This document shows positions 1 to 39,978 of a stretch of 39,978 bases of DNA, in pieces. Under the pieces are notes generated by a model. It was not told the DNA's origin and did no database searches. It saw nothing but the letters and a program-made list of their open reading frames with translations. Numbering within the stretch: the first letter of the stretch is position 1; each line of letters starts with the position of its first letter. The translations under genes and the position numbers were made by a program. This stretch comes from a virus: positions 1 through 39,978 of IMG/VR virus record IMGVR_UViG_3300015206_000006. The stretch is one strand, 5' to 3'.

Positions 1-3000
1 ATCTACACCATGAACCCGATCTGGTTCACGCTCGCCATGAGCGCCGGCACGATCCTCTTTCCGACGCAGCTGCCATCGGGTCCGCGCCTCACCGATACGC
101 GCACCACGACCTCATCGGTTGGCGGACCTGTACCGATTGCGTTTGGTACCTGCGCAGTGGCCGGCACCGTGATCTGGCTCGCGCCTTTTGTTGAGCACAA
201 GAGCGAACAAGGCGGCAAGGGCGGACCCCAGCAGCTGCAGTACAACTACACGCAGTCGATCGCGATCGCGCTGTGCGAGCGCGTCGATGACTTCGCGCCC
301 GACGATGAGGGAGCCATCGGCGGGATCAGCCGCATCTGGGAAAACGGCACGATTGTGTACGACATCCGGCCGCAGCAGCTGGCGAGCTCCACCGGCGCGC
401 TCGATCGGCTCGCAGAAACCGATCAGCAGTACCAGAACCGCCTGACCGCGAGCGCGGCCTATGCAGAGACGTTCACGCTGTACCTCGGCGATGAGCTGCA
501 GCTGGCGGATCCGACCATCGAAGCGGTGGAGGGCGCAGGCAACGTGCCGGCGTTTCGCGCCCTCGCCTACATCGTGTATCCGAATCGCAATCTGCAGCTG
601 GCGCAAGGCCAGCGGCATCCTAATTTCCAGTTCGAGGTCTACCCGTGGCCACCGAACGGCGAAGGTGCTCCAGCGGTCTCGCCAATCGTTCCTGCGCTAT
701 TGCTGAATTTCAACGGCTCCAACGGTTCGACCGTCTTCACGGATTCCTCGCCGGCACACCACATCGTGACAGCGCTAGGCGATGCACACCTGGACACAAC
801 GAGCCCGCTGCCGGGGCACACGGCGGCGTTGCGCACGAACTTTTTCGACAGCAACGAGCAGTGCGCGAGTATCGCGGTCACACCGGGCGGTCCACTGGAT
901 CTCTCGACGAGCGATGATTTCACGCTGCAGTTCTGGCTCGATTTTGATCTCCCGCCATCGGCCGGCGGGACACCCGTGTTGGCCTCGTGGTATGCCGGCG
1001 GCGACGGCTGGTACATGCGCTTCATCCAAACCTTCGGCGTTGCTGGCTACTTTGAATTTAAGACGCTGCACGCTGGCGCTGACACCTGGCAACAAGGCAG
1101 CAGCGGTGGTGCAGGAATCACCCTGAATCAATACACGCTCGTCGAGGTCGTGTGCCAAGGCGGCGTCATGGGTCTGTTTGTGGACGGCGTAGCGGGGAAG
1201 ACGGCTAACGGAGCCCCACCGCACGCGGTGACGATCTTGCCGCCGGCGCCGGGGACGAAGCTGCAAATCGGCAGCAACCAAGCATGGGTAGCCCAGCCCA
1301 TTCACGGCTTCTACGGTAAAGTGGCCATCACGCGCGCGGCGCTGCACACGCCGGGCGTCGATTACGGCGGAGGGCCGCCGCCTCCCTTCGTCGGCACTGT
1401 AACGCTAGGCCAGATCATCGGGCGCATCTGCAAACGCTCAGGCCTAACAGCGATCGACGTCACCGACATGGATGCGATCAGCATCAACGGCTACGCGATC
1501 GCGACCGTGTGCTCGGGCTCGGCGATCCTCACTCCCTTGCGCTCGGTGGGATTTTTCGATGCGGTCGAGACCGAAGCGGTCTTGAAGTTCCTGGCGCGTG
1601 GCAAGCCGATCGTCGCGACCTTCACCACCGATGACTTCGGCGCCTACGATGAGACGCAGACGAGCGATCCTTCCAAGTGTCCGCCGTCAGTCACCACGTC
1701 GCGACAGCAGGATGTGGAACTGCCGCTGCAGATCCGCTTGCACTACATGGCGACCTCGCGCGACTACCAGGACGCCGAGCAGGATTCCGAATTTCGCTTG
1801 AGCACGAAGGCGACCAACCCAGTCGATGTGTCACTGCCGCTCTGTCTCGATGACACCCAGGCGCTGCAGTGTGCAAATGTGCTGTGGGCAGCGGCCTGGG
1901 CGTCGCGCAGCTCCCACACGCTCTCCGTCGATCAGGCGTGGCTCAATCTTGACCTGGCCGACTGCATCGGCGTGCCGATCGATGGGGTGATCCAGCGCCT
2001 GCGCATCGTCAGCGATACGCTGGCCTCTGGAGTCTTGCGCAAATTATCCTGCGTACGCGATGACGGCGGCGCTTACATTTCCTTCGCAGTGGCGGCTCAA
2101 CCGGCGCGGCCGCCATCGGCGCTCTCTTTCGTCGCACCCGCCTCGTTTGAACTGCTCGACCTGCCGTGCCTGCAGGACGCCGATTCCGATCCGGGTTTCT
2201 ATGTCGCCGCGCAACGACTGAATGGCGTCGGCGCCTGGAAAGGCGCGAGCATCTACAAGTCGATCGACGGCGGATCCACCTATACGTTGGTGTCCACCGT
2301 GATCACAGAGGCAGCCCTGGGGACCTTGGGCTCTGCCGTTGCACCGTCGCAGGCCTTCACCTGGGACACCACCACGCTGATCGATGTCACGGTCGCCTCG
2401 AATGCGATCACCTTCGAGGGCCGGAGTGATGCGGCCGTGCTCGCCGGCGCGAACGCGGCCGCGATGGGTGCTGACGGTCGTTGGGAAATCGTGCAGTTCG
2501 CGATCGCCACGCAGATCGATCCCACCCACTGGCAGCTCTCGAGGTTGCTGCGCGGCCGCCGCGGCACCGAGCACGTGATGGGCACGAGCCAGGTCGGCGA
2601 TACCTTCGTGCTGGTGTCCGGTGGGGATCTCGCGAGAATCGTATTGCAATCTACCGAGATTGGCGCGCTGCGCGATTACCAGGTCGCCGCCATAGGCCTG
2701 CCGATCTCGAGCGCGGTGACGCAGGCCTTCACCGGCCACGGCCAGGCCCTGGTCTGTTTCTCGCCGGTCGATGCCATCGCGGACCTGCAGAGCGACGGCG
2801 ATATATTGATCAGCTGGATCCGCCGTTCGCGCTTAGGCCGCACGCTCATGTCGGGCGTCGATATTCCCTTGGGCGAAGCGACTGAATCGTTCTCGGTTGA
2901 CATTCTCGAGGCGGCGAGCCCGCACACCGTGCTGCGCACGCTAGCAAGTTCGACGGTCTCGGTGCTGTACACGCACGCGATGCAAGAAACCGATTTTGGG

Positions 3001-3096
3001 TCCCCGCTGCCGGCGACGCTCGATGTCGCGATCTACCAACTCTCGGCCATCACAGGGCGCGGCACGCCGCTGCTCGTGACACTGACGATCACGTAA
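1..3096 (+). CDS. Tail tip / host-specificity protein with inserted LamG domain (5' end outside window)
   Basis: This is the large tail-tip (baseplate hub, GTA gp15-like) protein that ends a siphophage tail and contacts the cell. The frame is open from base 1; the first ATG is at 10, but the true start is probably the ATG at 39935 (see that entry). Of the 1028 residues visible from the ATG at 10, about 1-225 look like the usual N-terminal region with a hydrophobic stretch followed by LFPTQLPSGP. About 228-455 are a LamG/concanavalin-A-like domain (GGPLDLSTSDDFTLQFWLDF, then GLFVDGV). About 460-1028 are the conserved tail-protein body (IIGRICKRSGL, later TQALQCANVLWAAAW). The order DUF2460, DUF2163, NlpC/P60, tail tip supports the call. 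The LamG insertion is unusual and may bind surface glycans (inference). Confidence 0.85.
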   Translation: MYTMNPIWFTLAMSAGTILFPTQLPSGPRLTDTRTTTSSVGGPVPIAFGTCAVAGTVIWLAPFVEHKSEQGGKGGPQQLQYNYTQSIAIALCERVDDFAPDDEGAIGGISRIWENGTIVYDIRPQQLASSTGALDRLAETDQQYQNRLTASAAYAETFTLYLGDELQLADPTIEAVEGAGNVPAFRALAYIVYPNRNLQLAQGQRHPNFQFEVYPWPPNGEGAPAVSPIVPALLLNFNGSNGSTVFTDSSPAHHIVTALGDAHLDTTSPLPGHTAALRTNFFDSNEQCASIAVTPGGPLDLSTSDDFTLQFWLDFDLPPSAGGTPVLASWYAGGDGWYMRFIQTFGVAGYFEFKTLHAGADTWQQGSSGGAGITLNQYTLVEVVCQGGVMGLFVDGVAGKTANGAPPHAVTILPPAPGTKLQIGSNQAWVAQPIHGFYGKVAITRAALHTPGVDYGGGPPPPFVGTVTLGQIIGRICKRSGLTAIDVTDMDAISINGYAIATVCSGSAILTPLRSVGFFDAVETEAVLKFLARGKPIVATFTTDDFGAYDETQTSDPSKCPPSVTTSRQQDVELPLQIRLHYMATSRDYQDAEQDSEFRLSTKATNPVDVSLPLCLDDTQALQCANVLWAAAWASRSSHTLSVDQAWLNLDLADCIGVPIDGVIQRLRIVSDTLASGVLRKLSCVRDDGGAYISFAVAAQPARPPSALSFVAPASFELLDLPCLQDADSDPGFYVAAQRLNGVGAWKGASIYKSIDGGSTYTLVSTVITEAALGTLGSAVAPSQAFTWDTTTLIDVTVASNAITFEGRSDAAVLAGANAAAMGADGRWEIVQFAIATQIDPTHWQLSRLLRGRRGTEHVMGTSQVGDTFVLVSGGDLARIVLQSTEIGALRDYQVAAIGLPISSAVTQAFTGHGQALVCFSPVDAIADLQSDGDILISWIRRSRLGRTLMSGVDIPLGEATESFSVDILEAASPHTVLRTLASSTVSVLYTHAMQETDFGSPLPATLDVAIYQLSAITGRGTPLLVTLTIT

Positions 3097-3105
3097 GGAA
3101 ATATC

Positions 3106-3576
3106 ATGGCAGGCACCACAACGAACCTAGATCTGCAGCTGCTCGACCCGTCGCAGTCGCAGCCTGAAGTGCCCATCAATGACGCCTTCAACAAGATCGA
3201 CGCCGCCGTGCACGCTGCAGCAGCTGCACCAGTGATTTTGCAGCTCATGTGTTCGGACCTCGTCACAGCGCTCGCTGTCGCAGCCTCGGTGGCCTACGCG
3301 CGCTCACCACACGCGTTCACGCTGACCGCGGTGCGCGCCTCAGTCCTCGTGGCCTCGAGCTCGGGCCTGCCTACGGTCGACATCAAGAAAAACGGCGTGA
3401 CCGTGCTCTCCACGTCTCTGTCGATCGATTCAGGCGCCAATACCAGCGTAGGCGCGGCGACCCCGGCGGTCATCTCAGTGCCGGCGATCGCAGACGATGA
3501 CCTGCTCACGGTCGATATCACTGGCGCAGGCACGGGCACCAAAGGGCTCATAGTCACGCTAATCGGGCACGTCTGA
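3106..3576 (+). CDS. Small virion-associated tail protein, unknown function
   Basis: A 156-residue protein directly behind the tail-tip gene, with an AAGGAAAT ribosome site 8 bases before the ATG. The N-terminus (TTTNLDLQLLDPSQSQPEVP...NDAFNKIDAAV) resembles the short region by which fibre-like proteins begin. The C-terminal 90 residues are a Ser/Thr/Val-rich beta-type domain (GVTVLSTSLSIDSG... IADDDLLTVDITGAGTGTKG) like those on phage tail-fibre or fibre-tip proteins. Its stop shares one base with the start of the LamG gene that follows, so the two are probably made together. It is likely a tail appendage or receptor-binding component; no enzyme motif is visible. Confidence 0.7.
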   Translation: MAGTTTNLDLQLLDPSQSQPEVPINDAFNKIDAAVHAAAAAPVILQLMCSDLVTALAVAASVAYARSPHAFTLTAVRASVLVASSSGLPTVDIKKNGVTVLSTSLSIDSGANTSVGAATPAVISVPAIADDDLLTVDITGAGTGTKGLIVTLIGHV

Positions 3577-4244
3577 TGATCATCAATCCCTATGCGCTCG
3601 CGGTGAGCGGCGGCGGCGGCGGGGGCGATCCGTACTTTGCGGATGTCGGACTGCTCGTGCATTGCGGCTCGTCGCTCGTCGACTCGTCGAGCCATGCTCT
3701 GCCTGTCACAGTGAACGGCACGCCGTTTCTCAATTCGACAGACCAGGCGGTCGGCGCCGACTGCTCGGACATGGCGAACGTCGCCGGCGGCACAGCTGCG
3801 GGCAGTTATCTTACGGTGGCGGCTGCGCCTGGCGGCCCGATCGATATGAGTGCTGGCGATTACACCGCAGAGGCTTTCGTATTTCTGCGAGCGCCAGGCA
3901 ATGTCCCTTTTTGCACCACCTATCTAGATCACATGATGATTTTAAACAACTCGGTATACGGTGAAGGCGGATCCGGGACGGTTGCCACGATCCCGTTCAG
4001 TCAGTGGAATCACCTGGCCTTCGTCATGCATGCGAACGCCTACACCCTGTACGTCAATGGCGTGCAGCAGTTCACGCCGAACCCGGTCACGCGGCAGACC
4101 TGGGCCGCGGAGACGTGGTACCTGGGCGGCTACCAATTCGGCGCGGGCTTAAATGGCATGGCGCAGGAGTGGCGCCTCACAAAAGGCGTCGCGCGATATC
4201 TGGCGAACTTCACACCGCCGACGGCGCCGTTCCCGGATCACTAG
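3576..4244 (+). CDS. LamG (concanavalin A-like) domain tail appendage protein
   Basis: A 222-residue protein that is almost entirely one LamG/concanavalin-A-like domain. It begins with a glycine run (SGGGGGGDPYFADVGLLVHC) and contains the core signatures GGPIDMSAGDYTAEAFVFLR, WNHLAFVMHANAYTLYVNGV and AQEWRLTKGVARY. The same blocks recur in the tail-tip protein (1-3096) and in the tail terminator fusion (33080-34354). Such domains bind carbohydrate or act as adhesive modules, so a role in host attachment is likely but inferred. The start overlaps the preceding stop by one base. The stretch around 3910-3960 is poorer in GC than its surroundings, which fits domain exchange between phages. Confidence 0.8.
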   Translation: MIINPYALAVSGGGGGGDPYFADVGLLVHCGSSLVDSSSHALPVTVNGTPFLNSTDQAVGADCSDMANVAGGTAAGSYLTVAAAPGGPIDMSAGDYTAEAFVFLRAPGNVPFCTTYLDHMMILNNSVYGEGGSGTVATIPFSQWNHLAFVMHANAYTLYVNGVQQFTPNPVTRQTWAAETWYLGGYQFGAGLNGMAQEWRLTKGVARYLANFTPPTAPFPDH

Positions 4245-4455
4245 GCGCTTCGCGACGCAGGTCCAGCGCAGCTAAAAGAAACTGAGACGGGTGTCAGCGC
4301 TCACTCGACGGCGCCAATTGGGTCATCGGAGTTCCGCGTCACGAAGCTTAAAACTTAGAAAGGTTCCGCGACGCTGATCAACGAACGGCCTTGAGGTCTC
4401 GCGCAGAGTGCGGCGCACGTCCCACTCTGTCCCACTTACCGGAGCCGCTTACCTG
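4245..4455 (+). other. Intergenic region before the lysis genes
   Basis: About 210 bases without a supported gene. It contains an adjacent direct repeat GTCCCACT-ct-GTCCCACT (about 4419-4436) and a locally AT-richer patch (around 4349-4362). A lysis promoter could lie here, but I see no convincing -35/-10 pair, so none is called. Confidence 0.4.
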
Positions 4456-4530
4456 ATGCTTATCTCCAATATCATCGCTGGCGTGTCCGCCATCGCGGCC
4501 TTCGCGTTGTTCTTTTGGGATTTCCGATGA
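4456..4530 (+). CDS. Tiny membrane peptide preceding the lysozyme
   Basis: A 24-codon reading frame coding MLISNIIAGVSAIAAFALFF followed by WDFR: a single hydrophobic helix with a charged C-terminus. GGAG lies 11 bases before the ATG, and its TGA overlaps the lysozyme ATG (ATGA), the same coupling used by most genes here. It could be a tiny holin-associated peptide or merely a leader that couples translation of the lysozyme. No homology can be claimed at this length. Confidence 0.4.
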   Translation: MLISNIIAGVSAIAAFALFFWDFR

Positions 4531-5027
4531 ACCCGAACATCGCCGCGTTCCAGTCGGTGATCGCGCACAGCGAGGGCGTGGACAGGTGCGCCGATCAGTA
4601 CCGGGTCTGCTACGCCTTCAAGCACACGATCGCCGATTTGTCGTTTCATCCAACCGAGCCGCGGCCGCCCAATGGCGCGATCGAGTGGGCTGGCGAGCCG
4701 CTCGCGAACTTAGGAGCTCAGTACCTGCACGAGCACAGCTCGGCGGCCGGGCGCTACCAGATGACCGTGCACACCTGGCTCGCGTGCAAGGAAGCGCTCT
4801 CGCTTAAAGTGTTCGACGCGGCCGCGCAAAACGATGCCTGCGTGCTGCTGATCAAGCAGAAGGGCGCGCTCAATGACGTGTTCGCAGGCCGGATCCAGGA
4901 TGCGATTTTCAAATGTCGTGATCTGTGGGCATCTTTCCCGGCGAGCACCAGCGGGCAACCGAAGCGCGCGCTCGTCGACCTGGTCGCTCGCTTCACGGCC
5001 GCTGGCGGCGTGCTGCTCGCAGCATGA
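4527..5027 (+). CDS. Endolysin, lambda R-type lytic transglycosylase (GH104)
   Basis: A 166-residue endolysin that cleaves the glycan strands of peptidoglycan at lysis. It follows the lambda R pattern: AFQSVIAHSEGVD near the N-terminus with catalytic Glu16, GRYQMTVHTW in the middle, then DACVLLIKQKGALNDV and CRDLWASFPAS near the end. The length matches lambda R (158 residues). The ATG at 4527 is preferred over an in-frame TTG at 4515 because the conserved region starts after it and it overlaps the upstream peptide by ATGA. There is no signal peptide or SAR helix, so export must depend on a holin. It is followed, again by ATGA, by a holin-like gene. Confidence 0.9.
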   Translation: MNPNIAAFQSVIAHSEGVDRCADQYRVCYAFKHTIADLSFHPTEPRPPNGAIEWAGEPLANLGAQYLHEHSSAAGRYQMTVHTWLACKEALSLKVFDAAAQNDACVLLIKQKGALNDVFAGRIQDAIFKCRDLWASFPASTSGQPKRALVDLVARFTAAGGVLLAA

Positions 5028-5248
5028 ACGCGAAGATCAAAGCGGCTTTCGGTTGGTGCTGGTCGCATCGCACGAAGGCGATCGGCGGCGCCGGAATGGC
5101 GGCCGCGTATGCGTACGAGAATCAGGACAAGCTGGGTCTGTTCATTCCGGCGAGCAGCATGGCGCACACGATGCTCGCCATCGGAATCGTCACCTTCGTG
5201 GTCGGTTTGTACAACACGTTTTTCGCCAAGGCTCAGGATCCGGTCTGA
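5024..5248 (+). CDS. Putative holin (two-TM small membrane protein)
   Basis: A 74-residue protein whose start overlaps the endolysin stop by ATGA. It has a positively charged N-terminus (SHRTKAIGG), a weakly hydrophobic first segment (AIGGAGMAAAYAY) and a clear second membrane helix (MLAIGIVTFVVGLYNTFF). This layout, and the HRTKAIGG...GLYNT pattern, resemble small holin-like proteins beside endolysins in other Gram-negative phages. It is the best holin candidate because it directly follows the lysozyme, but three other small membrane proteins lie nearby and the assignment is inference. Confidence 0.6.
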   Translation: MNAKIKAAFGWCWSHRTKAIGGAGMAAAYAYENQDKLGLFIPASSMAHTMLAIGIVTFVVGLYNTFFAKAQDPV

Positions 5249-5661
5249 TGGTGAAGCTCGCACGCTATCCGACGAGTGAGGAAATGCAGCGGCTGCGCGC
5301 GCGCTGGGAGCGTGAGGACGCAGAAGAAATTCCGTTGCAGCCCTTCGACACGACGTTGACCAGCGGCATCAATGACACCGTTCAGCACCTGCGCAGCTTA
5401 GCCCCAGATCGGCGCGCGAGCGTGGAGTCGAATCAGCTGCGCTTCGATGCCATCGAGCAGCTGACCAAAGAGGCGCGCTTCATGCGCGACGCGCTCGCCG
5501 GGATCGTTACGACGTTGAATCACAAGGCCTCAAAGCGCGCAGTGTCAAGGGAGCTGGCCGCCTATACGGCCAAGTTCGACAAGCGGGTCGATAACATTTT
5601 CAAACTGGTTGGGGTGATCGGGGCTATTGTAGGCGCCCTGATCGCCATCAAGGGCCGTTGA
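5248..5661 (+). CDS. Tail-anchored membrane protein, XhlA/holin-accessory-like
   Basis: A 137-residue protein with a hydrophilic, helical N-terminal body and one C-terminal membrane segment (LVGVIGAIVGALIAIKG). The arrangement of a helical cytoplasmic part followed by a short terminal helix recalls hemolysin XhlA-type holin accessory proteins, although it is longer. It overlaps the preceding gene by one base. It probably belongs to the lysis machinery; no catalytic motif is seen. Confidence 0.5.
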   Translation: MVKLARYPTSEEMQRLRARWEREDAEEIPLQPFDTTLTSGINDTVQHLRSLAPDRRASVESNQLRFDAIEQLTKEARFMRDALAGIVTTLNHKASKRAVSRELAAYTAKFDKRVDNIFKLVGVIGAIVGALIAIKGR

Positions 5662-5664
5662 GCA

Positions 5665-6051
5665 ATGACCTACCGGGCTGAATGGAATCTCTTTTTCGCT
5701 GTCTTGGGCTGCCTCCTAACAATCGTCGTGATCGCGCTGCTGCTGCGGCAAAAGCATCGCCACGATAGCCACCTGCAGGGGGACATCGGGCCGCTCACCG
5801 ATTCGATCGACAGCGTCAATAAAGACGCTGCTGCGAATCAGAAGGCGACCCTCGACTCGATCAACACCAATCGCGTCGAGGCGCGCACCGCGGCCGAAGG
5901 GATTCGCGGTCAGCTGGAGGTCGACCATCACTCCGTGGACCTGGATCTTGAGCGCAGCAATTTATCGCTCAACTGGATCAAAGCGACGATCCAGCGGTGG
6001 TTCTCGACGCCGCCGAAAGATCCGCCGGATAATCCGGGGACGCCGCATTGA
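5665..6051 (+). CDS. N-terminally anchored membrane protein of the lysis cassette
   Basis: A 128-residue protein with one N-terminal membrane helix (LFFAVLGCLLTIVVIALLLR) and then a polar, probably helical domain (ITDSIDSVNKDAAANQKATL-like spacing) ending in a Pro-rich tail. The topology is that of a single-pass inner membrane protein. It precedes the Rz-like gene and overlaps its TTG start (TTGA). It could be a holin partner or an antiholin; the function is not recognised. Confidence 0.5.
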   Translation: MTYRAEWNLFFAVLGCLLTIVVIALLLRQKHRHDSHLQGDIGPLTDSIDSVNKDAAANQKATLDSINTNRVEARTAAEGIRGQLEVDHHSVDLDLERSNLSLNWIKATIQRWFSTPPKDPPDNPGTPH

Positions 6052-6557
6052 TCGAAACCACGCTCGAAAAGTATTTGATCATTGCCGTCGGCGCGCTGCT
6101 GGCCACCGGCGCCTTCGCGGGCTGGTGGGCGCTGCACAATCGGCACGAGCAAAATCTAGGCGCCGTCGCGTGCCTGCAGGCGACCACGATCCCCAAGGCG
6201 GCCGCGATCGCCGAAGCCAAAACAACCGAAGCCGCGCAAGCGGTGGATATCAACGCCGTGGTGAAGGGCTATGAAACGAAAGTACTTTCCATGTCTCACT
6301 CTAACGATGATCTGGCTGGCCGGTTGTCAGCCGCACTACGTCAAAGTCGACTGCCCGATCCCGGATCCGCTGCCTGCGCAAACGCTCCCGACCCAGGACT
6401 ATCCAAAGGCGAAAGCGAAGCTGCAGGCCGACTTGCCCGAATCCGCGCCGACATCGCCGCCGTCCTCACCGCCTGCGACGCCAACCAGGTAAAGACCGAG
6501 GATGCGGCCGCGATCTACAACGGCGTCCGGACGCGCGCCCTGGCGGCCGCCAAATGA
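6048..6557 (+). CDS. Rz: Inner-membrane spanin (Rz-like)
   Basis: A 169-residue protein with an N-terminal membrane anchor (YLIIAVGALLATGAFAGWWAL) and a long alanine-rich helical periplasmic domain. This is the i-spanin layout. Decisive support is the second reading frame nested inside it (6271-6492) that codes a lipoprotein, the Rz/Rz1 arrangement. The start is a TTG that overlaps the previous stop. With its partner it would fuse inner and outer membranes in the last step of lysis. Confidence 0.75.
   Translation: MIETTLEKYLIIAVGALLATGAFAGWWALHNRHEQNLGAVACLQATTIPKAAAIAEAKTTEAAQAVDINAVVKGYETKVLSMSHSNDDLAGRLSAALRQSRLPDPGSAACANAPDPGLSKGESEAAGRLARIRADIAAVLTACDANQVKTEDAAAIYNGVRTRALAAAK
6271..6492 (+). 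CDS. Rz1: Outer-membrane spanin lipoprotein (Rz1-like), nested in Rz
   Basis: A 73-residue reading frame lying entirely inside the Rz-like gene in the +1 frame. It begins with a lipoprotein signal (MKRKYFPCLTLTMIWLAGC) with a good lipobox LAGC, so Cys19 should be lipidated, and the mature part is proline-rich (PIPDPLPAQTLP, SAPTSPPSSPPATP). Short proline-rich lipoproteins embedded in Rz are the hallmark of Rz1 o-spanins. It shows that the host has an outer membrane. Confidence 0.85.
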   Translation: MKRKYFPCLTLTMIWLAGCQPHYVKVDCPIPDPLPAQTLPTQDYPKAKAKLQADLPESAPTSPPSSPPATPTR

Positions 6558-6964
6558 CGGAGCGCGACGATATCGAAATGGCCTTCATGCGGATCCTCTC
6601 GACGAACGGCCTGATCTTAAGCGGCGCGATATCGCCAGAGGATCGGCGCGAGCGGATCCGCGTCACGATCATGCAGCGGGGCATCAAGGATAAGCCGTTC
6701 GATGCGCAGCTGACCTACGGGCAGGCCTTCGAGCGCTGCTACCAGCGAGCGGTTGAGATGCGCCGCGTGCAGCGCGCTGATCCAGCGCCGCAGCCGATGG
6801 TGGTCAAGCGAGGTCCCGGCGATGATGACGGTGACGAGGAAGACGACGAGGGCTTAGAAGCGATCGAACACTGCGGCGTAGTGAGTCATGCAGTCCCCGT
6901 GCCCGCAGTAATACCCCGTCCAGTGGGCGAGCTCGTACTTCCGAGCAGACGCAAGGCGTTTTAG
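6554..6964 (+). CDS. Hypothetical protein at the end of the late transcript
   Basis: A 136-residue protein of unknown function that overlaps the Rz-like stop (ATGA). It has a helical, charged N-terminal part (RRERIRVTIMQRGIKDKP), a long acidic run (DDDGDEEDDEGLE) around residue 95, and a C-terminal tail of about 37 residues. That tail lies opposite the end of the leftward methyltransferase-like gene, giving a 111-bp convergent coding overlap. The last part may therefore be read-through sequence rather than a folded domain. Confidence 0.55.
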   Translation: MTERDDIEMAFMRILSTNGLILSGAISPEDRRERIRVTIMQRGIKDKPFDAQLTYGQAFERCYQRAVEMRRVQRADPAPQPMVVKRGPGDDDGDEEDDEGLEAIEHCGVVSHAVPVPAVIPRPVGELVLPSRRKAF

Positions 6965-7456
6965 ATTCCAGCGGGCCACGGCGAGATATTCGCCGTACAT
7001 CGCCGAGTTCCCGAACTGCCTGACCGCAGGGCCCAACGTCTCGACATCCCACCCGCCGGTGATTTTCAGCTTCATCCGCACGCCGTCGTTGATGGCGAAG
7101 CCGATGCGCTCAGGCCACGGCCGCTCGGATTCGAACCAGGCCTCGAGCACCGGCCAGGGCTCACCGTAAGGATCGACGTCAATCAGATTGATCGGTAGAT
7201 GGCCGCCGGCGCCGGCCGCCAACGATGTGATGCAGTTCGACTCGAACACGCTCCACGTCGGGCGCTGGATCGCGAGCAGTTCAGCCTTTGCGGGTTTTTC
7301 GTCGAACGCCACGCCCTGGGCGATCTCGCTGTACACCTTTTTCCACACCTGGCCCGTTCCCGCGTGCGTCTCCAGCACTATCGGCTTTGGGATGTGTTTC
7401 AAGAGGCTCAAGCGTAACGCCGCCTTTTGGTTCAGCGTCGTGTTGTCCTTTTTCAT
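6854..7456 (-). CDS. Rossmann-fold methyltransferase-like protein
   Basis: A 200-residue protein with SAM-methyltransferase features: IVLETHAGTGQVW (motif I, residues 26-38) and NLIDVDPYGEPW (about 90-101), which resembles the D-x-DPYG motif IV of Trm1-type tRNA guanine methyltransferases. The target is unknown; DNA or tRNA are both possible. The start at 7456 is chosen because AAGAAGG lies about six bases upstream; an in-frame ATG at 7462 is too close to it. The first 176 bases are also coded in another frame by the ParB-like gene. It is the last gene of the leftward unit, and its 3' end overlaps the convergent late gene. Confidence 0.6.
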   Translation of the reverse strand: MKKDNTTLNQKAALRLSLLKHIPKPIVLETHAGTGQVWKKVYSEIAQGVAFDEKPAKAELLAIQRPTWSVFESNCITSLAAGAGGHLPINLIDVDPYGEPWPVLEAWFESERPWPERIGFAINDGVRMKLKITGGWDVETLGPAVRQFGNSAMYGEYLAVARWNLKRLASARKYELAHWTGYYCGHGDCMTHYAAVFDRF

Positions 7457-8060
7457 TGCCATCCTTCTTGACGAACAGGTAGACCCTGCAGATATCGAGC
7501 AGCGCTTCACCGCGCGACAGCGCGCCGCTCGCGGCCAGCGCGCGTTCCACCAGGTTGATATCGGCGACAGCGATCACGGCCTTCACTACGGGCGCGCCTT
7601 TGGTCAAGAGACCTTCCGGATTCTTGGAGGCGGCCGAAAGCGTGGAGCCTTCCGCCTGCTCGCGCAGCTCGTCGAACATGGCATCGAGCGCGCCGCCGCC
7701 GAACTCCAGATCCTTCAAGAGCTCGGTCAGCTTCTCGCCGTCCATCACCGCCATTGCGGACGTGGGATCTAGCGAGGCGAGGGCGGCCTTCTCCTCGGCC
7801 TCGGACAACTCGACGTAGCTCACAGGGACCGAAGTCACGCCGCGGCGGATCGCCGAGGCGATGCGCAGGTGCCCATCGATCATGTGGCCGCTGGTGCGGT
7901 TGATGATCACGTTTTGTATCCAGCCGATTTTGTCGAGCGAGTCCTCGACCGTGTCGCGCTGATTTTTCGGATGCACCCGCCAGTTGAGCGGGTTCTCGAC
8001 GAGCGAGGCCGGATCCACTTCGGCGGTGGCCACGATTCGGTTGCGCCAGGTTGTGCTCAT
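7281..8060 (-). CDS. ParB/Srx-domain protein
   Basis: A 259-residue protein with an N-terminal ParB-like domain: LVENPLNWRVHPKNQRDTVE, then IGWIQNVIIN, GHMIDGHLRIASAIRRG and VPVSYVELSEAEEKAA. In phages such domains commonly sit beside or are fused to DNA methyltransferases, and here a methyltransferase-like gene follows. The start at 8060 is supported by ATGA overlap with the upstream gene. The last 60 or so residues (after about 7460) are Gly/Arg-rich and lie over the methyltransferase gene, so they may not form a conserved domain. A role in DNA binding or modification is inferred. Confidence 0.75.
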   Translation of the reverse strand: MSTTWRNRIVATAEVDPASLVENPLNWRVHPKNQRDTVEDSLDKIGWIQNVIINRTSGHMIDGHLRIASAIRRGVTSVPVSYVELSEAEEKAALASLDPTSAMAVMDGEKLTELLKDLEFGGGALDAMFDELREQAEGSTLSAASKNPEGLLTKGAPVVKAVIAVADINLVERALAASGALSRGEALLDICRVYLFVKKDGNEKGQHDAEPKGGVTLEPLETHPKADSAGDARGNGPGVEKGVQRDRPGRGVRRKTRKG

Positions 8061-8266
8061 GTGCTTGTTACCTTCAATCGCTGGTAGGCCCAAATCATGA
8101 GCGGCAAGTCCCCCTCGGCCATCGCCCTCGCGGCCGCGTCGAGATCGCGACGGATCATCATGACGGCGAACGCGCCGTTCTCGCCGATAGCGAGGTAGGC
8201 TGGCAGCACTTCGTCGCGCACGCGCGCCATCTCTCGTGGTAGCGCATCACCGAGGGTGTCCGTCAT
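8057..8266 (-). CDS. Small hypothetical protein
   Basis: A 69-residue mostly helical protein (AFAVMMIRRDLDAAARAMAE in the middle). The ATG at 8266 is chosen because it overlaps the upstream TAA (TAATG) and the downstream start overlaps its TGA. The residues LPLMIWAYQRLKV near the end may form an amphipathic helix. No family recognised. Confidence 0.6.
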   Translation of the reverse strand: MTDTLGDALPREMARVRDEVLPAYLAIGENGAFAVMMIRRDLDAAARAMAEGDLPLMIWAYQRLKVTST

Positions 8267-8463
8267 TAGTTCAGCCTCTTTCGCCGCGCCGCGCGGACAG
8301 CGCTGCGAATCGAGCAGCAGTTGTGCGTGCGCTTGAAGCGGTTCAGCAACGTCGAGAAAGTGCGCAGGGAATTCTGCGGCGGGATGCAGACCTCCGCGCC
8401 GCACGCCTGGCATTCGAGCGTGACCGGCGTTATCGATTTCGGGCCCGGCGCGGCTCGGCTCAC
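8266..8463 (-). CDS. Small basic Cys-containing protein
   Basis: A 65-residue basic protein with a CxxC pair (LECQACGAEVCIPPQ), then a helical Arg-rich part with HNCC. The cysteines suggest a minimal zinc-binding module. It is coupled on both sides by start/stop overlaps inside the leftward operon. Function unknown. Confidence 0.55.
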   Translation of the reverse strand: MSRAAPGPKSITPVTLECQACGAEVCIPPQNSLRTFSTLLNRFKRTHNCCSIRSAVRAARRKRLN

Positions 8464-8708
8464 GTCTTCGGCTCCGCCGTGGCGTGCGGTCCGTAAAGGG
8501 TGATCGTCGCAAGGCGAACGGTCTGTTTGGCGATCTTTGCGTTCTCGAAGAAATGCCTGCCCACCTTTCGATAGAGCGTGATGTGGCCCAGGTCGTCATC
8601 GAGGACAGCGCCGGTGTCGCCGTTCACGAGTACATAGAACGGCCCCATGTTCCAATCCTTTTCTTCGAGAGCCGCGTAGCGATCCGGATCATTGGCCATA
8701 CGGGTCAT
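8460..8708 (-). CDS. Small hypothetical protein
   Basis: An 82-residue protein containing the segment GPFYVLVNGDTGAVLDDDLG and then HITLYRKVGRHFF, suggesting a small beta-rich fold. It overlaps the next gene by ATGA. An alternative start is the Met at residue 4. No family recognised. Confidence 0.55.
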   Translation of the reverse strand: MTRMANDPDRYAALEEKDWNMGPFYVLVNGDTGAVLDDDLGHITLYRKVGRHFFENAKIAKQTVRLATITLYGPHATAEPKT

Positions 8709-8941
8709 TCCAGCCTCGGCTCAACGACGCTCGGCAGCTGCGGCTGCAGCGGCGCGTGAAAGGTCTGCTGCTGGATCCAGAGCTTGCCGCCGTTGGCAAT
8801 GAGAAATTCGATCTCCAATGGCTCGAGCTGCCAGCAGCTGGTCACGATGCCGTCGGCAGCGACGTGAACCGGCAACGGCTGGTACTCCGGCTGATCCCTC
8901 GCGAGCGTGAAGGTCATCTGCGGGAACTCGACCGGCGTCAT
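8705..8941 (-). CDS. Small hypothetical protein
   Basis: A 78-residue protein beginning MTPVEFPQMTFTLARDQPEY, with a central hydrophobic strand pattern (LEPLEIEFLIANGGKLWIQQ). The ATG at 8941 overlaps the upstream stop by ATGA. Proteins with this look are common in phage early operons but have no known function. Confidence 0.6.
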   Translation of the reverse strand: MTPVEFPQMTFTLARDQPEYQPLPVHVAADGIVTSCWQLEPLEIEFLIANGGKLWIQQQTFHAPLQPQLPSVVEPRLE

Positions 8942-9489
8942 GCGTTGAGCTTCGTCGACATGACCGCGCGCTCCACCGGGGTCAGCTCCCAGGCCGCGAC
9001 CACGAGCCACGCGTCTTCGCCGAAGCGGCGCAGCAGGTAGGGATCAGTCGGGTACTGATTCCAGTCCGCTTCCCACAGCACATGGTATTTCTCGATCGCC
9101 TTGCGCGGCCGCAGATGCACCGGGATCAGCGGCACGTCGGCGATGCGAGGGGTGCGATAACTCGCGCCTGGCATCGGTATAGTGAAATTGCGATCTTTCG
9201 ATGTGTAGTGACGGCGTGGAACGTAGAACGTCACCTGATTTTCGTAGAGCGAGCACTCAACTTTGCGCTGATCGGCCCGCATGATCGCGAGCTTGGGCAG
9301 CCCGGCTGTATCGAGGCCAGCGGCCGTGATCGAAGCCAGCGCACGGATGACGAGCTTGCCGGCCGCGATGCGTTTGTAGATCGCGGCGATCGCCTGATCG
9401 TCCTTCGTCATGCCAGCGCGGTGCTCCTGGTAACTCTGGTACAGATTGCGCGCGTGTACTTTGTCCATCTGCAGCTTTTCGACGTTCAT
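8938..9489 (-). CDS. Hypothetical protein with strong ribosome site
   Basis: A 183-residue protein of unknown function. It has a perfect AGGAGG six bases before its ATG, the best ribosome site of this operon. The N-terminal 60 residues are charged and helical (DQAIAAIYKRIAAGKLVIRA); the middle is beta-rich and aromatic (NQVTFYVPRRHYTSKDRNFT). An abundant product would fit the strong site. It ends by overlapping the next gene by ATGA. Confidence 0.6.
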   Translation of the reverse strand: MNVEKLQMDKVHARNLYQSYQEHRAGMTKDDQAIAAIYKRIAAGKLVIRALASITAAGLDTAGLPKLAIMRADQRKVECSLYENQVTFYVPRRHYTSKDRNFTIPMPGASYRTPRIADVPLIPVHLRPRKAIEKYHVLWEADWNQYPTDPYLLRRFGEDAWLVVAAWELTPVERAVMSTKLNA

Positions 9490-9499
9490 TGCGAACCTC

Positions 9500-9838
9500 C
9501 TAGATCATCAGCCGAGAGTGAAGGGCGAGCACGCGCTGCGCACTGCGGGCAGTCACGCGGGTTTTGCGAAATTGGATCGCGGGCGATTTGTAGCCGAGCA
9601 AACGCGCCAGCGCTCGTTTGGTGTAGCCCTCGCGCAGCAATCGGCGAATCAATACCCAGGTGGGTTCGGCCGGAACGAAGCTATGGTCGGCGCGATGATC
9701 CGTTGTGACGGCGAGGATCTTGCGAGCGGTGCGCGCGCGGATCCGCAGGCGATCGCCGTGGGATCTCGAGGCGGCGAGCTCGCCGATGGGGCGCAGGCCT
9801 CGCGCGATCAGCTTCGGCATGAACGGGTCGCGGATCAT
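9500..9838 (-). CDS. Putative helix-turn-helix protein
   Basis: A 112-residue very basic protein. Its second half holds a helix-turn-helix-like stretch (LIRRLLREGYTKRALARLLG, then YKSPAIQFRKTRVTARSAQR), in which ALARLLG looks like the second helix and turn. This pattern recurs in small phage DNA-binding proteins. It is likely a DNA-binding regulator, but the target is unknown. The start overlaps the upstream stop by ATGA. Confidence 0.5.
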   Translation of the reverse strand: MIRDPFMPKLIARGLRPIGELAASRSHGDRLRIRARTARKILAVTTDHRADHSFVPAEPTWVLIRRLLREGYTKRALARLLGYKSPAIQFRKTRVTARSAQRVLALHSRLMI

Positions 9839-10053
9839 AGACCGACGTGCTCACCGGCCGCCAGCCGATCCTGTATGTCTTTCGTGATTCGCATGGCGAA
9901 CCGATCGAGCTCCCGGATGAGGTCCTCAGCCTCGTCCTCGATCGACCGATCAACGTCGGCCCATTCGCATGACACAACGCGCAGCCGTTCAATCGCGGCG
10001 GCGATATTTCTGCGCGATCGCGAGACCGCAAGGTTTGGGGTCCAGCGCTTCAC
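9835..10053 (-). CDS. Small helical hypothetical protein
   Basis: A 72-residue protein with a basic N-terminus (SRSRRNIAAAIERLR) and an acidic helical centre (DVDRSIEDEAEDLIRELDRF). It is probably all helical. It is coupled to both neighbours by ATGA. No family recognised. Confidence 0.5.
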   Translation of the reverse strand: MKRWTPNLAVSRSRRNIAAAIERLRVVSCEWADVDRSIEDEAEDLIRELDRFAMRITKDIQDRLAAGEHVGL

Positions 10054-10349
10054 GAGCGCACTTCCGCCATGATAGAGCGGTGGATCTCAACGTCGGACTC
10101 TTCCGGAAACAGGAGCGCGTTGAACATTCGGATGACGCACTCGCTGCAGATCCCGGCGCCGCGCGCGCGGTTGACCGAGATCCAGCTGCAGGGCTCTTCG
10201 CCGAATGCCAAACAGGCATTGTTGTCATCGCACCCGCAGCCGATGCAGCGCGCGACTGGTTCCGGGCGCGGCCGCTCGCGCGGCTTCTTGCGTGCTGCCC
10301 GTGTACTGACGTTTGCAGTACCGCGTATGGACTTGGCGCGGGCGCTCAA
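10050..10349 (-). CDS. Small zinc-binding protein (CxxCGC...C...CxxC)
   Basis: A 99-residue protein with a cysteine cluster ARCIGCGCDDNNACLAFGEE PCSW and, after a loop, GICSECV. This CxxCxC-Dx-AC...C...CxxC pattern is seen in small phage proteins and should bind zinc. The N-terminus is highly basic, which fits nucleic-acid binding (inference). ATGA overlaps on both sides place it firmly in the leftward operon. Confidence 0.6.
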   Translation of the reverse strand: MSARAKSIRGTANVSTRAARKKPRERPRPEPVARCIGCGCDDNNACLAFGEEPCSWISVNRARGAGICSECVIRMFNALLFPEESDVEIHRSIMAEVRS

Positions 10350-10585
10350 ACTGCACCCGCTGAGTGCAGTTTGCGGAGGATTGCCGAGGCCTGGTTATAC
10401 GTACAGCCGCAGCGCTTGCACATGAGCATGGCGGCGCCGAAGGCTTGCATTTCTTTGAAGCGGGATTGGTAGGGCGCCGAGGCCGTGGGAGCGCCTGGGA
10501 TGGCCTTGGAGCGTTTGGGCGCTTTGGGCGGTAGAAGTGGGCGCCCTGGGGGGCGTTTGCGGCGCCTGGCTGGCTTGGGGCTCAT
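10346..10585 (-). CDS. Small basic protein with CxxCGC motif
   Basis: A 79-residue protein directly behind the integrase gene (ATGA overlap). The first 35 residues are Lys/Arg/Pro-rich. The second half has MLMCKRCGCTYNQASAILRK, a CxxCxC motif inside a probable helix-turn-helix-like segment. Possibly a small DNA-binding accessory protein; because it is coupled to the integrase it is worth considering as a recombination directionality factor, but nothing in its sequence proves that. Confidence 0.5.
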   Translation of the reverse strand: MSPKPARRRKRPPGRPLLPPKAPKRSKAIPGAPTASAPYQSRFKEMQAFGAAMLMCKRCGCTYNQASAILRKLHSAGAV

Positions 10586-12219
10586 TTTTGCCCCTTGCGG
10601 ATCAGGGGTATATGAGCCGATTGCAGGCCCCCGCTACTCAGTGAAATACGACCCACTGAGCCGCCTACAGCGTGTAGGACCGCGTTGGCCTGGAAATGGA
10701 CCTCCGCCACCAGGTGGAAGCCGCGCGCGTCCGGTAGCAACCGGATGCGCTGCCCGTAGATTGAGGCGAGCGCGGCGCGCGCCACGTCTGCGTCTTCTCC
10801 ACGCAGATCGTCCCGCAACTTTTTGGCGTGCTCGCGGTACTCAGCCTCCAGCCCCCATGGACCCGACACCAGGGGCGCCCGTGCAGCACTGTGCGACTGT
10901 CGCACAATCGCCAACCGCTCAGCCTCCAGTTTTTGGTATATCGGCTCGGCCATGTCCGCGTCGAGGGCCTGGCTGGCCACAAGCGCCCGAACTTTCAGTA
11001 TTTTTGAGTCTATGGCCGAGACGTCCGCGACCGGCTCGGGCGGCCGCTCTTTCAGCGCCCTACGGATCTTGATCACGGCCGCGTCTACGGCCGCATCCGA
11101 CAGCAGGTCATTGAGCGCCGGTTCCATCAGCCGCTGCTCGCAGACATCGCGCGGCACCCGGATCGAATTGCTGCAGGCGTTCGGGCCGCCCTGGTGGAAC
11201 GTCGAGCAGGTGTAGTACCGGGGCAGGCCGCTGCCATACCCTCTGCTATTCTTGCCGCCGCCCGAAATGATAAACCGGGCATCGCACCGACCGCAGACCA
11301 GCAATCCCGACAGCGGGTACTTGGTGCGCCCGCCGCCCTTCTTGCCGTAGCTCTGTTTGCGCCGGGTCATCAGCGCGTCGACCGTATCCCAGGTCTTGCG
11401 ATCAACGAGCGCGAGCTCGGGCCGCTCGTCGATGATCCATTCGGATTCCGGGCGCTCGCGGCGCGTGCGCTTGCCGGTCTCGGGATCTTTGACCCACTGC
11501 GAGCGATTCCAGACCACGCGGCCCATGTACGTTTCGTTCTGCAGCATGTTGTTCAGCGCCGGCACGATCCAGCGGCCGTCGCCGCGGTTGGTGACGCGAC
11601 CCTTCCAGTCGGCGCCGGGCGAGCGGACCTGGCGGCCGTTCAAATCACTCGCGATCGCCAACATGGTCTCGCCGGCGGCGATGCGCTCGAAAATTTCTTT
11701 GACGATCTTCGCCTGCTCGGGGATCACGACTTGCTTCGATGTGTAGCCGTAGGCCTTGGAGCCCGTTGGCTTGCCGGACTTGGCGAGCGTATCGAGCGCC
11801 AGGTGCACGCGCTCGCCGATGGCCAGGCGGTATTCGTCCGACATGATGCCGGACAGGCCTGCCTGCATGCGCGAGTGTCGCTGATCCGAGTCGAAGTGAT
11901 CGAGCACGCCGACCACGCGGATTTTGCGAAACCGCATGCGCTCGAGGAATTTTGGAAGGTCGGCGCTATTGCGGGACAGGCGCGTCAGGTCCGCGATCAG
12001 GATGACGTCGAGCTCCCCCGCGAAGGCAGCCTTCTGCAGCGCGTTGACGCCCGGGCGATTGCCGAAGCTCGCGCCGGAGATCGCGAGGTCGGAAAATTCG
12101 TGGAGCACCTGCAGGCCGTTCTGCTTCGCGTAGTCCGCGCAGCACCGCCGCTGATCGTCGATCGAGGCCTCCGTCTGTTTGTCGGTTGAAAATCGTGCGT
12201 AGGTCGCTGCTCGTTTCAT
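10582..12219 (-). CDS. int: Large serine integrase
   Basis: A 545-residue large serine recombinase that would integrate and excise the phage DNA. Starting at the ATG at 12219 it reads MKRAATYARFSTDKQTEASI, with catalytic Ser11 and Arg9. The resolvase core follows (LDVILIADLTRLSRNSADL; then the SDEYRLAIGERV linker helix). Next come the recombinase domain (GSKAYGYTSKQVVIPEQAKI), a zinc ribbon (LLVCGRCDARF...YYTCSTFHQGG PNACSN) and the helical C-terminal region. The frame stays open upstream to 12492, but conservation begins at 12219, where an AGGGA ribosome site lies about eight bases upstream and the start overlaps the preceding stop by ATGA. attP is probably close, but I could not identify it. 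Confidence 0.92.
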   Translation of the reverse strand: MKRAATYARFSTDKQTEASIDDQRRCCADYAKQNGLQVLHEFSDLAISGASFGNRPGVNALQKAAFAGELDVILIADLTRLSRNSADLPKFLERMRFRKIRVVGVLDHFDSDQRHSRMQAGLSGIMSDEYRLAIGERVHLALDTLAKSGKPTGSKAYGYTSKQVVIPEQAKIVKEIFERIAAGETMLAIASDLNGRQVRSPGADWKGRVTNRGDGRWIVPALNNMLQNETYMGRVVWNRSQWVKDPETGKRTRRERPESEWIIDERPELALVDRKTWDTVDALMTRRKQSYGKKGGGRTKYPLSGLLVCGRCDARFIISGGGKNSRGYGSGLPRYYTCSTFHQGGPNACSNSIRVPRDVCEQRLMEPALNDLLSDAAVDAAVIKIRRALKERPPEPVADVSAIDSKILKVRALVASQALDADMAEPIYQKLEAERLAIVRQSHSAARAPLVSGPWGLEAEYREHAKKLRDDLRGEDADVARAALASIYGQRIRLLPDARGFHLVAEVHFQANAVLHAVGGSVGRISLSSGGLQSAHIPLIRKGQK

Positions 12220-12492
12220 TTTTTCATCCCTGTTTTTAAAATTATGATGCCTGACTCGATTGGATGGCCGACGGTCAGCTCGATTCGTTCCCGCACCAAA
12301 GTTTCGTTCTCGTGGTTCACCTTGCGCAATGCCGATTGCAGAAAGCGGATGGCGACCGCTTGGATGCCGACGCCGAGTGCGAATACGGCGCCGGTTCCAA
12401 TTGCGTAAGACTCCGCAGCTAACGATGCCAGCCGTGGCACAAAAGAGTTGGCTCGAAAAAAGAATAAGCTCGATGCGCTCGCCTTTGCTCAC
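12216..12492 (-). pseudogene. Small membrane protein, reading frame split at an A6 run
   Basis: Two frames make one plausible protein here. Frame one starts with an ATG at 12492 that overlaps the upstream stop by ATGA and reads MSKGERIELILF. Frame two, from about 12458 to the TGA at 12216, reads FRANSFVPRLASLAAESY followed by a hydrophobic segment (AIGTGAVFALGVGIQAVAI) and a charged helix. A one-base change in the A6 run at 12456-12461 (T6 on the coding strand) would join them into an approximately 91-residue protein. If intact as written, only a GTG at 12440 could start frame two. Its stop overlaps the integrase start by ATGA. Function unknown. Confidence 0.5.
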
Positions 12493-12749
12493 GGCGCTGC
12501 ATCCAGCAGTGGCCCGCGGTTGTGTTCGCGCTCATGGCATTTCGGGCAGAATCTCTCGTCTGCGCCCGCGAATTTGAGGCCGCAAGTCGGGCAGGTATGG
12601 ATGCTGACAGGCATGCAAGTTTCTTTCACTGATTTGGGTGGCACGGGGCCGATGCCGAACAGCTGCCAATCTTTGATTCCCTGTCCATTGAAAAAAGCGA
12701 GGATGCGCCGAGCGGCACTGGCGATCTCTTCGGGTATTTCGGGCGTCAT
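12489..12749 (-). CDS. Small zinc-ribbon protein
   Basis: An 86-residue protein with a C-terminal zinc ribbon (HTCPTCGLKFAGADERFCPK CHEREH: two CxxC knuckles 13 residues apart). The N-terminal half is helical (EEIASAARRILAFF). Likely binds nucleic acid or protein; no known target. It sits between the ribbon-helix-helix-like gene and the split membrane protein, with ATGA overlaps at both ends. Confidence 0.6.
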   Translation of the reverse strand: MTPEIPEEIASAARRILAFFNGQGIKDWQLFGIGPVPPKSVKETCMPVSIHTCPTCGLKFAGADERFCPKCHEREHNRGPLLDAAP

Positions 12750-12955
12750 GCTTTTGCTACGCGCTTGGTCAGTCGCGCCCTGGGCGGCTCGCTGCCCGTG
12801 GTTTGCTGAATGATCCCGCGCGAGAGTGACCCGCCGCCGACCTTGCGCAGATAGTCCGCGACGTGCTGCGGCAGCCGGATCATGAACCGCGCGCCAGGCG
12901 TGCCGGTAAGTGAGGGACGGCCACGGCCGCGCTTGATGGGTTTGCTGCCTGTCAC
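12746..12955 (-). CDS. Ribbon-helix-helix-like DNA-binding protein
   Basis: A 69-residue basic protein. After a KRGRGRPSLTG tail comes GARFMIRLPQHVADYLRKVG GG, the strand-helix pattern of Arc/MetJ-type repressors. It is the first gene of the leftward integrase operon and starts at a GTG (12955) six bases after GGAG. The element at 12987-13015 lies just upstream, so autoregulation of its own promoter is likely (inference). No CI-like repressor is seen elsewhere, making this a candidate lysogeny regulator. Confidence 0.6.
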   Translation of the reverse strand: MTGSKPIKRGRGRPSLTGTPGARFMIRLPQHVADYLRKVGGGSLSRGIIQQTTGSEPPRARLTKRVAKA

Positions 12956-12986
12956 TGCCTGCTCCGATTGTGAAACCGTGAGGCTT

Positions 12987-13015
12987 ATTTTAGCACCTTA
13001 AATGCTGCGCCGCAA
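12987..13015 (-). promoter_or_regulatory. Leftward promoter/operator, shared element copy A
   Basis: On the minus strand TTGCGG (13010-13015) and TAAAAT (12987-12992) are separated by exactly 17 bases. The spacer carries CATTTAAGGTGC, so the -10 is preceded by TGC as in extended -10 promoters. The GTG of the ribbon-helix-helix-like gene is 31 bases downstream. The same element occurs at 16351, 20784 and 20835, each time correctly oriented upstream of a first gene. Confidence 0.65.
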
Positions 13016-13026
13016 TTGCGCTGCTT

Positions 13027-13260
13027 TTAATCAGATTGCGCACTCTTGCGCAGAAGTGCGGCTTCGCGCGCTCGGATCGTCGCAACCGTTTTTTTGACCA
13101 CGAGATCGATCATGCTATCGAGCGCTTCGGGCGAGAAGTGCGGGCGGAATTCTGGCGCGATGCGTGCCGCGTACCATACGCATTTCGGATCCTCGCAGCC
13201 ATTGCATGTGAGGCCTGAGCAGCGAGCCGCCGGCGGCCGGATAGGTGTGACTTTGCTCAC
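13027..13260 (-). CDS. Small Cys-containing hypothetical protein
   Basis: A 77-residue protein starting at a GTG (13260) that overlaps the upstream stop by GTGA. It has a cysteine cluster (RCSGLTCNGCEDPKCVWYAA) likely to bind zinc and a C-terminal helical part (LDSMIDLVVKKTVATIRARE). It is the last gene of leftward region 2; just beyond its stop is promoter copy A. Function unknown. Confidence 0.55.
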   Translation of the reverse strand: MSKVTPIRPPAARCSGLTCNGCEDPKCVWYAARIAPEFRPHFSPEALDSMIDLVVKKTVATIRAREAALLRKSAQSD

Positions 13261-13517
13261 AGGATCAGCCGCAGCGGAATCGCCTGCACGCCGACAGATG
13301 GCGGCACGCACTCCTGCAGCTCGGCCGCGAACTTCTTGGCGATATCTTCGGGCAACGGTTCTACGATCGACGGGCAGATCCGCGTGATGTAGCAATGCAC
13401 CGGCGTTCCGTCTTCGGTCTGACCTTCCCAAATTCGCGCGGGCACCGCGACGCCGCGGCCCTGGATCTGGACCTCGAGCTGGACAATTTTGGTGGTCGAT
13501 TCGACGTGGATCTTCAT
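13257..13517 (-). CDS. Hypothetical early protein
   Basis: An 86-residue protein beginning MKIHVESTTKIVQLEVQIQG, with a beta-rich N-terminal half and the segment GTPVHCYITRICPSIVEPLP. It looks like a compact globular phage protein of unknown function. It overlaps the next gene by GTGA and the previous one by ATGA. Confidence 0.6.
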   Translation of the reverse strand: MKIHVESTTKIVQLEVQIQGRGVAVPARIWEGQTEDGTPVHCYITRICPSIVEPLPEDIAKKFAAELQECVPPSVGVQAIPLRLIL

Positions 13518-13756
13518 GCTTGTTTTTCTCCGCCGACCAGACTGTACGGGATATCCGGCTGCGCCGCGTCGCGGTTCGCGCGCAGCGCGGCCGAGCGCAG
13601 CGTGCGCAGGTGAATCAGGGACTCATGTTTTAAGGATTTCGTGATCGTCGGCGGCAGCGGCGCGTCGTCGAATTCCATGCAGCTGATCGCCGTGTCGAGC
13701 GCGAGCGCCATGCGCAGGCCTTCTTCCCGTGAGATCCTCACGAGCTCAACGCCCAT
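13514..13756 (-). CDS. Hypothetical early protein
   Basis: An 80-residue, mostly helical protein (SREEGLRMALALDTAISCME; later HLRTLRSAALRANRD). It is coupled to the next gene by ATGA. No motif recognised. Confidence 0.5.
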   Translation of the reverse strand: MGVELVRISREEGLRMALALDTAISCMEFDDAPLPPTITKSLKHESLIHLRTLRSAALRANRDAAQPDIPYSLVGGEKQA

Positions 13757-13760
13757 GGCT

Positions 13761-14462
13761 TCACGGCCCCACCGGCAGGTATTTCAGAAACCTGGCGAGT
13801 TGCGCGTGCAGCGCATCGATGCACTCTGTGCCGCGGTGCTCAGCGATGTCTTGATCGCGCGCGGGTTTCTCGAGCATCGGCAAACCCGTCTCGACCGAGT
13901 GCATGATTTCCGCGCGCGTCGCGCGGCGCCCTTCGGCGTAGAACTCGACGCCACGAAAGCCCTCATCGCATGTCGGCTCGCCGAGGCGGATCAGCTGGCC
14001 GGCGTTGCCGGCGTAAGCTTTGAACACGTTGAACTCGCGCGTGGTCCAGAGGCACGTCACACCGGGATTGCGGTCAATCGGACAGCCCGCAGCATCCTTG
14101 ACGGTTTCGGGAAGCTTTGCGGTCCGATACTTCGCCTGCGGCCGGGTCATGAACGGGCAGGCGATCGCGGCGAAGGTCGCGCACTCGTGGTGATTGCCGG
14201 GCTCCGATGTCGTGCGGGTGATGCCGCACATCGGGCCGATGACGAACGTGCGGCGCACGCCAACCGGCTCGCCGCACAGCCAGCAGTTGCCGAAGCGCAC
14301 AGCCAGGCCCCACTTGCGCCGATCCATGACGCGAAAGTCCGGCACGCCGTTGATCCACTCGACGAACCAGGGCACCGGATATCCGCGCGCCTCAATGGGC
14401 AGCAGCTTCATGCGCGGCGGAATCTCGGGCAGGTCTTTGCGTGGCTCGCGCAGCTGCATCAT
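13761..14462 (-). CDS. Hypothetical protein with CxxC motif
   Basis: A 233-residue protein of a type found in early operons of proteobacterial phages but without known function. It opens MMQLREPRKDLPEIPPRMKL, has a central RFGNCWLCGEPVGVRRTFVI with a CxxC knuckle followed by GPMCGITR, then a stretch with several Cys/His (NHHECATFAAIACPFM). The cysteine pattern suggests zinc binding. The C-terminal third is helical. It overlaps the upstream stop by ATGA. Confidence 0.65.
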   Translation of the reverse strand: MMQLREPRKDLPEIPPRMKLLPIEARGYPVPWFVEWINGVPDFRVMDRRKWGLAVRFGNCWLCGEPVGVRRTFVIGPMCGITRTTSEPGNHHECATFAAIACPFMTRPQAKYRTAKLPETVKDAAGCPIDRNPGVTCLWTTREFNVFKAYAGNAGQLIRLGEPTCDEGFRGVEFYAEGRRATRAEIMHSVETGLPMLEKPARDQDIAEHRGTECIDALHAQLARFLKYLPVGP

Positions 14463-14665
14463 GACCGGCTGTCCAAAGTTGGGTCGATGCGCGTCTCAAC
14501 ACCGGCCGCGTCGATGGTGAACACGACTTCGACGGTTGGGTCGCCTGCCTTCCACTCCGTGGCCACGCGACGCACGCTGAGCTCGCGGCCGTCGACGATC
14601 ACCATGCGAGCCTGGCCGCGCGAGTTCATAACGATTTGGACTTGAGGCAGCATCATGTCGGCCAT
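14459..14665 (-). CDS. Small hypothetical protein
   Basis: A 68-residue beta-rich protein (LPQVQIVMNSRGQARMVIVD; TVEVVFTIDAAG). It overlaps both neighbours: 13 bases into the upstream gene's end and ATGA with the downstream one. Unknown function. Confidence 0.5.
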   Translation of the reverse strand: MADMMLPQVQIVMNSRGQARMVIVDGRELSVRRVATEWKAGDPTVEVVFTIDAAGVETRIDPTLDSRS

Positions 14666-14967
14666 CCTTTCCCGTCTGCGATGCTTTGTCGAATGGTTGC
14701 GGTCTTGTCGGCCCTTTCCACCGGCGTCACGCGGTCGAGCAGGTAGCAGCCGGCGACGCCTCGAAGCCAGATTACCGCGGAGTGTCCCTCGAGCACTTCC
14801 GCTTTCGAGCGCGTGATCGTGCGCATGACCTGGCGATCATCCATCAGCAGATCGACCGAGCAGCCGACCGGATGTTGCGCGTTGAAGTCATCGCACTTTG
14901 CCTGTTGCAGCTTTCGGTTCTGGCCGAAATTTGCGCTCATGCCGCGACGCCAACTGGCGGTCATGAC
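14653..14967 (-). CDS. Hypothetical early protein
   Basis: A 104-residue protein. The ATG at 14967 is preferred because GAGGAAG lies just upstream; an internal ATG at 14940 (MSANFGQNRK) is possible. The body reads FNAQHPVGCSVDLLMDDRQV then SAVIWLRGVAGCYLLDRVTPV, a short beta-barrel-like pattern common in phage hypothetical proteins. Function unknown. Confidence 0.55.
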   Translation of the reverse strand, partial: VMTASWRRGMSANFGQNRKLQQAKCDDFNAQHPVGCSVDLLMDDRQVMRTITRSKAEVLEGHSAVIWLRGVAGCYLLDRVTPVERADKTATIRQSIADGKGWPT

Positions 14968-14971
14968 TTCC

Positions 14972-15619
14972 TCACAGGAACCGCGGCATGTTCGCGCCGG
15001 ATCGGATTGAACTGCACCGTCTTGCCATCGGTGACGAGGAACCCGCTCGCGCCTTCCCGGCGCGGACCGCGCGAACGTAGTAGTGATCCGCCGGGTAGTA
15101 CCGATCGACATAGCCATCGTGCAGGTTGACGAGCCACGCGCAGCCCGAGGGACTCTCTTCATCGACCGTGCTGGTCCACTCCCATGACGCGCCGCCGACG
15201 TCGAATTCTTCGTACAGCGCGGCCCCGAACTTGGAGTAGTCAACAATCGAGACACGCTCGTTGACAGTTGGCGCGCGCCAGTCGTCTTTGCCGAAGAGGC
15301 GGTGATTCGCGCAGGCCTTCAGCGCGTCCTTCCAAGGCACCGCGCCGCACTCCAACGGCTTGCGCGTCCAGGTCAGATTCGTCTCGGCGTCATAGACCGC
15401 AACCCAATCGGCCGCGTCGGTGACATTGCCGTGCAAATCAATCTTGGTGAATCGAGTGGTTTCGGCTGGGGCCAACGATTTGCTTGGCGTCCCCTCTGGC
15501 TTCAGAAACTTGTAGTAGCTCTCGGCCGCTGTGATGACGCTTGCGGCCTCTGTTTCCCTGCGCTCACTGCCAAGCGCCAACTCAAGGGCCTTGATTCGCA
15601 ATACCTGATCGTCCTGCAT
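14972..15619 (-). CDS. DUF1566 (Lcl C-terminal-like) domain protein
   Basis: A 215-residue protein whose residues about 75-200 match the DUF1566 pattern: YDAETNLTWTRKP, PWKDALKACANHRLF, KDDWRAPTVNERVSIVDYS, then a Trp-rich ASWEWTSTVDEESPSGCAWL and a terminal YYVRAVRAG. DUF1566 has a C-type-lectin-like fold and is usually on exported or surface proteins, so finding it in an early leftward operon without a signal peptide is odd. The ATG at 15619 has GGAG six bases upstream. Confidence 0.7.
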   Translation of the reverse strand: MQDDQVLRIKALELALGSERRETEAASVITAAESYYKFLKPEGTPSKSLAPAETTRFTKIDLHGNVTDAADWVAVYDAETNLTWTRKPLECGAVPWKDALKACANHRLFGKDDWRAPTVNERVSIVDYSKFGAALYEEFDVGGASWEWTSTVDEESPSGCAWLVNLHDGYVDRYYPADHYYVRAVRAGKARAGSSSPMARRCSSIRSGANMPRFL

Positions 15620-15639
15620 TTCAATCTCCAAAATTCAAA

Positions 15640-15830
15640 ATTACTGACTGAATTCGAGCTGCAGTACGAATTCCTCACCGGCGCCAGCCAGACCAGCTCC
15701 GACATTCGCGCGCTCCTTGGCCTTTTCATGGCTATGAAAGGGCAGGCCGACACCTTCCTTTTCAACGATCCGGAGTTCAACACCGTCTCATCGATGCCCT
15801 TCGCCTCCCCCGATGGCGTCACCGATCTCG
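15640..15830 (+). pseudogene. Possible relic of a DUF2460-type tail gene
   Basis: In the gap between two leftward genes, the plus strand reads FELQYEFLTGASQTSSDIRA, then LLGLFMAMKGQADTFLFNDP and FASPDGVTD. This matches the central block of a DUF2460-like tail protein family as I know it (F-x-L-x-YEFL, then L-x-GFF-x-x-x-G-x-x-x-x-F-L-F-x-D-P, then G-DGVT). It has no start codon or ribosome site and breaks off on both sides. It is likely a fragment left by recombination. The intact DUF2460 gene of this phage is at 37947-38594 and is only distantly similar. Confidence 0.45.
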
Positions 15831-16006
15831 CGTTGAATTTCTGCCCACCGTTTTGGGTCGTGTTTTTTGACCACTTCGCACATCGCTTGGTGGCGCTCTT
15901 CGAGGTCGGGTTTGAGCATGGCCTGCTGCATGTCGTAGACCCGCCGATTCAACTCGAAAAACCGTTTGATCCAGGCGAGCATTTTGTGGCAGCGCAAGGT
16001 GCGCAT
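15788..16006 (-). CDS. Small helical hypothetical protein
   Basis: A 72-residue helical protein (KRFFELNRRVYDMQQAMLKP; HDPKRWAEIQREIGDAIGGG). The ATG at 16006 has GAGGAT just upstream; a second ATG at 15982 is possible. It is the first gene of leftward region 2, divergent from the replication gene across the region 16007-16416. Its 3' end overlaps the plus-strand tail-gene relic. Confidence 0.5.
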   Translation of the reverse strand: MRTLRCHKMLAWIKRFFELNRRVYDMQQAMLKPDLEERHQAMCEVVKKHDPKRWAEIQREIGDAIGGGEGHR

Positions 16007-16105
16007 AATCCTCAGTATGTTAAACGGGAATCGACCGATCGGCGCGCCGCTTCGGCGATTTCAAAAAAATCAACTCAACATAAAATTCCGCTCTTTCGAG
16101 CCGAC

Positions 16106-16121
16106 TGTCCGGTATCGGACA
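16106..16121. promoter_or_regulatory. Perfect 6-bp dyad, candidate operator
   Basis: TGTCCG and CGGACA are separated by GTAT, forming a 16-base perfect inverted repeat in a non-coding region. It has the size of a dimeric repressor site. Only one copy was noticed, so the assignment is tentative. Confidence 0.35.
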
Positions 16122-16179
16122 CAGCCCCTCGGCGAGCTCGAACACTTACACGGGCTGCACCCCGCTTTCAACAACTAAA

Positions 16180-16225
16180 TTTCGCGAAAGCTTTCGCGAA
16201 AAATTTCGCGAATCGTTTCGCGAAA
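16180..16225. repeat. Four TTTCGCGAAA palindromes on a 12-bp period
   Basis: TTTCGCGAAA starts at 16180, 16192 and 16216; the copy at 16204 ends in T instead of A. All four starts are exactly 12 bases apart, with two-base linkers (GC, AA, CG). Each unit is a perfect 10-bp palindrome, apart from the 16204 copy. Such a strict array indicates cooperative protein binding: iterons of an origin, a partition-type site or an operator. Confidence 0.75.
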
Positions 16226-16337
16226 ACTGTTAACTAAGGAACGCGCGGCCGCGGGCGCGCGCGCGTCAGATCCGGATCTAAGATTTAAGATTTATGATTG
16301 AAATCCAACGCGCGGGCGCGGGCGCGCGGTTCATCTA

Positions 16338-16366
16338 TTGCCAGAACGATTATAGGTGCTGTAAAG
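16338..16366 (+). promoter_or_regulatory. Rightward promoter/operator, shared element copy D
   Basis: TTGCCA (16338-16343) and TGTAAA (16360-16365) are 16 bases apart, and the -10 is preceded by ATTATAGGTGC. The GGTGC plus AT-rich flanks match copies A, B and C. The proposed GTG start of the replication gene lies about 50 bases downstream. Confidence 0.5.
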
Positions 16367-16416
16367 TCTGCGGCCGCGTCAGAAAAATAAGATCGCGGGC
16401 AAGGATCGCCGCCGAA

Positions 16417-16803
16417 GTGAGTCAGAAACGCCAGCTGCCGCCGGATCTGCCCCGATGGGAGCAATTCAAGAATCTGTCGCATGACGCGCGGTTGCTGTAT
16501 CTGCTGCTGTACACGATCGCGGATGATGAAGGTCGGATCGTTGAGAATGTCGGCGATTTCGCCTACGAACTGTTCCCAGGCGAATCCGGTTTTGGTTTGA
16601 AGATCGAAGCATTATTGAGGGAGATCGAGCGCGAGAATTTAATCGGCCGCTATGATGTCAGGCGCGCTCACTACATCGTCATCACTGACTGGGATATCCA
16701 AAAAGTAGATCACCCGAAGCCATCGAGACTGCCCGAGCCGCCGGCGACGCGGGCGCTGTTTGTCGATGAGCTCGCCGTCGCTCGCGCTAAGCGCGACCAC
16801 TAG
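16417..16803 (+). CDS. Replication-initiator-like winged-helix protein
   Basis: A 128-residue protein with the features of the N-terminal domain of phage replication proteins: PRWEQFKNLSHDARLLYLLL YTIADDEGR, then GDFAYELFP, IEALLREIERENLIGRYD and HYIVITDWDIQKVDHPKPSR. Such domains bind the origin; here the usual C-terminal helicase-loader part is absent. The GTG at 16417 is chosen because promoter copy D lies upstream of it and the family normally begins close to this point; the ATG at 16294 would include the promoter in the gene. AAGGA lies 11 bases upstream. DnaA boxes follow its stop, which supports a role at an origin. Confidence 0.65.
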   Translation: MSQKRQLPPDLPRWEQFKNLSHDARLLYLLLYTIADDEGRIVENVGDFAYELFPGESGFGLKIEALLREIERENLIGRYDVRRAHYIVITDWDIQKVDHPKPSRLPEPPATRALFVDELAVARAKRDH

Positions 16804-16807
16804 GGAT

Positions 16808-16839
16808 TGTGGATAAATTTGTGGAAACCCTGTGCAGAA
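16808..16839 (-). other. Cluster of DnaA-box-like sites, candidate origin
   Basis: Read on the minus strand, 16808-16816 is TTATCCACA, a perfect DnaA box. GTTTCCACA (16820-16828) and TTCTGCACA (16831-16839) are weaker matches at 12- and 11-base steps in the same orientation. They lie in the short gap just behind the replication-initiator-like gene. Confidence 0.6.
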
Positions 16840-16853
16840 CATGAGGGTAGTTT

Positions 16854-17183
16854 GTGCATGACCTGATTTTCGCCGCCAGCCACGTGTTGGCCATGACGAT
16901 GATCATCGGCAACGGCCGGGGCAGTCGGCTGATCGACGCGCGCGCCGCGCAGCGGCTGCAGGATGGCGCGCAGAATGTCGGTGAGGTTTTGCTGTGGACC
17001 GTTTACGGATCGCACGAGAAGTTCGTCGCGCGGCCGTGCATGACAACGCACGGCGTCTCGCCGATGCCGGTGCACCTGGAGGCCGCGACGCTCGAGCAGC
17101 TGCGAGCGCAGCTGCCGAAAGGCCTGACTAGTTGCGATCGCCTGGCCGACGATGATCCGGTGGTCGTCGAGACCTGGCAGTGA
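16854..17183 (+). CDS. Hypothetical protein, paralog of the gene at 17478-17762
   Basis: A 109-residue protein of unknown function. The GTG at 16854 has GAGGGT five bases upstream; a later ATG at 16893 is possible. The second half (VGEVLLWTVYGSHEKFVARP, then SPMPVHLEAATLEQLRAQLP and DDDPVVVETW) matches, block by block, the leftward gene 17478-17762 (LGQLLIWTVY, FVARP, GPIPMHL, LRTMLPGGL, EDEPQIMEVW). The two are paralogs on opposite strands. It belongs to the short rightward replication unit and may act with the initiator. Confidence 0.6.
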   Translation: MHDLIFAASHVLAMTMIIGNGRGSRLIDARAAQRLQDGAQNVGEVLLWTVYGSHEKFVARPCMTTHGVSPMPVHLEAATLEQLRAQLPKGLTSCDRLADDDPVVVETWQ

Positions 17184-17199
17184 ATATATTTAAATATAC

Positions 17200-17481
17200 T
17201 CAGGTCGGCGGCCGCGGCCGCTTCGGTGTCGGTGGATTGTAGTCAGTCTCCCAACCGTTGCGCTGCACGTAGATCGCAGCCTTGATCCAGTCGCCTTCGA
17301 GCCGATCAACGCAGTCAAGCGCGGTGCCCCACCATTTGATGAGCTCCGGATCATCGAGCACGAGCGCCACCGCGCATTTCTCGCCGGTCGAGAGAACGCC
17401 GAAGCTCGGCGGATCCAGCTTGACCATGCGAATTTTTTCGCGGATTTGTTTGACCGCGGGCATGTAGGTCGGCGCGCTCAT
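17200..17481 (-). CDS. Hypothetical early protein
   Basis: A 93-residue protein beginning MSAPTYMPAVKQIREKIRMV, with PSFGVLSTGEKCAVALVLDD and DCVDRLEGDWIKAAIYVQRN. It overlaps the upstream stop by ATGA and is the last gene of leftward region 3, ending 17 bases from the convergent gene at 17183. No family recognised. Confidence 0.6.
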   Translation of the reverse strand: MSAPTYMPAVKQIREKIRMVKLDPPSFGVLSTGEKCAVALVLDDPELIKWWGTALDCVDRLEGDWIKAAIYVQRNGWETDYNPPTPKRPRPPT

Positions 17482-17762
17482 ACCCACACTTCCATAATCT
17501 GCGGCTCGTCCTCTGGCTTGCGCTCGAGACGCACCAGGCCGCCGGGCAGCATGGTCCGCAGCGTGTTGATGTCGCGCGCCATCAGATGCATCGGGATCGG
17601 CCCTGACGTTTTCGGCCGAATCATGGTCGGCCGTGCGACGAACCAGTCGGGGAAATCCTTCGGGCTGAAATACACGGTCCAGATCAGCAGCTGACCCAAT
17701 GACACCGCGGAGCAGTGGATCTGGTGCGCGTAGAGCGCGTCGATTTCGATACTTGACTTCAT
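17478..17762 (-). CDS. Hypothetical protein, paralog of the gene at 16854-17183
   Basis: A 94-residue protein with LGQLLIWTVYFSPKDFPDWF VARP, GPIPMHLMARDINTLRTMLP and EDEPQIMEVWV. These blocks align with the C-terminal two thirds of the rightward gene 16854-17183, so the two arose by duplication. ATGA overlaps join it to both neighbours. Function unknown. Confidence 0.6.
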   Translation of the reverse strand: MKSSIEIDALYAHQIHCSAVSLGQLLIWTVYFSPKDFPDWFVARPTMIRPKTSGPIPMHLMARDINTLRTMLPGGLVRLERKPEDEPQIMEVWV

Positions 17763-18625
17763 GCGTCACTCCCTGTGAATTTCGGATATTCCTTCCACTC
17801 GCGCCCATCGAGCAGCGAGCCGCCCTTGCCGTTCGGGTCGTGCTTCTCGATCCACTGGCTGATCGTGGTGCCCTTCGGCGTTTCCCAGGCCAGCGGATTA
17901 TTCGCGTTCGTGCCCCACTGCTTGAAGAACAGCGGCACTTTCTGCGCGACGCATTGATCGCGGACCTCGCGCGCCCACGTCGCAAGCATCGGTCGCGCGC
18001 CAGGTCCTGACTCACCGCCCAGGATCACCCAGTGAATGCCGGTCAGGTCGATCGGGCCGACGGCATCGATCAACGGCTCGATCGACAGGAACCGGATTGT
18101 CGCCGGCACGTCTCGCAGCGTAACAATACGGTGCACGCAGTCCCATCGCTCCACGGTGGCGCCGATCCAGACATTATCGGGGAACGCTTTGAGGTTGCTC
18201 AAGAAAGCCGGCGGCCGCTTGAGGAACGGCAAGATATTTTCCGGCCGTTTGGTCAGCACCTGGTATTGGTGTCGCGTGGCGCGCATGACCTGCAGGGCCT
18301 CGATGCGCCAGTAGTCGTCGGCCGCTTCGTGAAAGAAGTCCGACATCGAGTTAACGAAAATCAGCGACGGCTTTTTGATCTTGAACGGCTTGCGCATCTG
18401 CGCCTCGCTCGATCGGTTGATCACGCCGGTCCAGACCGGCTTGCCGTTCGCGAGCTTCGCCACGCCGCGATAGCTCTCCATGCCGAATTCCTGCAGGCGC
18501 ATCGCAGCGCGCATCGCATAGCAGTTGGTGCACCCGGCCGTGTGAATGGTGCAGCCCACAAATGGATTCCAGGTATGCTCTGTCCACTCGATCCCGGTGG
18601 ATCGGTTCGATTCCTTCGATGTCAT
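17759..18625 (-). CDS. Phage Gp37/Gp68 family protein (DUF5131)
   Basis: A 288-residue protein of the DUF5131 family, first noted in mycobacteriophages and widespread in phages. Near the N-terminus it has IEWTEHTWNPFVGCTIHTAG CTNCYA with Cys25, Cys32 and Cys35 (CX6CX2C), resembling the cluster-binding loop of radical-SAM proteins. Later blocks (FVNSMSDFFHE, QYQVLTKRPENI, WIGATVE, RFLSIEPLI, WVILGGESGPGARPM, PLFFKQWG) are typical. The biochemical role is not established. A GGGA site lies about nine bases before the ATG. It follows the sliding-clamp-like gene after a hairpin-bearing 91-base gap. Confidence 0.9.
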   Translation of the reverse strand: MTSKESNRSTGIEWTEHTWNPFVGCTIHTAGCTNCYAMRAAMRLQEFGMESYRGVAKLANGKPVWTGVINRSSEAQMRKPFKIKKPSLIFVNSMSDFFHEAADDYWRIEALQVMRATRHQYQVLTKRPENILPFLKRPPAFLSNLKAFPDNVWIGATVERWDCVHRIVTLRDVPATIRFLSIEPLIDAVGPIDLTGIHWVILGGESGPGARPMLATWAREVRDQCVAQKVPLFFKQWGTNANNPLAWETPKGTTISQWIEKHDPNGKGGSLLDGREWKEYPKFTGSDA

Positions 18626-18663
18626 GATGTATATTCCCGTTCGTTCGTTTCATAGCTTAGAAG

Positions 18664-18700
18664 CCGCGCCCGGTAGATTCCCACCAGGCGCGGTTTTTTT
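18664..18700 (+). terminator. Rho-independent terminator reading rightward
   Basis: CCGCGCC (18664-18670) and GGCGCGG (18687-18693) form a 7-bp GC stem with a 16-base loop, followed by T7 (18694-18700) on the plus strand. On the minus strand the hairpin is not followed by a U tract. It would therefore stop rightward transcripts, most likely those from the replication unit (16417-17183) that run antisense into the leftward genes. Confidence 0.7.
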
Positions 18701-18716
18701 ATCACCCAGCCAATAT

Positions 18717-19802
18717 TTAAGCTGCTTTCGGCGCCGCCAGCAATTTCCCCATCGCCGTGACGACATCCGCGATCCGCTGGTCGCGCAGGGCTATCCCGGC
18801 CGCAAGGGATTTCTTTTCCGACTCGCTCTTCGATTCTGCCATCTGCTTTTTCTGCCGGGTCTGCGTCGCCTTGAGTGCGGCCAGCGTGCCGCCCAGGCCC
18901 TTGCCGATCAGGGCCATGGTCTGCGCTGGCAGCTGCTCTGATCCGGAGCTCACCAGCGGCATGATGATGAACAACGCGCCAGGCTCGCCGAAGAAACTCA
19001 CCACGACCGGCGCTTTTGGATCGTTGCCGGCAAACGGCGTCAAGCCTTTCGCGTCGAACACCTTGCCGACGGCGGCCGCCTGCTTCAGGAATTCGCCGTT
19101 ATAGCTGGTGCTCGATAGCGGCTGTCGCTCGCCGCCGGCGAGCACCTGGCCCGCAGCCTCGATGGTTTTCTGGTACTCGGGAAACGGCGCGTCGATTCTG
19201 CGCAATCGAAACGTGGCCTGTTCCTCCGCATCGCGAATGATCGCGTAGCCGTGGCCACGCGCCCAACCGACCTGGCACGTGGTCGAGTCCTTGCTGCCCT
19301 CGAGTTTAGAGAACACACCGAGCGCCATCGCCAGGCCGTCGCGCGGCAGGATCAGACCGCAGTCAAGCCAGGTCGGCAGCTGCTCTTTCGTCGGCCATGA
19401 GTGCAGCAGCAGGGTGTGACCATTGGTCGCGACGCTGCGCAGGCTGCCATCGCCGATCGAGTGCAGGTACACGCCGAGCAACCCGGCGCGCGAATCCTTT
19501 TTCGGCGTGACCAGCAGGCAGGCCTGCAGGACGTCGAGGCGCACCGTCAACCAGGTGATGTCCTTCGGCGATTCCACCGAGGGCGGCTTGACCGGCGCGG
19601 GCAAGGCCTTCGGGATCGCGAGCTCGAGCATCGGCGGCTTGGTCGCGTTGAAGCGTGCGACCTGGGCAGCAGCTGCGGCAGCGTTCGCGGCGCTCGCCGC
19701 CTGCATCGCCTTGCCGTTCAAGGGCGGTTTGATCGGCGTGACTTTCGCCACGGGTTTTAGGGACGCGGGCTTGCGCGCGCGTCCTGGGAGTTTCGTTGTC
19801 AT
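18717..19802 (-). CDS. Sliding-clamp (DNA polymerase III beta)-like protein
   Basis: A 361-residue protein. After an Ala/Lys/Pro-rich N-terminal 75 residues, the sequence follows the beta-clamp pattern: WLTVRLDVLQACLLVTPKKD (about 84-103), LHSIGDGSLRSVATNGHTLL (the VATDGH motif of DnaN), LILPRDGLAMALGVFSK, then ATFRLRRIDAPFPEYQKTIE (the FPDY motif). It is shorter than a cellular clamp (about 366 residues with three domains) once the N- and C-terminal tails are discounted, so perhaps only one or two clamp domains remain. The C-terminal tail is Lys/Glu-rich and helical. It probably acts in phage DNA replication, but clamp function is inferred. A duplicated leader lies upstream. Confidence 0.6.
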   Translation of the reverse strand: MTTKLPGRARKPASLKPVAKVTPIKPPLNGKAMQAASAANAAAAAAQVARFNATKPPMLELAIPKALPAPVKPPSVESPKDITWLTVRLDVLQACLLVTPKKDSRAGLLGVYLHSIGDGSLRSVATNGHTLLLHSWPTKEQLPTWLDCGLILPRDGLAMALGVFSKLEGSKDSTTCQVGWARGHGYAIIRDAEEQATFRLRRIDAPFPEYQKTIEAAGQVLAGGERQPLSSTSYNGEFLKQAAAVGKVFDAKGLTPFAGNDPKAPVVVSFFGEPGALFIIMPLVSSGSEQLPAQTMALIGKGLGGTLAALKATQTRQKKQMAESKSESEKKSLAAGIALRDQRIADVVTAMGKLLAAPKAA

Positions 19803-19823
19803 AGGTCACATCATTTTTTTCGA

Positions 19824-19868
19824 TCGATGCGAAGTCCGCACCCCGCTGCACCCTCGATCGAGGGCGCA
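19824..19868 (-). repeat. Duplicated structured leader, copy 1
   Basis: This 45-base stretch matches 20067-20111 at about 38 of 45 positions without gaps. Bases 19824-19843 (TCGATGCGAAGTCCGCACCC, plus strand) are identical in both. Bases 19845-19870 form a strong hairpin centred on CCCTCGATCGAGGG. It lies 5' of the clamp-like gene. Confidence 0.65.
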
Positions 19869-19881
19869 GCAGGCTGAGGGC

Positions 19882-20052
19882 TCAAGCCTTCTTGTAGACG
19901 TTCAGCGCGACGCTGACGTCGCCCACCTTGATCGCGCCGCGCGTGCTCGCGACGATGATCGTCTTGCCGGATCCGCTCGGCCCGAATTCCTTGCCGAGGT
20001 CTATCGTGATCGTGAGCATTTTGCCCACGACTTTTGTCGTGACGTTGTCCAT
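19882..20052 (-). CDS. Small conserved phage protein
   Basis: A 56-residue protein reading MDNVTTKVVGKMLTITIDLG KEFGPSGSGKTII, ending with SVALNVYKKA. Proteins of this size and pattern (TKV-GK-LTITIDL-KEFGPS-SGKTIIIAST) recur in proteobacterial phages with no known function. GSGKT resembles a P-loop but the protein is far too small for an NTPase. AAGGGA lies six bases before the ATG. It sits between the two copies of the duplicated leader. Confidence 0.7.
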   Translation of the reverse strand: MDNVTTKVVGKMLTITIDLGKEFGPSGSGKTIIVASTRGAIKVGDVSVALNVYKKA

Positions 20053-20066
20053 GTCGATTCCCTTAC

Positions 20067-20111
20067 TCGATGCGAAGTCCGCACCCGGAGGCACCCTCTT
20101 GCGAAGGCGCA
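20067..20111 (-). repeat. Duplicated structured leader, copy 2
   Basis: Second copy of the 45-base element found at 19824-19868, here 5' of the 56-residue gene. The shared 20-mer lies at 20067-20086. The adjoining hairpin (GCACCCTC...GAAGGCGC on the plus strand) is imperfect compared with copy 1. Confidence 0.65.
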
Positions 20112-20125
20112 ACCGGGTCCAGACT

Positions 20126-20434
20126 TCAACCGAAGTCGATCGATGCATGCGGATCTTCGCTGCGCGTGCGCTCGCGCTCCTCGGGCCACAGATAGGCGCC
20201 CAACGTCTGATCATCGACACCCGATCGCCCTGTCCCAGGCAACGCGCCGTAGCCGGGAAACGCGTGGTCGGCGGCGCGCTCGATCATCGCGTGGACGACT
20301 TCACGCAGTGAGTTGTACCGCGTGACCTCCAGGCTCAGCGTCGCGGGCGTTGCTGCCTGCAGCGTGAGACATGCGAACTCTTTGAACTGGTTCTGCCAGG
20401 CCTGTACGAATTGCTGACGTGTTCTCGCTTCCAT
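20126..20434 (-). CDS. Hypothetical early protein
   Basis: A 102-residue protein starting MEARTRQQFVQAWQNQFKEF, with a helical N-terminal half, SLREVVHAMIERAADHAFPG, and a charged C-terminus (YLWPEERERTRSEDP). AGGGAGAA lies about six bases before the ATG at 20434. No family recognised. Confidence 0.6.
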   Translation of the reverse strand: MEARTRQQFVQAWQNQFKEFACLTLQAATPATLSLEVTRYNSLREVVHAMIERAADHAFPGYGALPGTGRSGVDDQTLGAYLWPEERERTRSEDPHASIDFG

Positions 20435-20506
20435 CGAAATTCTCCCTTTCCGGTTTGTTGCCACTCTCCAGAGCACCGCGCGATCGCGGCGCTCCAGGCA
20501 GGGGCA

Positions 20507-20731
20507 TCAGGCCGCTTTCATGTTCGCGGTGATCGTCCGGATCGCCTCGCGCGCTTCCGACTTGACCGAGGCCGACTTGCTGGCCGCGATGACCTGGGTC
20601 TGGCGGGTGATGTGCGCCTTGTACGCGGCCATCGAGCGGGTTTTCGCCTGCGCTGCCGTCGGCGCCTTCGCGGACTTCGAGACGACTGCGGACTTCGAGA
20701 CGGTCTTCGATGCTTTGGCTGATTTCTTCAT
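20507..20731 (-). CDS. Small Lys/Ala/Ser-rich basic protein
   Basis: A 74-residue very basic protein with a histone-tail-like N-terminus (MKKSAKASKTVSKSAVVSKS AKAP) and an alanine-rich helical rest. It is the first gene of leftward region 3, with AGGAG nine bases before the ATG and promoter copy B 52 bases upstream. DNA coating or condensation is possible, but only composition supports this. Confidence 0.55.
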   Translation of the reverse strand: MKKSAKASKTVSKSAVVSKSAKAPTAAQAKTRSMAAYKAHITRQTQVIAASKSASVKSEAREAIRTITANMKAA

Positions 20732-20783
20732 GGTCGTAAACTCCTGGGTGATTTGAGAGGCGTTGTGCTTGTTCCGAGATTGA

Positions 20784-20801
20784 ATAATAGCACCTTAAAT
20801 G
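20784..20801 (-). promoter_or_regulatory. Leftward promoter/operator, shared element copy B
   Basis: On the minus strand this reads CATTTAAGGTGCTATTAT: the first 14 bases are identical to copy A and are followed by TATTAT, a good -10 with the extended TGC. No strong -35 is seen, as often with extended -10 promoters. It points at the gene starting at 20731. Confidence 0.65.
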
Positions 20802-20834
20802 AGAAAAAGTGTGCTCAAATCAACTATTTAGCTG

Positions 20835-20851
20835 AATAAAGGTGCTTTAAA
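20835..20851 (+). promoter_or_regulatory. Rightward promoter/operator, shared element copy C
   Basis: AATAAAGGTGCTTTAAA matches the shared element, with TTTAAA in the -10 position and AAAG-GTG-CTTT as a dyad. It faces copy B across 33 bases, so the two form a divergent control region. A TTGACT at 20859 with TAGAAT at 20887 has a 22-base spacer and is not a good alternative. Confidence 0.55.
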
Positions 20852-20923
20852 CAGGGTATTGACTTGGGAGGGCGCGGGAACGCCCCTAGAATGCCGATTT
20901 GACGGGACGCCATTTTGAAGGGG

Positions 20924-21199
20924 ATGACGTTGATACGAGAAAAACACCAGGCCGTGCAGGCCTGGCAGGTGCGCGAGGCTGTAAAGCAATTTCCAGGATC
21001 GAACGTGCGACGGCTCGCAGCCCTATCCATGATTCCGAAGGCGGTTTTCTTCCGAAGGCTGGTCGAGCTCGAGCGCTTAGGGCTAGTCGCGAAGGATGCT
21101 CACGGCGGATATCGTATGATCCCGACGCAGCCAGACGATTTTCCGGAGCTGGAGCAGTTGGAAACTCGACAATGCAATGGCACTTCGTCAATGCGATGA
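20924..21199 (+). CDS. Winged-helix DNA-binding protein, first gene of the rightward region
   Basis: A 91-residue protein with a winged-helix pattern: VREAVKQFPGSNVRRLAALS, then MIPKAVFFRRLVELERLGLV and a wing AKDAHGGYRMI. MarR/ArsR-like helix order makes DNA binding likely. AAGGGG abuts the ATG at 20924, so a TTG at 20930 (six bases from it) may be the real start. It lies behind promoter copy C and leads the late transcript, so it may control late gene expression (inference). Its end overlaps the next gene by 28 bases. Confidence 0.6.
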   Translation: MTLIREKHQAVQAWQVREAVKQFPGSNVRRLAALSMIPKAVFFRRLVELERLGLVAKDAHGGYRMIPTQPDDFPELEQLETRQCNGTSSMR

Positions 21200-21381
21200 C
21201 CTACGAGACCGCAACGCATCGCGTGCAGCGCGTGCATTCGCATCACGATTCCTACTGGCTCGCCGAGCGCAAAGCAACCGAGCACGAGCATGTCGAAAAG
21301 CTGAACGGTCATTTCCCCGATCAGCAGTCGGCCGAAGCTGCTTGCGAGCGCGATCAATACTCGCAGGTCACAGGCCGATGA
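21172..21381 (+). CDS. Small His-rich hypothetical protein
   Basis: A 69-residue protein (MQWHFVNAMTYETATHRVQR then HSHHDSYWLAERKATEHEHV) rich in histidine and aromatic residues. It starts inside the preceding gene and overlaps the next by ATGA. Unknown function. Confidence 0.5.
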   Translation: MQWHFVNAMTYETATHRVQRVHSHHDSYWLAERKATEHEHVEKLNGHFPDQQSAEAACERDQYSQVTGR

Positions 21382-21530
21382 ACACGCCCGTCAACTCACC
21401 GCCGGATCCGGATCCCCCGATCGTGAACGAGACGCAGTGGCCGAACAAACCCTGTCATCCGCTCGCGATCCATGACAAATATCCGCCGATCGGCACGCCG
21501 CGGCCGAAGCCGCCGACGCCAAATGGCTAG
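21378..21530 (+). CDS. Small proline-rich protein
   Basis: A 50-residue proline-rich peptide (NSPPDPDPPIVNETQWPNKP; RPKPPTPNG). It is coupled by ATGA to the preceding gene and overlaps the RusA start by eight bases. It may be a linker-like peptide or mainly serve translational coupling. Confidence 0.45.
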   Translation: MNTPVNSPPDPDPPIVNETQWPNKPCHPLAIHDKYPPIGTPRPKPPTPNG

Positions 21531-21978
21531 CATCGATTTCGAGCTGCCGTGGCCGCCGAGCGTCAATCACGCCTGGCGACCAACGGCCGCCGGCGGCAAG
21601 ATTTTGAGCGAGGACTATGCTCGCTTCAAAAAGGCCGTAGGCGATCGCGTGCTCGAAAAACGCATCAAGCGATTCTGGACGAAGGATCGTCTCGCGATCG
21701 CATTGAAGCTCAATCCGCCGAACAACCGCGACTACGACATCGATAATCGAGCCAAATGCTGCATCGATGCGATCGCGGCCGCGGGCGTTATCGAGAACGA
21801 TAAATTCATCGATTTGCTGCTGATCGTGCGTGGCAAGTGGGATCCGCCGCAGGGCTGCGTCATGGTGCGAATCGAGGAAATGAGCCTGCCGAGTTTCAGC
21901 GCGCTCGGCGATTTTCGGGACTACTACTTCGCACGCGCATATGATGCGGGCGAACGCTCGATCTCGAACCTCACCTAA
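21523..21978 (+). CDS. rusA: RusA-family Holliday junction resolvase
   Basis: A 151-residue crossover-junction endodeoxyribonuclease of the RusA type, which resolves branched DNA before or during packaging. It opens with FELPWPPSVNHAWRPT (the RusA P-PSVN-x-W pattern) and holds the acidic cluster RDYDIDNRAKCCIDAIAAAG followed by VIENDKFIDLL, with Asp70, Asp72, Asp74 and Asp82 and Lys78 as likely active-site residues. It lies upstream of the terminase genes, a common position. Confidence 0.88.
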   Translation: MASIDFELPWPPSVNHAWRPTAAGGKILSEDYARFKKAVGDRVLEKRIKRFWTKDRLAIALKLNPPNNRDYDIDNRAKCCIDAIAAAGVIENDKFIDLLLIVRGKWDPPQGCVMVRIEEMSLPSFSALGDFRDYYFARAYDAGERSISNLT

Positions 21979-21991
21979 AAGGACACCAATC

Positions 21992-22225
21992 ATGGGCAAA
22001 CAGCAACTCGATTCCCTGACGGCGGCCGTTGCCGCGAACACCAGCGCAACGGAATCTGCGATCACCTTGATCGCCGGCTTGAAAGCGCAGCTCGACACCG
22101 CGATCGCCTCGAGCGCGAACGATGATGGCGCGGCGCTGCAATCGTTATCGGATTCATTGGGCACAGAGTCCACCAAGCTCGCCACGGCCGTCACCGCCAA
22201 CACGCCCGCCGCCCAAGCCGCGTAA
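21992..22225 (+). CDS. Small helical hypothetical protein
   Basis: A 77-residue Ala/Ser/Thr-rich protein (LDSLTAAVAANTSATESAIT; TKLATAVTANTPAAQAA). The pattern of small residues suggests a helical bundle or coiled coil. AAAAGGA lies eight bases before the ATG. Similar short proteins are common next to packaging or tail genes, without known function. Confidence 0.6.
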   Translation: MGKQQLDSLTAAVAANTSATESAITLIAGLKAQLDTAIASSANDDGAALQSLSDSLGTESTKLATAVTANTPAAQAA

Positions 22226-22417
22226 ATGCCAAAGCCAACGCCAGCGAGAATCGATGTAGATAATGTTGATGAAGTGATTCTGCTGGCGTTGGCTGCGCTG
22301 TTCACAGCCGTCGCGATCGCGCGCGGCGCCGTGCATCCGCTGAATGAAGTCGCAAAAGGATGTGTGACGTGCGCCGATGAGCTGATCGATGCCGTCGTCG
22401 CTAAGCGCAAACCGTAA
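22226..22417 (+). CDS. Small putative membrane protein
   Basis: A 63-residue protein with one hydrophobic segment (EVILLALAALFTAVAIARGA) and a Cys pair (KGCVTCADELI). It starts immediately after the preceding stop and overlaps the HNH start by one base. Function unknown. Confidence 0.5.
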   Translation: MPKPTPARIDVDNVDEVILLALAALFTAVAIARGAVHPLNEVAKGCVTCADELIDAVVAKRKP

Positions 22418-22905
22418 TGCCGATGATGCCCAAGACGCATCGTGTGTTGGGCCAGCCGACACCGCAGTCGCGCGCGCGCGAGGACTACAGACGACGCGGC
22501 ACGCGGCAGCAGCAAGGCTATACGGACGAGTGGCTCGCGCGCGCGGCGGACTATCGCAAGCGCAACCCGCTGTGTGTCATGTGCTTGAAGCGCGGCATCG
22601 TGCGGCCGTGTCAGTGCGTCGATCACATCATCCCGCACAAAGGCGATCCGGTTCTGTTCTGGGATGAGAACAACTGGCAGTCGCTGTGCAACCCCTGCCA
22701 CAACGGACCGAAGCGGCGCGAGGAAGAAGCGGCCCGGCGTGCTCAACTCGAGGCTAGGGTGCCGACGGGTGGCACCAATCCCACGGGTAGGGGGGGATCG
22801 AACTGTAGGGCGCTGGTTGGCGAAGCGCGTCCTGAGGCGAATTTTTGCACTCGCGATTTGGGAACAGGGGGGGTCTCTCGAATTCCAGCTCGGGAGGGGT
22901 TCTAA
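22417..22905 (+). CDS. HNH endonuclease beside the terminase
   Basis: A 162-residue HNH nuclease. The core is PLCVMCLKRGIV, CQCVDHIIPHKGDP (first His), NNWQSLCNPCHNGPKRREEE (Asn and second His with CxxC). In HK97-like phages an HNH protein next to TerS/TerL is needed for DNA packaging and cos cleavage. The last 45 residues (after about 22770) look unlike a nuclease tail and coincide with two G7 runs (22790-22796 and 22867-22873), which may belong to a packaging site. Its stop is directly followed by the TerS ATG. Confidence 0.85.
   Translation: MPMMPKTHRVLGQPTPQSRAREDYRRRGTRQQQGYTDEWLARAADYRKRNPLCVMCLKRGIVRPCQCVDHIIPHKGDPVLFWDENNWQSLCNPCHNGPKRREEEAARRAQLEARVPTGGTNPTGRGGSNCRALVGEARPEANFCTRDLGTGGVSRIPAREGF
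22790..22873. other. Candidate cos/packaging region with two G7 runs
   Basis: Two runs of seven G (22790-22796, 22867-22873) lie 77 bases apart just ahead of terS. G-rich tracts at this place between HNH and TerS mark cos sites in several HNH-encoding phages. The reading frame of the HNH gene crosses it, so this is tentative. Confidence 0.3.
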
Positions 22906-23379
22906 ATGGCGCCAGGTCGCAAACCAAAACCCAACTGGCTCAAAGTGATCACGGGAAATCCCGGCCATAGACCGATCAACGAGGCCGAGCCGATCCCCGA
23001 AGGCGACATCGTCGAGGCGCCGACCTGGTTCACCGACGCTCAAAAGTCAGAATGGGAAAAGGCGATCGCTGCGGCACCGCCGGGCCTGCTCAAGGAGCTG
23101 GATTCTTCCATGCTCATCGTGTGGGTCGTCGCTAAGGTGCAGCACGCCGAGGCCGCGCAACAGGTCGCGAAGTTCGGCGCGCTGATTCGTACGCCGGTCA
23201 CCGGCGCGCCGATGCAGAGTCCCTACGTAGCGATCATGAACCGCCAGGCCGCGCTGATGATGCGCGCGGCGGCCGAAATGGGCTTCTCTCCGTCCTCGAG
23301 GTCTCGTGTCAGCACCGCCCAAAAGCGAAAAGGCAAGTCGCAAACCCCGTTCGACGACCTCAAGGATCTCCCGGTCTAG
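22906..23379 (+). CDS. terS: Terminase small subunit, P27 family
   Basis: A 157-residue P27-type small terminase, the DNA-recognition subunit. It opens MAPGRKPKPNWLKVITGNPG HRPI, the family signature, and continues with APTWFTDAQKSEWEKAI, a central helical part (WVVAKVQHAEAAQQVAKFGA) and NRQAALMMRAAAEMGFSPSS RSR near the end. The length fits the family. The TerL start lies inside its last 74 bases in another frame. Confidence 0.92.
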   Translation: MAPGRKPKPNWLKVITGNPGHRPINEAEPIPEGDIVEAPTWFTDAQKSEWEKAIAAAPPGLLKELDSSMLIVWVVAKVQHAEAAQQVAKFGALIRTPVTGAPMQSPYVAIMNRQAALMMRAAAEMGFSPSSRSRVSTAQKRKGKSQTPFDDLKDLPV

Positions 23380-25057
23380 GGATTACATTCTCGAGGCGAT
23401 CGTATTCGCGGAGGAAGCGATCGCCGATACGCGCGGGCAGAAGTTCGGCAAGCGCATGCGCCAGGCCGCTCGCCGCTTCATACGGGACCTAAAAGCGACG
23501 CAAAGGAAGCGTCCGCCGTTCCTGTGGAGCCCGAACCAGGCGATCAAGGCCTGCAGATTCATCGAACGGCTGCCGCACGTCGAAGGTACATGGGGCACCG
23601 AGACGATTACGCTCGAGCCGTGCGAGTGTTTTCTGGTCGTGCAACTTTTCGGCTTCCGCCGGCATGACGGCGCGCGCCGCTTCACGACGCTGCTCTATTG
23701 CGTCGCGCGAAAAAACGCCAAGTCGACGTTGGCCGCGGCGATCCTGCTGTACGTCTTTTGCATGGAGCCTGAGAACGGGCCGCAGGTGCTCTCCGCCGCG
23801 ATGACCGGGCGCCAGGCGCGCATCGTCTTTCACATTGCGCAGCGCATGGTGCAGCAGAGCCCGGGCCTACAGAAATCATTCACGCTCGAAGCGTTTTCAA
23901 ACTCGATAGTGCGCTACGAAGTGGGCGGATCGTTCCTCCCGATCAACTCGAAGGCCTCGACCCAGGACGGTTTGAACCCCTCCGCGCTGTGCTTCGATGA
24001 GCTGCACGCGCACAAGACGCGCGACCTGTTCGACGTGCTGCGCTCAGCCGTCGGCGCGCGCGCGGATCCGCTGTTCATGTACACCACGACAGAGGGCTAC
24101 GAAACGCCCGGGCCGTGGCCGGAAATCCGCCGCTTCGCCTTCAATGTGCTCGATCAGGTGCTCGAGGCGGATCACATGCTGGTGATTTACTACGCGCTCG
24201 ATGAAGACGATGACGATTTCGACGAGTCGAAGTGGATCAAGGCCAACCCGATGCTAGGCGTCTCCATCCAATTGAAAAAAATGCAGGAGTACGCGATCGA
24301 GGCCAAAGCGCAACCCGGCGCGCTCTCCGAATTTCAAATCAAGCGGTTGAATCGCCAGGCCGCGGCTGCGGAAGGCTGGGTTGACCTTCGCCGCTGGAAA
24401 AAATGCTCAGGTCCCGTGCCCTTGGACGAGCTCGTCGGTTCCCCTTGTTGGGGCGGCCTGGATCTTGCGAGTACTCGCGACATGAATGCGTGGCGATTGC
24501 TGTGGCTCAAAGACGATATCTACTACACCTGGGGCCGATTCTGGGTGCCGTCTCTCGCTGTGCAGCAGCGCACCGAGCGCCGATCGGTGCCGTATGCGTC
24601 GTGGGTCAACGCCGGACTCTTGACGCAGACCGAAGGCGACGCCGTGGACTACAGAATAATTCGCGAGTCGATCCTCGAGGACTGCGATCGTTTCAGCCCT
24701 ACAAAAGTGGCGTTCGATCAGTGGAACGCGACGCAACTCGCGCTCGAATTGGCCGAGGCCGGCGTGCCGATGGAGAAGTTCATACAGGGTCCGCGCTCCT
24801 ACAACCCGGCTATGCAGGCTTGCGAGATAGCGTATATTTCGGGCCGCTTGCGCCATGCCGGCAACCCGATCCTCCAATGGAACGCCGCCAACCTTGTACC
24901 GAGAACCGATGCAAACAAGAATTTGGCCCCCGATAAAAAGCGCAGTGCAGACAAGATCGACGGCATGGCAGCGCTGCTGATGGCCTTCGGCCTGGCAGTT
25001 TCGGAAGACATCGACGGCGATGCGTCCGGGTTCTTCGCCAAGCCGGTGACGGCATGA
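23306..25057 (+). CDS. terL: Terminase large subunit
   Basis: A 583-residue packaging motor and nuclease. The ATPase domain has the Walker A variant ARKNAKST (134-141) and Walker B ALCFDELH with Asp231 and Glu232. The nuclease domain begins with GGLDLASTRD (Asp386) and has CDRFSPTKVAFDQWNATQ and KSADKIDGMAALLMAF-like blocks near the end. It is of the HK97-associated type. The GTG at 23306 fits best, giving a 74-base overlap with TerS; an in-frame start further on would remove conserved N-terminal residues. It is followed by the portal gene with ATGA overlap. Confidence 0.93.
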   Translation: MSAPPKSEKASRKPRSTTSRISRSRDYILEAIVFAEEAIADTRGQKFGKRMRQAARRFIRDLKATQRKRPPFLWSPNQAIKACRFIERLPHVEGTWGTETITLEPCECFLVVQLFGFRRHDGARRFTTLLYCVARKNAKSTLAAAILLYVFCMEPENGPQVLSAAMTGRQARIVFHIAQRMVQQSPGLQKSFTLEAFSNSIVRYEVGGSFLPINSKASTQDGLNPSALCFDELHAHKTRDLFDVLRSAVGARADPLFMYTTTEGYETPGPWPEIRRFAFNVLDQVLEADHMLVIYYALDEDDDDFDESKWIKANPMLGVSIQLKKMQEYAIEAKAQPGALSEFQIKRLNRQAAAAEGWVDLRRWKKCSGPVPLDELVGSPCWGGLDLASTRDMNAWRLLWLKDDIYYTWGRFWVPSLAVQQRTERRSVPYASWVNAGLLTQTEGDAVDYRIIRESILEDCDRFSPTKVAFDQWNATQLALELAEAGVPMEKFIQGPRSYNPAMQACEIAYISGRLRHAGNPILQWNAANLVPRTDANKNLAPDKKRSADKIDGMAALLMAFGLAVSEDIDGDASGFFAKPVTA

Positions 25058-26436
25058 GCGCGGTCGCGCAACGACCGACCTTTCGGCAAAAGACCGCCGA
25101 ATTCTTCAACAGCTTTTTCGATTATGGGTCTGGCTCGATCGCGCGCGGCTTCTACCCAGTCGCCGCCGGCGGCCAGGCCCGGCCGCCCATCAACGCCGCG
25201 AAGTCGCACGCGGGCACGATCGTCACGCCGAACACGGCGCTCGCCCTCTCAACCGTGTGGGGTTGCGTGTGGCTGATGGCCAATGCGGTGTCATCGCTGC
25301 CCTTCATCCTCAACAAGCGCTCGGGTGCGAACCTGACCTATGGCTCGCCGGCGTTCGACGTGCCGCTCTACACGGTGCTCAACAGCCAACCGAACCAGCA
25401 GATGTCGGCGGTCACGTTCTGGAAATTCTTGGTCGCCTCCGAGCAGCTGTGGGGCAACGGCTACGCGCTCAAGAGCTACAACTCTCAGAACCAGCTGATC
25501 GCCTTGGATCCGATCAGGCCCGAGTACATGGTGCCCTATCGGCAGCTGATCCCGAACACGGAGCCGAAGAAGTACGAGATCCGCTATCGCTACTACTCGC
25601 CGATCGAGAGCATCGATTTCTCGGCCGACCAGATTTTCCATTGGAAGGATCGGACCATGGATGGCCTGGTCGGCCTCTCGCGCATCGAGTACGCGCGCCA
25701 TTCGATGGGCATCGCGCGCGCGGCGGAGGACTCGACCTCGGAGACTTTCAAGAACGGCCTGCGGTCGGGCGGCTTCATCCAGTCAGTGAAGTACTTGAAC
25801 CAGAAAAATCGCGACGAGCTGAAGGACTCGCTCAAGCAATTTGTGACGGGCGGGCCGGACTCGGGCGGCATCATGGTCCTCGAAGGCGGCCTGGACTTCA
25901 AACCAATCACCATGAATCCGCAGGACGTGCAGCTGCTCATGTCGCGCCAGTTCTCGGTCGAGGACATCTGCCGCTGGTTCCAGGTGCCGCCGGTGCTCGT
26001 GGGCCACGCCGCCGCGGGCGTCACGGCCTGGGGCGCGGGTATCGAGCAGCTGCTCCTGGGCTGGTCGGCGCTGTCGCTTCGCTCCTACGTGCGCGGCATT
26101 GAGCAGGAAGTCTTACGCGCGTTGGTCGCGCCGAAGGATCGGCCGAGTCAGTACCTCACCGTCGACCTCGATGACCTGCTGGCCGCAGACTCGGCAGCGC
26201 GCTCGGCGCTGTACTCGAACTTCGCGCAGAACGGTGTGATGACGCGCAACGAGATCCGCTGCAAAGAGGATCTGCCGCCGATGCCGGGCGGCGACGTGCT
26301 GACCGTGCAGTCGAATCTGATCCCGATCGACAAGCTCGGCGTGCCGCCGCCGGCGCCGCCGTCACCCGTACACAATATTTTTATGCAACCCGGCGCGACG
26401 CCGCCAGCGCTGCCACCGCCGAAGGAACCGCCATGA
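25054..26436 (+). CDS. Portal protein, HK97 family
   Basis: A 460-residue portal protein that forms the dodecameric entry ring of the head. Typical blocks are ALALSTVWGCVWLMANAVSS, LWGNGYALKSYNSQNQLIAL, IFHWKDRTMDGLVGLSRIEY, then LEGGLDFKPITMNPQDVQLL and SVEDICRWFQVPPVLVGHAA. The C-terminus is proline-rich. It starts by ATGA overlap with TerL and ends by ATGA overlap with the protease. Confidence 0.93.
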   Translation: MSAVAQRPTFRQKTAEFFNSFFDYGSGSIARGFYPVAAGGQARPPINAAKSHAGTIVTPNTALALSTVWGCVWLMANAVSSLPFILNKRSGANLTYGSPAFDVPLYTVLNSQPNQQMSAVTFWKFLVASEQLWGNGYALKSYNSQNQLIALDPIRPEYMVPYRQLIPNTEPKKYEIRYRYYSPIESIDFSADQIFHWKDRTMDGLVGLSRIEYARHSMGIARAAEDSTSETFKNGLRSGGFIQSVKYLNQKNRDELKDSLKQFVTGGPDSGGIMVLEGGLDFKPITMNPQDVQLLMSRQFSVEDICRWFQVPPVLVGHAAAGVTAWGAGIEQLLLGWSALSLRSYVRGIEQEVLRALVAPKDRPSQYLTVDLDDLLAADSAARSALYSNFAQNGVMTRNEIRCKEDLPPMPGGDVLTVQSNLIPIDKLGVPPPAPPSPVHNIFMQPGATPPALPPPKEPP

Positions 26437-27113
26437 AATTGAAGCACCGCCAGGTCCCATTCCAGTTCAAAGCCGTCAAAGACGACGGCACCTTCGAGGG
26501 CTACGCTTCGGTGTTCGGCAATGCGGATCTGGTCCGCGACGTCGTGATGCCGGGCGCGTTCGCTGACTCGCTCGCAGAGTGGAAAGCGCAAGACGCGATG
26601 CCGCCGGTGCTCTGGCAGCACGACGCGCGCAACCCGATCGGTTTCACGACCGATCTCGCGGAGGATGGCAAGGGCTTGCGCGTCGGTGGCCAGCTGCTCA
26701 TCAAGGATGTGCAGCAGGCGCGCGAGGCCTTCGCGCTCGCCAAGGCGAAAGTGGTGCGCGGCCTGTCGATCGGCTATGACGCGACCGAGGAGGAGTACGA
26801 CGGCAAGACCAACGTCAACAAGCTGATCAAGGTCAACCTGTACGAGTACAGCTTCGCCACCTTCCCGGCGAACATCGAGGCGAGCATCACGAGCGTCAAG
26901 TCGCTGCTCGCCGGCGGCGAGCTGCCGTCACTATCTGAATTTGAGGATTTCCTGCGCGAGGCAGGGAATTTTTCACGATCCCAAGCCAAGGCGATTGCCG
27001 GCCACGGTTTGGTGCGACTGCTAGAACAGCGTGATGCTGACAAGAGCAACCTCGACACGAAAGCCGTCGAGTCGGTCCTGGCACTGTTCAAAGAGCATCC
27101 CATCCAACTGTAG
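26433..27113 (+). CDS. Prohead protease, HK97 family (U35)
   Basis: A 226-residue head maturation protease. The family pattern is visible: FEGYASVFGNADLVRDVVMP GAF, LWQHDARNPIGF with likely catalytic His63, and KVVRGLSIGYD with likely catalytic Ser112, followed by VNLYEYSFATFPANIEASI. The last 70 residues form the helical tail. It would remove the N-terminal part of the major capsid protein during maturation. Confidence 0.93.
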   Translation: MKLKHRQVPFQFKAVKDDGTFEGYASVFGNADLVRDVVMPGAFADSLAEWKAQDAMPPVLWQHDARNPIGFTTDLAEDGKGLRVGGQLLIKDVQQAREAFALAKAKVVRGLSIGYDATEEEYDGKTNVNKLIKVNLYEYSFATFPANIEASITSVKSLLAGGELPSLSEFEDFLREAGNFSRSQAKAIAGHGLVRLLEQRDADKSNLDTKAVESVLALFKEHPIQL

Positions 27114-27126
27114 AGGAACCTTTTCC

Positions 27127-28488
27127 ATGAACAATCCACTTATCAGGCGCGGCGTGCGACGAGTCATCACGCGCGGCGTCATCGACATGGCGACGTCCGC
27201 CATTCTGGTATCCGAGGGGTACTTGTACGAAGGGCCGATGGCCTATGCCGACGGCATCACCAGCAAGGCGCTCGAAGACGCGATCAAAGCGGCGCTGACA
27301 GAGCACGGCACCAAAGTCAAAGCGGTGATCGACGCCGTGCAGGAGAACGTCAAGCAGTACGGCACGGTGCAGGATGGCGTGAAGGAAGCGGTCGCCAAGC
27401 TCAACACCGACGGCGCGAAAATGATCGCCGACTTCCAGACGCTGAAAGCCGAGAAGGCCGCGAACGATGCGCGCCTCTTGGATCTCGAGCAGAAAATTCT
27501 GGCGCGAGGTCCGGGCGGCGGATCAGGAGGCCGGGCAAAGTCCCTAGGCCAGCAGGTGATCGAGTCGGAACAATGGCTGGAGTTTGCGAAAAAGTCGGGC
27601 TCGGTCAGATCCTCGATGGTGCCCTTCAAGGTCAAGAACATAACCACCGTCACCGGCGGCGCAGGCGCGTTCCCTGAGTTCCTGCCGACTCCGGTCATTC
27701 CGCCCTTCCAGCCGCTCACGATGCGCGACCTGCTGGATATCGGGACCACGCAATCGAACCTGATTGAGTGGGTGCAGGAATTGCTGTTCACCAATGCGGC
27801 GGCGCCGGTCTCTGAAGGCGCGCTCAAACCGCAGTCCGACATCCAGTACGTGCGCAAGCAGACGCCCGTGCAGACCATCGCGCACTGGATCAAGGCGACC
27901 AAACAGATCCTCTCTGACTTCGGTCAGTTGATGACGCTGATTAACGGACGCTTGACCTTTGGCCTCAAGCTGCAAGAGGAACAGGAGATACTCTACGGGG
28001 ACGGTGTCGGCGATCATCTTCTCGGAATCGTGCCGCAGGCTACCCCCTACGTTGCGACCTATCACCGCGCGACCGACACCCGCATCGATGTGGTCCGCCA
28101 CGCGATGCTGCAGGTGAACCTGGCCTTCTATCCGTGCACCGGCATCGTCATGAGTCCGACCGACTGGCACGGCGTCGAGATCGAGAAGGATACGCTCGGG
28201 CGCTACATGATCGGCAGCCCAACCGGCAACACGCCGGGGATGCTGTGGGGCTTGCCCGTGGTGCAGGCGTACTCGATGGCGCCGGGCGAATTTCTGGTCG
28301 GTGCCTTCAAGCTCGCGGCGACGCTGTTCGATCGAGAGGAAGCGCAGATCCTGGTGAGCAACGAAGATCAAGACAACTTCGTGCGCAACTTGGTGACAGT
28401 GCTGTCGGAGGAGCGGATCGCGCTCGCGGTGACTCGGCCGGCGGCGTTCGTGCATGGCTTCATCCCGGCGGGCGAGAGCACGCACTAG
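27127..28488 (+). CDS. Major capsid protein, HK97 fold
   Basis: A 453-residue major capsid protein. About residues 20-135 form the helical delta region (KALEDAIKAALTEHGTKVKA ... QTLKAEKAANDARLLDLEQK), followed by a Gly-rich linker (ARGPGGGSGGRAKSLGQQ) near which the protease should cut. The shell domain has FLPTPVIPPFQPLTMRDLLD, LTFGLKLQEEQEILYGDGVG and IVMSPTDWHGVEIEKD, ending in DNFVRNLVTVLSEERIALAV TRPAAFVHG. The ATG at 27127 is chosen because GAGGAA lies eight bases upstream; the frame extends further 5' but is not conserved. Confidence 0.93.
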   Translation: MNNPLIRRGVRRVITRGVIDMATSAILVSEGYLYEGPMAYADGITSKALEDAIKAALTEHGTKVKAVIDAVQENVKQYGTVQDGVKEAVAKLNTDGAKMIADFQTLKAEKAANDARLLDLEQKILARGPGGGSGGRAKSLGQQVIESEQWLEFAKKSGSVRSSMVPFKVKNITTVTGGAGAFPEFLPTPVIPPFQPLTMRDLLDIGTTQSNLIEWVQELLFTNAAAPVSEGALKPQSDIQYVRKQTPVQTIAHWIKATKQILSDFGQLMTLINGRLTFGLKLQEEQEILYGDGVGDHLLGIVPQATPYVATYHRATDTRIDVVRHAMLQVNLAFYPCTGIVMSPTDWHGVEIEKDTLGRYMIGSPTGNTPGMLWGLPVVQAYSMAPGEFLVGAFKLAATLFDREEAQILVSNEDQDNFVRNLVTVLSEERIALAVTRPAAFVHGFIPAGESTH

Positions 28489-28559
28489 CCCTTTTGGTTC
28501 CACAGCAAAGTCCTGGGCCACCCGCGAGACAAGGCGGGCGCTCAGGCAGGTGAAAAAAC

Positions 28560-28910
28560 ATGCCACAGTGCAAAGCGCTCAGAACATTCCACAGCCAGCA
28601 ATACGGCTACATCCGCGCGGGCACGCGCTTCTCCTCGGAGCCAAACTACGCGCACGATCTGGTGCGCAACGGCCTCATTCAAATCCTTGATCCGGGCGGG
28701 CCGTCACGCACGCAGGCCTTGCCCGGAGCGCCGTCCACAAAAAACGATCCCCCGGTGCTGCAGCCGGACCCGGACCTGCAGCCGGCGCCGCCGCCGCTCA
28801 CGGAGGACCAGCCGGACGATGGCGCGGAGAAACAGTCTGCATTATCGCGAGTGGCCCGAGTCTTACAGAGGCCGACTGCGCCCACGTCGAAGGTAAATGC
28901 AAAACGATAG
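28560..28910 (+). CDS. Small hypothetical head-region protein
   Basis: A 116-residue protein. The N-terminal 40 residues (CKALRTFHSQQYGYIRAGTR then YAHDLVRNGLIQIL) match short phage proteins that follow the capsid gene. The rest is a Pro/Asp-rich, apparently unstructured tail. GCAGGTGA lies just upstream of the ATG. Its last 92 bases overlap the glycosyltransferase-like cassette gene that begins near 28819. Confidence 0.6.
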   Translation: MPQCKALRTFHSQQYGYIRAGTRFSSEPNYAHDLVRNGLIQILDPGGPSRTQALPGAPSTKNDPPVLQPDPDLQPAPPPLTEDQPDDGAEKQSALSRVARVLQRPTAPTSKVNAKR

Positions 28911-29401
28911 CGGTCAACACGAGCTTCCGGCGCGCGCTGTGGGCGGACGTACTCTATGCGTGTGACGAGACATGGTGGATGGCTTACTTCCCAGAGGTCG
29001 CGCGCAACTTCCACGGTGAGAAGTGGACCGTGAACGCGCGCGCCCGCGATCGGTTCGATTTGTTCTGGATCATGGGTCTCGACAATGGCGGTCTGTCGAA
29101 AGATCCGACCTGCATCCATCAGGGAAAAAATTCCGGCTACCAGGCGATGAGCCTGGCGCATCTGTTCGGCGTCGCGCGCATTCTGCTGTTAGGGTTTGAC
29201 TTCTCGCAAGACGGCACGAAAACGCACTGGCACGGCGATCATCCGCGAGGTTTGGGCAACGGCGGCACGTATCCTGATTGGGTCCGCGCCATGCAGCCGC
29301 TCGCGGTGGATTTGAAGGCCGCCGGCGTCGAGGTCATCAACTGCAGCCGGCGCACCGCGATCGACTGCTTCCCACGCCGCGCGATCGAGGAGTGTTTGTG
29401 A
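28819..29401 (+). pseudogene. GPSL-motif (DUF115/glycosyltransferase-associated) protein, start frame broken
   Basis: From the ATG at 28979 to 29401 the frame is clear (FDLFWIMGLDNGGLSKDPTC, IHQGKNSGYQAMSLAHLFGV, ARILLLGFDFSQDG). The same frame continues upstream with obviously conserved sequence: TVCIIASGPSLTEADCAHVE, then IAVNTSFRRALWADVLYACD. Yet no ATG, GTG or TTG exists in frame between the stop at 28688 and 28979. The ATG at 28819 would supply MARR if one base of the AAA at 28830-28832 were absent. So the gene is frameshifted, misassembled, or starts unusually. The pattern (Gly-Pro-Ser-Leu loop, VN-x-x, WADVLYACD) recalls DUF115/MptE-like Rossmann proteins and sugar-handling enzymes; a role in glycan modification is inferred from its neighbours. 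Confidence 0.6.
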
Positions 29402-29559
29402 TCACGCACGAGATAACAAACAGGGATCTGGAGACGCTGACCATCGAAGTGCGCCTCTCGCGCGTGTTCATTTTTCGCGTCTGGCTCGGCACGCAGCTGC
29501 TGAAGCTCTCGATGTGGGTGATCGGCGGGCACGCCGAAGTGCTGCCGCGCGAGGATTGA
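29398..29559 (+). CDS. Small hydrophobic protein of the glycosyltransferase cassette
   Basis: A 53-residue protein starting at a GTG that overlaps the upstream stop (GTGA), after GAGGAG. It has alternating hydrophobic residues (LTIEVRLSRVFIFRVWLGTQ LLKLSMWVIGG), consistent with membrane association or a small beta domain. Unknown function. Confidence 0.5.
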   Translation: MITHEITNRDLETLTIEVRLSRVFIFRVWLGTQLLKLSMWVIGGHAEVLPRED

Positions 29560-30297
29560 ATGCAAATCCCTACCTACTGCATCGCCCATCGTGATCCGCG
29601 GATCTCGGCGCACCTCTACGACGCGATCATCAGCACGCCGCCGCGCGAGGATTACCAGACGCTGGTCTCGGTCGTTGCGCATCCGGTGCTTGCGCAGCTT
29701 GCGCCGCAGACAGGTCTCGTGAACGTGTGCGGCTATCGCAAGATCGTCACCCGCAGGCCGGCAGCGCCGCATCAGCGAATCAGCACCGCACAGTGCGCGC
29801 AGCTTAAGCGCGAGCAGACCGAGCCGCATGAGGGCTCCGACTTTCTTCTCTGCTTGCACGATTTTTTCAGCGTCGGTCGCAGGCACAAGAGCATCAGGGA
29901 GCAGTGGGACAGCTGCCATCACGGCCAAGATTTGCGCGACTGCTTGAACCTGGCCGTGCAGATGCGAGTGATGTCGGAGCGCGAGCGGCGCGCGCTCGAG
30001 GCGGAGCCGGCGCTGATCGAGGGAGGCTGCGCGATGGGCGTATATCCGGGCGAGGTGCTGCGGCAGATCATCAACGCGGTCTTTCCGCTCTATCAGGAGT
30101 TCGCCAAGCGCTACAGCTTCAGGTTCTTGAAATACGATTCGAGGCAGCGGCGCTGCATCGCGTTTCTAGCGGAGCGCATCGAGACCCACTTCATCCTGCG
30201 GGAACTTAGGCAGCGCTACTCGAAAATCCCAACCACCGAAGTATTCGGCTGTCTCACCTCGTCGTGGGACGGACCTTGGGAAGCCGGGACGATATGA
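29560..30297 (+). CDS. Putative DUF4422-like glycosyltransferase
   Basis: A 245-residue protein. YCIAHRDPRI at the start, a GLVNVCGYRK block, GGCAMGVYPGEVLRQIINAV FPLYQEF and the late IAFLAERIETHFILREL resemble the DUF4422 glycosyltransferase pattern (GLCHYRR, then an Arg/Met block, then FLAERLL). The match is partial, so this is tentative. It directly precedes a family-2 glycosyltransferase and overlaps its start by ATGA, which supports a role in sugar transfer. Confidence 0.45.
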   Translation: MQIPTYCIAHRDPRISAHLYDAIISTPPREDYQTLVSVVAHPVLAQLAPQTGLVNVCGYRKIVTRRPAAPHQRISTAQCAQLKREQTEPHEGSDFLLCLHDFFSVGRRHKSIREQWDSCHHGQDLRDCLNLAVQMRVMSERERRALEAEPALIEGGCAMGVYPGEVLRQIINAVFPLYQEFAKRYSFRFLKYDSRQRRCIAFLAERIETHFILRELRQRYSKIPTTEVFGCLTSSWDGPWEAGTI

Positions 30298-31052
30298 AAC
30301 CGGGAATCACAGCGATCACCTGTACCGGCGATCGGCCAATGCCATTCGGCCTGTGCGTCAGATATATGGCGCGGCAAACGCGCAGGCCGGATCAGTGGGT
30401 CATCGTCGACGATGGCAAGGTGCCGCTGCAGATTGAGCGAGAGCAGCTGCAACTCTGTTGCGGGATCGGCGACGTCCAGATCGTGCGCAGGCAGCCGCAG
30501 CGAAGCGATCCGCCCCACACCCTGCCGCTCAATCTGCTTGTAGGCCTTGAACGTGTGTCGAACGCGAGCGTGGCCTTCGTCGAGGACGACGACTGGTACA
30601 GCACTTGGCACATCGAAGTGATCGAGGACGAGTTGAGGACGCACACGATGTTCGGGTTTCAGGGCATCGTCTACTACCACGTCGGCAAGCGCTGTCACCG
30701 CGCGATGGGCGGCGACTCGCCGCACAGCTCTCTGTGTCAAACCGGGATCACGGCCGACGTGTTTCCGCTCCTGAAAAGGATCTGCGCGTCGATCGCCTCG
30801 GGCTCTGTGGACCTGCTGCTCTGGCGCGCGTACGAGGGCGATAAAAAGCTCTGGAAGGACATCGGCACGGTCGTCGGGATCAAAGGCCTGCCGGGCAGAC
30901 AGGGCACGACAATGGGGTGGAGAAACCACACGGACTACACGCCGGACCCGACCATGGCGTTCCTAGAGGAGCTGATCGGCCCTGACGTTGAAAACTACCG
31001 TTCCAGAAGTAGCCAGGCAATTGTTCCACGGGCAACAGGGGGTGCGAGATAA
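30294..31052 (+). CDS. Family 2 (GT-A) glycosyltransferase-like protein
   Basis: A 252-residue protein with a GT-A nucleotide-sugar transferase pattern: GITAITCTGDRPMPFGLCVR YMARQTRRPDQWVIVDDG at the N-terminus (family-2 motif ending in DDG), and the DxD-type motif FVEDDDWY (about 95-102) that would bind the metal and sugar nucleotide. A conserved GGDSPHSSLC follows. The ATG at 30294 overlaps the preceding stop. The position between capsid and connector genes suggests it modifies a virion protein or host surface, but the substrate is unknown. Confidence 0.7.
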   Translation: MKPGITAITCTGDRPMPFGLCVRYMARQTRRPDQWVIVDDGKVPLQIEREQLQLCCGIGDVQIVRRQPQRSDPPHTLPLNLLVGLERVSNASVAFVEDDDWYSTWHIEVIEDELRTHTMFGFQGIVYYHVGKRCHRAMGGDSPHSSLCQTGITADVFPLLKRICASIASGSVDLLLWRAYEGDKKLWKDIGTVVGIKGLPGRQGTTMGWRNHTDYTPDPTMAFLEELIGPDVENYRSRSSQAIVPRATGGAR

Positions 31053-31137
31053 CCCCATGATCACACTCAGAAAGACACGAATATACATAGATGTTCCACG
31101 GTTCCCGGAATCGGCCGGGCGCGTATAAGGAGCGGCC

Positions 31138-31626
31138 ATGTCCAGCCCACCGCCAATGACCTTCATCACCCTCCAAAACGCCAAGGATCAGCTGTCGATC
31201 GATGCGGGCCTGACCTTGCACGACGATCGCATCACGGATCTGATCGGCGCGGCGATCGACTGGGCGGAGAATTTTTGCGGCCGCTCCTTGGGCCAGCTGC
31301 TGCCGCTGTCGACCCCGAGCGATGGGGCCGCGACGGCGCTGCCGGAACCCGTCGACTCGCCGTTTTTTAATTCGCCGACCGAGAACATGGACGTCGGCGT
31401 CGAGGGCTTCAGCGACTGGCAGTATTGGGACGAGCGGACCTGGGCGAGCTACTACAGAAATAATCCGCTGCTGCAGAACAACGCGGCGACGCTGCGTCGG
31501 GATATCAAGCAGGCGATCCTGATGCGCGTCGAGCTGCTGTTCGATCGCAACGTCGATAATTGGGAGTTGCTCGACAAGACCAGCACCGACATGCTGTTCC
31601 CGTATCGCATCGGCATGGGCGTATGA
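31138..31626 (+). CDS. Head-tail connector protein (HK97 gp6-like)
   Basis: A 162-residue helical connector. The N-terminal block ITLQNAKDQLSIDAGLTLHD DRITDLIGAAIDWAENFCGR is the typical gp6-like pattern that binds under the portal. The C-terminal part (LRRDIKQAILMRVELLFDRN) also fits. An insert of about 60 residues lies between. A strong AAGGAG lies seven bases before the ATG. Confidence 0.82.
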   Translation: MSSPPPMTFITLQNAKDQLSIDAGLTLHDDRITDLIGAAIDWAENFCGRSLGQLLPLSTPSDGAATALPEPVDSPFFNSPTENMDVGVEGFSDWQYWDERTWASYYRNNPLLQNNAATLRRDIKQAILMRVELLFDRNVDNWELLDKTSTDMLFPYRIGMGV

Positions 31627-31811
31627 GCTGCCGCCTCTGCGGCAAAGTTCGCGCACTTCTGCCGGAAGTGATCCGCAGGCGTCTCGCGCCGCGATCTGAC
31701 ACCATTGACACCACTGACACCACCACGACGCCAGCCCTGGCGGCCGAGACGGCCGCACCCTCGCCACGACCATTGCCGACACTTCCGTCGGGTGGCGAGG
31801 GGGGACGGTGA
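31623..31811 (+). CDS. Small CxxC protein between connector genes
   Basis: A 62-residue protein beginning MSCRLCGKVRALLPEVIRRR and ending in a Thr/Pro-rich tail. The CxxC and LLP pattern occurs in tiny genes between connector genes of other phages. ATGA overlap with the connector gene and GTGA-type overlap with the next gene support translation. Confidence 0.55.
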   Translation: MSCRLCGKVRALLPEVIRRRLAPRSDTIDTTDTTTTPALAAETAAPSPRPLPTLPSGGEGGR

Positions 31812-32221
31812 AGCGTCGCGAGATCAGGCCGACGCAATCGGGCGAGCTGCGCCATTTCTGCAACATCGAGAGGCGCGTGCCGGGCACGGACTCGACCGGC
31901 GCGCCCTCGGTCACGTATGTCCTGTGGGCGGAAAATGTCCGCTTCGCGATCGATGATTGGAAGCCGTACGAGAACCAGCTGGCGCAGGCTGTGGAGCGCT
32001 CCGTCATCACGCGCATCCGGATCCGCTACCGCGAAGGCATGTCGGGCGCCGGCCCGAATCAATTCCGCCTGGTCTACTGCACGAATCCGGGTGAGTCACC
32101 GGCGCGGGTCGAGTACTACGATGTTTTGGGCGCGGTGCGCGACATCAATTTGCGCGTCGAGCTGCAGCTGACATGTTCACTGCGCGATGCTGCGGGCTAC
32201 CGCGTCGGTGCAACGCCGTGA
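31808..32221 (+). CDS. Head-tail adaptor (SPP1 gp16-like)
   Basis: A 137-residue head-tail joining protein. GELRHFCNIERRVPGTDSTG, VTYVLWAENVRFAIDDW, RSVITRIRIRYREGM and VEYYDVLGAVRDINLRVELQ LTC form the usual beta-barrel pattern. The GTG at 31808 overlaps the upstream stop. It lies in the normal place between connector and gp10-like genes. Confidence 0.85.
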   Translation: MKRREIRPTQSGELRHFCNIERRVPGTDSTGAPSVTYVLWAENVRFAIDDWKPYENQLAQAVERSVITRIRIRYREGMSGAGPNQFRLVYCTNPGESPARVEYYDVLGAVRDINLRVELQLTCSLRDAAGYRVGATP

Positions 32222-32655
32222 CCACGCGCTCAACACTCGAAGGCGTCGCCGCGCTCACCAAGCAGTTGAACGAGCTCTCGTCGCTCGAGGAAGGCCGCGC
32301 GCTGAAAAATGCGTGCCGCGCAGGAATGAAACCCGCGCTTGCCCAGGCGCGGATGACGGCGCCGGTCGGCTCCGAGCCGCATCGACTGAAGAATGGCCTC
32401 TTGGTCGCGCCGGGCTATTCGCGCGGGACGGTGCGCGTCATCACGACTATCAATTCCGCGAAAAATATCGCGAGCGCGATCATGAGCACGCGCGCGCTGG
32501 CGTTTTACGAGGCGGTGTTTGTCGAGCTCGGGACGTGGAAGATGGGCGCTGATCCGTGGCTTCGGCGCTCGCTTCTGGATACGCGCGCCGCCGGCGAGGC
32601 GGCTTTCAGAGATTCAATCGGGCGCGCTGTGCTGCGCGCGGCGGCGAAGAAATAG
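32218..32655 (+). CDS. HK97 gp10-like head-tail/tail completion protein
   Basis: A 145-residue protein of the gp10 type: LEGVAALTKQLNELSS, ALKNACRAGMKPALAQARMT APVGSEPHRLKNGL, ALAFYEAVFVELGTWKMGAD PWLRRSL. These are the family's typical helix and beta blocks. The GTG at 32218 overlaps the upstream stop by GTGA; an earlier in-frame ATG at 32173 would lie deep in the previous gene. Confidence 0.85.
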   Translation: MTTRSTLEGVAALTKQLNELSSLEEGRALKNACRAGMKPALAQARMTAPVGSEPHRLKNGLLVAPGYSRGTVRVITTINSAKNIASAIMSTRALAFYEAVFVELGTWKMGADPWLRRSLLDTRAAGEAAFRDSIGRAVLRAAAKK

Positions 32656-32670
32656 TCAAAAGGAGTTTTT

Positions 32671-33067
32671 ATGTTGCAATACAGTCAGCCAGTGCTCAAC
32701 GCGAAGCTGGACGCGATCGAAGCGACGATCGGCGTGTCCGCGCTGCTCAAATTCTACTCGGGCGCGATGCCGGCGAATTGCGCGGCAGCAGCGACGGGCG
32801 TGCTCTTGGGTTCGACCGCGCTGCCAGCCGACTGGCTAGCGGCCGCGGGGTGTCAAGTCCAAGCTAGGCGCGTGGACCGGAGCGTTCATCGCGGCAGGGA
32901 ACGTCGGCTACTTTCGCATCACCGACTCGACGGGCGCGACCACGGGAATGCAAGGCACGGCGACGGCGACGGGCGGGGGCGGTGATATGACGCTCGATAA
33001 CGACTCTGCGGCAAACGCCCAGGTGTGGAACGTCACAGGGTTCGCTCTCACGTCGGCGAACGCCTAG
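32671..33067 (+). pseudogene. Conserved phage tail-region protein split by a +1 frameshift
   Basis: The start frame reads MLQYSQPVLNAKLDAIEATI GVSALLKFYSGAMPANCAAA ... PADWLAAAG and then turns into Arg/His-rich nonsense ending at 32985. One base further, another frame reads GVKSKLGAWTGAFIAAGNVG YFRITDSTG ... DMTLDNDSAANAQVWNVTGF and stops at 33067. Together they match a well-known family of phage proteins with a LDAIE-TIG, APANCAAA, LPADW, FRI-DS-G and DMTLDN pattern. Removing one G from the run at 32847-32850 restores a 131-residue protein. GGAG lies upstream. This is either an assembly error or a real mutation. Confidence 0.75.
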
Positions 33068-33079
33068 GGCCAATTCGCG

Positions 33080-34354
33080 GTGGACCCAGTAACACTCCTG
33101 CACTTCGACGGCTCGTGGACCGACACCGGCGCGGCGCCATCGATCTGGACGCCAGAAAATGCGGCGGCGCTCAGCGCGACGGCGCCGAAATTCGGCAGCG
33201 GATGCGCGGATTTTTCGTCCTTCGGCAGCCAGCTAACCACTCCGTTCGCGGCTGGCGGCCCGCTCGATTTGCACTTCACCAGTTGGACCTTCCAATCTTG
33301 GGTCAGACGTAACTCAGGAAATCACTTTCCAAGCTGCAACTTATTCTCGGACGGTGGCCCATCCACTTCCGAAAATATTGATATCTACCTACAGCAGTTC
33401 GGCGCATTGGAGATCGATGCATTTGGGGCCGGTAAAGCTACGACTAATTTTGTTCCATGTGGCGGCAACCCAGTCCCGTTTGATGGAGCGTGGCACCACG
33501 TCGCGGTCCAAGTGGATGCCGTCAACCATCTCATCCAGGGATGGATCGATGGCACAAGTTTCGGTGTTCCTCCAGGCGTCTTTGCGCCGTTCACCGTCGC
33601 TGCCAACGGCACTTTTATTTATCTCGGCGGCTACCCACGCTTCGACAACGGTCATCAACTTGATGGTCAGGCAGACGAGATTTGCATCACGCGAGGCCTC
33701 GTCTATCCGATGGGCGCGGATTTCGCGCCGCCGGCGGCGCCATTTACACTCACGCCGGCCATTGCCGTCAGCGCGAACATCACCGAGGGCGCGGACTTTC
33801 TAGCGGCGACGACGGCGCTTGCGATCGCGCCGACAGTCGCAGTCACAGAGCAGCCAGACACCCTCGCAGCGACGGCGGCGCTCGCGGTTGCGATGAGGGT
33901 CGCGGTGACCGAGGGGCCGGACACCGTCGCAGCTACCGAGGCGCAGCCGCCGGCGCCGCCGCTGCTCGAGAAGGATCTGCGCAATTTCTTGCTCGCGGCG
34001 CCGTCGATCCAGGCGCTGGTCGGCAGCCGCGTCTACGGGATACTGCGCGAGCCAGGAGCCGCGCTGCCGGCGGTGATGATCCAGCGCAGCCACACGGCGC
34101 GGCAGGAATTATTCTGCGGCGTCTCAGGCCTGGCCGATGCCTCGATGCAGATCGACAGCTACGCGATCAACGGCGAGCAGGTGTGGGCTCTCGCCAAAGC
34201 GCTGCGGCTGCTGTTCAAAAACTTAAAGAAGGTGCGGATGGGCGCGACGCTCGTCGACAAGATGTTTCTCGCCAACGAATTTCCGATGGTCGATCCCGAT
34301 CCTGGGATCTTGCGAGTAGTTCAGCTCTATAACGTTTGGTATCTGGAGGATTGA
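33080..34354 (+). CDS. LamG domain fused to DUF3168 tail terminator
   Basis: A 424-residue fusion. Residues about 1-215 are a LamG domain (TLLHFDGSWTD, GGPLDLHFTSWTFQSWVRR, WHHVAVQVDAVNHLIQGWID). About 225-290 are three copies of a short repeat (TEGADFLAATTAL, TEQPDTLAATAAL, TEGPDTVAAT). About 297-424 match DUF3168 (LEKDLRNFLLAAPSIQALVG SRVYG, LPAVMIQRSHTARQE, GLADASMQIDSYAINGEQVW), the tail completion/terminator protein. The start is a GTG at 33080 with weak ribosome site; an internal ATG near residue 275 could give the terminator part alone. DNA from about 33300 to 33700 is poorer in GC than its neighbours, suggesting that the LamG part was acquired. Confidence 0.75.
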   Translation: MDPVTLLHFDGSWTDTGAAPSIWTPENAAALSATAPKFGSGCADFSSFGSQLTTPFAAGGPLDLHFTSWTFQSWVRRNSGNHFPSCNLFSDGGPSTSENIDIYLQQFGALEIDAFGAGKATTNFVPCGGNPVPFDGAWHHVAVQVDAVNHLIQGWIDGTSFGVPPGVFAPFTVAANGTFIYLGGYPRFDNGHQLDGQADEICITRGLVYPMGADFAPPAAPFTLTPAIAVSANITEGADFLAATTALAIAPTVAVTEQPDTLAATAALAVAMRVAVTEGPDTVAATEAQPPAPPLLEKDLRNFLLAAPSIQALVGSRVYGILREPGAALPAVMIQRSHTARQELFCGVSGLADASMQIDSYAINGEQVWALAKALRLLFKNLKKVRMGATLVDKMFLANEFPMVDPDPGILRVVQLYNVWYLED

Positions 34355-34356
34355 AC

Positions 34357-34785
34357 ATGATCGAAGATGCACAGCCCTTTGTCGGGCAAATTTTCCTCGC
34401 GGTCGGCAACGGTGCCAGCCCTGAGGTGTTCACGCGCTACTGCGAGGTCGACACGATGTCAGGCATCGGTGCGGCGAACGCGCTGATCGATGTCACCACG
34501 TTCTGCAGCGGGGGCAGCAAGGAATATATCGGCGGGCTCTCCGACGGCAAGCAGATGACGTTCGGCGCGAACTACGCCATGAACGAGCCGATCCAGGAAG
34601 ACCTGATCGCGGACGTCGAGGCGAAGCGCAAGCGCAATTTCGAGGTCCAAGTCGACGGCGAGTCGCCGATGCGAGTGTTCCGCATGACGCTCGCCATGCT
34701 CGATTGGGAAATCGACCCACAGGTCGCGAAGCAAAACGTCATCAAGTTCATCGGCAAGATCACCGGCAAGATCGTGCGGTCATGA
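34357..34785 (+). CDS. Major tail tube protein
   Basis: A 142-residue protein at the position of the tail tube gene, between the terminator and the tail chaperones. Blocks such as EVFTRYCEVDTMSGIGAANA, LSDGKQMTFGANYAMNEPIQ, and MRVFRMTLAMLDWEIDPQ with a terminal GKITGKIV fit the beta-sandwich tube family. GGAGGA lies about six bases before the ATG. The next gene overlaps by ATGA. Confidence 0.8.
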   Translation: MIEDAQPFVGQIFLAVGNGASPEVFTRYCEVDTMSGIGAANALIDVTTFCSGGSKEYIGGLSDGKQMTFGANYAMNEPIQEDLIADVEAKRKRNFEVQVDGESPMRVFRMTLAMLDWEIDPQVAKQNVIKFIGKITGKIVRS

Positions 34786-35054
34786 GCGAGCTGCTGACCA
34801 ATGCGATCACCGTGCGCGGGGTGACGTATACGGTGAAGGAGATCAGCGGGCGGCACATGCGCGAGATCCGCAAGCGCCTGAAGGACGCGCCGGAAACGGT
34901 GGAGGCCTACATGGCCTGGGCGTTTGCGGTGGAGCCGAAGTTCGCCTCAGAGCAAGCGGCGGCAGACGAGCCGCACGCGATCTTGAAGGCGATCAGCGAG
35001 GAGGCCTTCCGCTTGTCGGCGGCGAAAGACGGTGACGAGCCAAAAAACGCCTGA
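34782..35054 (+). CDS. Tail assembly chaperone (lambda gpG-like)
   Basis: A 90-residue chaperone for the tape measure (TYTVKEISGRHMREIRKRLK, MAWAFAVEPKF, ISEEAFRLSAAKDGDEPKNA). It ends in GAG CCA AAA AAC GCC TGA, which contains the slippery heptamer A_AAA_AAC in the correct frame. It begins by ATGA overlap with the tube gene. Confidence 0.82.
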   Translation: MSELLTNAITVRGVTYTVKEISGRHMREIRKRLKDAPETVEAYMAWAFAVEPKFASEQAAADEPHAILKAISEEAFRLSAAKDGDEPKNA

Positions 35055-35389
35055 CGCCCGAGCAGATGTTCGAGCACCGGCTCGCGGCACTGCTCGGGCG
35101 CTCGCTCGGAGAGCTTGACGAACTGCCGGCGCGCGAGCTCGAGCGCTGGGCGACCTACTGGAACGAGGAACCGTGGGGCGTGTACCGCGACAACATGCAC
35201 GCAGCGCTGATCATCACCGAGCTGCTGAAGCCGCATCTGAAAGAGGGCACGACGTTGAACATGGACAAATTCATGCTTAAGCCGAAGGCGGACCTCGACG
35301 ATGCGGCGCGCGCCAAATTCCTCGTGCAGCTCAATTCGATGGCAGGTGAGCAACCGCGCAGAACGCGCGCCAAGAGGACGCGACCATGA
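34782..35389 (+). CDS. Frameshifted tail assembly chaperone (gpGT-like)
   Basis: A -1 shift at 35042-35048 joins the gpG-like part (34782-35048) to the next frame, giving N-R-LTPEQMFEHRLAALLGRSLG ELDELPARELERWATYWNEE PWG and ending at 35389, 202 residues in total. The downstream part has an ATG at 35066, but no ribosome site is apparent, and its conserved sequence (LTPEQMF) starts ahead of that ATG. This is the lambda G/GT arrangement, in which a minority of ribosomes make the fusion that binds the tape measure. Confidence 0.85.
35042..35048 (+). promoter_or_regulatory. Programmed -1 frameshift slippery site A_AAA_AAC
   Basis: In the chaperone frame the codons are CCA AAA AAC, giving a canonical X_XXY_YYZ heptamer two codons before the stop of the short form. 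The -1 frame is open for 342 bases after it. Confidence 0.88.
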
Positions 35390-37947
35390 CTGACTTAGCC
35401 GCACTCGTCGTCCGGATGCAGGCGGATAATTCCGAGTACATCAAGGGGCTCGAGCAGGCGACATCGCGGCTCTCGAAATTCTCCAAGGACCAGGACGATC
35501 TGCTCAAGGGCATGGGCGAGAAGTTGGTGGAGGCCTTCACGGTCGCGGCCATCGTGGAATTCACCAAGTCAGCCGTCGAGGGCGCAGCAGGGATGGAGCG
35601 CATGAGCGAATCGACCGGCATCGCCGTCGAAGCGCTGTCGAGCTTGCGCCTCGCCGCGGCTGCCTCCGGACTCGACGCCGATGGTCTCGGCACGACCTTG
35701 AAAAAACTGAACGTGAATATCGCTGAGGCTGCAGGCGCGGCCGACAGCAAGGCGGGCGTCGCCTTTCGCGCGCTCGGGATCTCGGTCACAGATACGAATG
35801 GCCAGGTCAAAGACGCGGGCACGATCATGGGCGAGCTCGCGGATAAATTCTCAGGGATGGCGGATGGCCCGAACAAAGTAGCCTTCGCCATCGCGCTGCT
35901 CGGCAAGCAGGGCCAGGCGATGATACCGGTGTTGAACGAGGGCTCTGCAGGGCTCGCGGAATTCAAGGCGCAGGCGGAAGCCGCCGGCATTGTGATGTCA
36001 TCAGACTTGGCGGCGGCGGCGGAGAAGTTCTCGCAGAAAGCGGGCGTCATGAAGGCGATCCTCGTCGACGGCCTGGGTCAACAGCTGGTCGCGCAACTGC
36101 TGCCGGCGTTCAACTCATTGATCGAAAGCTGGAGCAGCGGTGGAAACGCGGGCGAGAAGCTGAAGGTCATCGCTGAGGAAATCGCCACCCTTTTCAAGAT
36201 TGTAGCGACAGTGGTCATCGATGTTGTCGCGACGTTCCAAAGACTGGGCAATGCAATCGGCGCGGTGTCGGCTGCCGCCGTGGCGGCCGCGCATGGGCAT
36301 TTCTCGGAGGCACACGAGATTTGGAAAGAGGGCGCGGCAGACAACGTCGCGAACCAAGCGGCGGCGGCGCAGGCCATCACCGATCTGTGGGAAGCAGGCG
36401 GGGCCAATTCCCTCGAGGCGATAACGGTCACGGCGAAGAAGATCGGGGAGCAGGGCGCGAATCTCGCGAAGGCAATGGCCTCAAACGCTGCCGACACCAA
36501 GCTCGAGCAGTTCTCCAAAGGTATCGAGGCGCAGTCTGCGGCCTTCGGCTTAGGCGGCGCTGCGCTGGTCGCGTACAAGCTGCAGGTCGGTGATCTCGCG
36601 AAGGAACTTGGCCTCGCCGGCGACGCTGGCAAGAAGGCGGCGAACGATGCGATCGCGTACGCGACGGCGCTGCAGACCAAAAAAGACGACAAGACCATCG
36701 CGGACGTCACGGCCAAGATCGTCGAGCAGATCACCGTGCTCAACATGGGAACTCTCGCGAGCGAAGCCTACAAGCTCACCACGGGCGCGACCGGCGAGGC
36801 CTTGAAGCGGTTGGGTCCGGCGGGAGATTCCGCGCGCGCCGCGATCCTCGAGCTGACCAAGGTGCAGATCGAGGCGAAGAACGTCAACGCCATCCAGAAG
36901 CTGGACGACGATGCGCAAAAACTCTCAGGCCACCTGGTCGACGCAGCGACACATGCCTACGATTTACAAAACAAGGCGCTCAAGACGGACCTCGAGAGTA
37001 CCGACAACACCGCAGGCCTCGCGAAGCTCGACGTCGAGCGCGAGCACATCATCAACGTCGCCAAGATCAACGAACTGAATCTGAAGGCGACCCAGATCAA
37101 TACGGATCTCGCCGTAACCGAATCGAAGATCAACCTCGCGCGCACGCAAGGGCAGATCAGCGACTTGACCGCGCAGGGGCTTGAGTCCACCGCGCGCACC
37201 GATGCCCTCACGCAGCTGCAGGCGATCTATGTATCCGAGCAAAATATCGCCGCGGCCGCGAACGATCCGGCGCTCGTCGACGGAGTGAAGAAATTCGGCA
37301 CGGCCATCAACGCACTCCAAGCGCAGACTACGCAGTTCGAAAATTCGGTGCGCTCGGGGATGGAGTCGGCATTCGCGAACAACTTCGAGAAGCTGATCAC
37401 GGGAGCCGAGTCCTTCCGCAAGGCCGTGACCGGCATGCTGCAGGACATCGAGAAGCAGTTCGCCGACCTCATCGCGAAGAATTTTGCGCAGAATTTATTT
37501 GGCACTGGCGGGCCAGCTGGCGGTGTTCCGGGCGCGTTTGCGGGACTGTTCTCAGGCTCAAGCGGCAACACCGCCAGCCTCAGTAACTTCGGCAGTTTTT
37601 TTTCAAAGATGTTCGGCGGCGGCACGGGTGGCGGGACAGCAGCGTCGCCAGCGGTGGGCGTTGGCGAGGATGCGACCTCGACGCTCTCAGGTCTTGGCTT
37701 CGCCGGCGGCGGCACGATCCCGGCGGGCAAGGTCGGCCTGGTCGGCGAGGATGGACCTGAGCTCGCATACTCGGGCGCGGCGAACATGAACATCGTTCCG
37801 ATGGGCAGCGGCAAGGCGCCGGTCAACGTGACGAACCATTTCATCATCCAGGCGCCGGGCGGCACGATCTCGAGACAGTCGCAGGCGCAGACGGCGGCCG
37901 CGGCCGGGCGCAGCATCGGCAATGCGAACCAGAGGAGCGGTGGTTGA
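35386..37947 (+). CDS. Tail tape measure protein
   Basis: An 853-residue tape measure, about right for a tail of 120-130 nm at 1.5 angstrom per residue. The N-terminus (ALVVRMQADNSEYIKGLEQA TSRLSKFSKD) is typical. Long helical Ala/Lys/Glu-rich regions follow, with a hydrophobic portion near 250-300 (TLFKIVATVVIDVVATFQRL). The C-terminal region has a lambda-H-like part (FADLIAKNFAQNLFGTGG) and Gly-rich tail with GGTIPAGKVGLVGEDGPELA, a common ending. It overlaps the chaperone stop by ATGA. Confidence 0.93.
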   Translation: MTDLAALVVRMQADNSEYIKGLEQATSRLSKFSKDQDDLLKGMGEKLVEAFTVAAIVEFTKSAVEGAAGMERMSESTGIAVEALSSLRLAAAASGLDADGLGTTLKKLNVNIAEAAGAADSKAGVAFRALGISVTDTNGQVKDAGTIMGELADKFSGMADGPNKVAFAIALLGKQGQAMIPVLNEGSAGLAEFKAQAEAAGIVMSSDLAAAAEKFSQKAGVMKAILVDGLGQQLVAQLLPAFNSLIESWSSGGNAGEKLKVIAEEIATLFKIVATVVIDVVATFQRLGNAIGAVSAAAVAAAHGHFSEAHEIWKEGAADNVANQAAAAQAITDLWEAGGANSLEAITVTAKKIGEQGANLAKAMASNAADTKLEQFSKGIEAQSAAFGLGGAALVAYKLQVGDLAKELGLAGDAGKKAANDAIAYATALQTKKDDKTIADVTAKIVEQITVLNMGTLASEAYKLTTGATGEALKRLGPAGDSARAAILELTKVQIEAKNVNAIQKLDDDAQKLSGHLVDAATHAYDLQNKALKTDLESTDNTAGLAKLDVEREHIINVAKINELNLKATQINTDLAVTESKINLARTQGQISDLTAQGLESTARTDALTQLQAIYVSEQNIAAAANDPALVDGVKKFGTAINALQAQTTQFENSVRSGMESAFANNFEKLITGAESFRKAVTGMLQDIEKQFADLIAKNFAQNLFGTGGPAGGVPGAFAGLFSGSSGNTASLSNFGSFFSKMFGGGTGGGTAASPAVGVGEDATSTLSGLGFAGGGTIPAGKVGLVGEDGPELAYSGAANMNIVPMGSGKAPVNVTNHFIIQAPGGTISRQSQAQTAAAAGRSIGNANQRSGG

Positions 37948-38594
37948 TGAGCACGATCGTCCCTGATCTCGCCGAGGTGTTTCCGACGTGCCCGACCTTC
38001 GGCTTCGTCGCGGAGCCAAACTACCTGGTGAAAATAACGGCGCGCGAGGGCGGCTACGAACGCAGGCAGCGCATGTGGGCGCGCCCGCTCTCGAAATACA
38101 CGGGCGTGCCGACGGGCGACCAGCCGCAGAACGATATCGAGGATCTCTTAGACTTCTGGCACGCGATGGGCGGCATGTCGTCAGGCTTTCGCTTCAAGGA
38201 TTGGATCGACTACAAATCGTGCCGATTGGGAGAGACGCCCACAGCGCTCGATCAGCCGATCGCGGCGTCTGGCGACTCGCCGCCGAGCTTTCGCCTGATC
38301 AAGGAGTACCCGACCAAAAGCGGCCGCACCGTCCAGCAGCGCGAGATCGCGCGGCCGGTCGGCTCGACGATACTGATTGCCAACGCCGCCGGCGCGGTGC
38401 AGTCAGATTGGACGCTCGATGAATCGACGGGCCTCTTGACGCCGGGCGGCACGTTCTCAGGCGTGCCCACGCGCTGGGGCGGCGAGTTCGATGTGTGGTG
38501 CCGATTCGATGCGATCTTCAATCCGTCCATCAGCGATTTCCAGGTGATCAACGTGACAGTGCAGCTAGCCGAGATCCGGGTGCCACTCGCTTGA
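37947..38594 (+). CDS. DUF2460 distal tail protein (GTA gp12-like)
   Basis: A 215-residue tail protein. Characteristic blocks are VFPTCPTFGFVAEPNYLVKI, IEDLLDFWHAMGGMSSGFRF KDWIDYK, FRLIKEYPTKSGRTVQQREI ARPV and FDVWCRFDAIFNPSISDFQV. The family forms the distal tail ring between the tube and the hub. It shares one base with the tape measure stop (TGATG). Confidence 0.9.
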   Translation: MSTIVPDLAEVFPTCPTFGFVAEPNYLVKITAREGGYERRQRMWARPLSKYTGVPTGDQPQNDIEDLLDFWHAMGGMSSGFRFKDWIDYKSCRLGETPTALDQPIAASGDSPPSFRLIKEYPTKSGRTVQQREIARPVGSTILIANAAGAVQSDWTLDESTGLLTPGGTFSGVPTRWGGEFDVWCRFDAIFNPSISDFQVINVTVQLAEIRVPLA

Positions 38595-39529
38595 AAACCA
38601 TCCCGCCGCTGCTGCTCGCGGATCTTCGCCAGGACCTCACCTGCATGGCGTTTCTGTGGTCGATCGAGATGTCGAACGGGAAAATGATTCGCGGCACCGA
38701 GCACGATCTCGACGTCACCTTGGGCAACTCGATCAACAGCCCGCCGGACTCACCCATCGACAAGTACGCGGGCACCTACTACGCGATCGCCAATGTCACC
38801 GCGAGCGATATCGCCTCGACGAGTGATCTGTCGGTGGATAATTTGGAAGTAACCGGCGCGATGGCGCAGGCGCCCTACACCACGATCACTGATGTGACGG
38901 TGGCGGAGATCGAAGCGGGCCTGCTCGACATGGCGGAAGTCACGGTGCTGATCTGCAACTGGCAGGAGCCGAGCCACGGCTATTTCGCGATCAAGACCGG
39001 AAACTTAGGCGATATCAGCCACGACAGCGACGGTAAGTATGTAACTGAGGTGCGCGGCCTCACGCAGCAGCTGTCGCAAATTATCATTCGCACCTTCTCA
39101 GCGACCTGCAACGCGGCGGCGTTCGGCGATCATCGCTGCCGATTCAATGTGGCGGCGATCACCATCACCGGGACGGTGGTGCTGGAAACGAACCGCCAGG
39201 CGTTCTCGGTCGCGCTCACCCAGGCGAGCCCGCGGCCGCCGTTCTCTTACGTCGGCGGCACGCTCACCTTCACCGATGGCGCGAACCAGGGGTACTCGCG
39301 CGAGGTGAAGGTCGATCCGAATTTCAACGAGGGCGTGATTGAGTTTTGGGACCAATTCCCAGAGGACGTGGCGCCGGGCGACGCCTTCACGTTGAGCCCT
39401 GGCTGCGATCGCAAGTCGCTGACCTGCATCGTGATCTATGACAACTTCGAGCATTGGCGCGGCTATGGGATTTTCATTCCGGGCCTGCTCGAGCTGCTGT
39501 CGGGCCCGGCCACGGCGGCGGAACTGTGA
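38591..39529 (+). CDS. DUF2163 tail hub protein (GTA gp13-like)
   Basis: A 312-residue hub protein. The N-terminal DUF2163 part contains LTCMAFLWSIEMSNGKMIRG TEHD, YAIANVTASDIASTSDLSVD NLEVTGA, and TVLICNWQEPSHGYFAIKTG NLGDI. The C-terminal part ends in GCDRKSLTCIVIYDNFEHWR GYGIFIPG, typical of the cysteine-containing phage BR0599-like domain that often binds metal. The TTG start overlaps the preceding stop (TTGA). It precedes the NlpC/P60 gene. Confidence 0.92.
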   Translation: MKTIPPLLLADLRQDLTCMAFLWSIEMSNGKMIRGTEHDLDVTLGNSINSPPDSPIDKYAGTYYAIANVTASDIASTSDLSVDNLEVTGAMAQAPYTTITDVTVAEIEAGLLDMAEVTVLICNWQEPSHGYFAIKTGNLGDISHDSDGKYVTEVRGLTQQLSQIIIRTFSATCNAAAFGDHRCRFNVAAITITGTVVLETNRQAFSVALTQASPRPPFSYVGGTLTFTDGANQGYSREVKVDPNFNEGVIEFWDQFPEDVAPGDAFTLSPGCDRKSLTCIVIYDNFEHWRGYGIFIPGLLELLSGPATAAEL

Positions 39530-39942
39530 TCACGCGCGAGCAGCTGATCGCCCAGGCGCGCCAGTGGGTCGGCGTCAAGTTTCTGCATCAGGGGCGATCG
39601 CGCGATGGCGCAGATTGCTTAGGCTTCATCTCAGCGATGCTCTCCGAGCTCGGTGACGGTGTTTTTTTAAACAACCTGCCGCAGAACTATGGGCGATCGC
39701 CGCAGGCGATACTGCTCGAGAGCTTGACCAGGCTCACCCACAAGATCCCGCTGCAGCCGGCCGCGCTCGTGCTGATCCAATGGCCGATGACGCCCTATCC
39801 TTCGCACGCGGGAATTTTCACCGGCAGCAATCTGATCCACTGCACGCAGGAGAATCTTAAGGTGGTCGAGCACGGCTACCGCGCGCCCTGGCCGAAGCGC
39901 ACGGCGAGCGTGTGGGCGCTGCCGGGGGTGACGTATGAGTAA
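39526..39942 (+). CDS. NlpC/P60-family tail peptidase (GTA gp14-like)
   Basis: A 138-residue cysteine peptidase fold, probably involved in local peptidoglycan cleavage during DNA injection or in hub structure. RDGADCLGFISAML gives catalytic Cys31 and YPSHAGIFTGSNLIHC gives His94. The GTG start overlaps the DUF2163 stop by GTGA. The tail-tip gene starts eight bases before its end. Confidence 0.9.
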   Translation: MITREQLIAQARQWVGVKFLHQGRSRDGADCLGFISAMLSELGDGVFLNNLPQNYGRSPQAILLESLTRLTHKIPLQPAALVLIQWPMTPYPSHAGIFTGSNLIHCTQENLKVVEHGYRAPWPKRTASVWALPGVTYE

Positions 39943-39978
39943 CGCGGGCCAGGCCGTTCTCGATGTCATCGGCCTCGC
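39935..39978 (+). CDS. Start of the tail-tip gene (continues at base 1 of the window)
   Basis: The ATG at 39935 opens MSNAGQAVLDVIGLA and runs off the window. This is the expected N-terminus of the GTA gp15-like tail-tip protein, whose remainder fills 1-3096. A direct join would be out of frame (a stop after four codons), so a stretch of 3n+1 bases, perhaps very short, is missing between the two ends. Confidence 0.8.
   Translation, partial: MSNAGQAVLDVIGL

Follow-up and report, generated by a model that had tools for sequence, protein, structure and literature searches.

The window, meaning the whole stretch of 39,978 nucleotides that was analyzed, comes from a soil bacterial virus. Its integrase operon runs leftward and begins with a gene for a small basic protein that resembles ribbon-helix-helix (RHH) proteins. 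A box with the core AGGTGCT lies over the promoter of this operon, next to an inverted second copy:

10582..12492, minus strand: large serine integrase (phrog_95 integrase, E 5.9e-92; Pfam Resolvase, Recombinase and Zn_ribbon_recom)
12489..12749, minus strand: small zinc-ribbon-like protein, encoded between the genes for the RHH-like protein and the integrase, with a CPTCGLKF...CPKC motif in its sequence
12746..12955, minus strand: small basic RHH-like protein, candidate regulator and first gene of the integrase operon, 48-96% identical in relatives
12984..13004, minus strand: site A (A1), CATTTAAGGTGCTAAAATAAG, overlapping the extended -10 (TGC-TAAAAT) of the RHH-like/zinc-ribbon/serine integrase operon
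13013..13033, plus strand: site A2, CAATTGCGCTGCTTTTAATCA, the inverted second copy, adjoining the -35 (TTGCGG) of the A promoter

The core of site A occupies 12992-12998 (minus), and A1 and A2 are spaced 27 bp apart, centre to centre. The zinc-ribbon-like protein has no match in the relatives G002 and G003.

Two further boxes of opposite orientation lie between a leftward and a rightward unit, separated by an invariant element:

20507..20731, minus strand: small protein rich in lysine and alanine, encoded first in the leftward unit, adjoining site B in G002 and G003 too
20781..20801, minus strand: site B, CATTTAAGGTGCTATTATTCA, overlapping the leftward early operon's extended -10
20804..20821, plus strand: element M, the invariant 18-mer AAAAAGTGTGCTCAAATC, between B and D and spanning the -35 zone of the B promoter
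20834..20854, plus strand: site D, GAATAAAGGTGCTTTAAACAG, in the orientation opposite to B
20864..20892, plus strand: likely promoter of the rightward unit, TTGGGA-17-TAGAAT (9/12 matches), downstream of D
20930..21199, plus strand: small winged-helix-like protein, encoded first in the rightward unit (IclR-type HTH, E 0.00064, below the Pfam cut-off)

The cores of B and D occupy 20789-20795 (minus) and 20840-20846 (plus), and the sites are 51 bp apart, centre to centre. Judged from its sequence, TTGGGA-17-TAGAAT is likely the main promoter of the rightward unit; its TAGAAT is unchanged in all five distinct genomes compared. An initial reading of the DNA from sequence only had begun the rightward gene with ATG at 20924, whereas alignment with relatives (67-85% identical) makes TTG at 20930 the more likely first codon. 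A gene similar to that of the lysine/alanine-rich protein occupies the same place in a further relative, L028.

A last box lies in front of a replication-initiation gene:

16338..16367, plus strand: ordinary sigma70-type promoter TTGCCA-18-TAAAGT, over site C
16348..16368, plus strand: site C, GATTATAGGTGCTGTAAAGTC, a doubtful member, with its core at 16354-16360 (plus)

A recurrent motif at promoter regions

Boxes A, B, C and D, which the sequence-only reading had listed, are all present and have the core AGGTGCT in common; A and B have 14 identical bases (CATTTAAGGTGCTA). When the window is searched with a matrix of these four sites, they rank first at 26.8-28.8 bits and the next match reaches 14.2. 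A matrix of any three recovers the remaining one, where a shuffled window would be expected to contain 0 to 0.025 matches as good. One motif is present at several promoter regions of this phage, above chance. The bare core does not carry this result: AGGTGCT occurs 12 times in the window, 8 of them within genes, and its intergenic count, which is not unusual, was rejected as support. Likewise, when the intergenic set was shuffled 300 times, 60 of the shuffles contained a repeated 14-mer. The rare feature is the core with A/T-rich flanks, plus its conservation.

The core had also been described as a dyad, and it is a real though imperfect one, centred on the T of GGTGC. Half-site pairs match at 0.57, as expected for a dimer, compared with 0.31 +/- 0.05 for shuffled halves; all other odd centres give 0.36 or less. 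As a complete list, the four boxes fell short, since the inverted fifth copy A2 had been missed. It scores 15.9-19.7 bits at the same position in five of five genomes, though it was held out when the matrix was built. Unrelated places also score 15-21 bits (9007 in G003, 6864 in L028, and places in the controls G009 and G011), so the case for A2 is made by position and conservation, not by score. In scans with the matrix from conserved sites, the high ranks of A1, B and D follow by construction.

Conservation across related phages

The five distinct genomes diverge by up to about 30% in their DNA, and in every one of them sites A, B, D and A2 are found at the same position. Site A1 retains CATTWAAGSTGCTAAAATA and A2 retains TGCTTTTAAT unchanged throughout. 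The core of site B reads AGGTGCT in three genomes, AGATGCT in L028 and TGCTGCT in G004, and site D reads AGGTGCTT in four and AGCTGCCT in G004. All 18 bases of element M are identical across the five genomes, and GTGCTCAAATC within it is possibly a weak third site.

Site C is present in three of the five genomes and absent in two. It reads AGGTGCT only in G000/G001 and GGGTGCT in G002 and G003, and it is missing from L028 and G004. With the matrix from conserved sites it drops to 12.2 bits, in the background range. L028, which lacks the box, keeps the same promoter spacing (TTGCGA-18-TAGAGT). Site C was rejected as a full member on the grounds of its absence in two genomes and its score, the ordinary promoter TTGCCA-18-TAAAGT explaining the place. 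The proposal of four copies heading four units is thus borne out for three conserved copies, joined by the inverted partner A2, and is doubtful for C. A further candidate at 18714 was dropped, since neither L028 nor G004 conserves it.

Sites A1, B and D of G004 share an identical G-to-C change (GGTGC to GCTGC). A model that places the observed changes at random gives this a P of 0.007-0.008, for a single evolutionary event that was noticed before being tested. In the window A2 already reads GCTGC, which means that the reading of this base is not strict at all sites.

Outside this group, comparison was made with phages that have a related terminase and no RHH-like or winged-helix homologue (G006-G011). 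A relaxed box pattern gave no match in G008, G009 and G010 (144 kb) or in the fragments G006 and G007, and five scattered matches in the A/T-richer G011. More distant terminase relatives are without the early module. The exact 14-mer occurs at more than 100 loci in all viral contigs, within the chance range for so large a collection, and only the loci in relatives are informative. Element M and the A block, used as DNA baits, returned only the known relatives plus chance matches. No prophage copy was found in 84,980 species genomes with RHH and terminase baits, no nucleotide relative among isolate phages, and no homologue of the RHH-like protein among isolate phages or plasmids.

Promoter elements or protein-binding sites

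Sites A, B and D could simply be host sigma70 extended -10 promoters, alike through their common role, with the AGG part unread by any phage regulator. No site departs from TGC or from the A at +7, and in nearly all of them the base after TGC is T, as in a TGn plus -10; A has TTGCGG-17-TAAAAT, and the conserved stretch at B reaches the expected transcription start. Of the hexamers proposed after TGC, that of A is good and that of B plausible. The one at D is doubtful: it is poor and variable (TTTAAA, TTTTAA) and a better-conserved promoter lies downstream at 20864-20892; at C the best -10, TAAAGT, lies two bases further on than the hexamer claimed. G at -2 and T at -6, neither of which is part of an extended -10, are invariant in 13 of 13 distinct A1/A2/B/D sites. 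Downstream of A2 there is no plus-strand gene, so that the element resembles a protein-binding site and not just a -10 box. Since A2 and D are conserved boxes, yet neither supplies the best promoter with its -10, host sigma alone is insufficient, and the joint change from GG to GC at three sites in G004 is also against it. Promoters alone are an unlikely account. Among the options first offered (extended -10 promoter, repressor site, or both), "both" fits A and B, where the box overlaps the TGn and a -10-like hexamer. That A2 and D lie off the best -10, together with the parallel change in G004, points to a site for a trans-acting protein.

Candidate regulators

The RHH-like protein, already named as the natural regulator, is the best candidate: its own operon bears A1 and A2, and its predicted DNA-contact strand differs in G004 (RSMVHLP, compared with RFMIRLP in the others). 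The change includes R27 to H, at a position that aligns with Arg13 of Arc, a residue with a DNA-contact role. The RHH fold itself is weakly supported. Alignment with an Arc/Mnt/CopG profile gives the expected register (P 0.0012, probability 19%; decoy P 0.42). No Pfam, NCBIfam or PHROG match exceeds the cut-off, the best Pfam match being the BrnA antitoxin (E 0.058, in one of five members); as it matches no curated RHH family, the protein is named RHH-like, not RHH. Structure models are of low confidence (pLDDT 60 and 67); that of L028 has helices at 29-38 and 42-51, where pLDDT is about 70. Searched against the PDB, the low-confidence model gave no match with E below 7; four matches above 7 were dismissed as chance, and the predicted structure was set aside as too uncertain to serve as evidence.

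The boxes might instead serve as operators for the winged-helix protein (gene at 20930), which would govern the divergent promoters at B/D and act in trans on the integrase operon. Its gene adjoins B, M and D, is in place in five of five phages, has a weak IclR-type HTH match and carries its own G004-specific change (RR to QQ). Its probable recognition helix, however, hardly differs between L028 and G004, whose boxes do differ; the larger change in a predicted DNA-contact part is that of the RHH-like protein, whose gene heads the A1/A2 operon. The winged-helix protein is, on balance, an improbable reader. Sites for a host DNA-binding protein, used by the phage as a cue, are a very remote prospect: the invariant M could be a host site, but the boxes co-occur with this early module and not with related phages that lack it. 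A phage-encoded reader is also the better fit to the parallel change in G004, with the reservation that this phage may infect a different host.

A model for the control of three transcription units

The boxes are probably operators of one phage-encoded regulator, most likely the self-regulated RHH-like protein, placed over or beside phage promoters. On the best reading of the sequence, they would overlap the integrase-operon and leftward promoters and adjoin the rightward one. Conservation in place and change in step in one relative suggest that one small viral protein may control all three; we infer that it binds there, that it is the RHH-like protein and which way it acts.

Upstream of the integrase operon, A1 and A2 form an inverted pair that covers the -10 and abuts the -35, so that the RHH-like protein, as first product, would shut its own promoter and thereby the integrase. 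The inverted pair B/D, with M between, covers the leftward operon's extended -10 and is itself situated about 56 bp ahead of where rightward transcription is expected to start. Protein bound there would close the leftward promoter and would repress, or possibly activate, the rightward one. More tentatively, this could be a minimal phage switch: integrase, leftward and rightward transcription would be set together by a single RHH-like protein of ~69 residues, whose gene precedes that of a serine integrase and which reads paired inverted boxes in no more than two control regions. G004-like relatives, with protein and boxes changed, might then form a separate immunity group. No CI-type repressor was recognized among the genes scanned here.

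Relation to known systems

Arc and Mnt of phage P22 are small RHH repressors that bind promoter-overlapping, partly palindromic operators and also act on their own transcription. The putative RHH-like protein would resemble them as a small phage protein with partly palindromic sites over promoters, its own operon included; unlike them, it heads an integrase operon and its sites are spread over two control regions. A and B also resemble extended -10 (TGn) sigma70 promoters, with TGC followed by a fair -10. Features outside that promoter class are the AG conserved ahead of TG, the placing of A2 and D, and the parallel change.

As a kind, the arrangement appears to be already known from dispersed phage operators such as L5 stoperators and the SP-beta SPBRE. 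In Cluster A mycobacteriophages such as L5 and Bxb1, dispersed stoperators vary between related phages along with the immunity repressor (PMC6550527, PMC9283540), and here the dispersed sites may likewise differ together with the candidate repressor, as in the one event in G004. L5/Bxb1 stoperators, however, are asymmetric, many also stop elongation, and their repressor is monomeric with two domains (PMC6550527, PMC9283540); only three to four sites are found here, all at promoter regions. The SPBRE recurs as a short element in a number of SP-beta promoter regions, is bound by the master repressor MrpR and was first spotted in sequence, the repressor being matched later by genome-wide binding and gel shift (PMC10516654). 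The boxes described here are likewise a short element repeated in several promoter regions of one phage, whereas the SPBRE is a 15-bp motif in about ten such regions and MrpR is recombinase-like rather than a small RHH-like protein; phage and host also differ (PMC10516654).

If the model is true, it would provide a testable control circuit for an uncultivated phage group without a close isolate, in which one small protein would link integrase expression to the main operons. The GGTGC boxes of the window and the GCTGC boxes of G004 would then be a natural pair for studying how operator and repressor specificity change jointly.

Genome context and relatives

The window is a complete virus record from IMG/VR (39,978 bases, GC 62%). 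Its plus strand carries the terminase, portal, protease, capsid, tape measure and tail genes, and its minus strand encodes a large serine integrase. Among the structural genes, a protein at 28979-29401 matches a PHROG labelled alpha-2,3-sialyltransferase (E 1.2e-29; label as given by PHROG). An early protein of 361 aa (18717-19802) has weak matches to DNA polymerase processivity factors and to a family with the label RusA (E about 1e-8). No nucleotide match to the 12400-21300 region was found among 50,697 isolate phages. Relatives were gathered from IMG/VR with protein baits, yielding a fragment 99.5-100% identical to the window (G001/L002), G002/L003 and G003/L004 (~68-91%, by segment), the 10.7-kb fragment L028 (~68-81%) and G004/L140 (~69-80% over longer matches). 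The comparison set is five distinct genomes, window included; G001 constitutes no independent evidence.

Repeated boxes in the control regions

The sequence-only reading proposed four copies of one promoter/operator element heading four transcription units. All four boxes are present, each given here in its own direction:

12984-13004, minus strand: site A (A1), CATTTAAGGTGCTAAAATA
20781-20801, minus strand: site B, CATTTAAGGTGCTATTATT
16348-16368, plus strand: site C, GATTATAGGTGCTGTAAAG
20834-20854, plus strand: site D, GAATAAAGGTGCTTTAAAC

A motif search of the full window with the four-site matrix places A-D on top with a wide gap below, and their leave-one-out scores are almost never equalled in dinucleotide shuffles. 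The seven-base core by itself is common within genes, so the sites stand out by their A/T-rich flanks and position. In the five-member group, a relaxed box pattern, defined after the sites were seen, hits A1, B and D and, in some members, also C or A2, with no further matches; the exception is B of L028 (core GATGC), which it misses. Controls were phages sharing the terminase, lacking an RHH or winged-helix homologue in the available DNA, and scanned in the same way. The pattern has zero matches in G008, G009, G010 and fragments G006 and G007, and five scattered matches in G011 (57% GC).

The fifth match of the four-site matrix, A2 (13013-13031, plus strand), is inverted relative to A, 27 bp centre to centre; B and D also form an inverted pair, 51 bp apart. 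All five phages carry the A2 sequence TGCTTTTAAT unchanged, and the site scores 15.9-19.7 in each with a matrix built from A, B and D only. A few unrelated places reach scores of this size too, control genomes included (up to 17.4); what supports A2 is therefore its fixed place and conservation. A2 has no plus-strand gene ahead of it (the genes that come next lie on the minus strand) and is therefore best read as a putative binding site. L028 has an extra box-like match, GAATATAGGTGTCATTAATCA (6864-6884, 20.9 bits), in a part lacking a window counterpart.

Conservation of the sites

The claim of four copies holds across all five phages for A, B and D, but not for C. The A block, ATTAAAAGCA..C..AATTGCG.CGCAGCATT.AAG.TGCTAAAATA, is retained throughout while the DNA on either side has diverged, and contains A2 as well as TTGCGG, 17 bases, then TGC-TAAAAT. 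B and D occupy identical positions, separated by a run of 18 invariant bases (M, 20804-20821, AAAAAGTGTGCTCAAATC) that is better conserved than the boxes. The core of C is AGGTGCT in the window and GGGTGCT in G002 and G003, and no box exists there in L028 or G004. A promoter scan of the window gives TTGCCA-18-TAAAGT at C, and L028 has TTGCGA-18-TAGAGT there; as the spacing is retained without the box, the conserved feature at C appears to be the promoter and not the box. The RHH-like gene and its promoter (12756-13031) are 96% alike between window and G003, far above neighbouring DNA, silent positions included, possibly reflecting recent exchange of this regulatory module.

The hexamer of D had been read as a -10-like element at the head of the rightward unit. 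An invariant TAGAAT (20887-20892; all five phages) lies downstream, preceded in the window by TTGGGA 17 bases upstream, and the D hexamer changes from TTTAAA to TTTTAA in L028. D, at about -56 relative to the expected start of the TAGAAT promoter, is thus probably not the -10 of its unit, although an extra, weaker start may occur there.

Other elements were seen near these regions. A likely replication origin with iterons precedes the replication-initiation gene: four palindromes of the TTTCGCGAAA type, repeated in tandem every 12 bp (16177-16224), and then an A/T-rich stretch (16273-16310, GATCTAAGATTTAAGATTTATGATTG). In this place L028 carries repeats of the TTCCGGAA type and G004 a mixture; iterons may thus change together with the initiator. 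Two 50-nt copies (19824-19873 and 20067-20116), 82% alike and partly palindromic (TCGATGCGAAGTCCGCACCC...), in gaps between leftward-operon genes, are a possible RNA element. Between two minus-strand genes, a GC-rich inverted repeat on the plus strand runs into seven T (18660-18701); it resembles a terminator directed against the operon, and its T run is retained in all five phages.

Candidate regulators

In G004, GCTGC replaces GGTGC in A1 (CATTAAAGCTGCTAAAATA), B (TCATTTTGCTGCTAATATT) and D (AAATAAAGCTGCCTTTAAT). With the observed number of changes per site placed randomly, an identical base in one shared column of all three sites has P 0.007-0.008, for a single event and a test picked after the data were seen. 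This position is not strictly read at every site: A2 has GCTGC in the window and, in G003, GGTGC, and the L028 copy of B carries GATGC. The RHH-like protein (window 12746-12955, minus strand) has RSMVHLP in G004 versus RFMIRLP, and in an alignment to Arc, Mnt and CopG the R-to-H change falls at the position of Arc Arg13, a base-contacting residue. The winged-helix protein heading the rightward unit stays a live rival as reader of the boxes because it carries an RR-to-QQ change, but its probable recognition helix is nearly the same in L028 and G004.

The RHH fold itself is tentative. The profile compared with three RHH repressors gives P 0.0012 and a probability of 19% (decoy P 0.42), a BrnA-antitoxin match is weak and involves one of the five members, and a low-confidence structure model of the L028 homologue has helices at the expected places. 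None of the curated families scored over its cut-off, and solved structures gave no convincing match.

The boxes are best read as operators of a single phage regulator; the likeliest is the RHH-like protein, also the candidate named in the sequence-only reading. Binding at A1/A2 would let it repress the integrase operon that encodes it, and binding at B the leftward operon. From D, whose position at -56 would also suit an activator, it would regulate the rightward operon. Gene order is the sole basis for taking the A, B and D regions to drive these three units.

Comparison with known phage regulons

This protein, motif and phage group were matchless in the collections searched and may be described elsewhere. 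The arrangement of the boxes resembles other phage regulons with repeated operators. For instance, the SPBRE of SP-beta was known as a repeat well before binding by MrpR was demonstrated (PMC10516654), and the stoperators of Cluster A mycobacteriophages vary between phages together with their repressors (PMC6550527). The system in the window is nothing outside this known kind of phage regulon.
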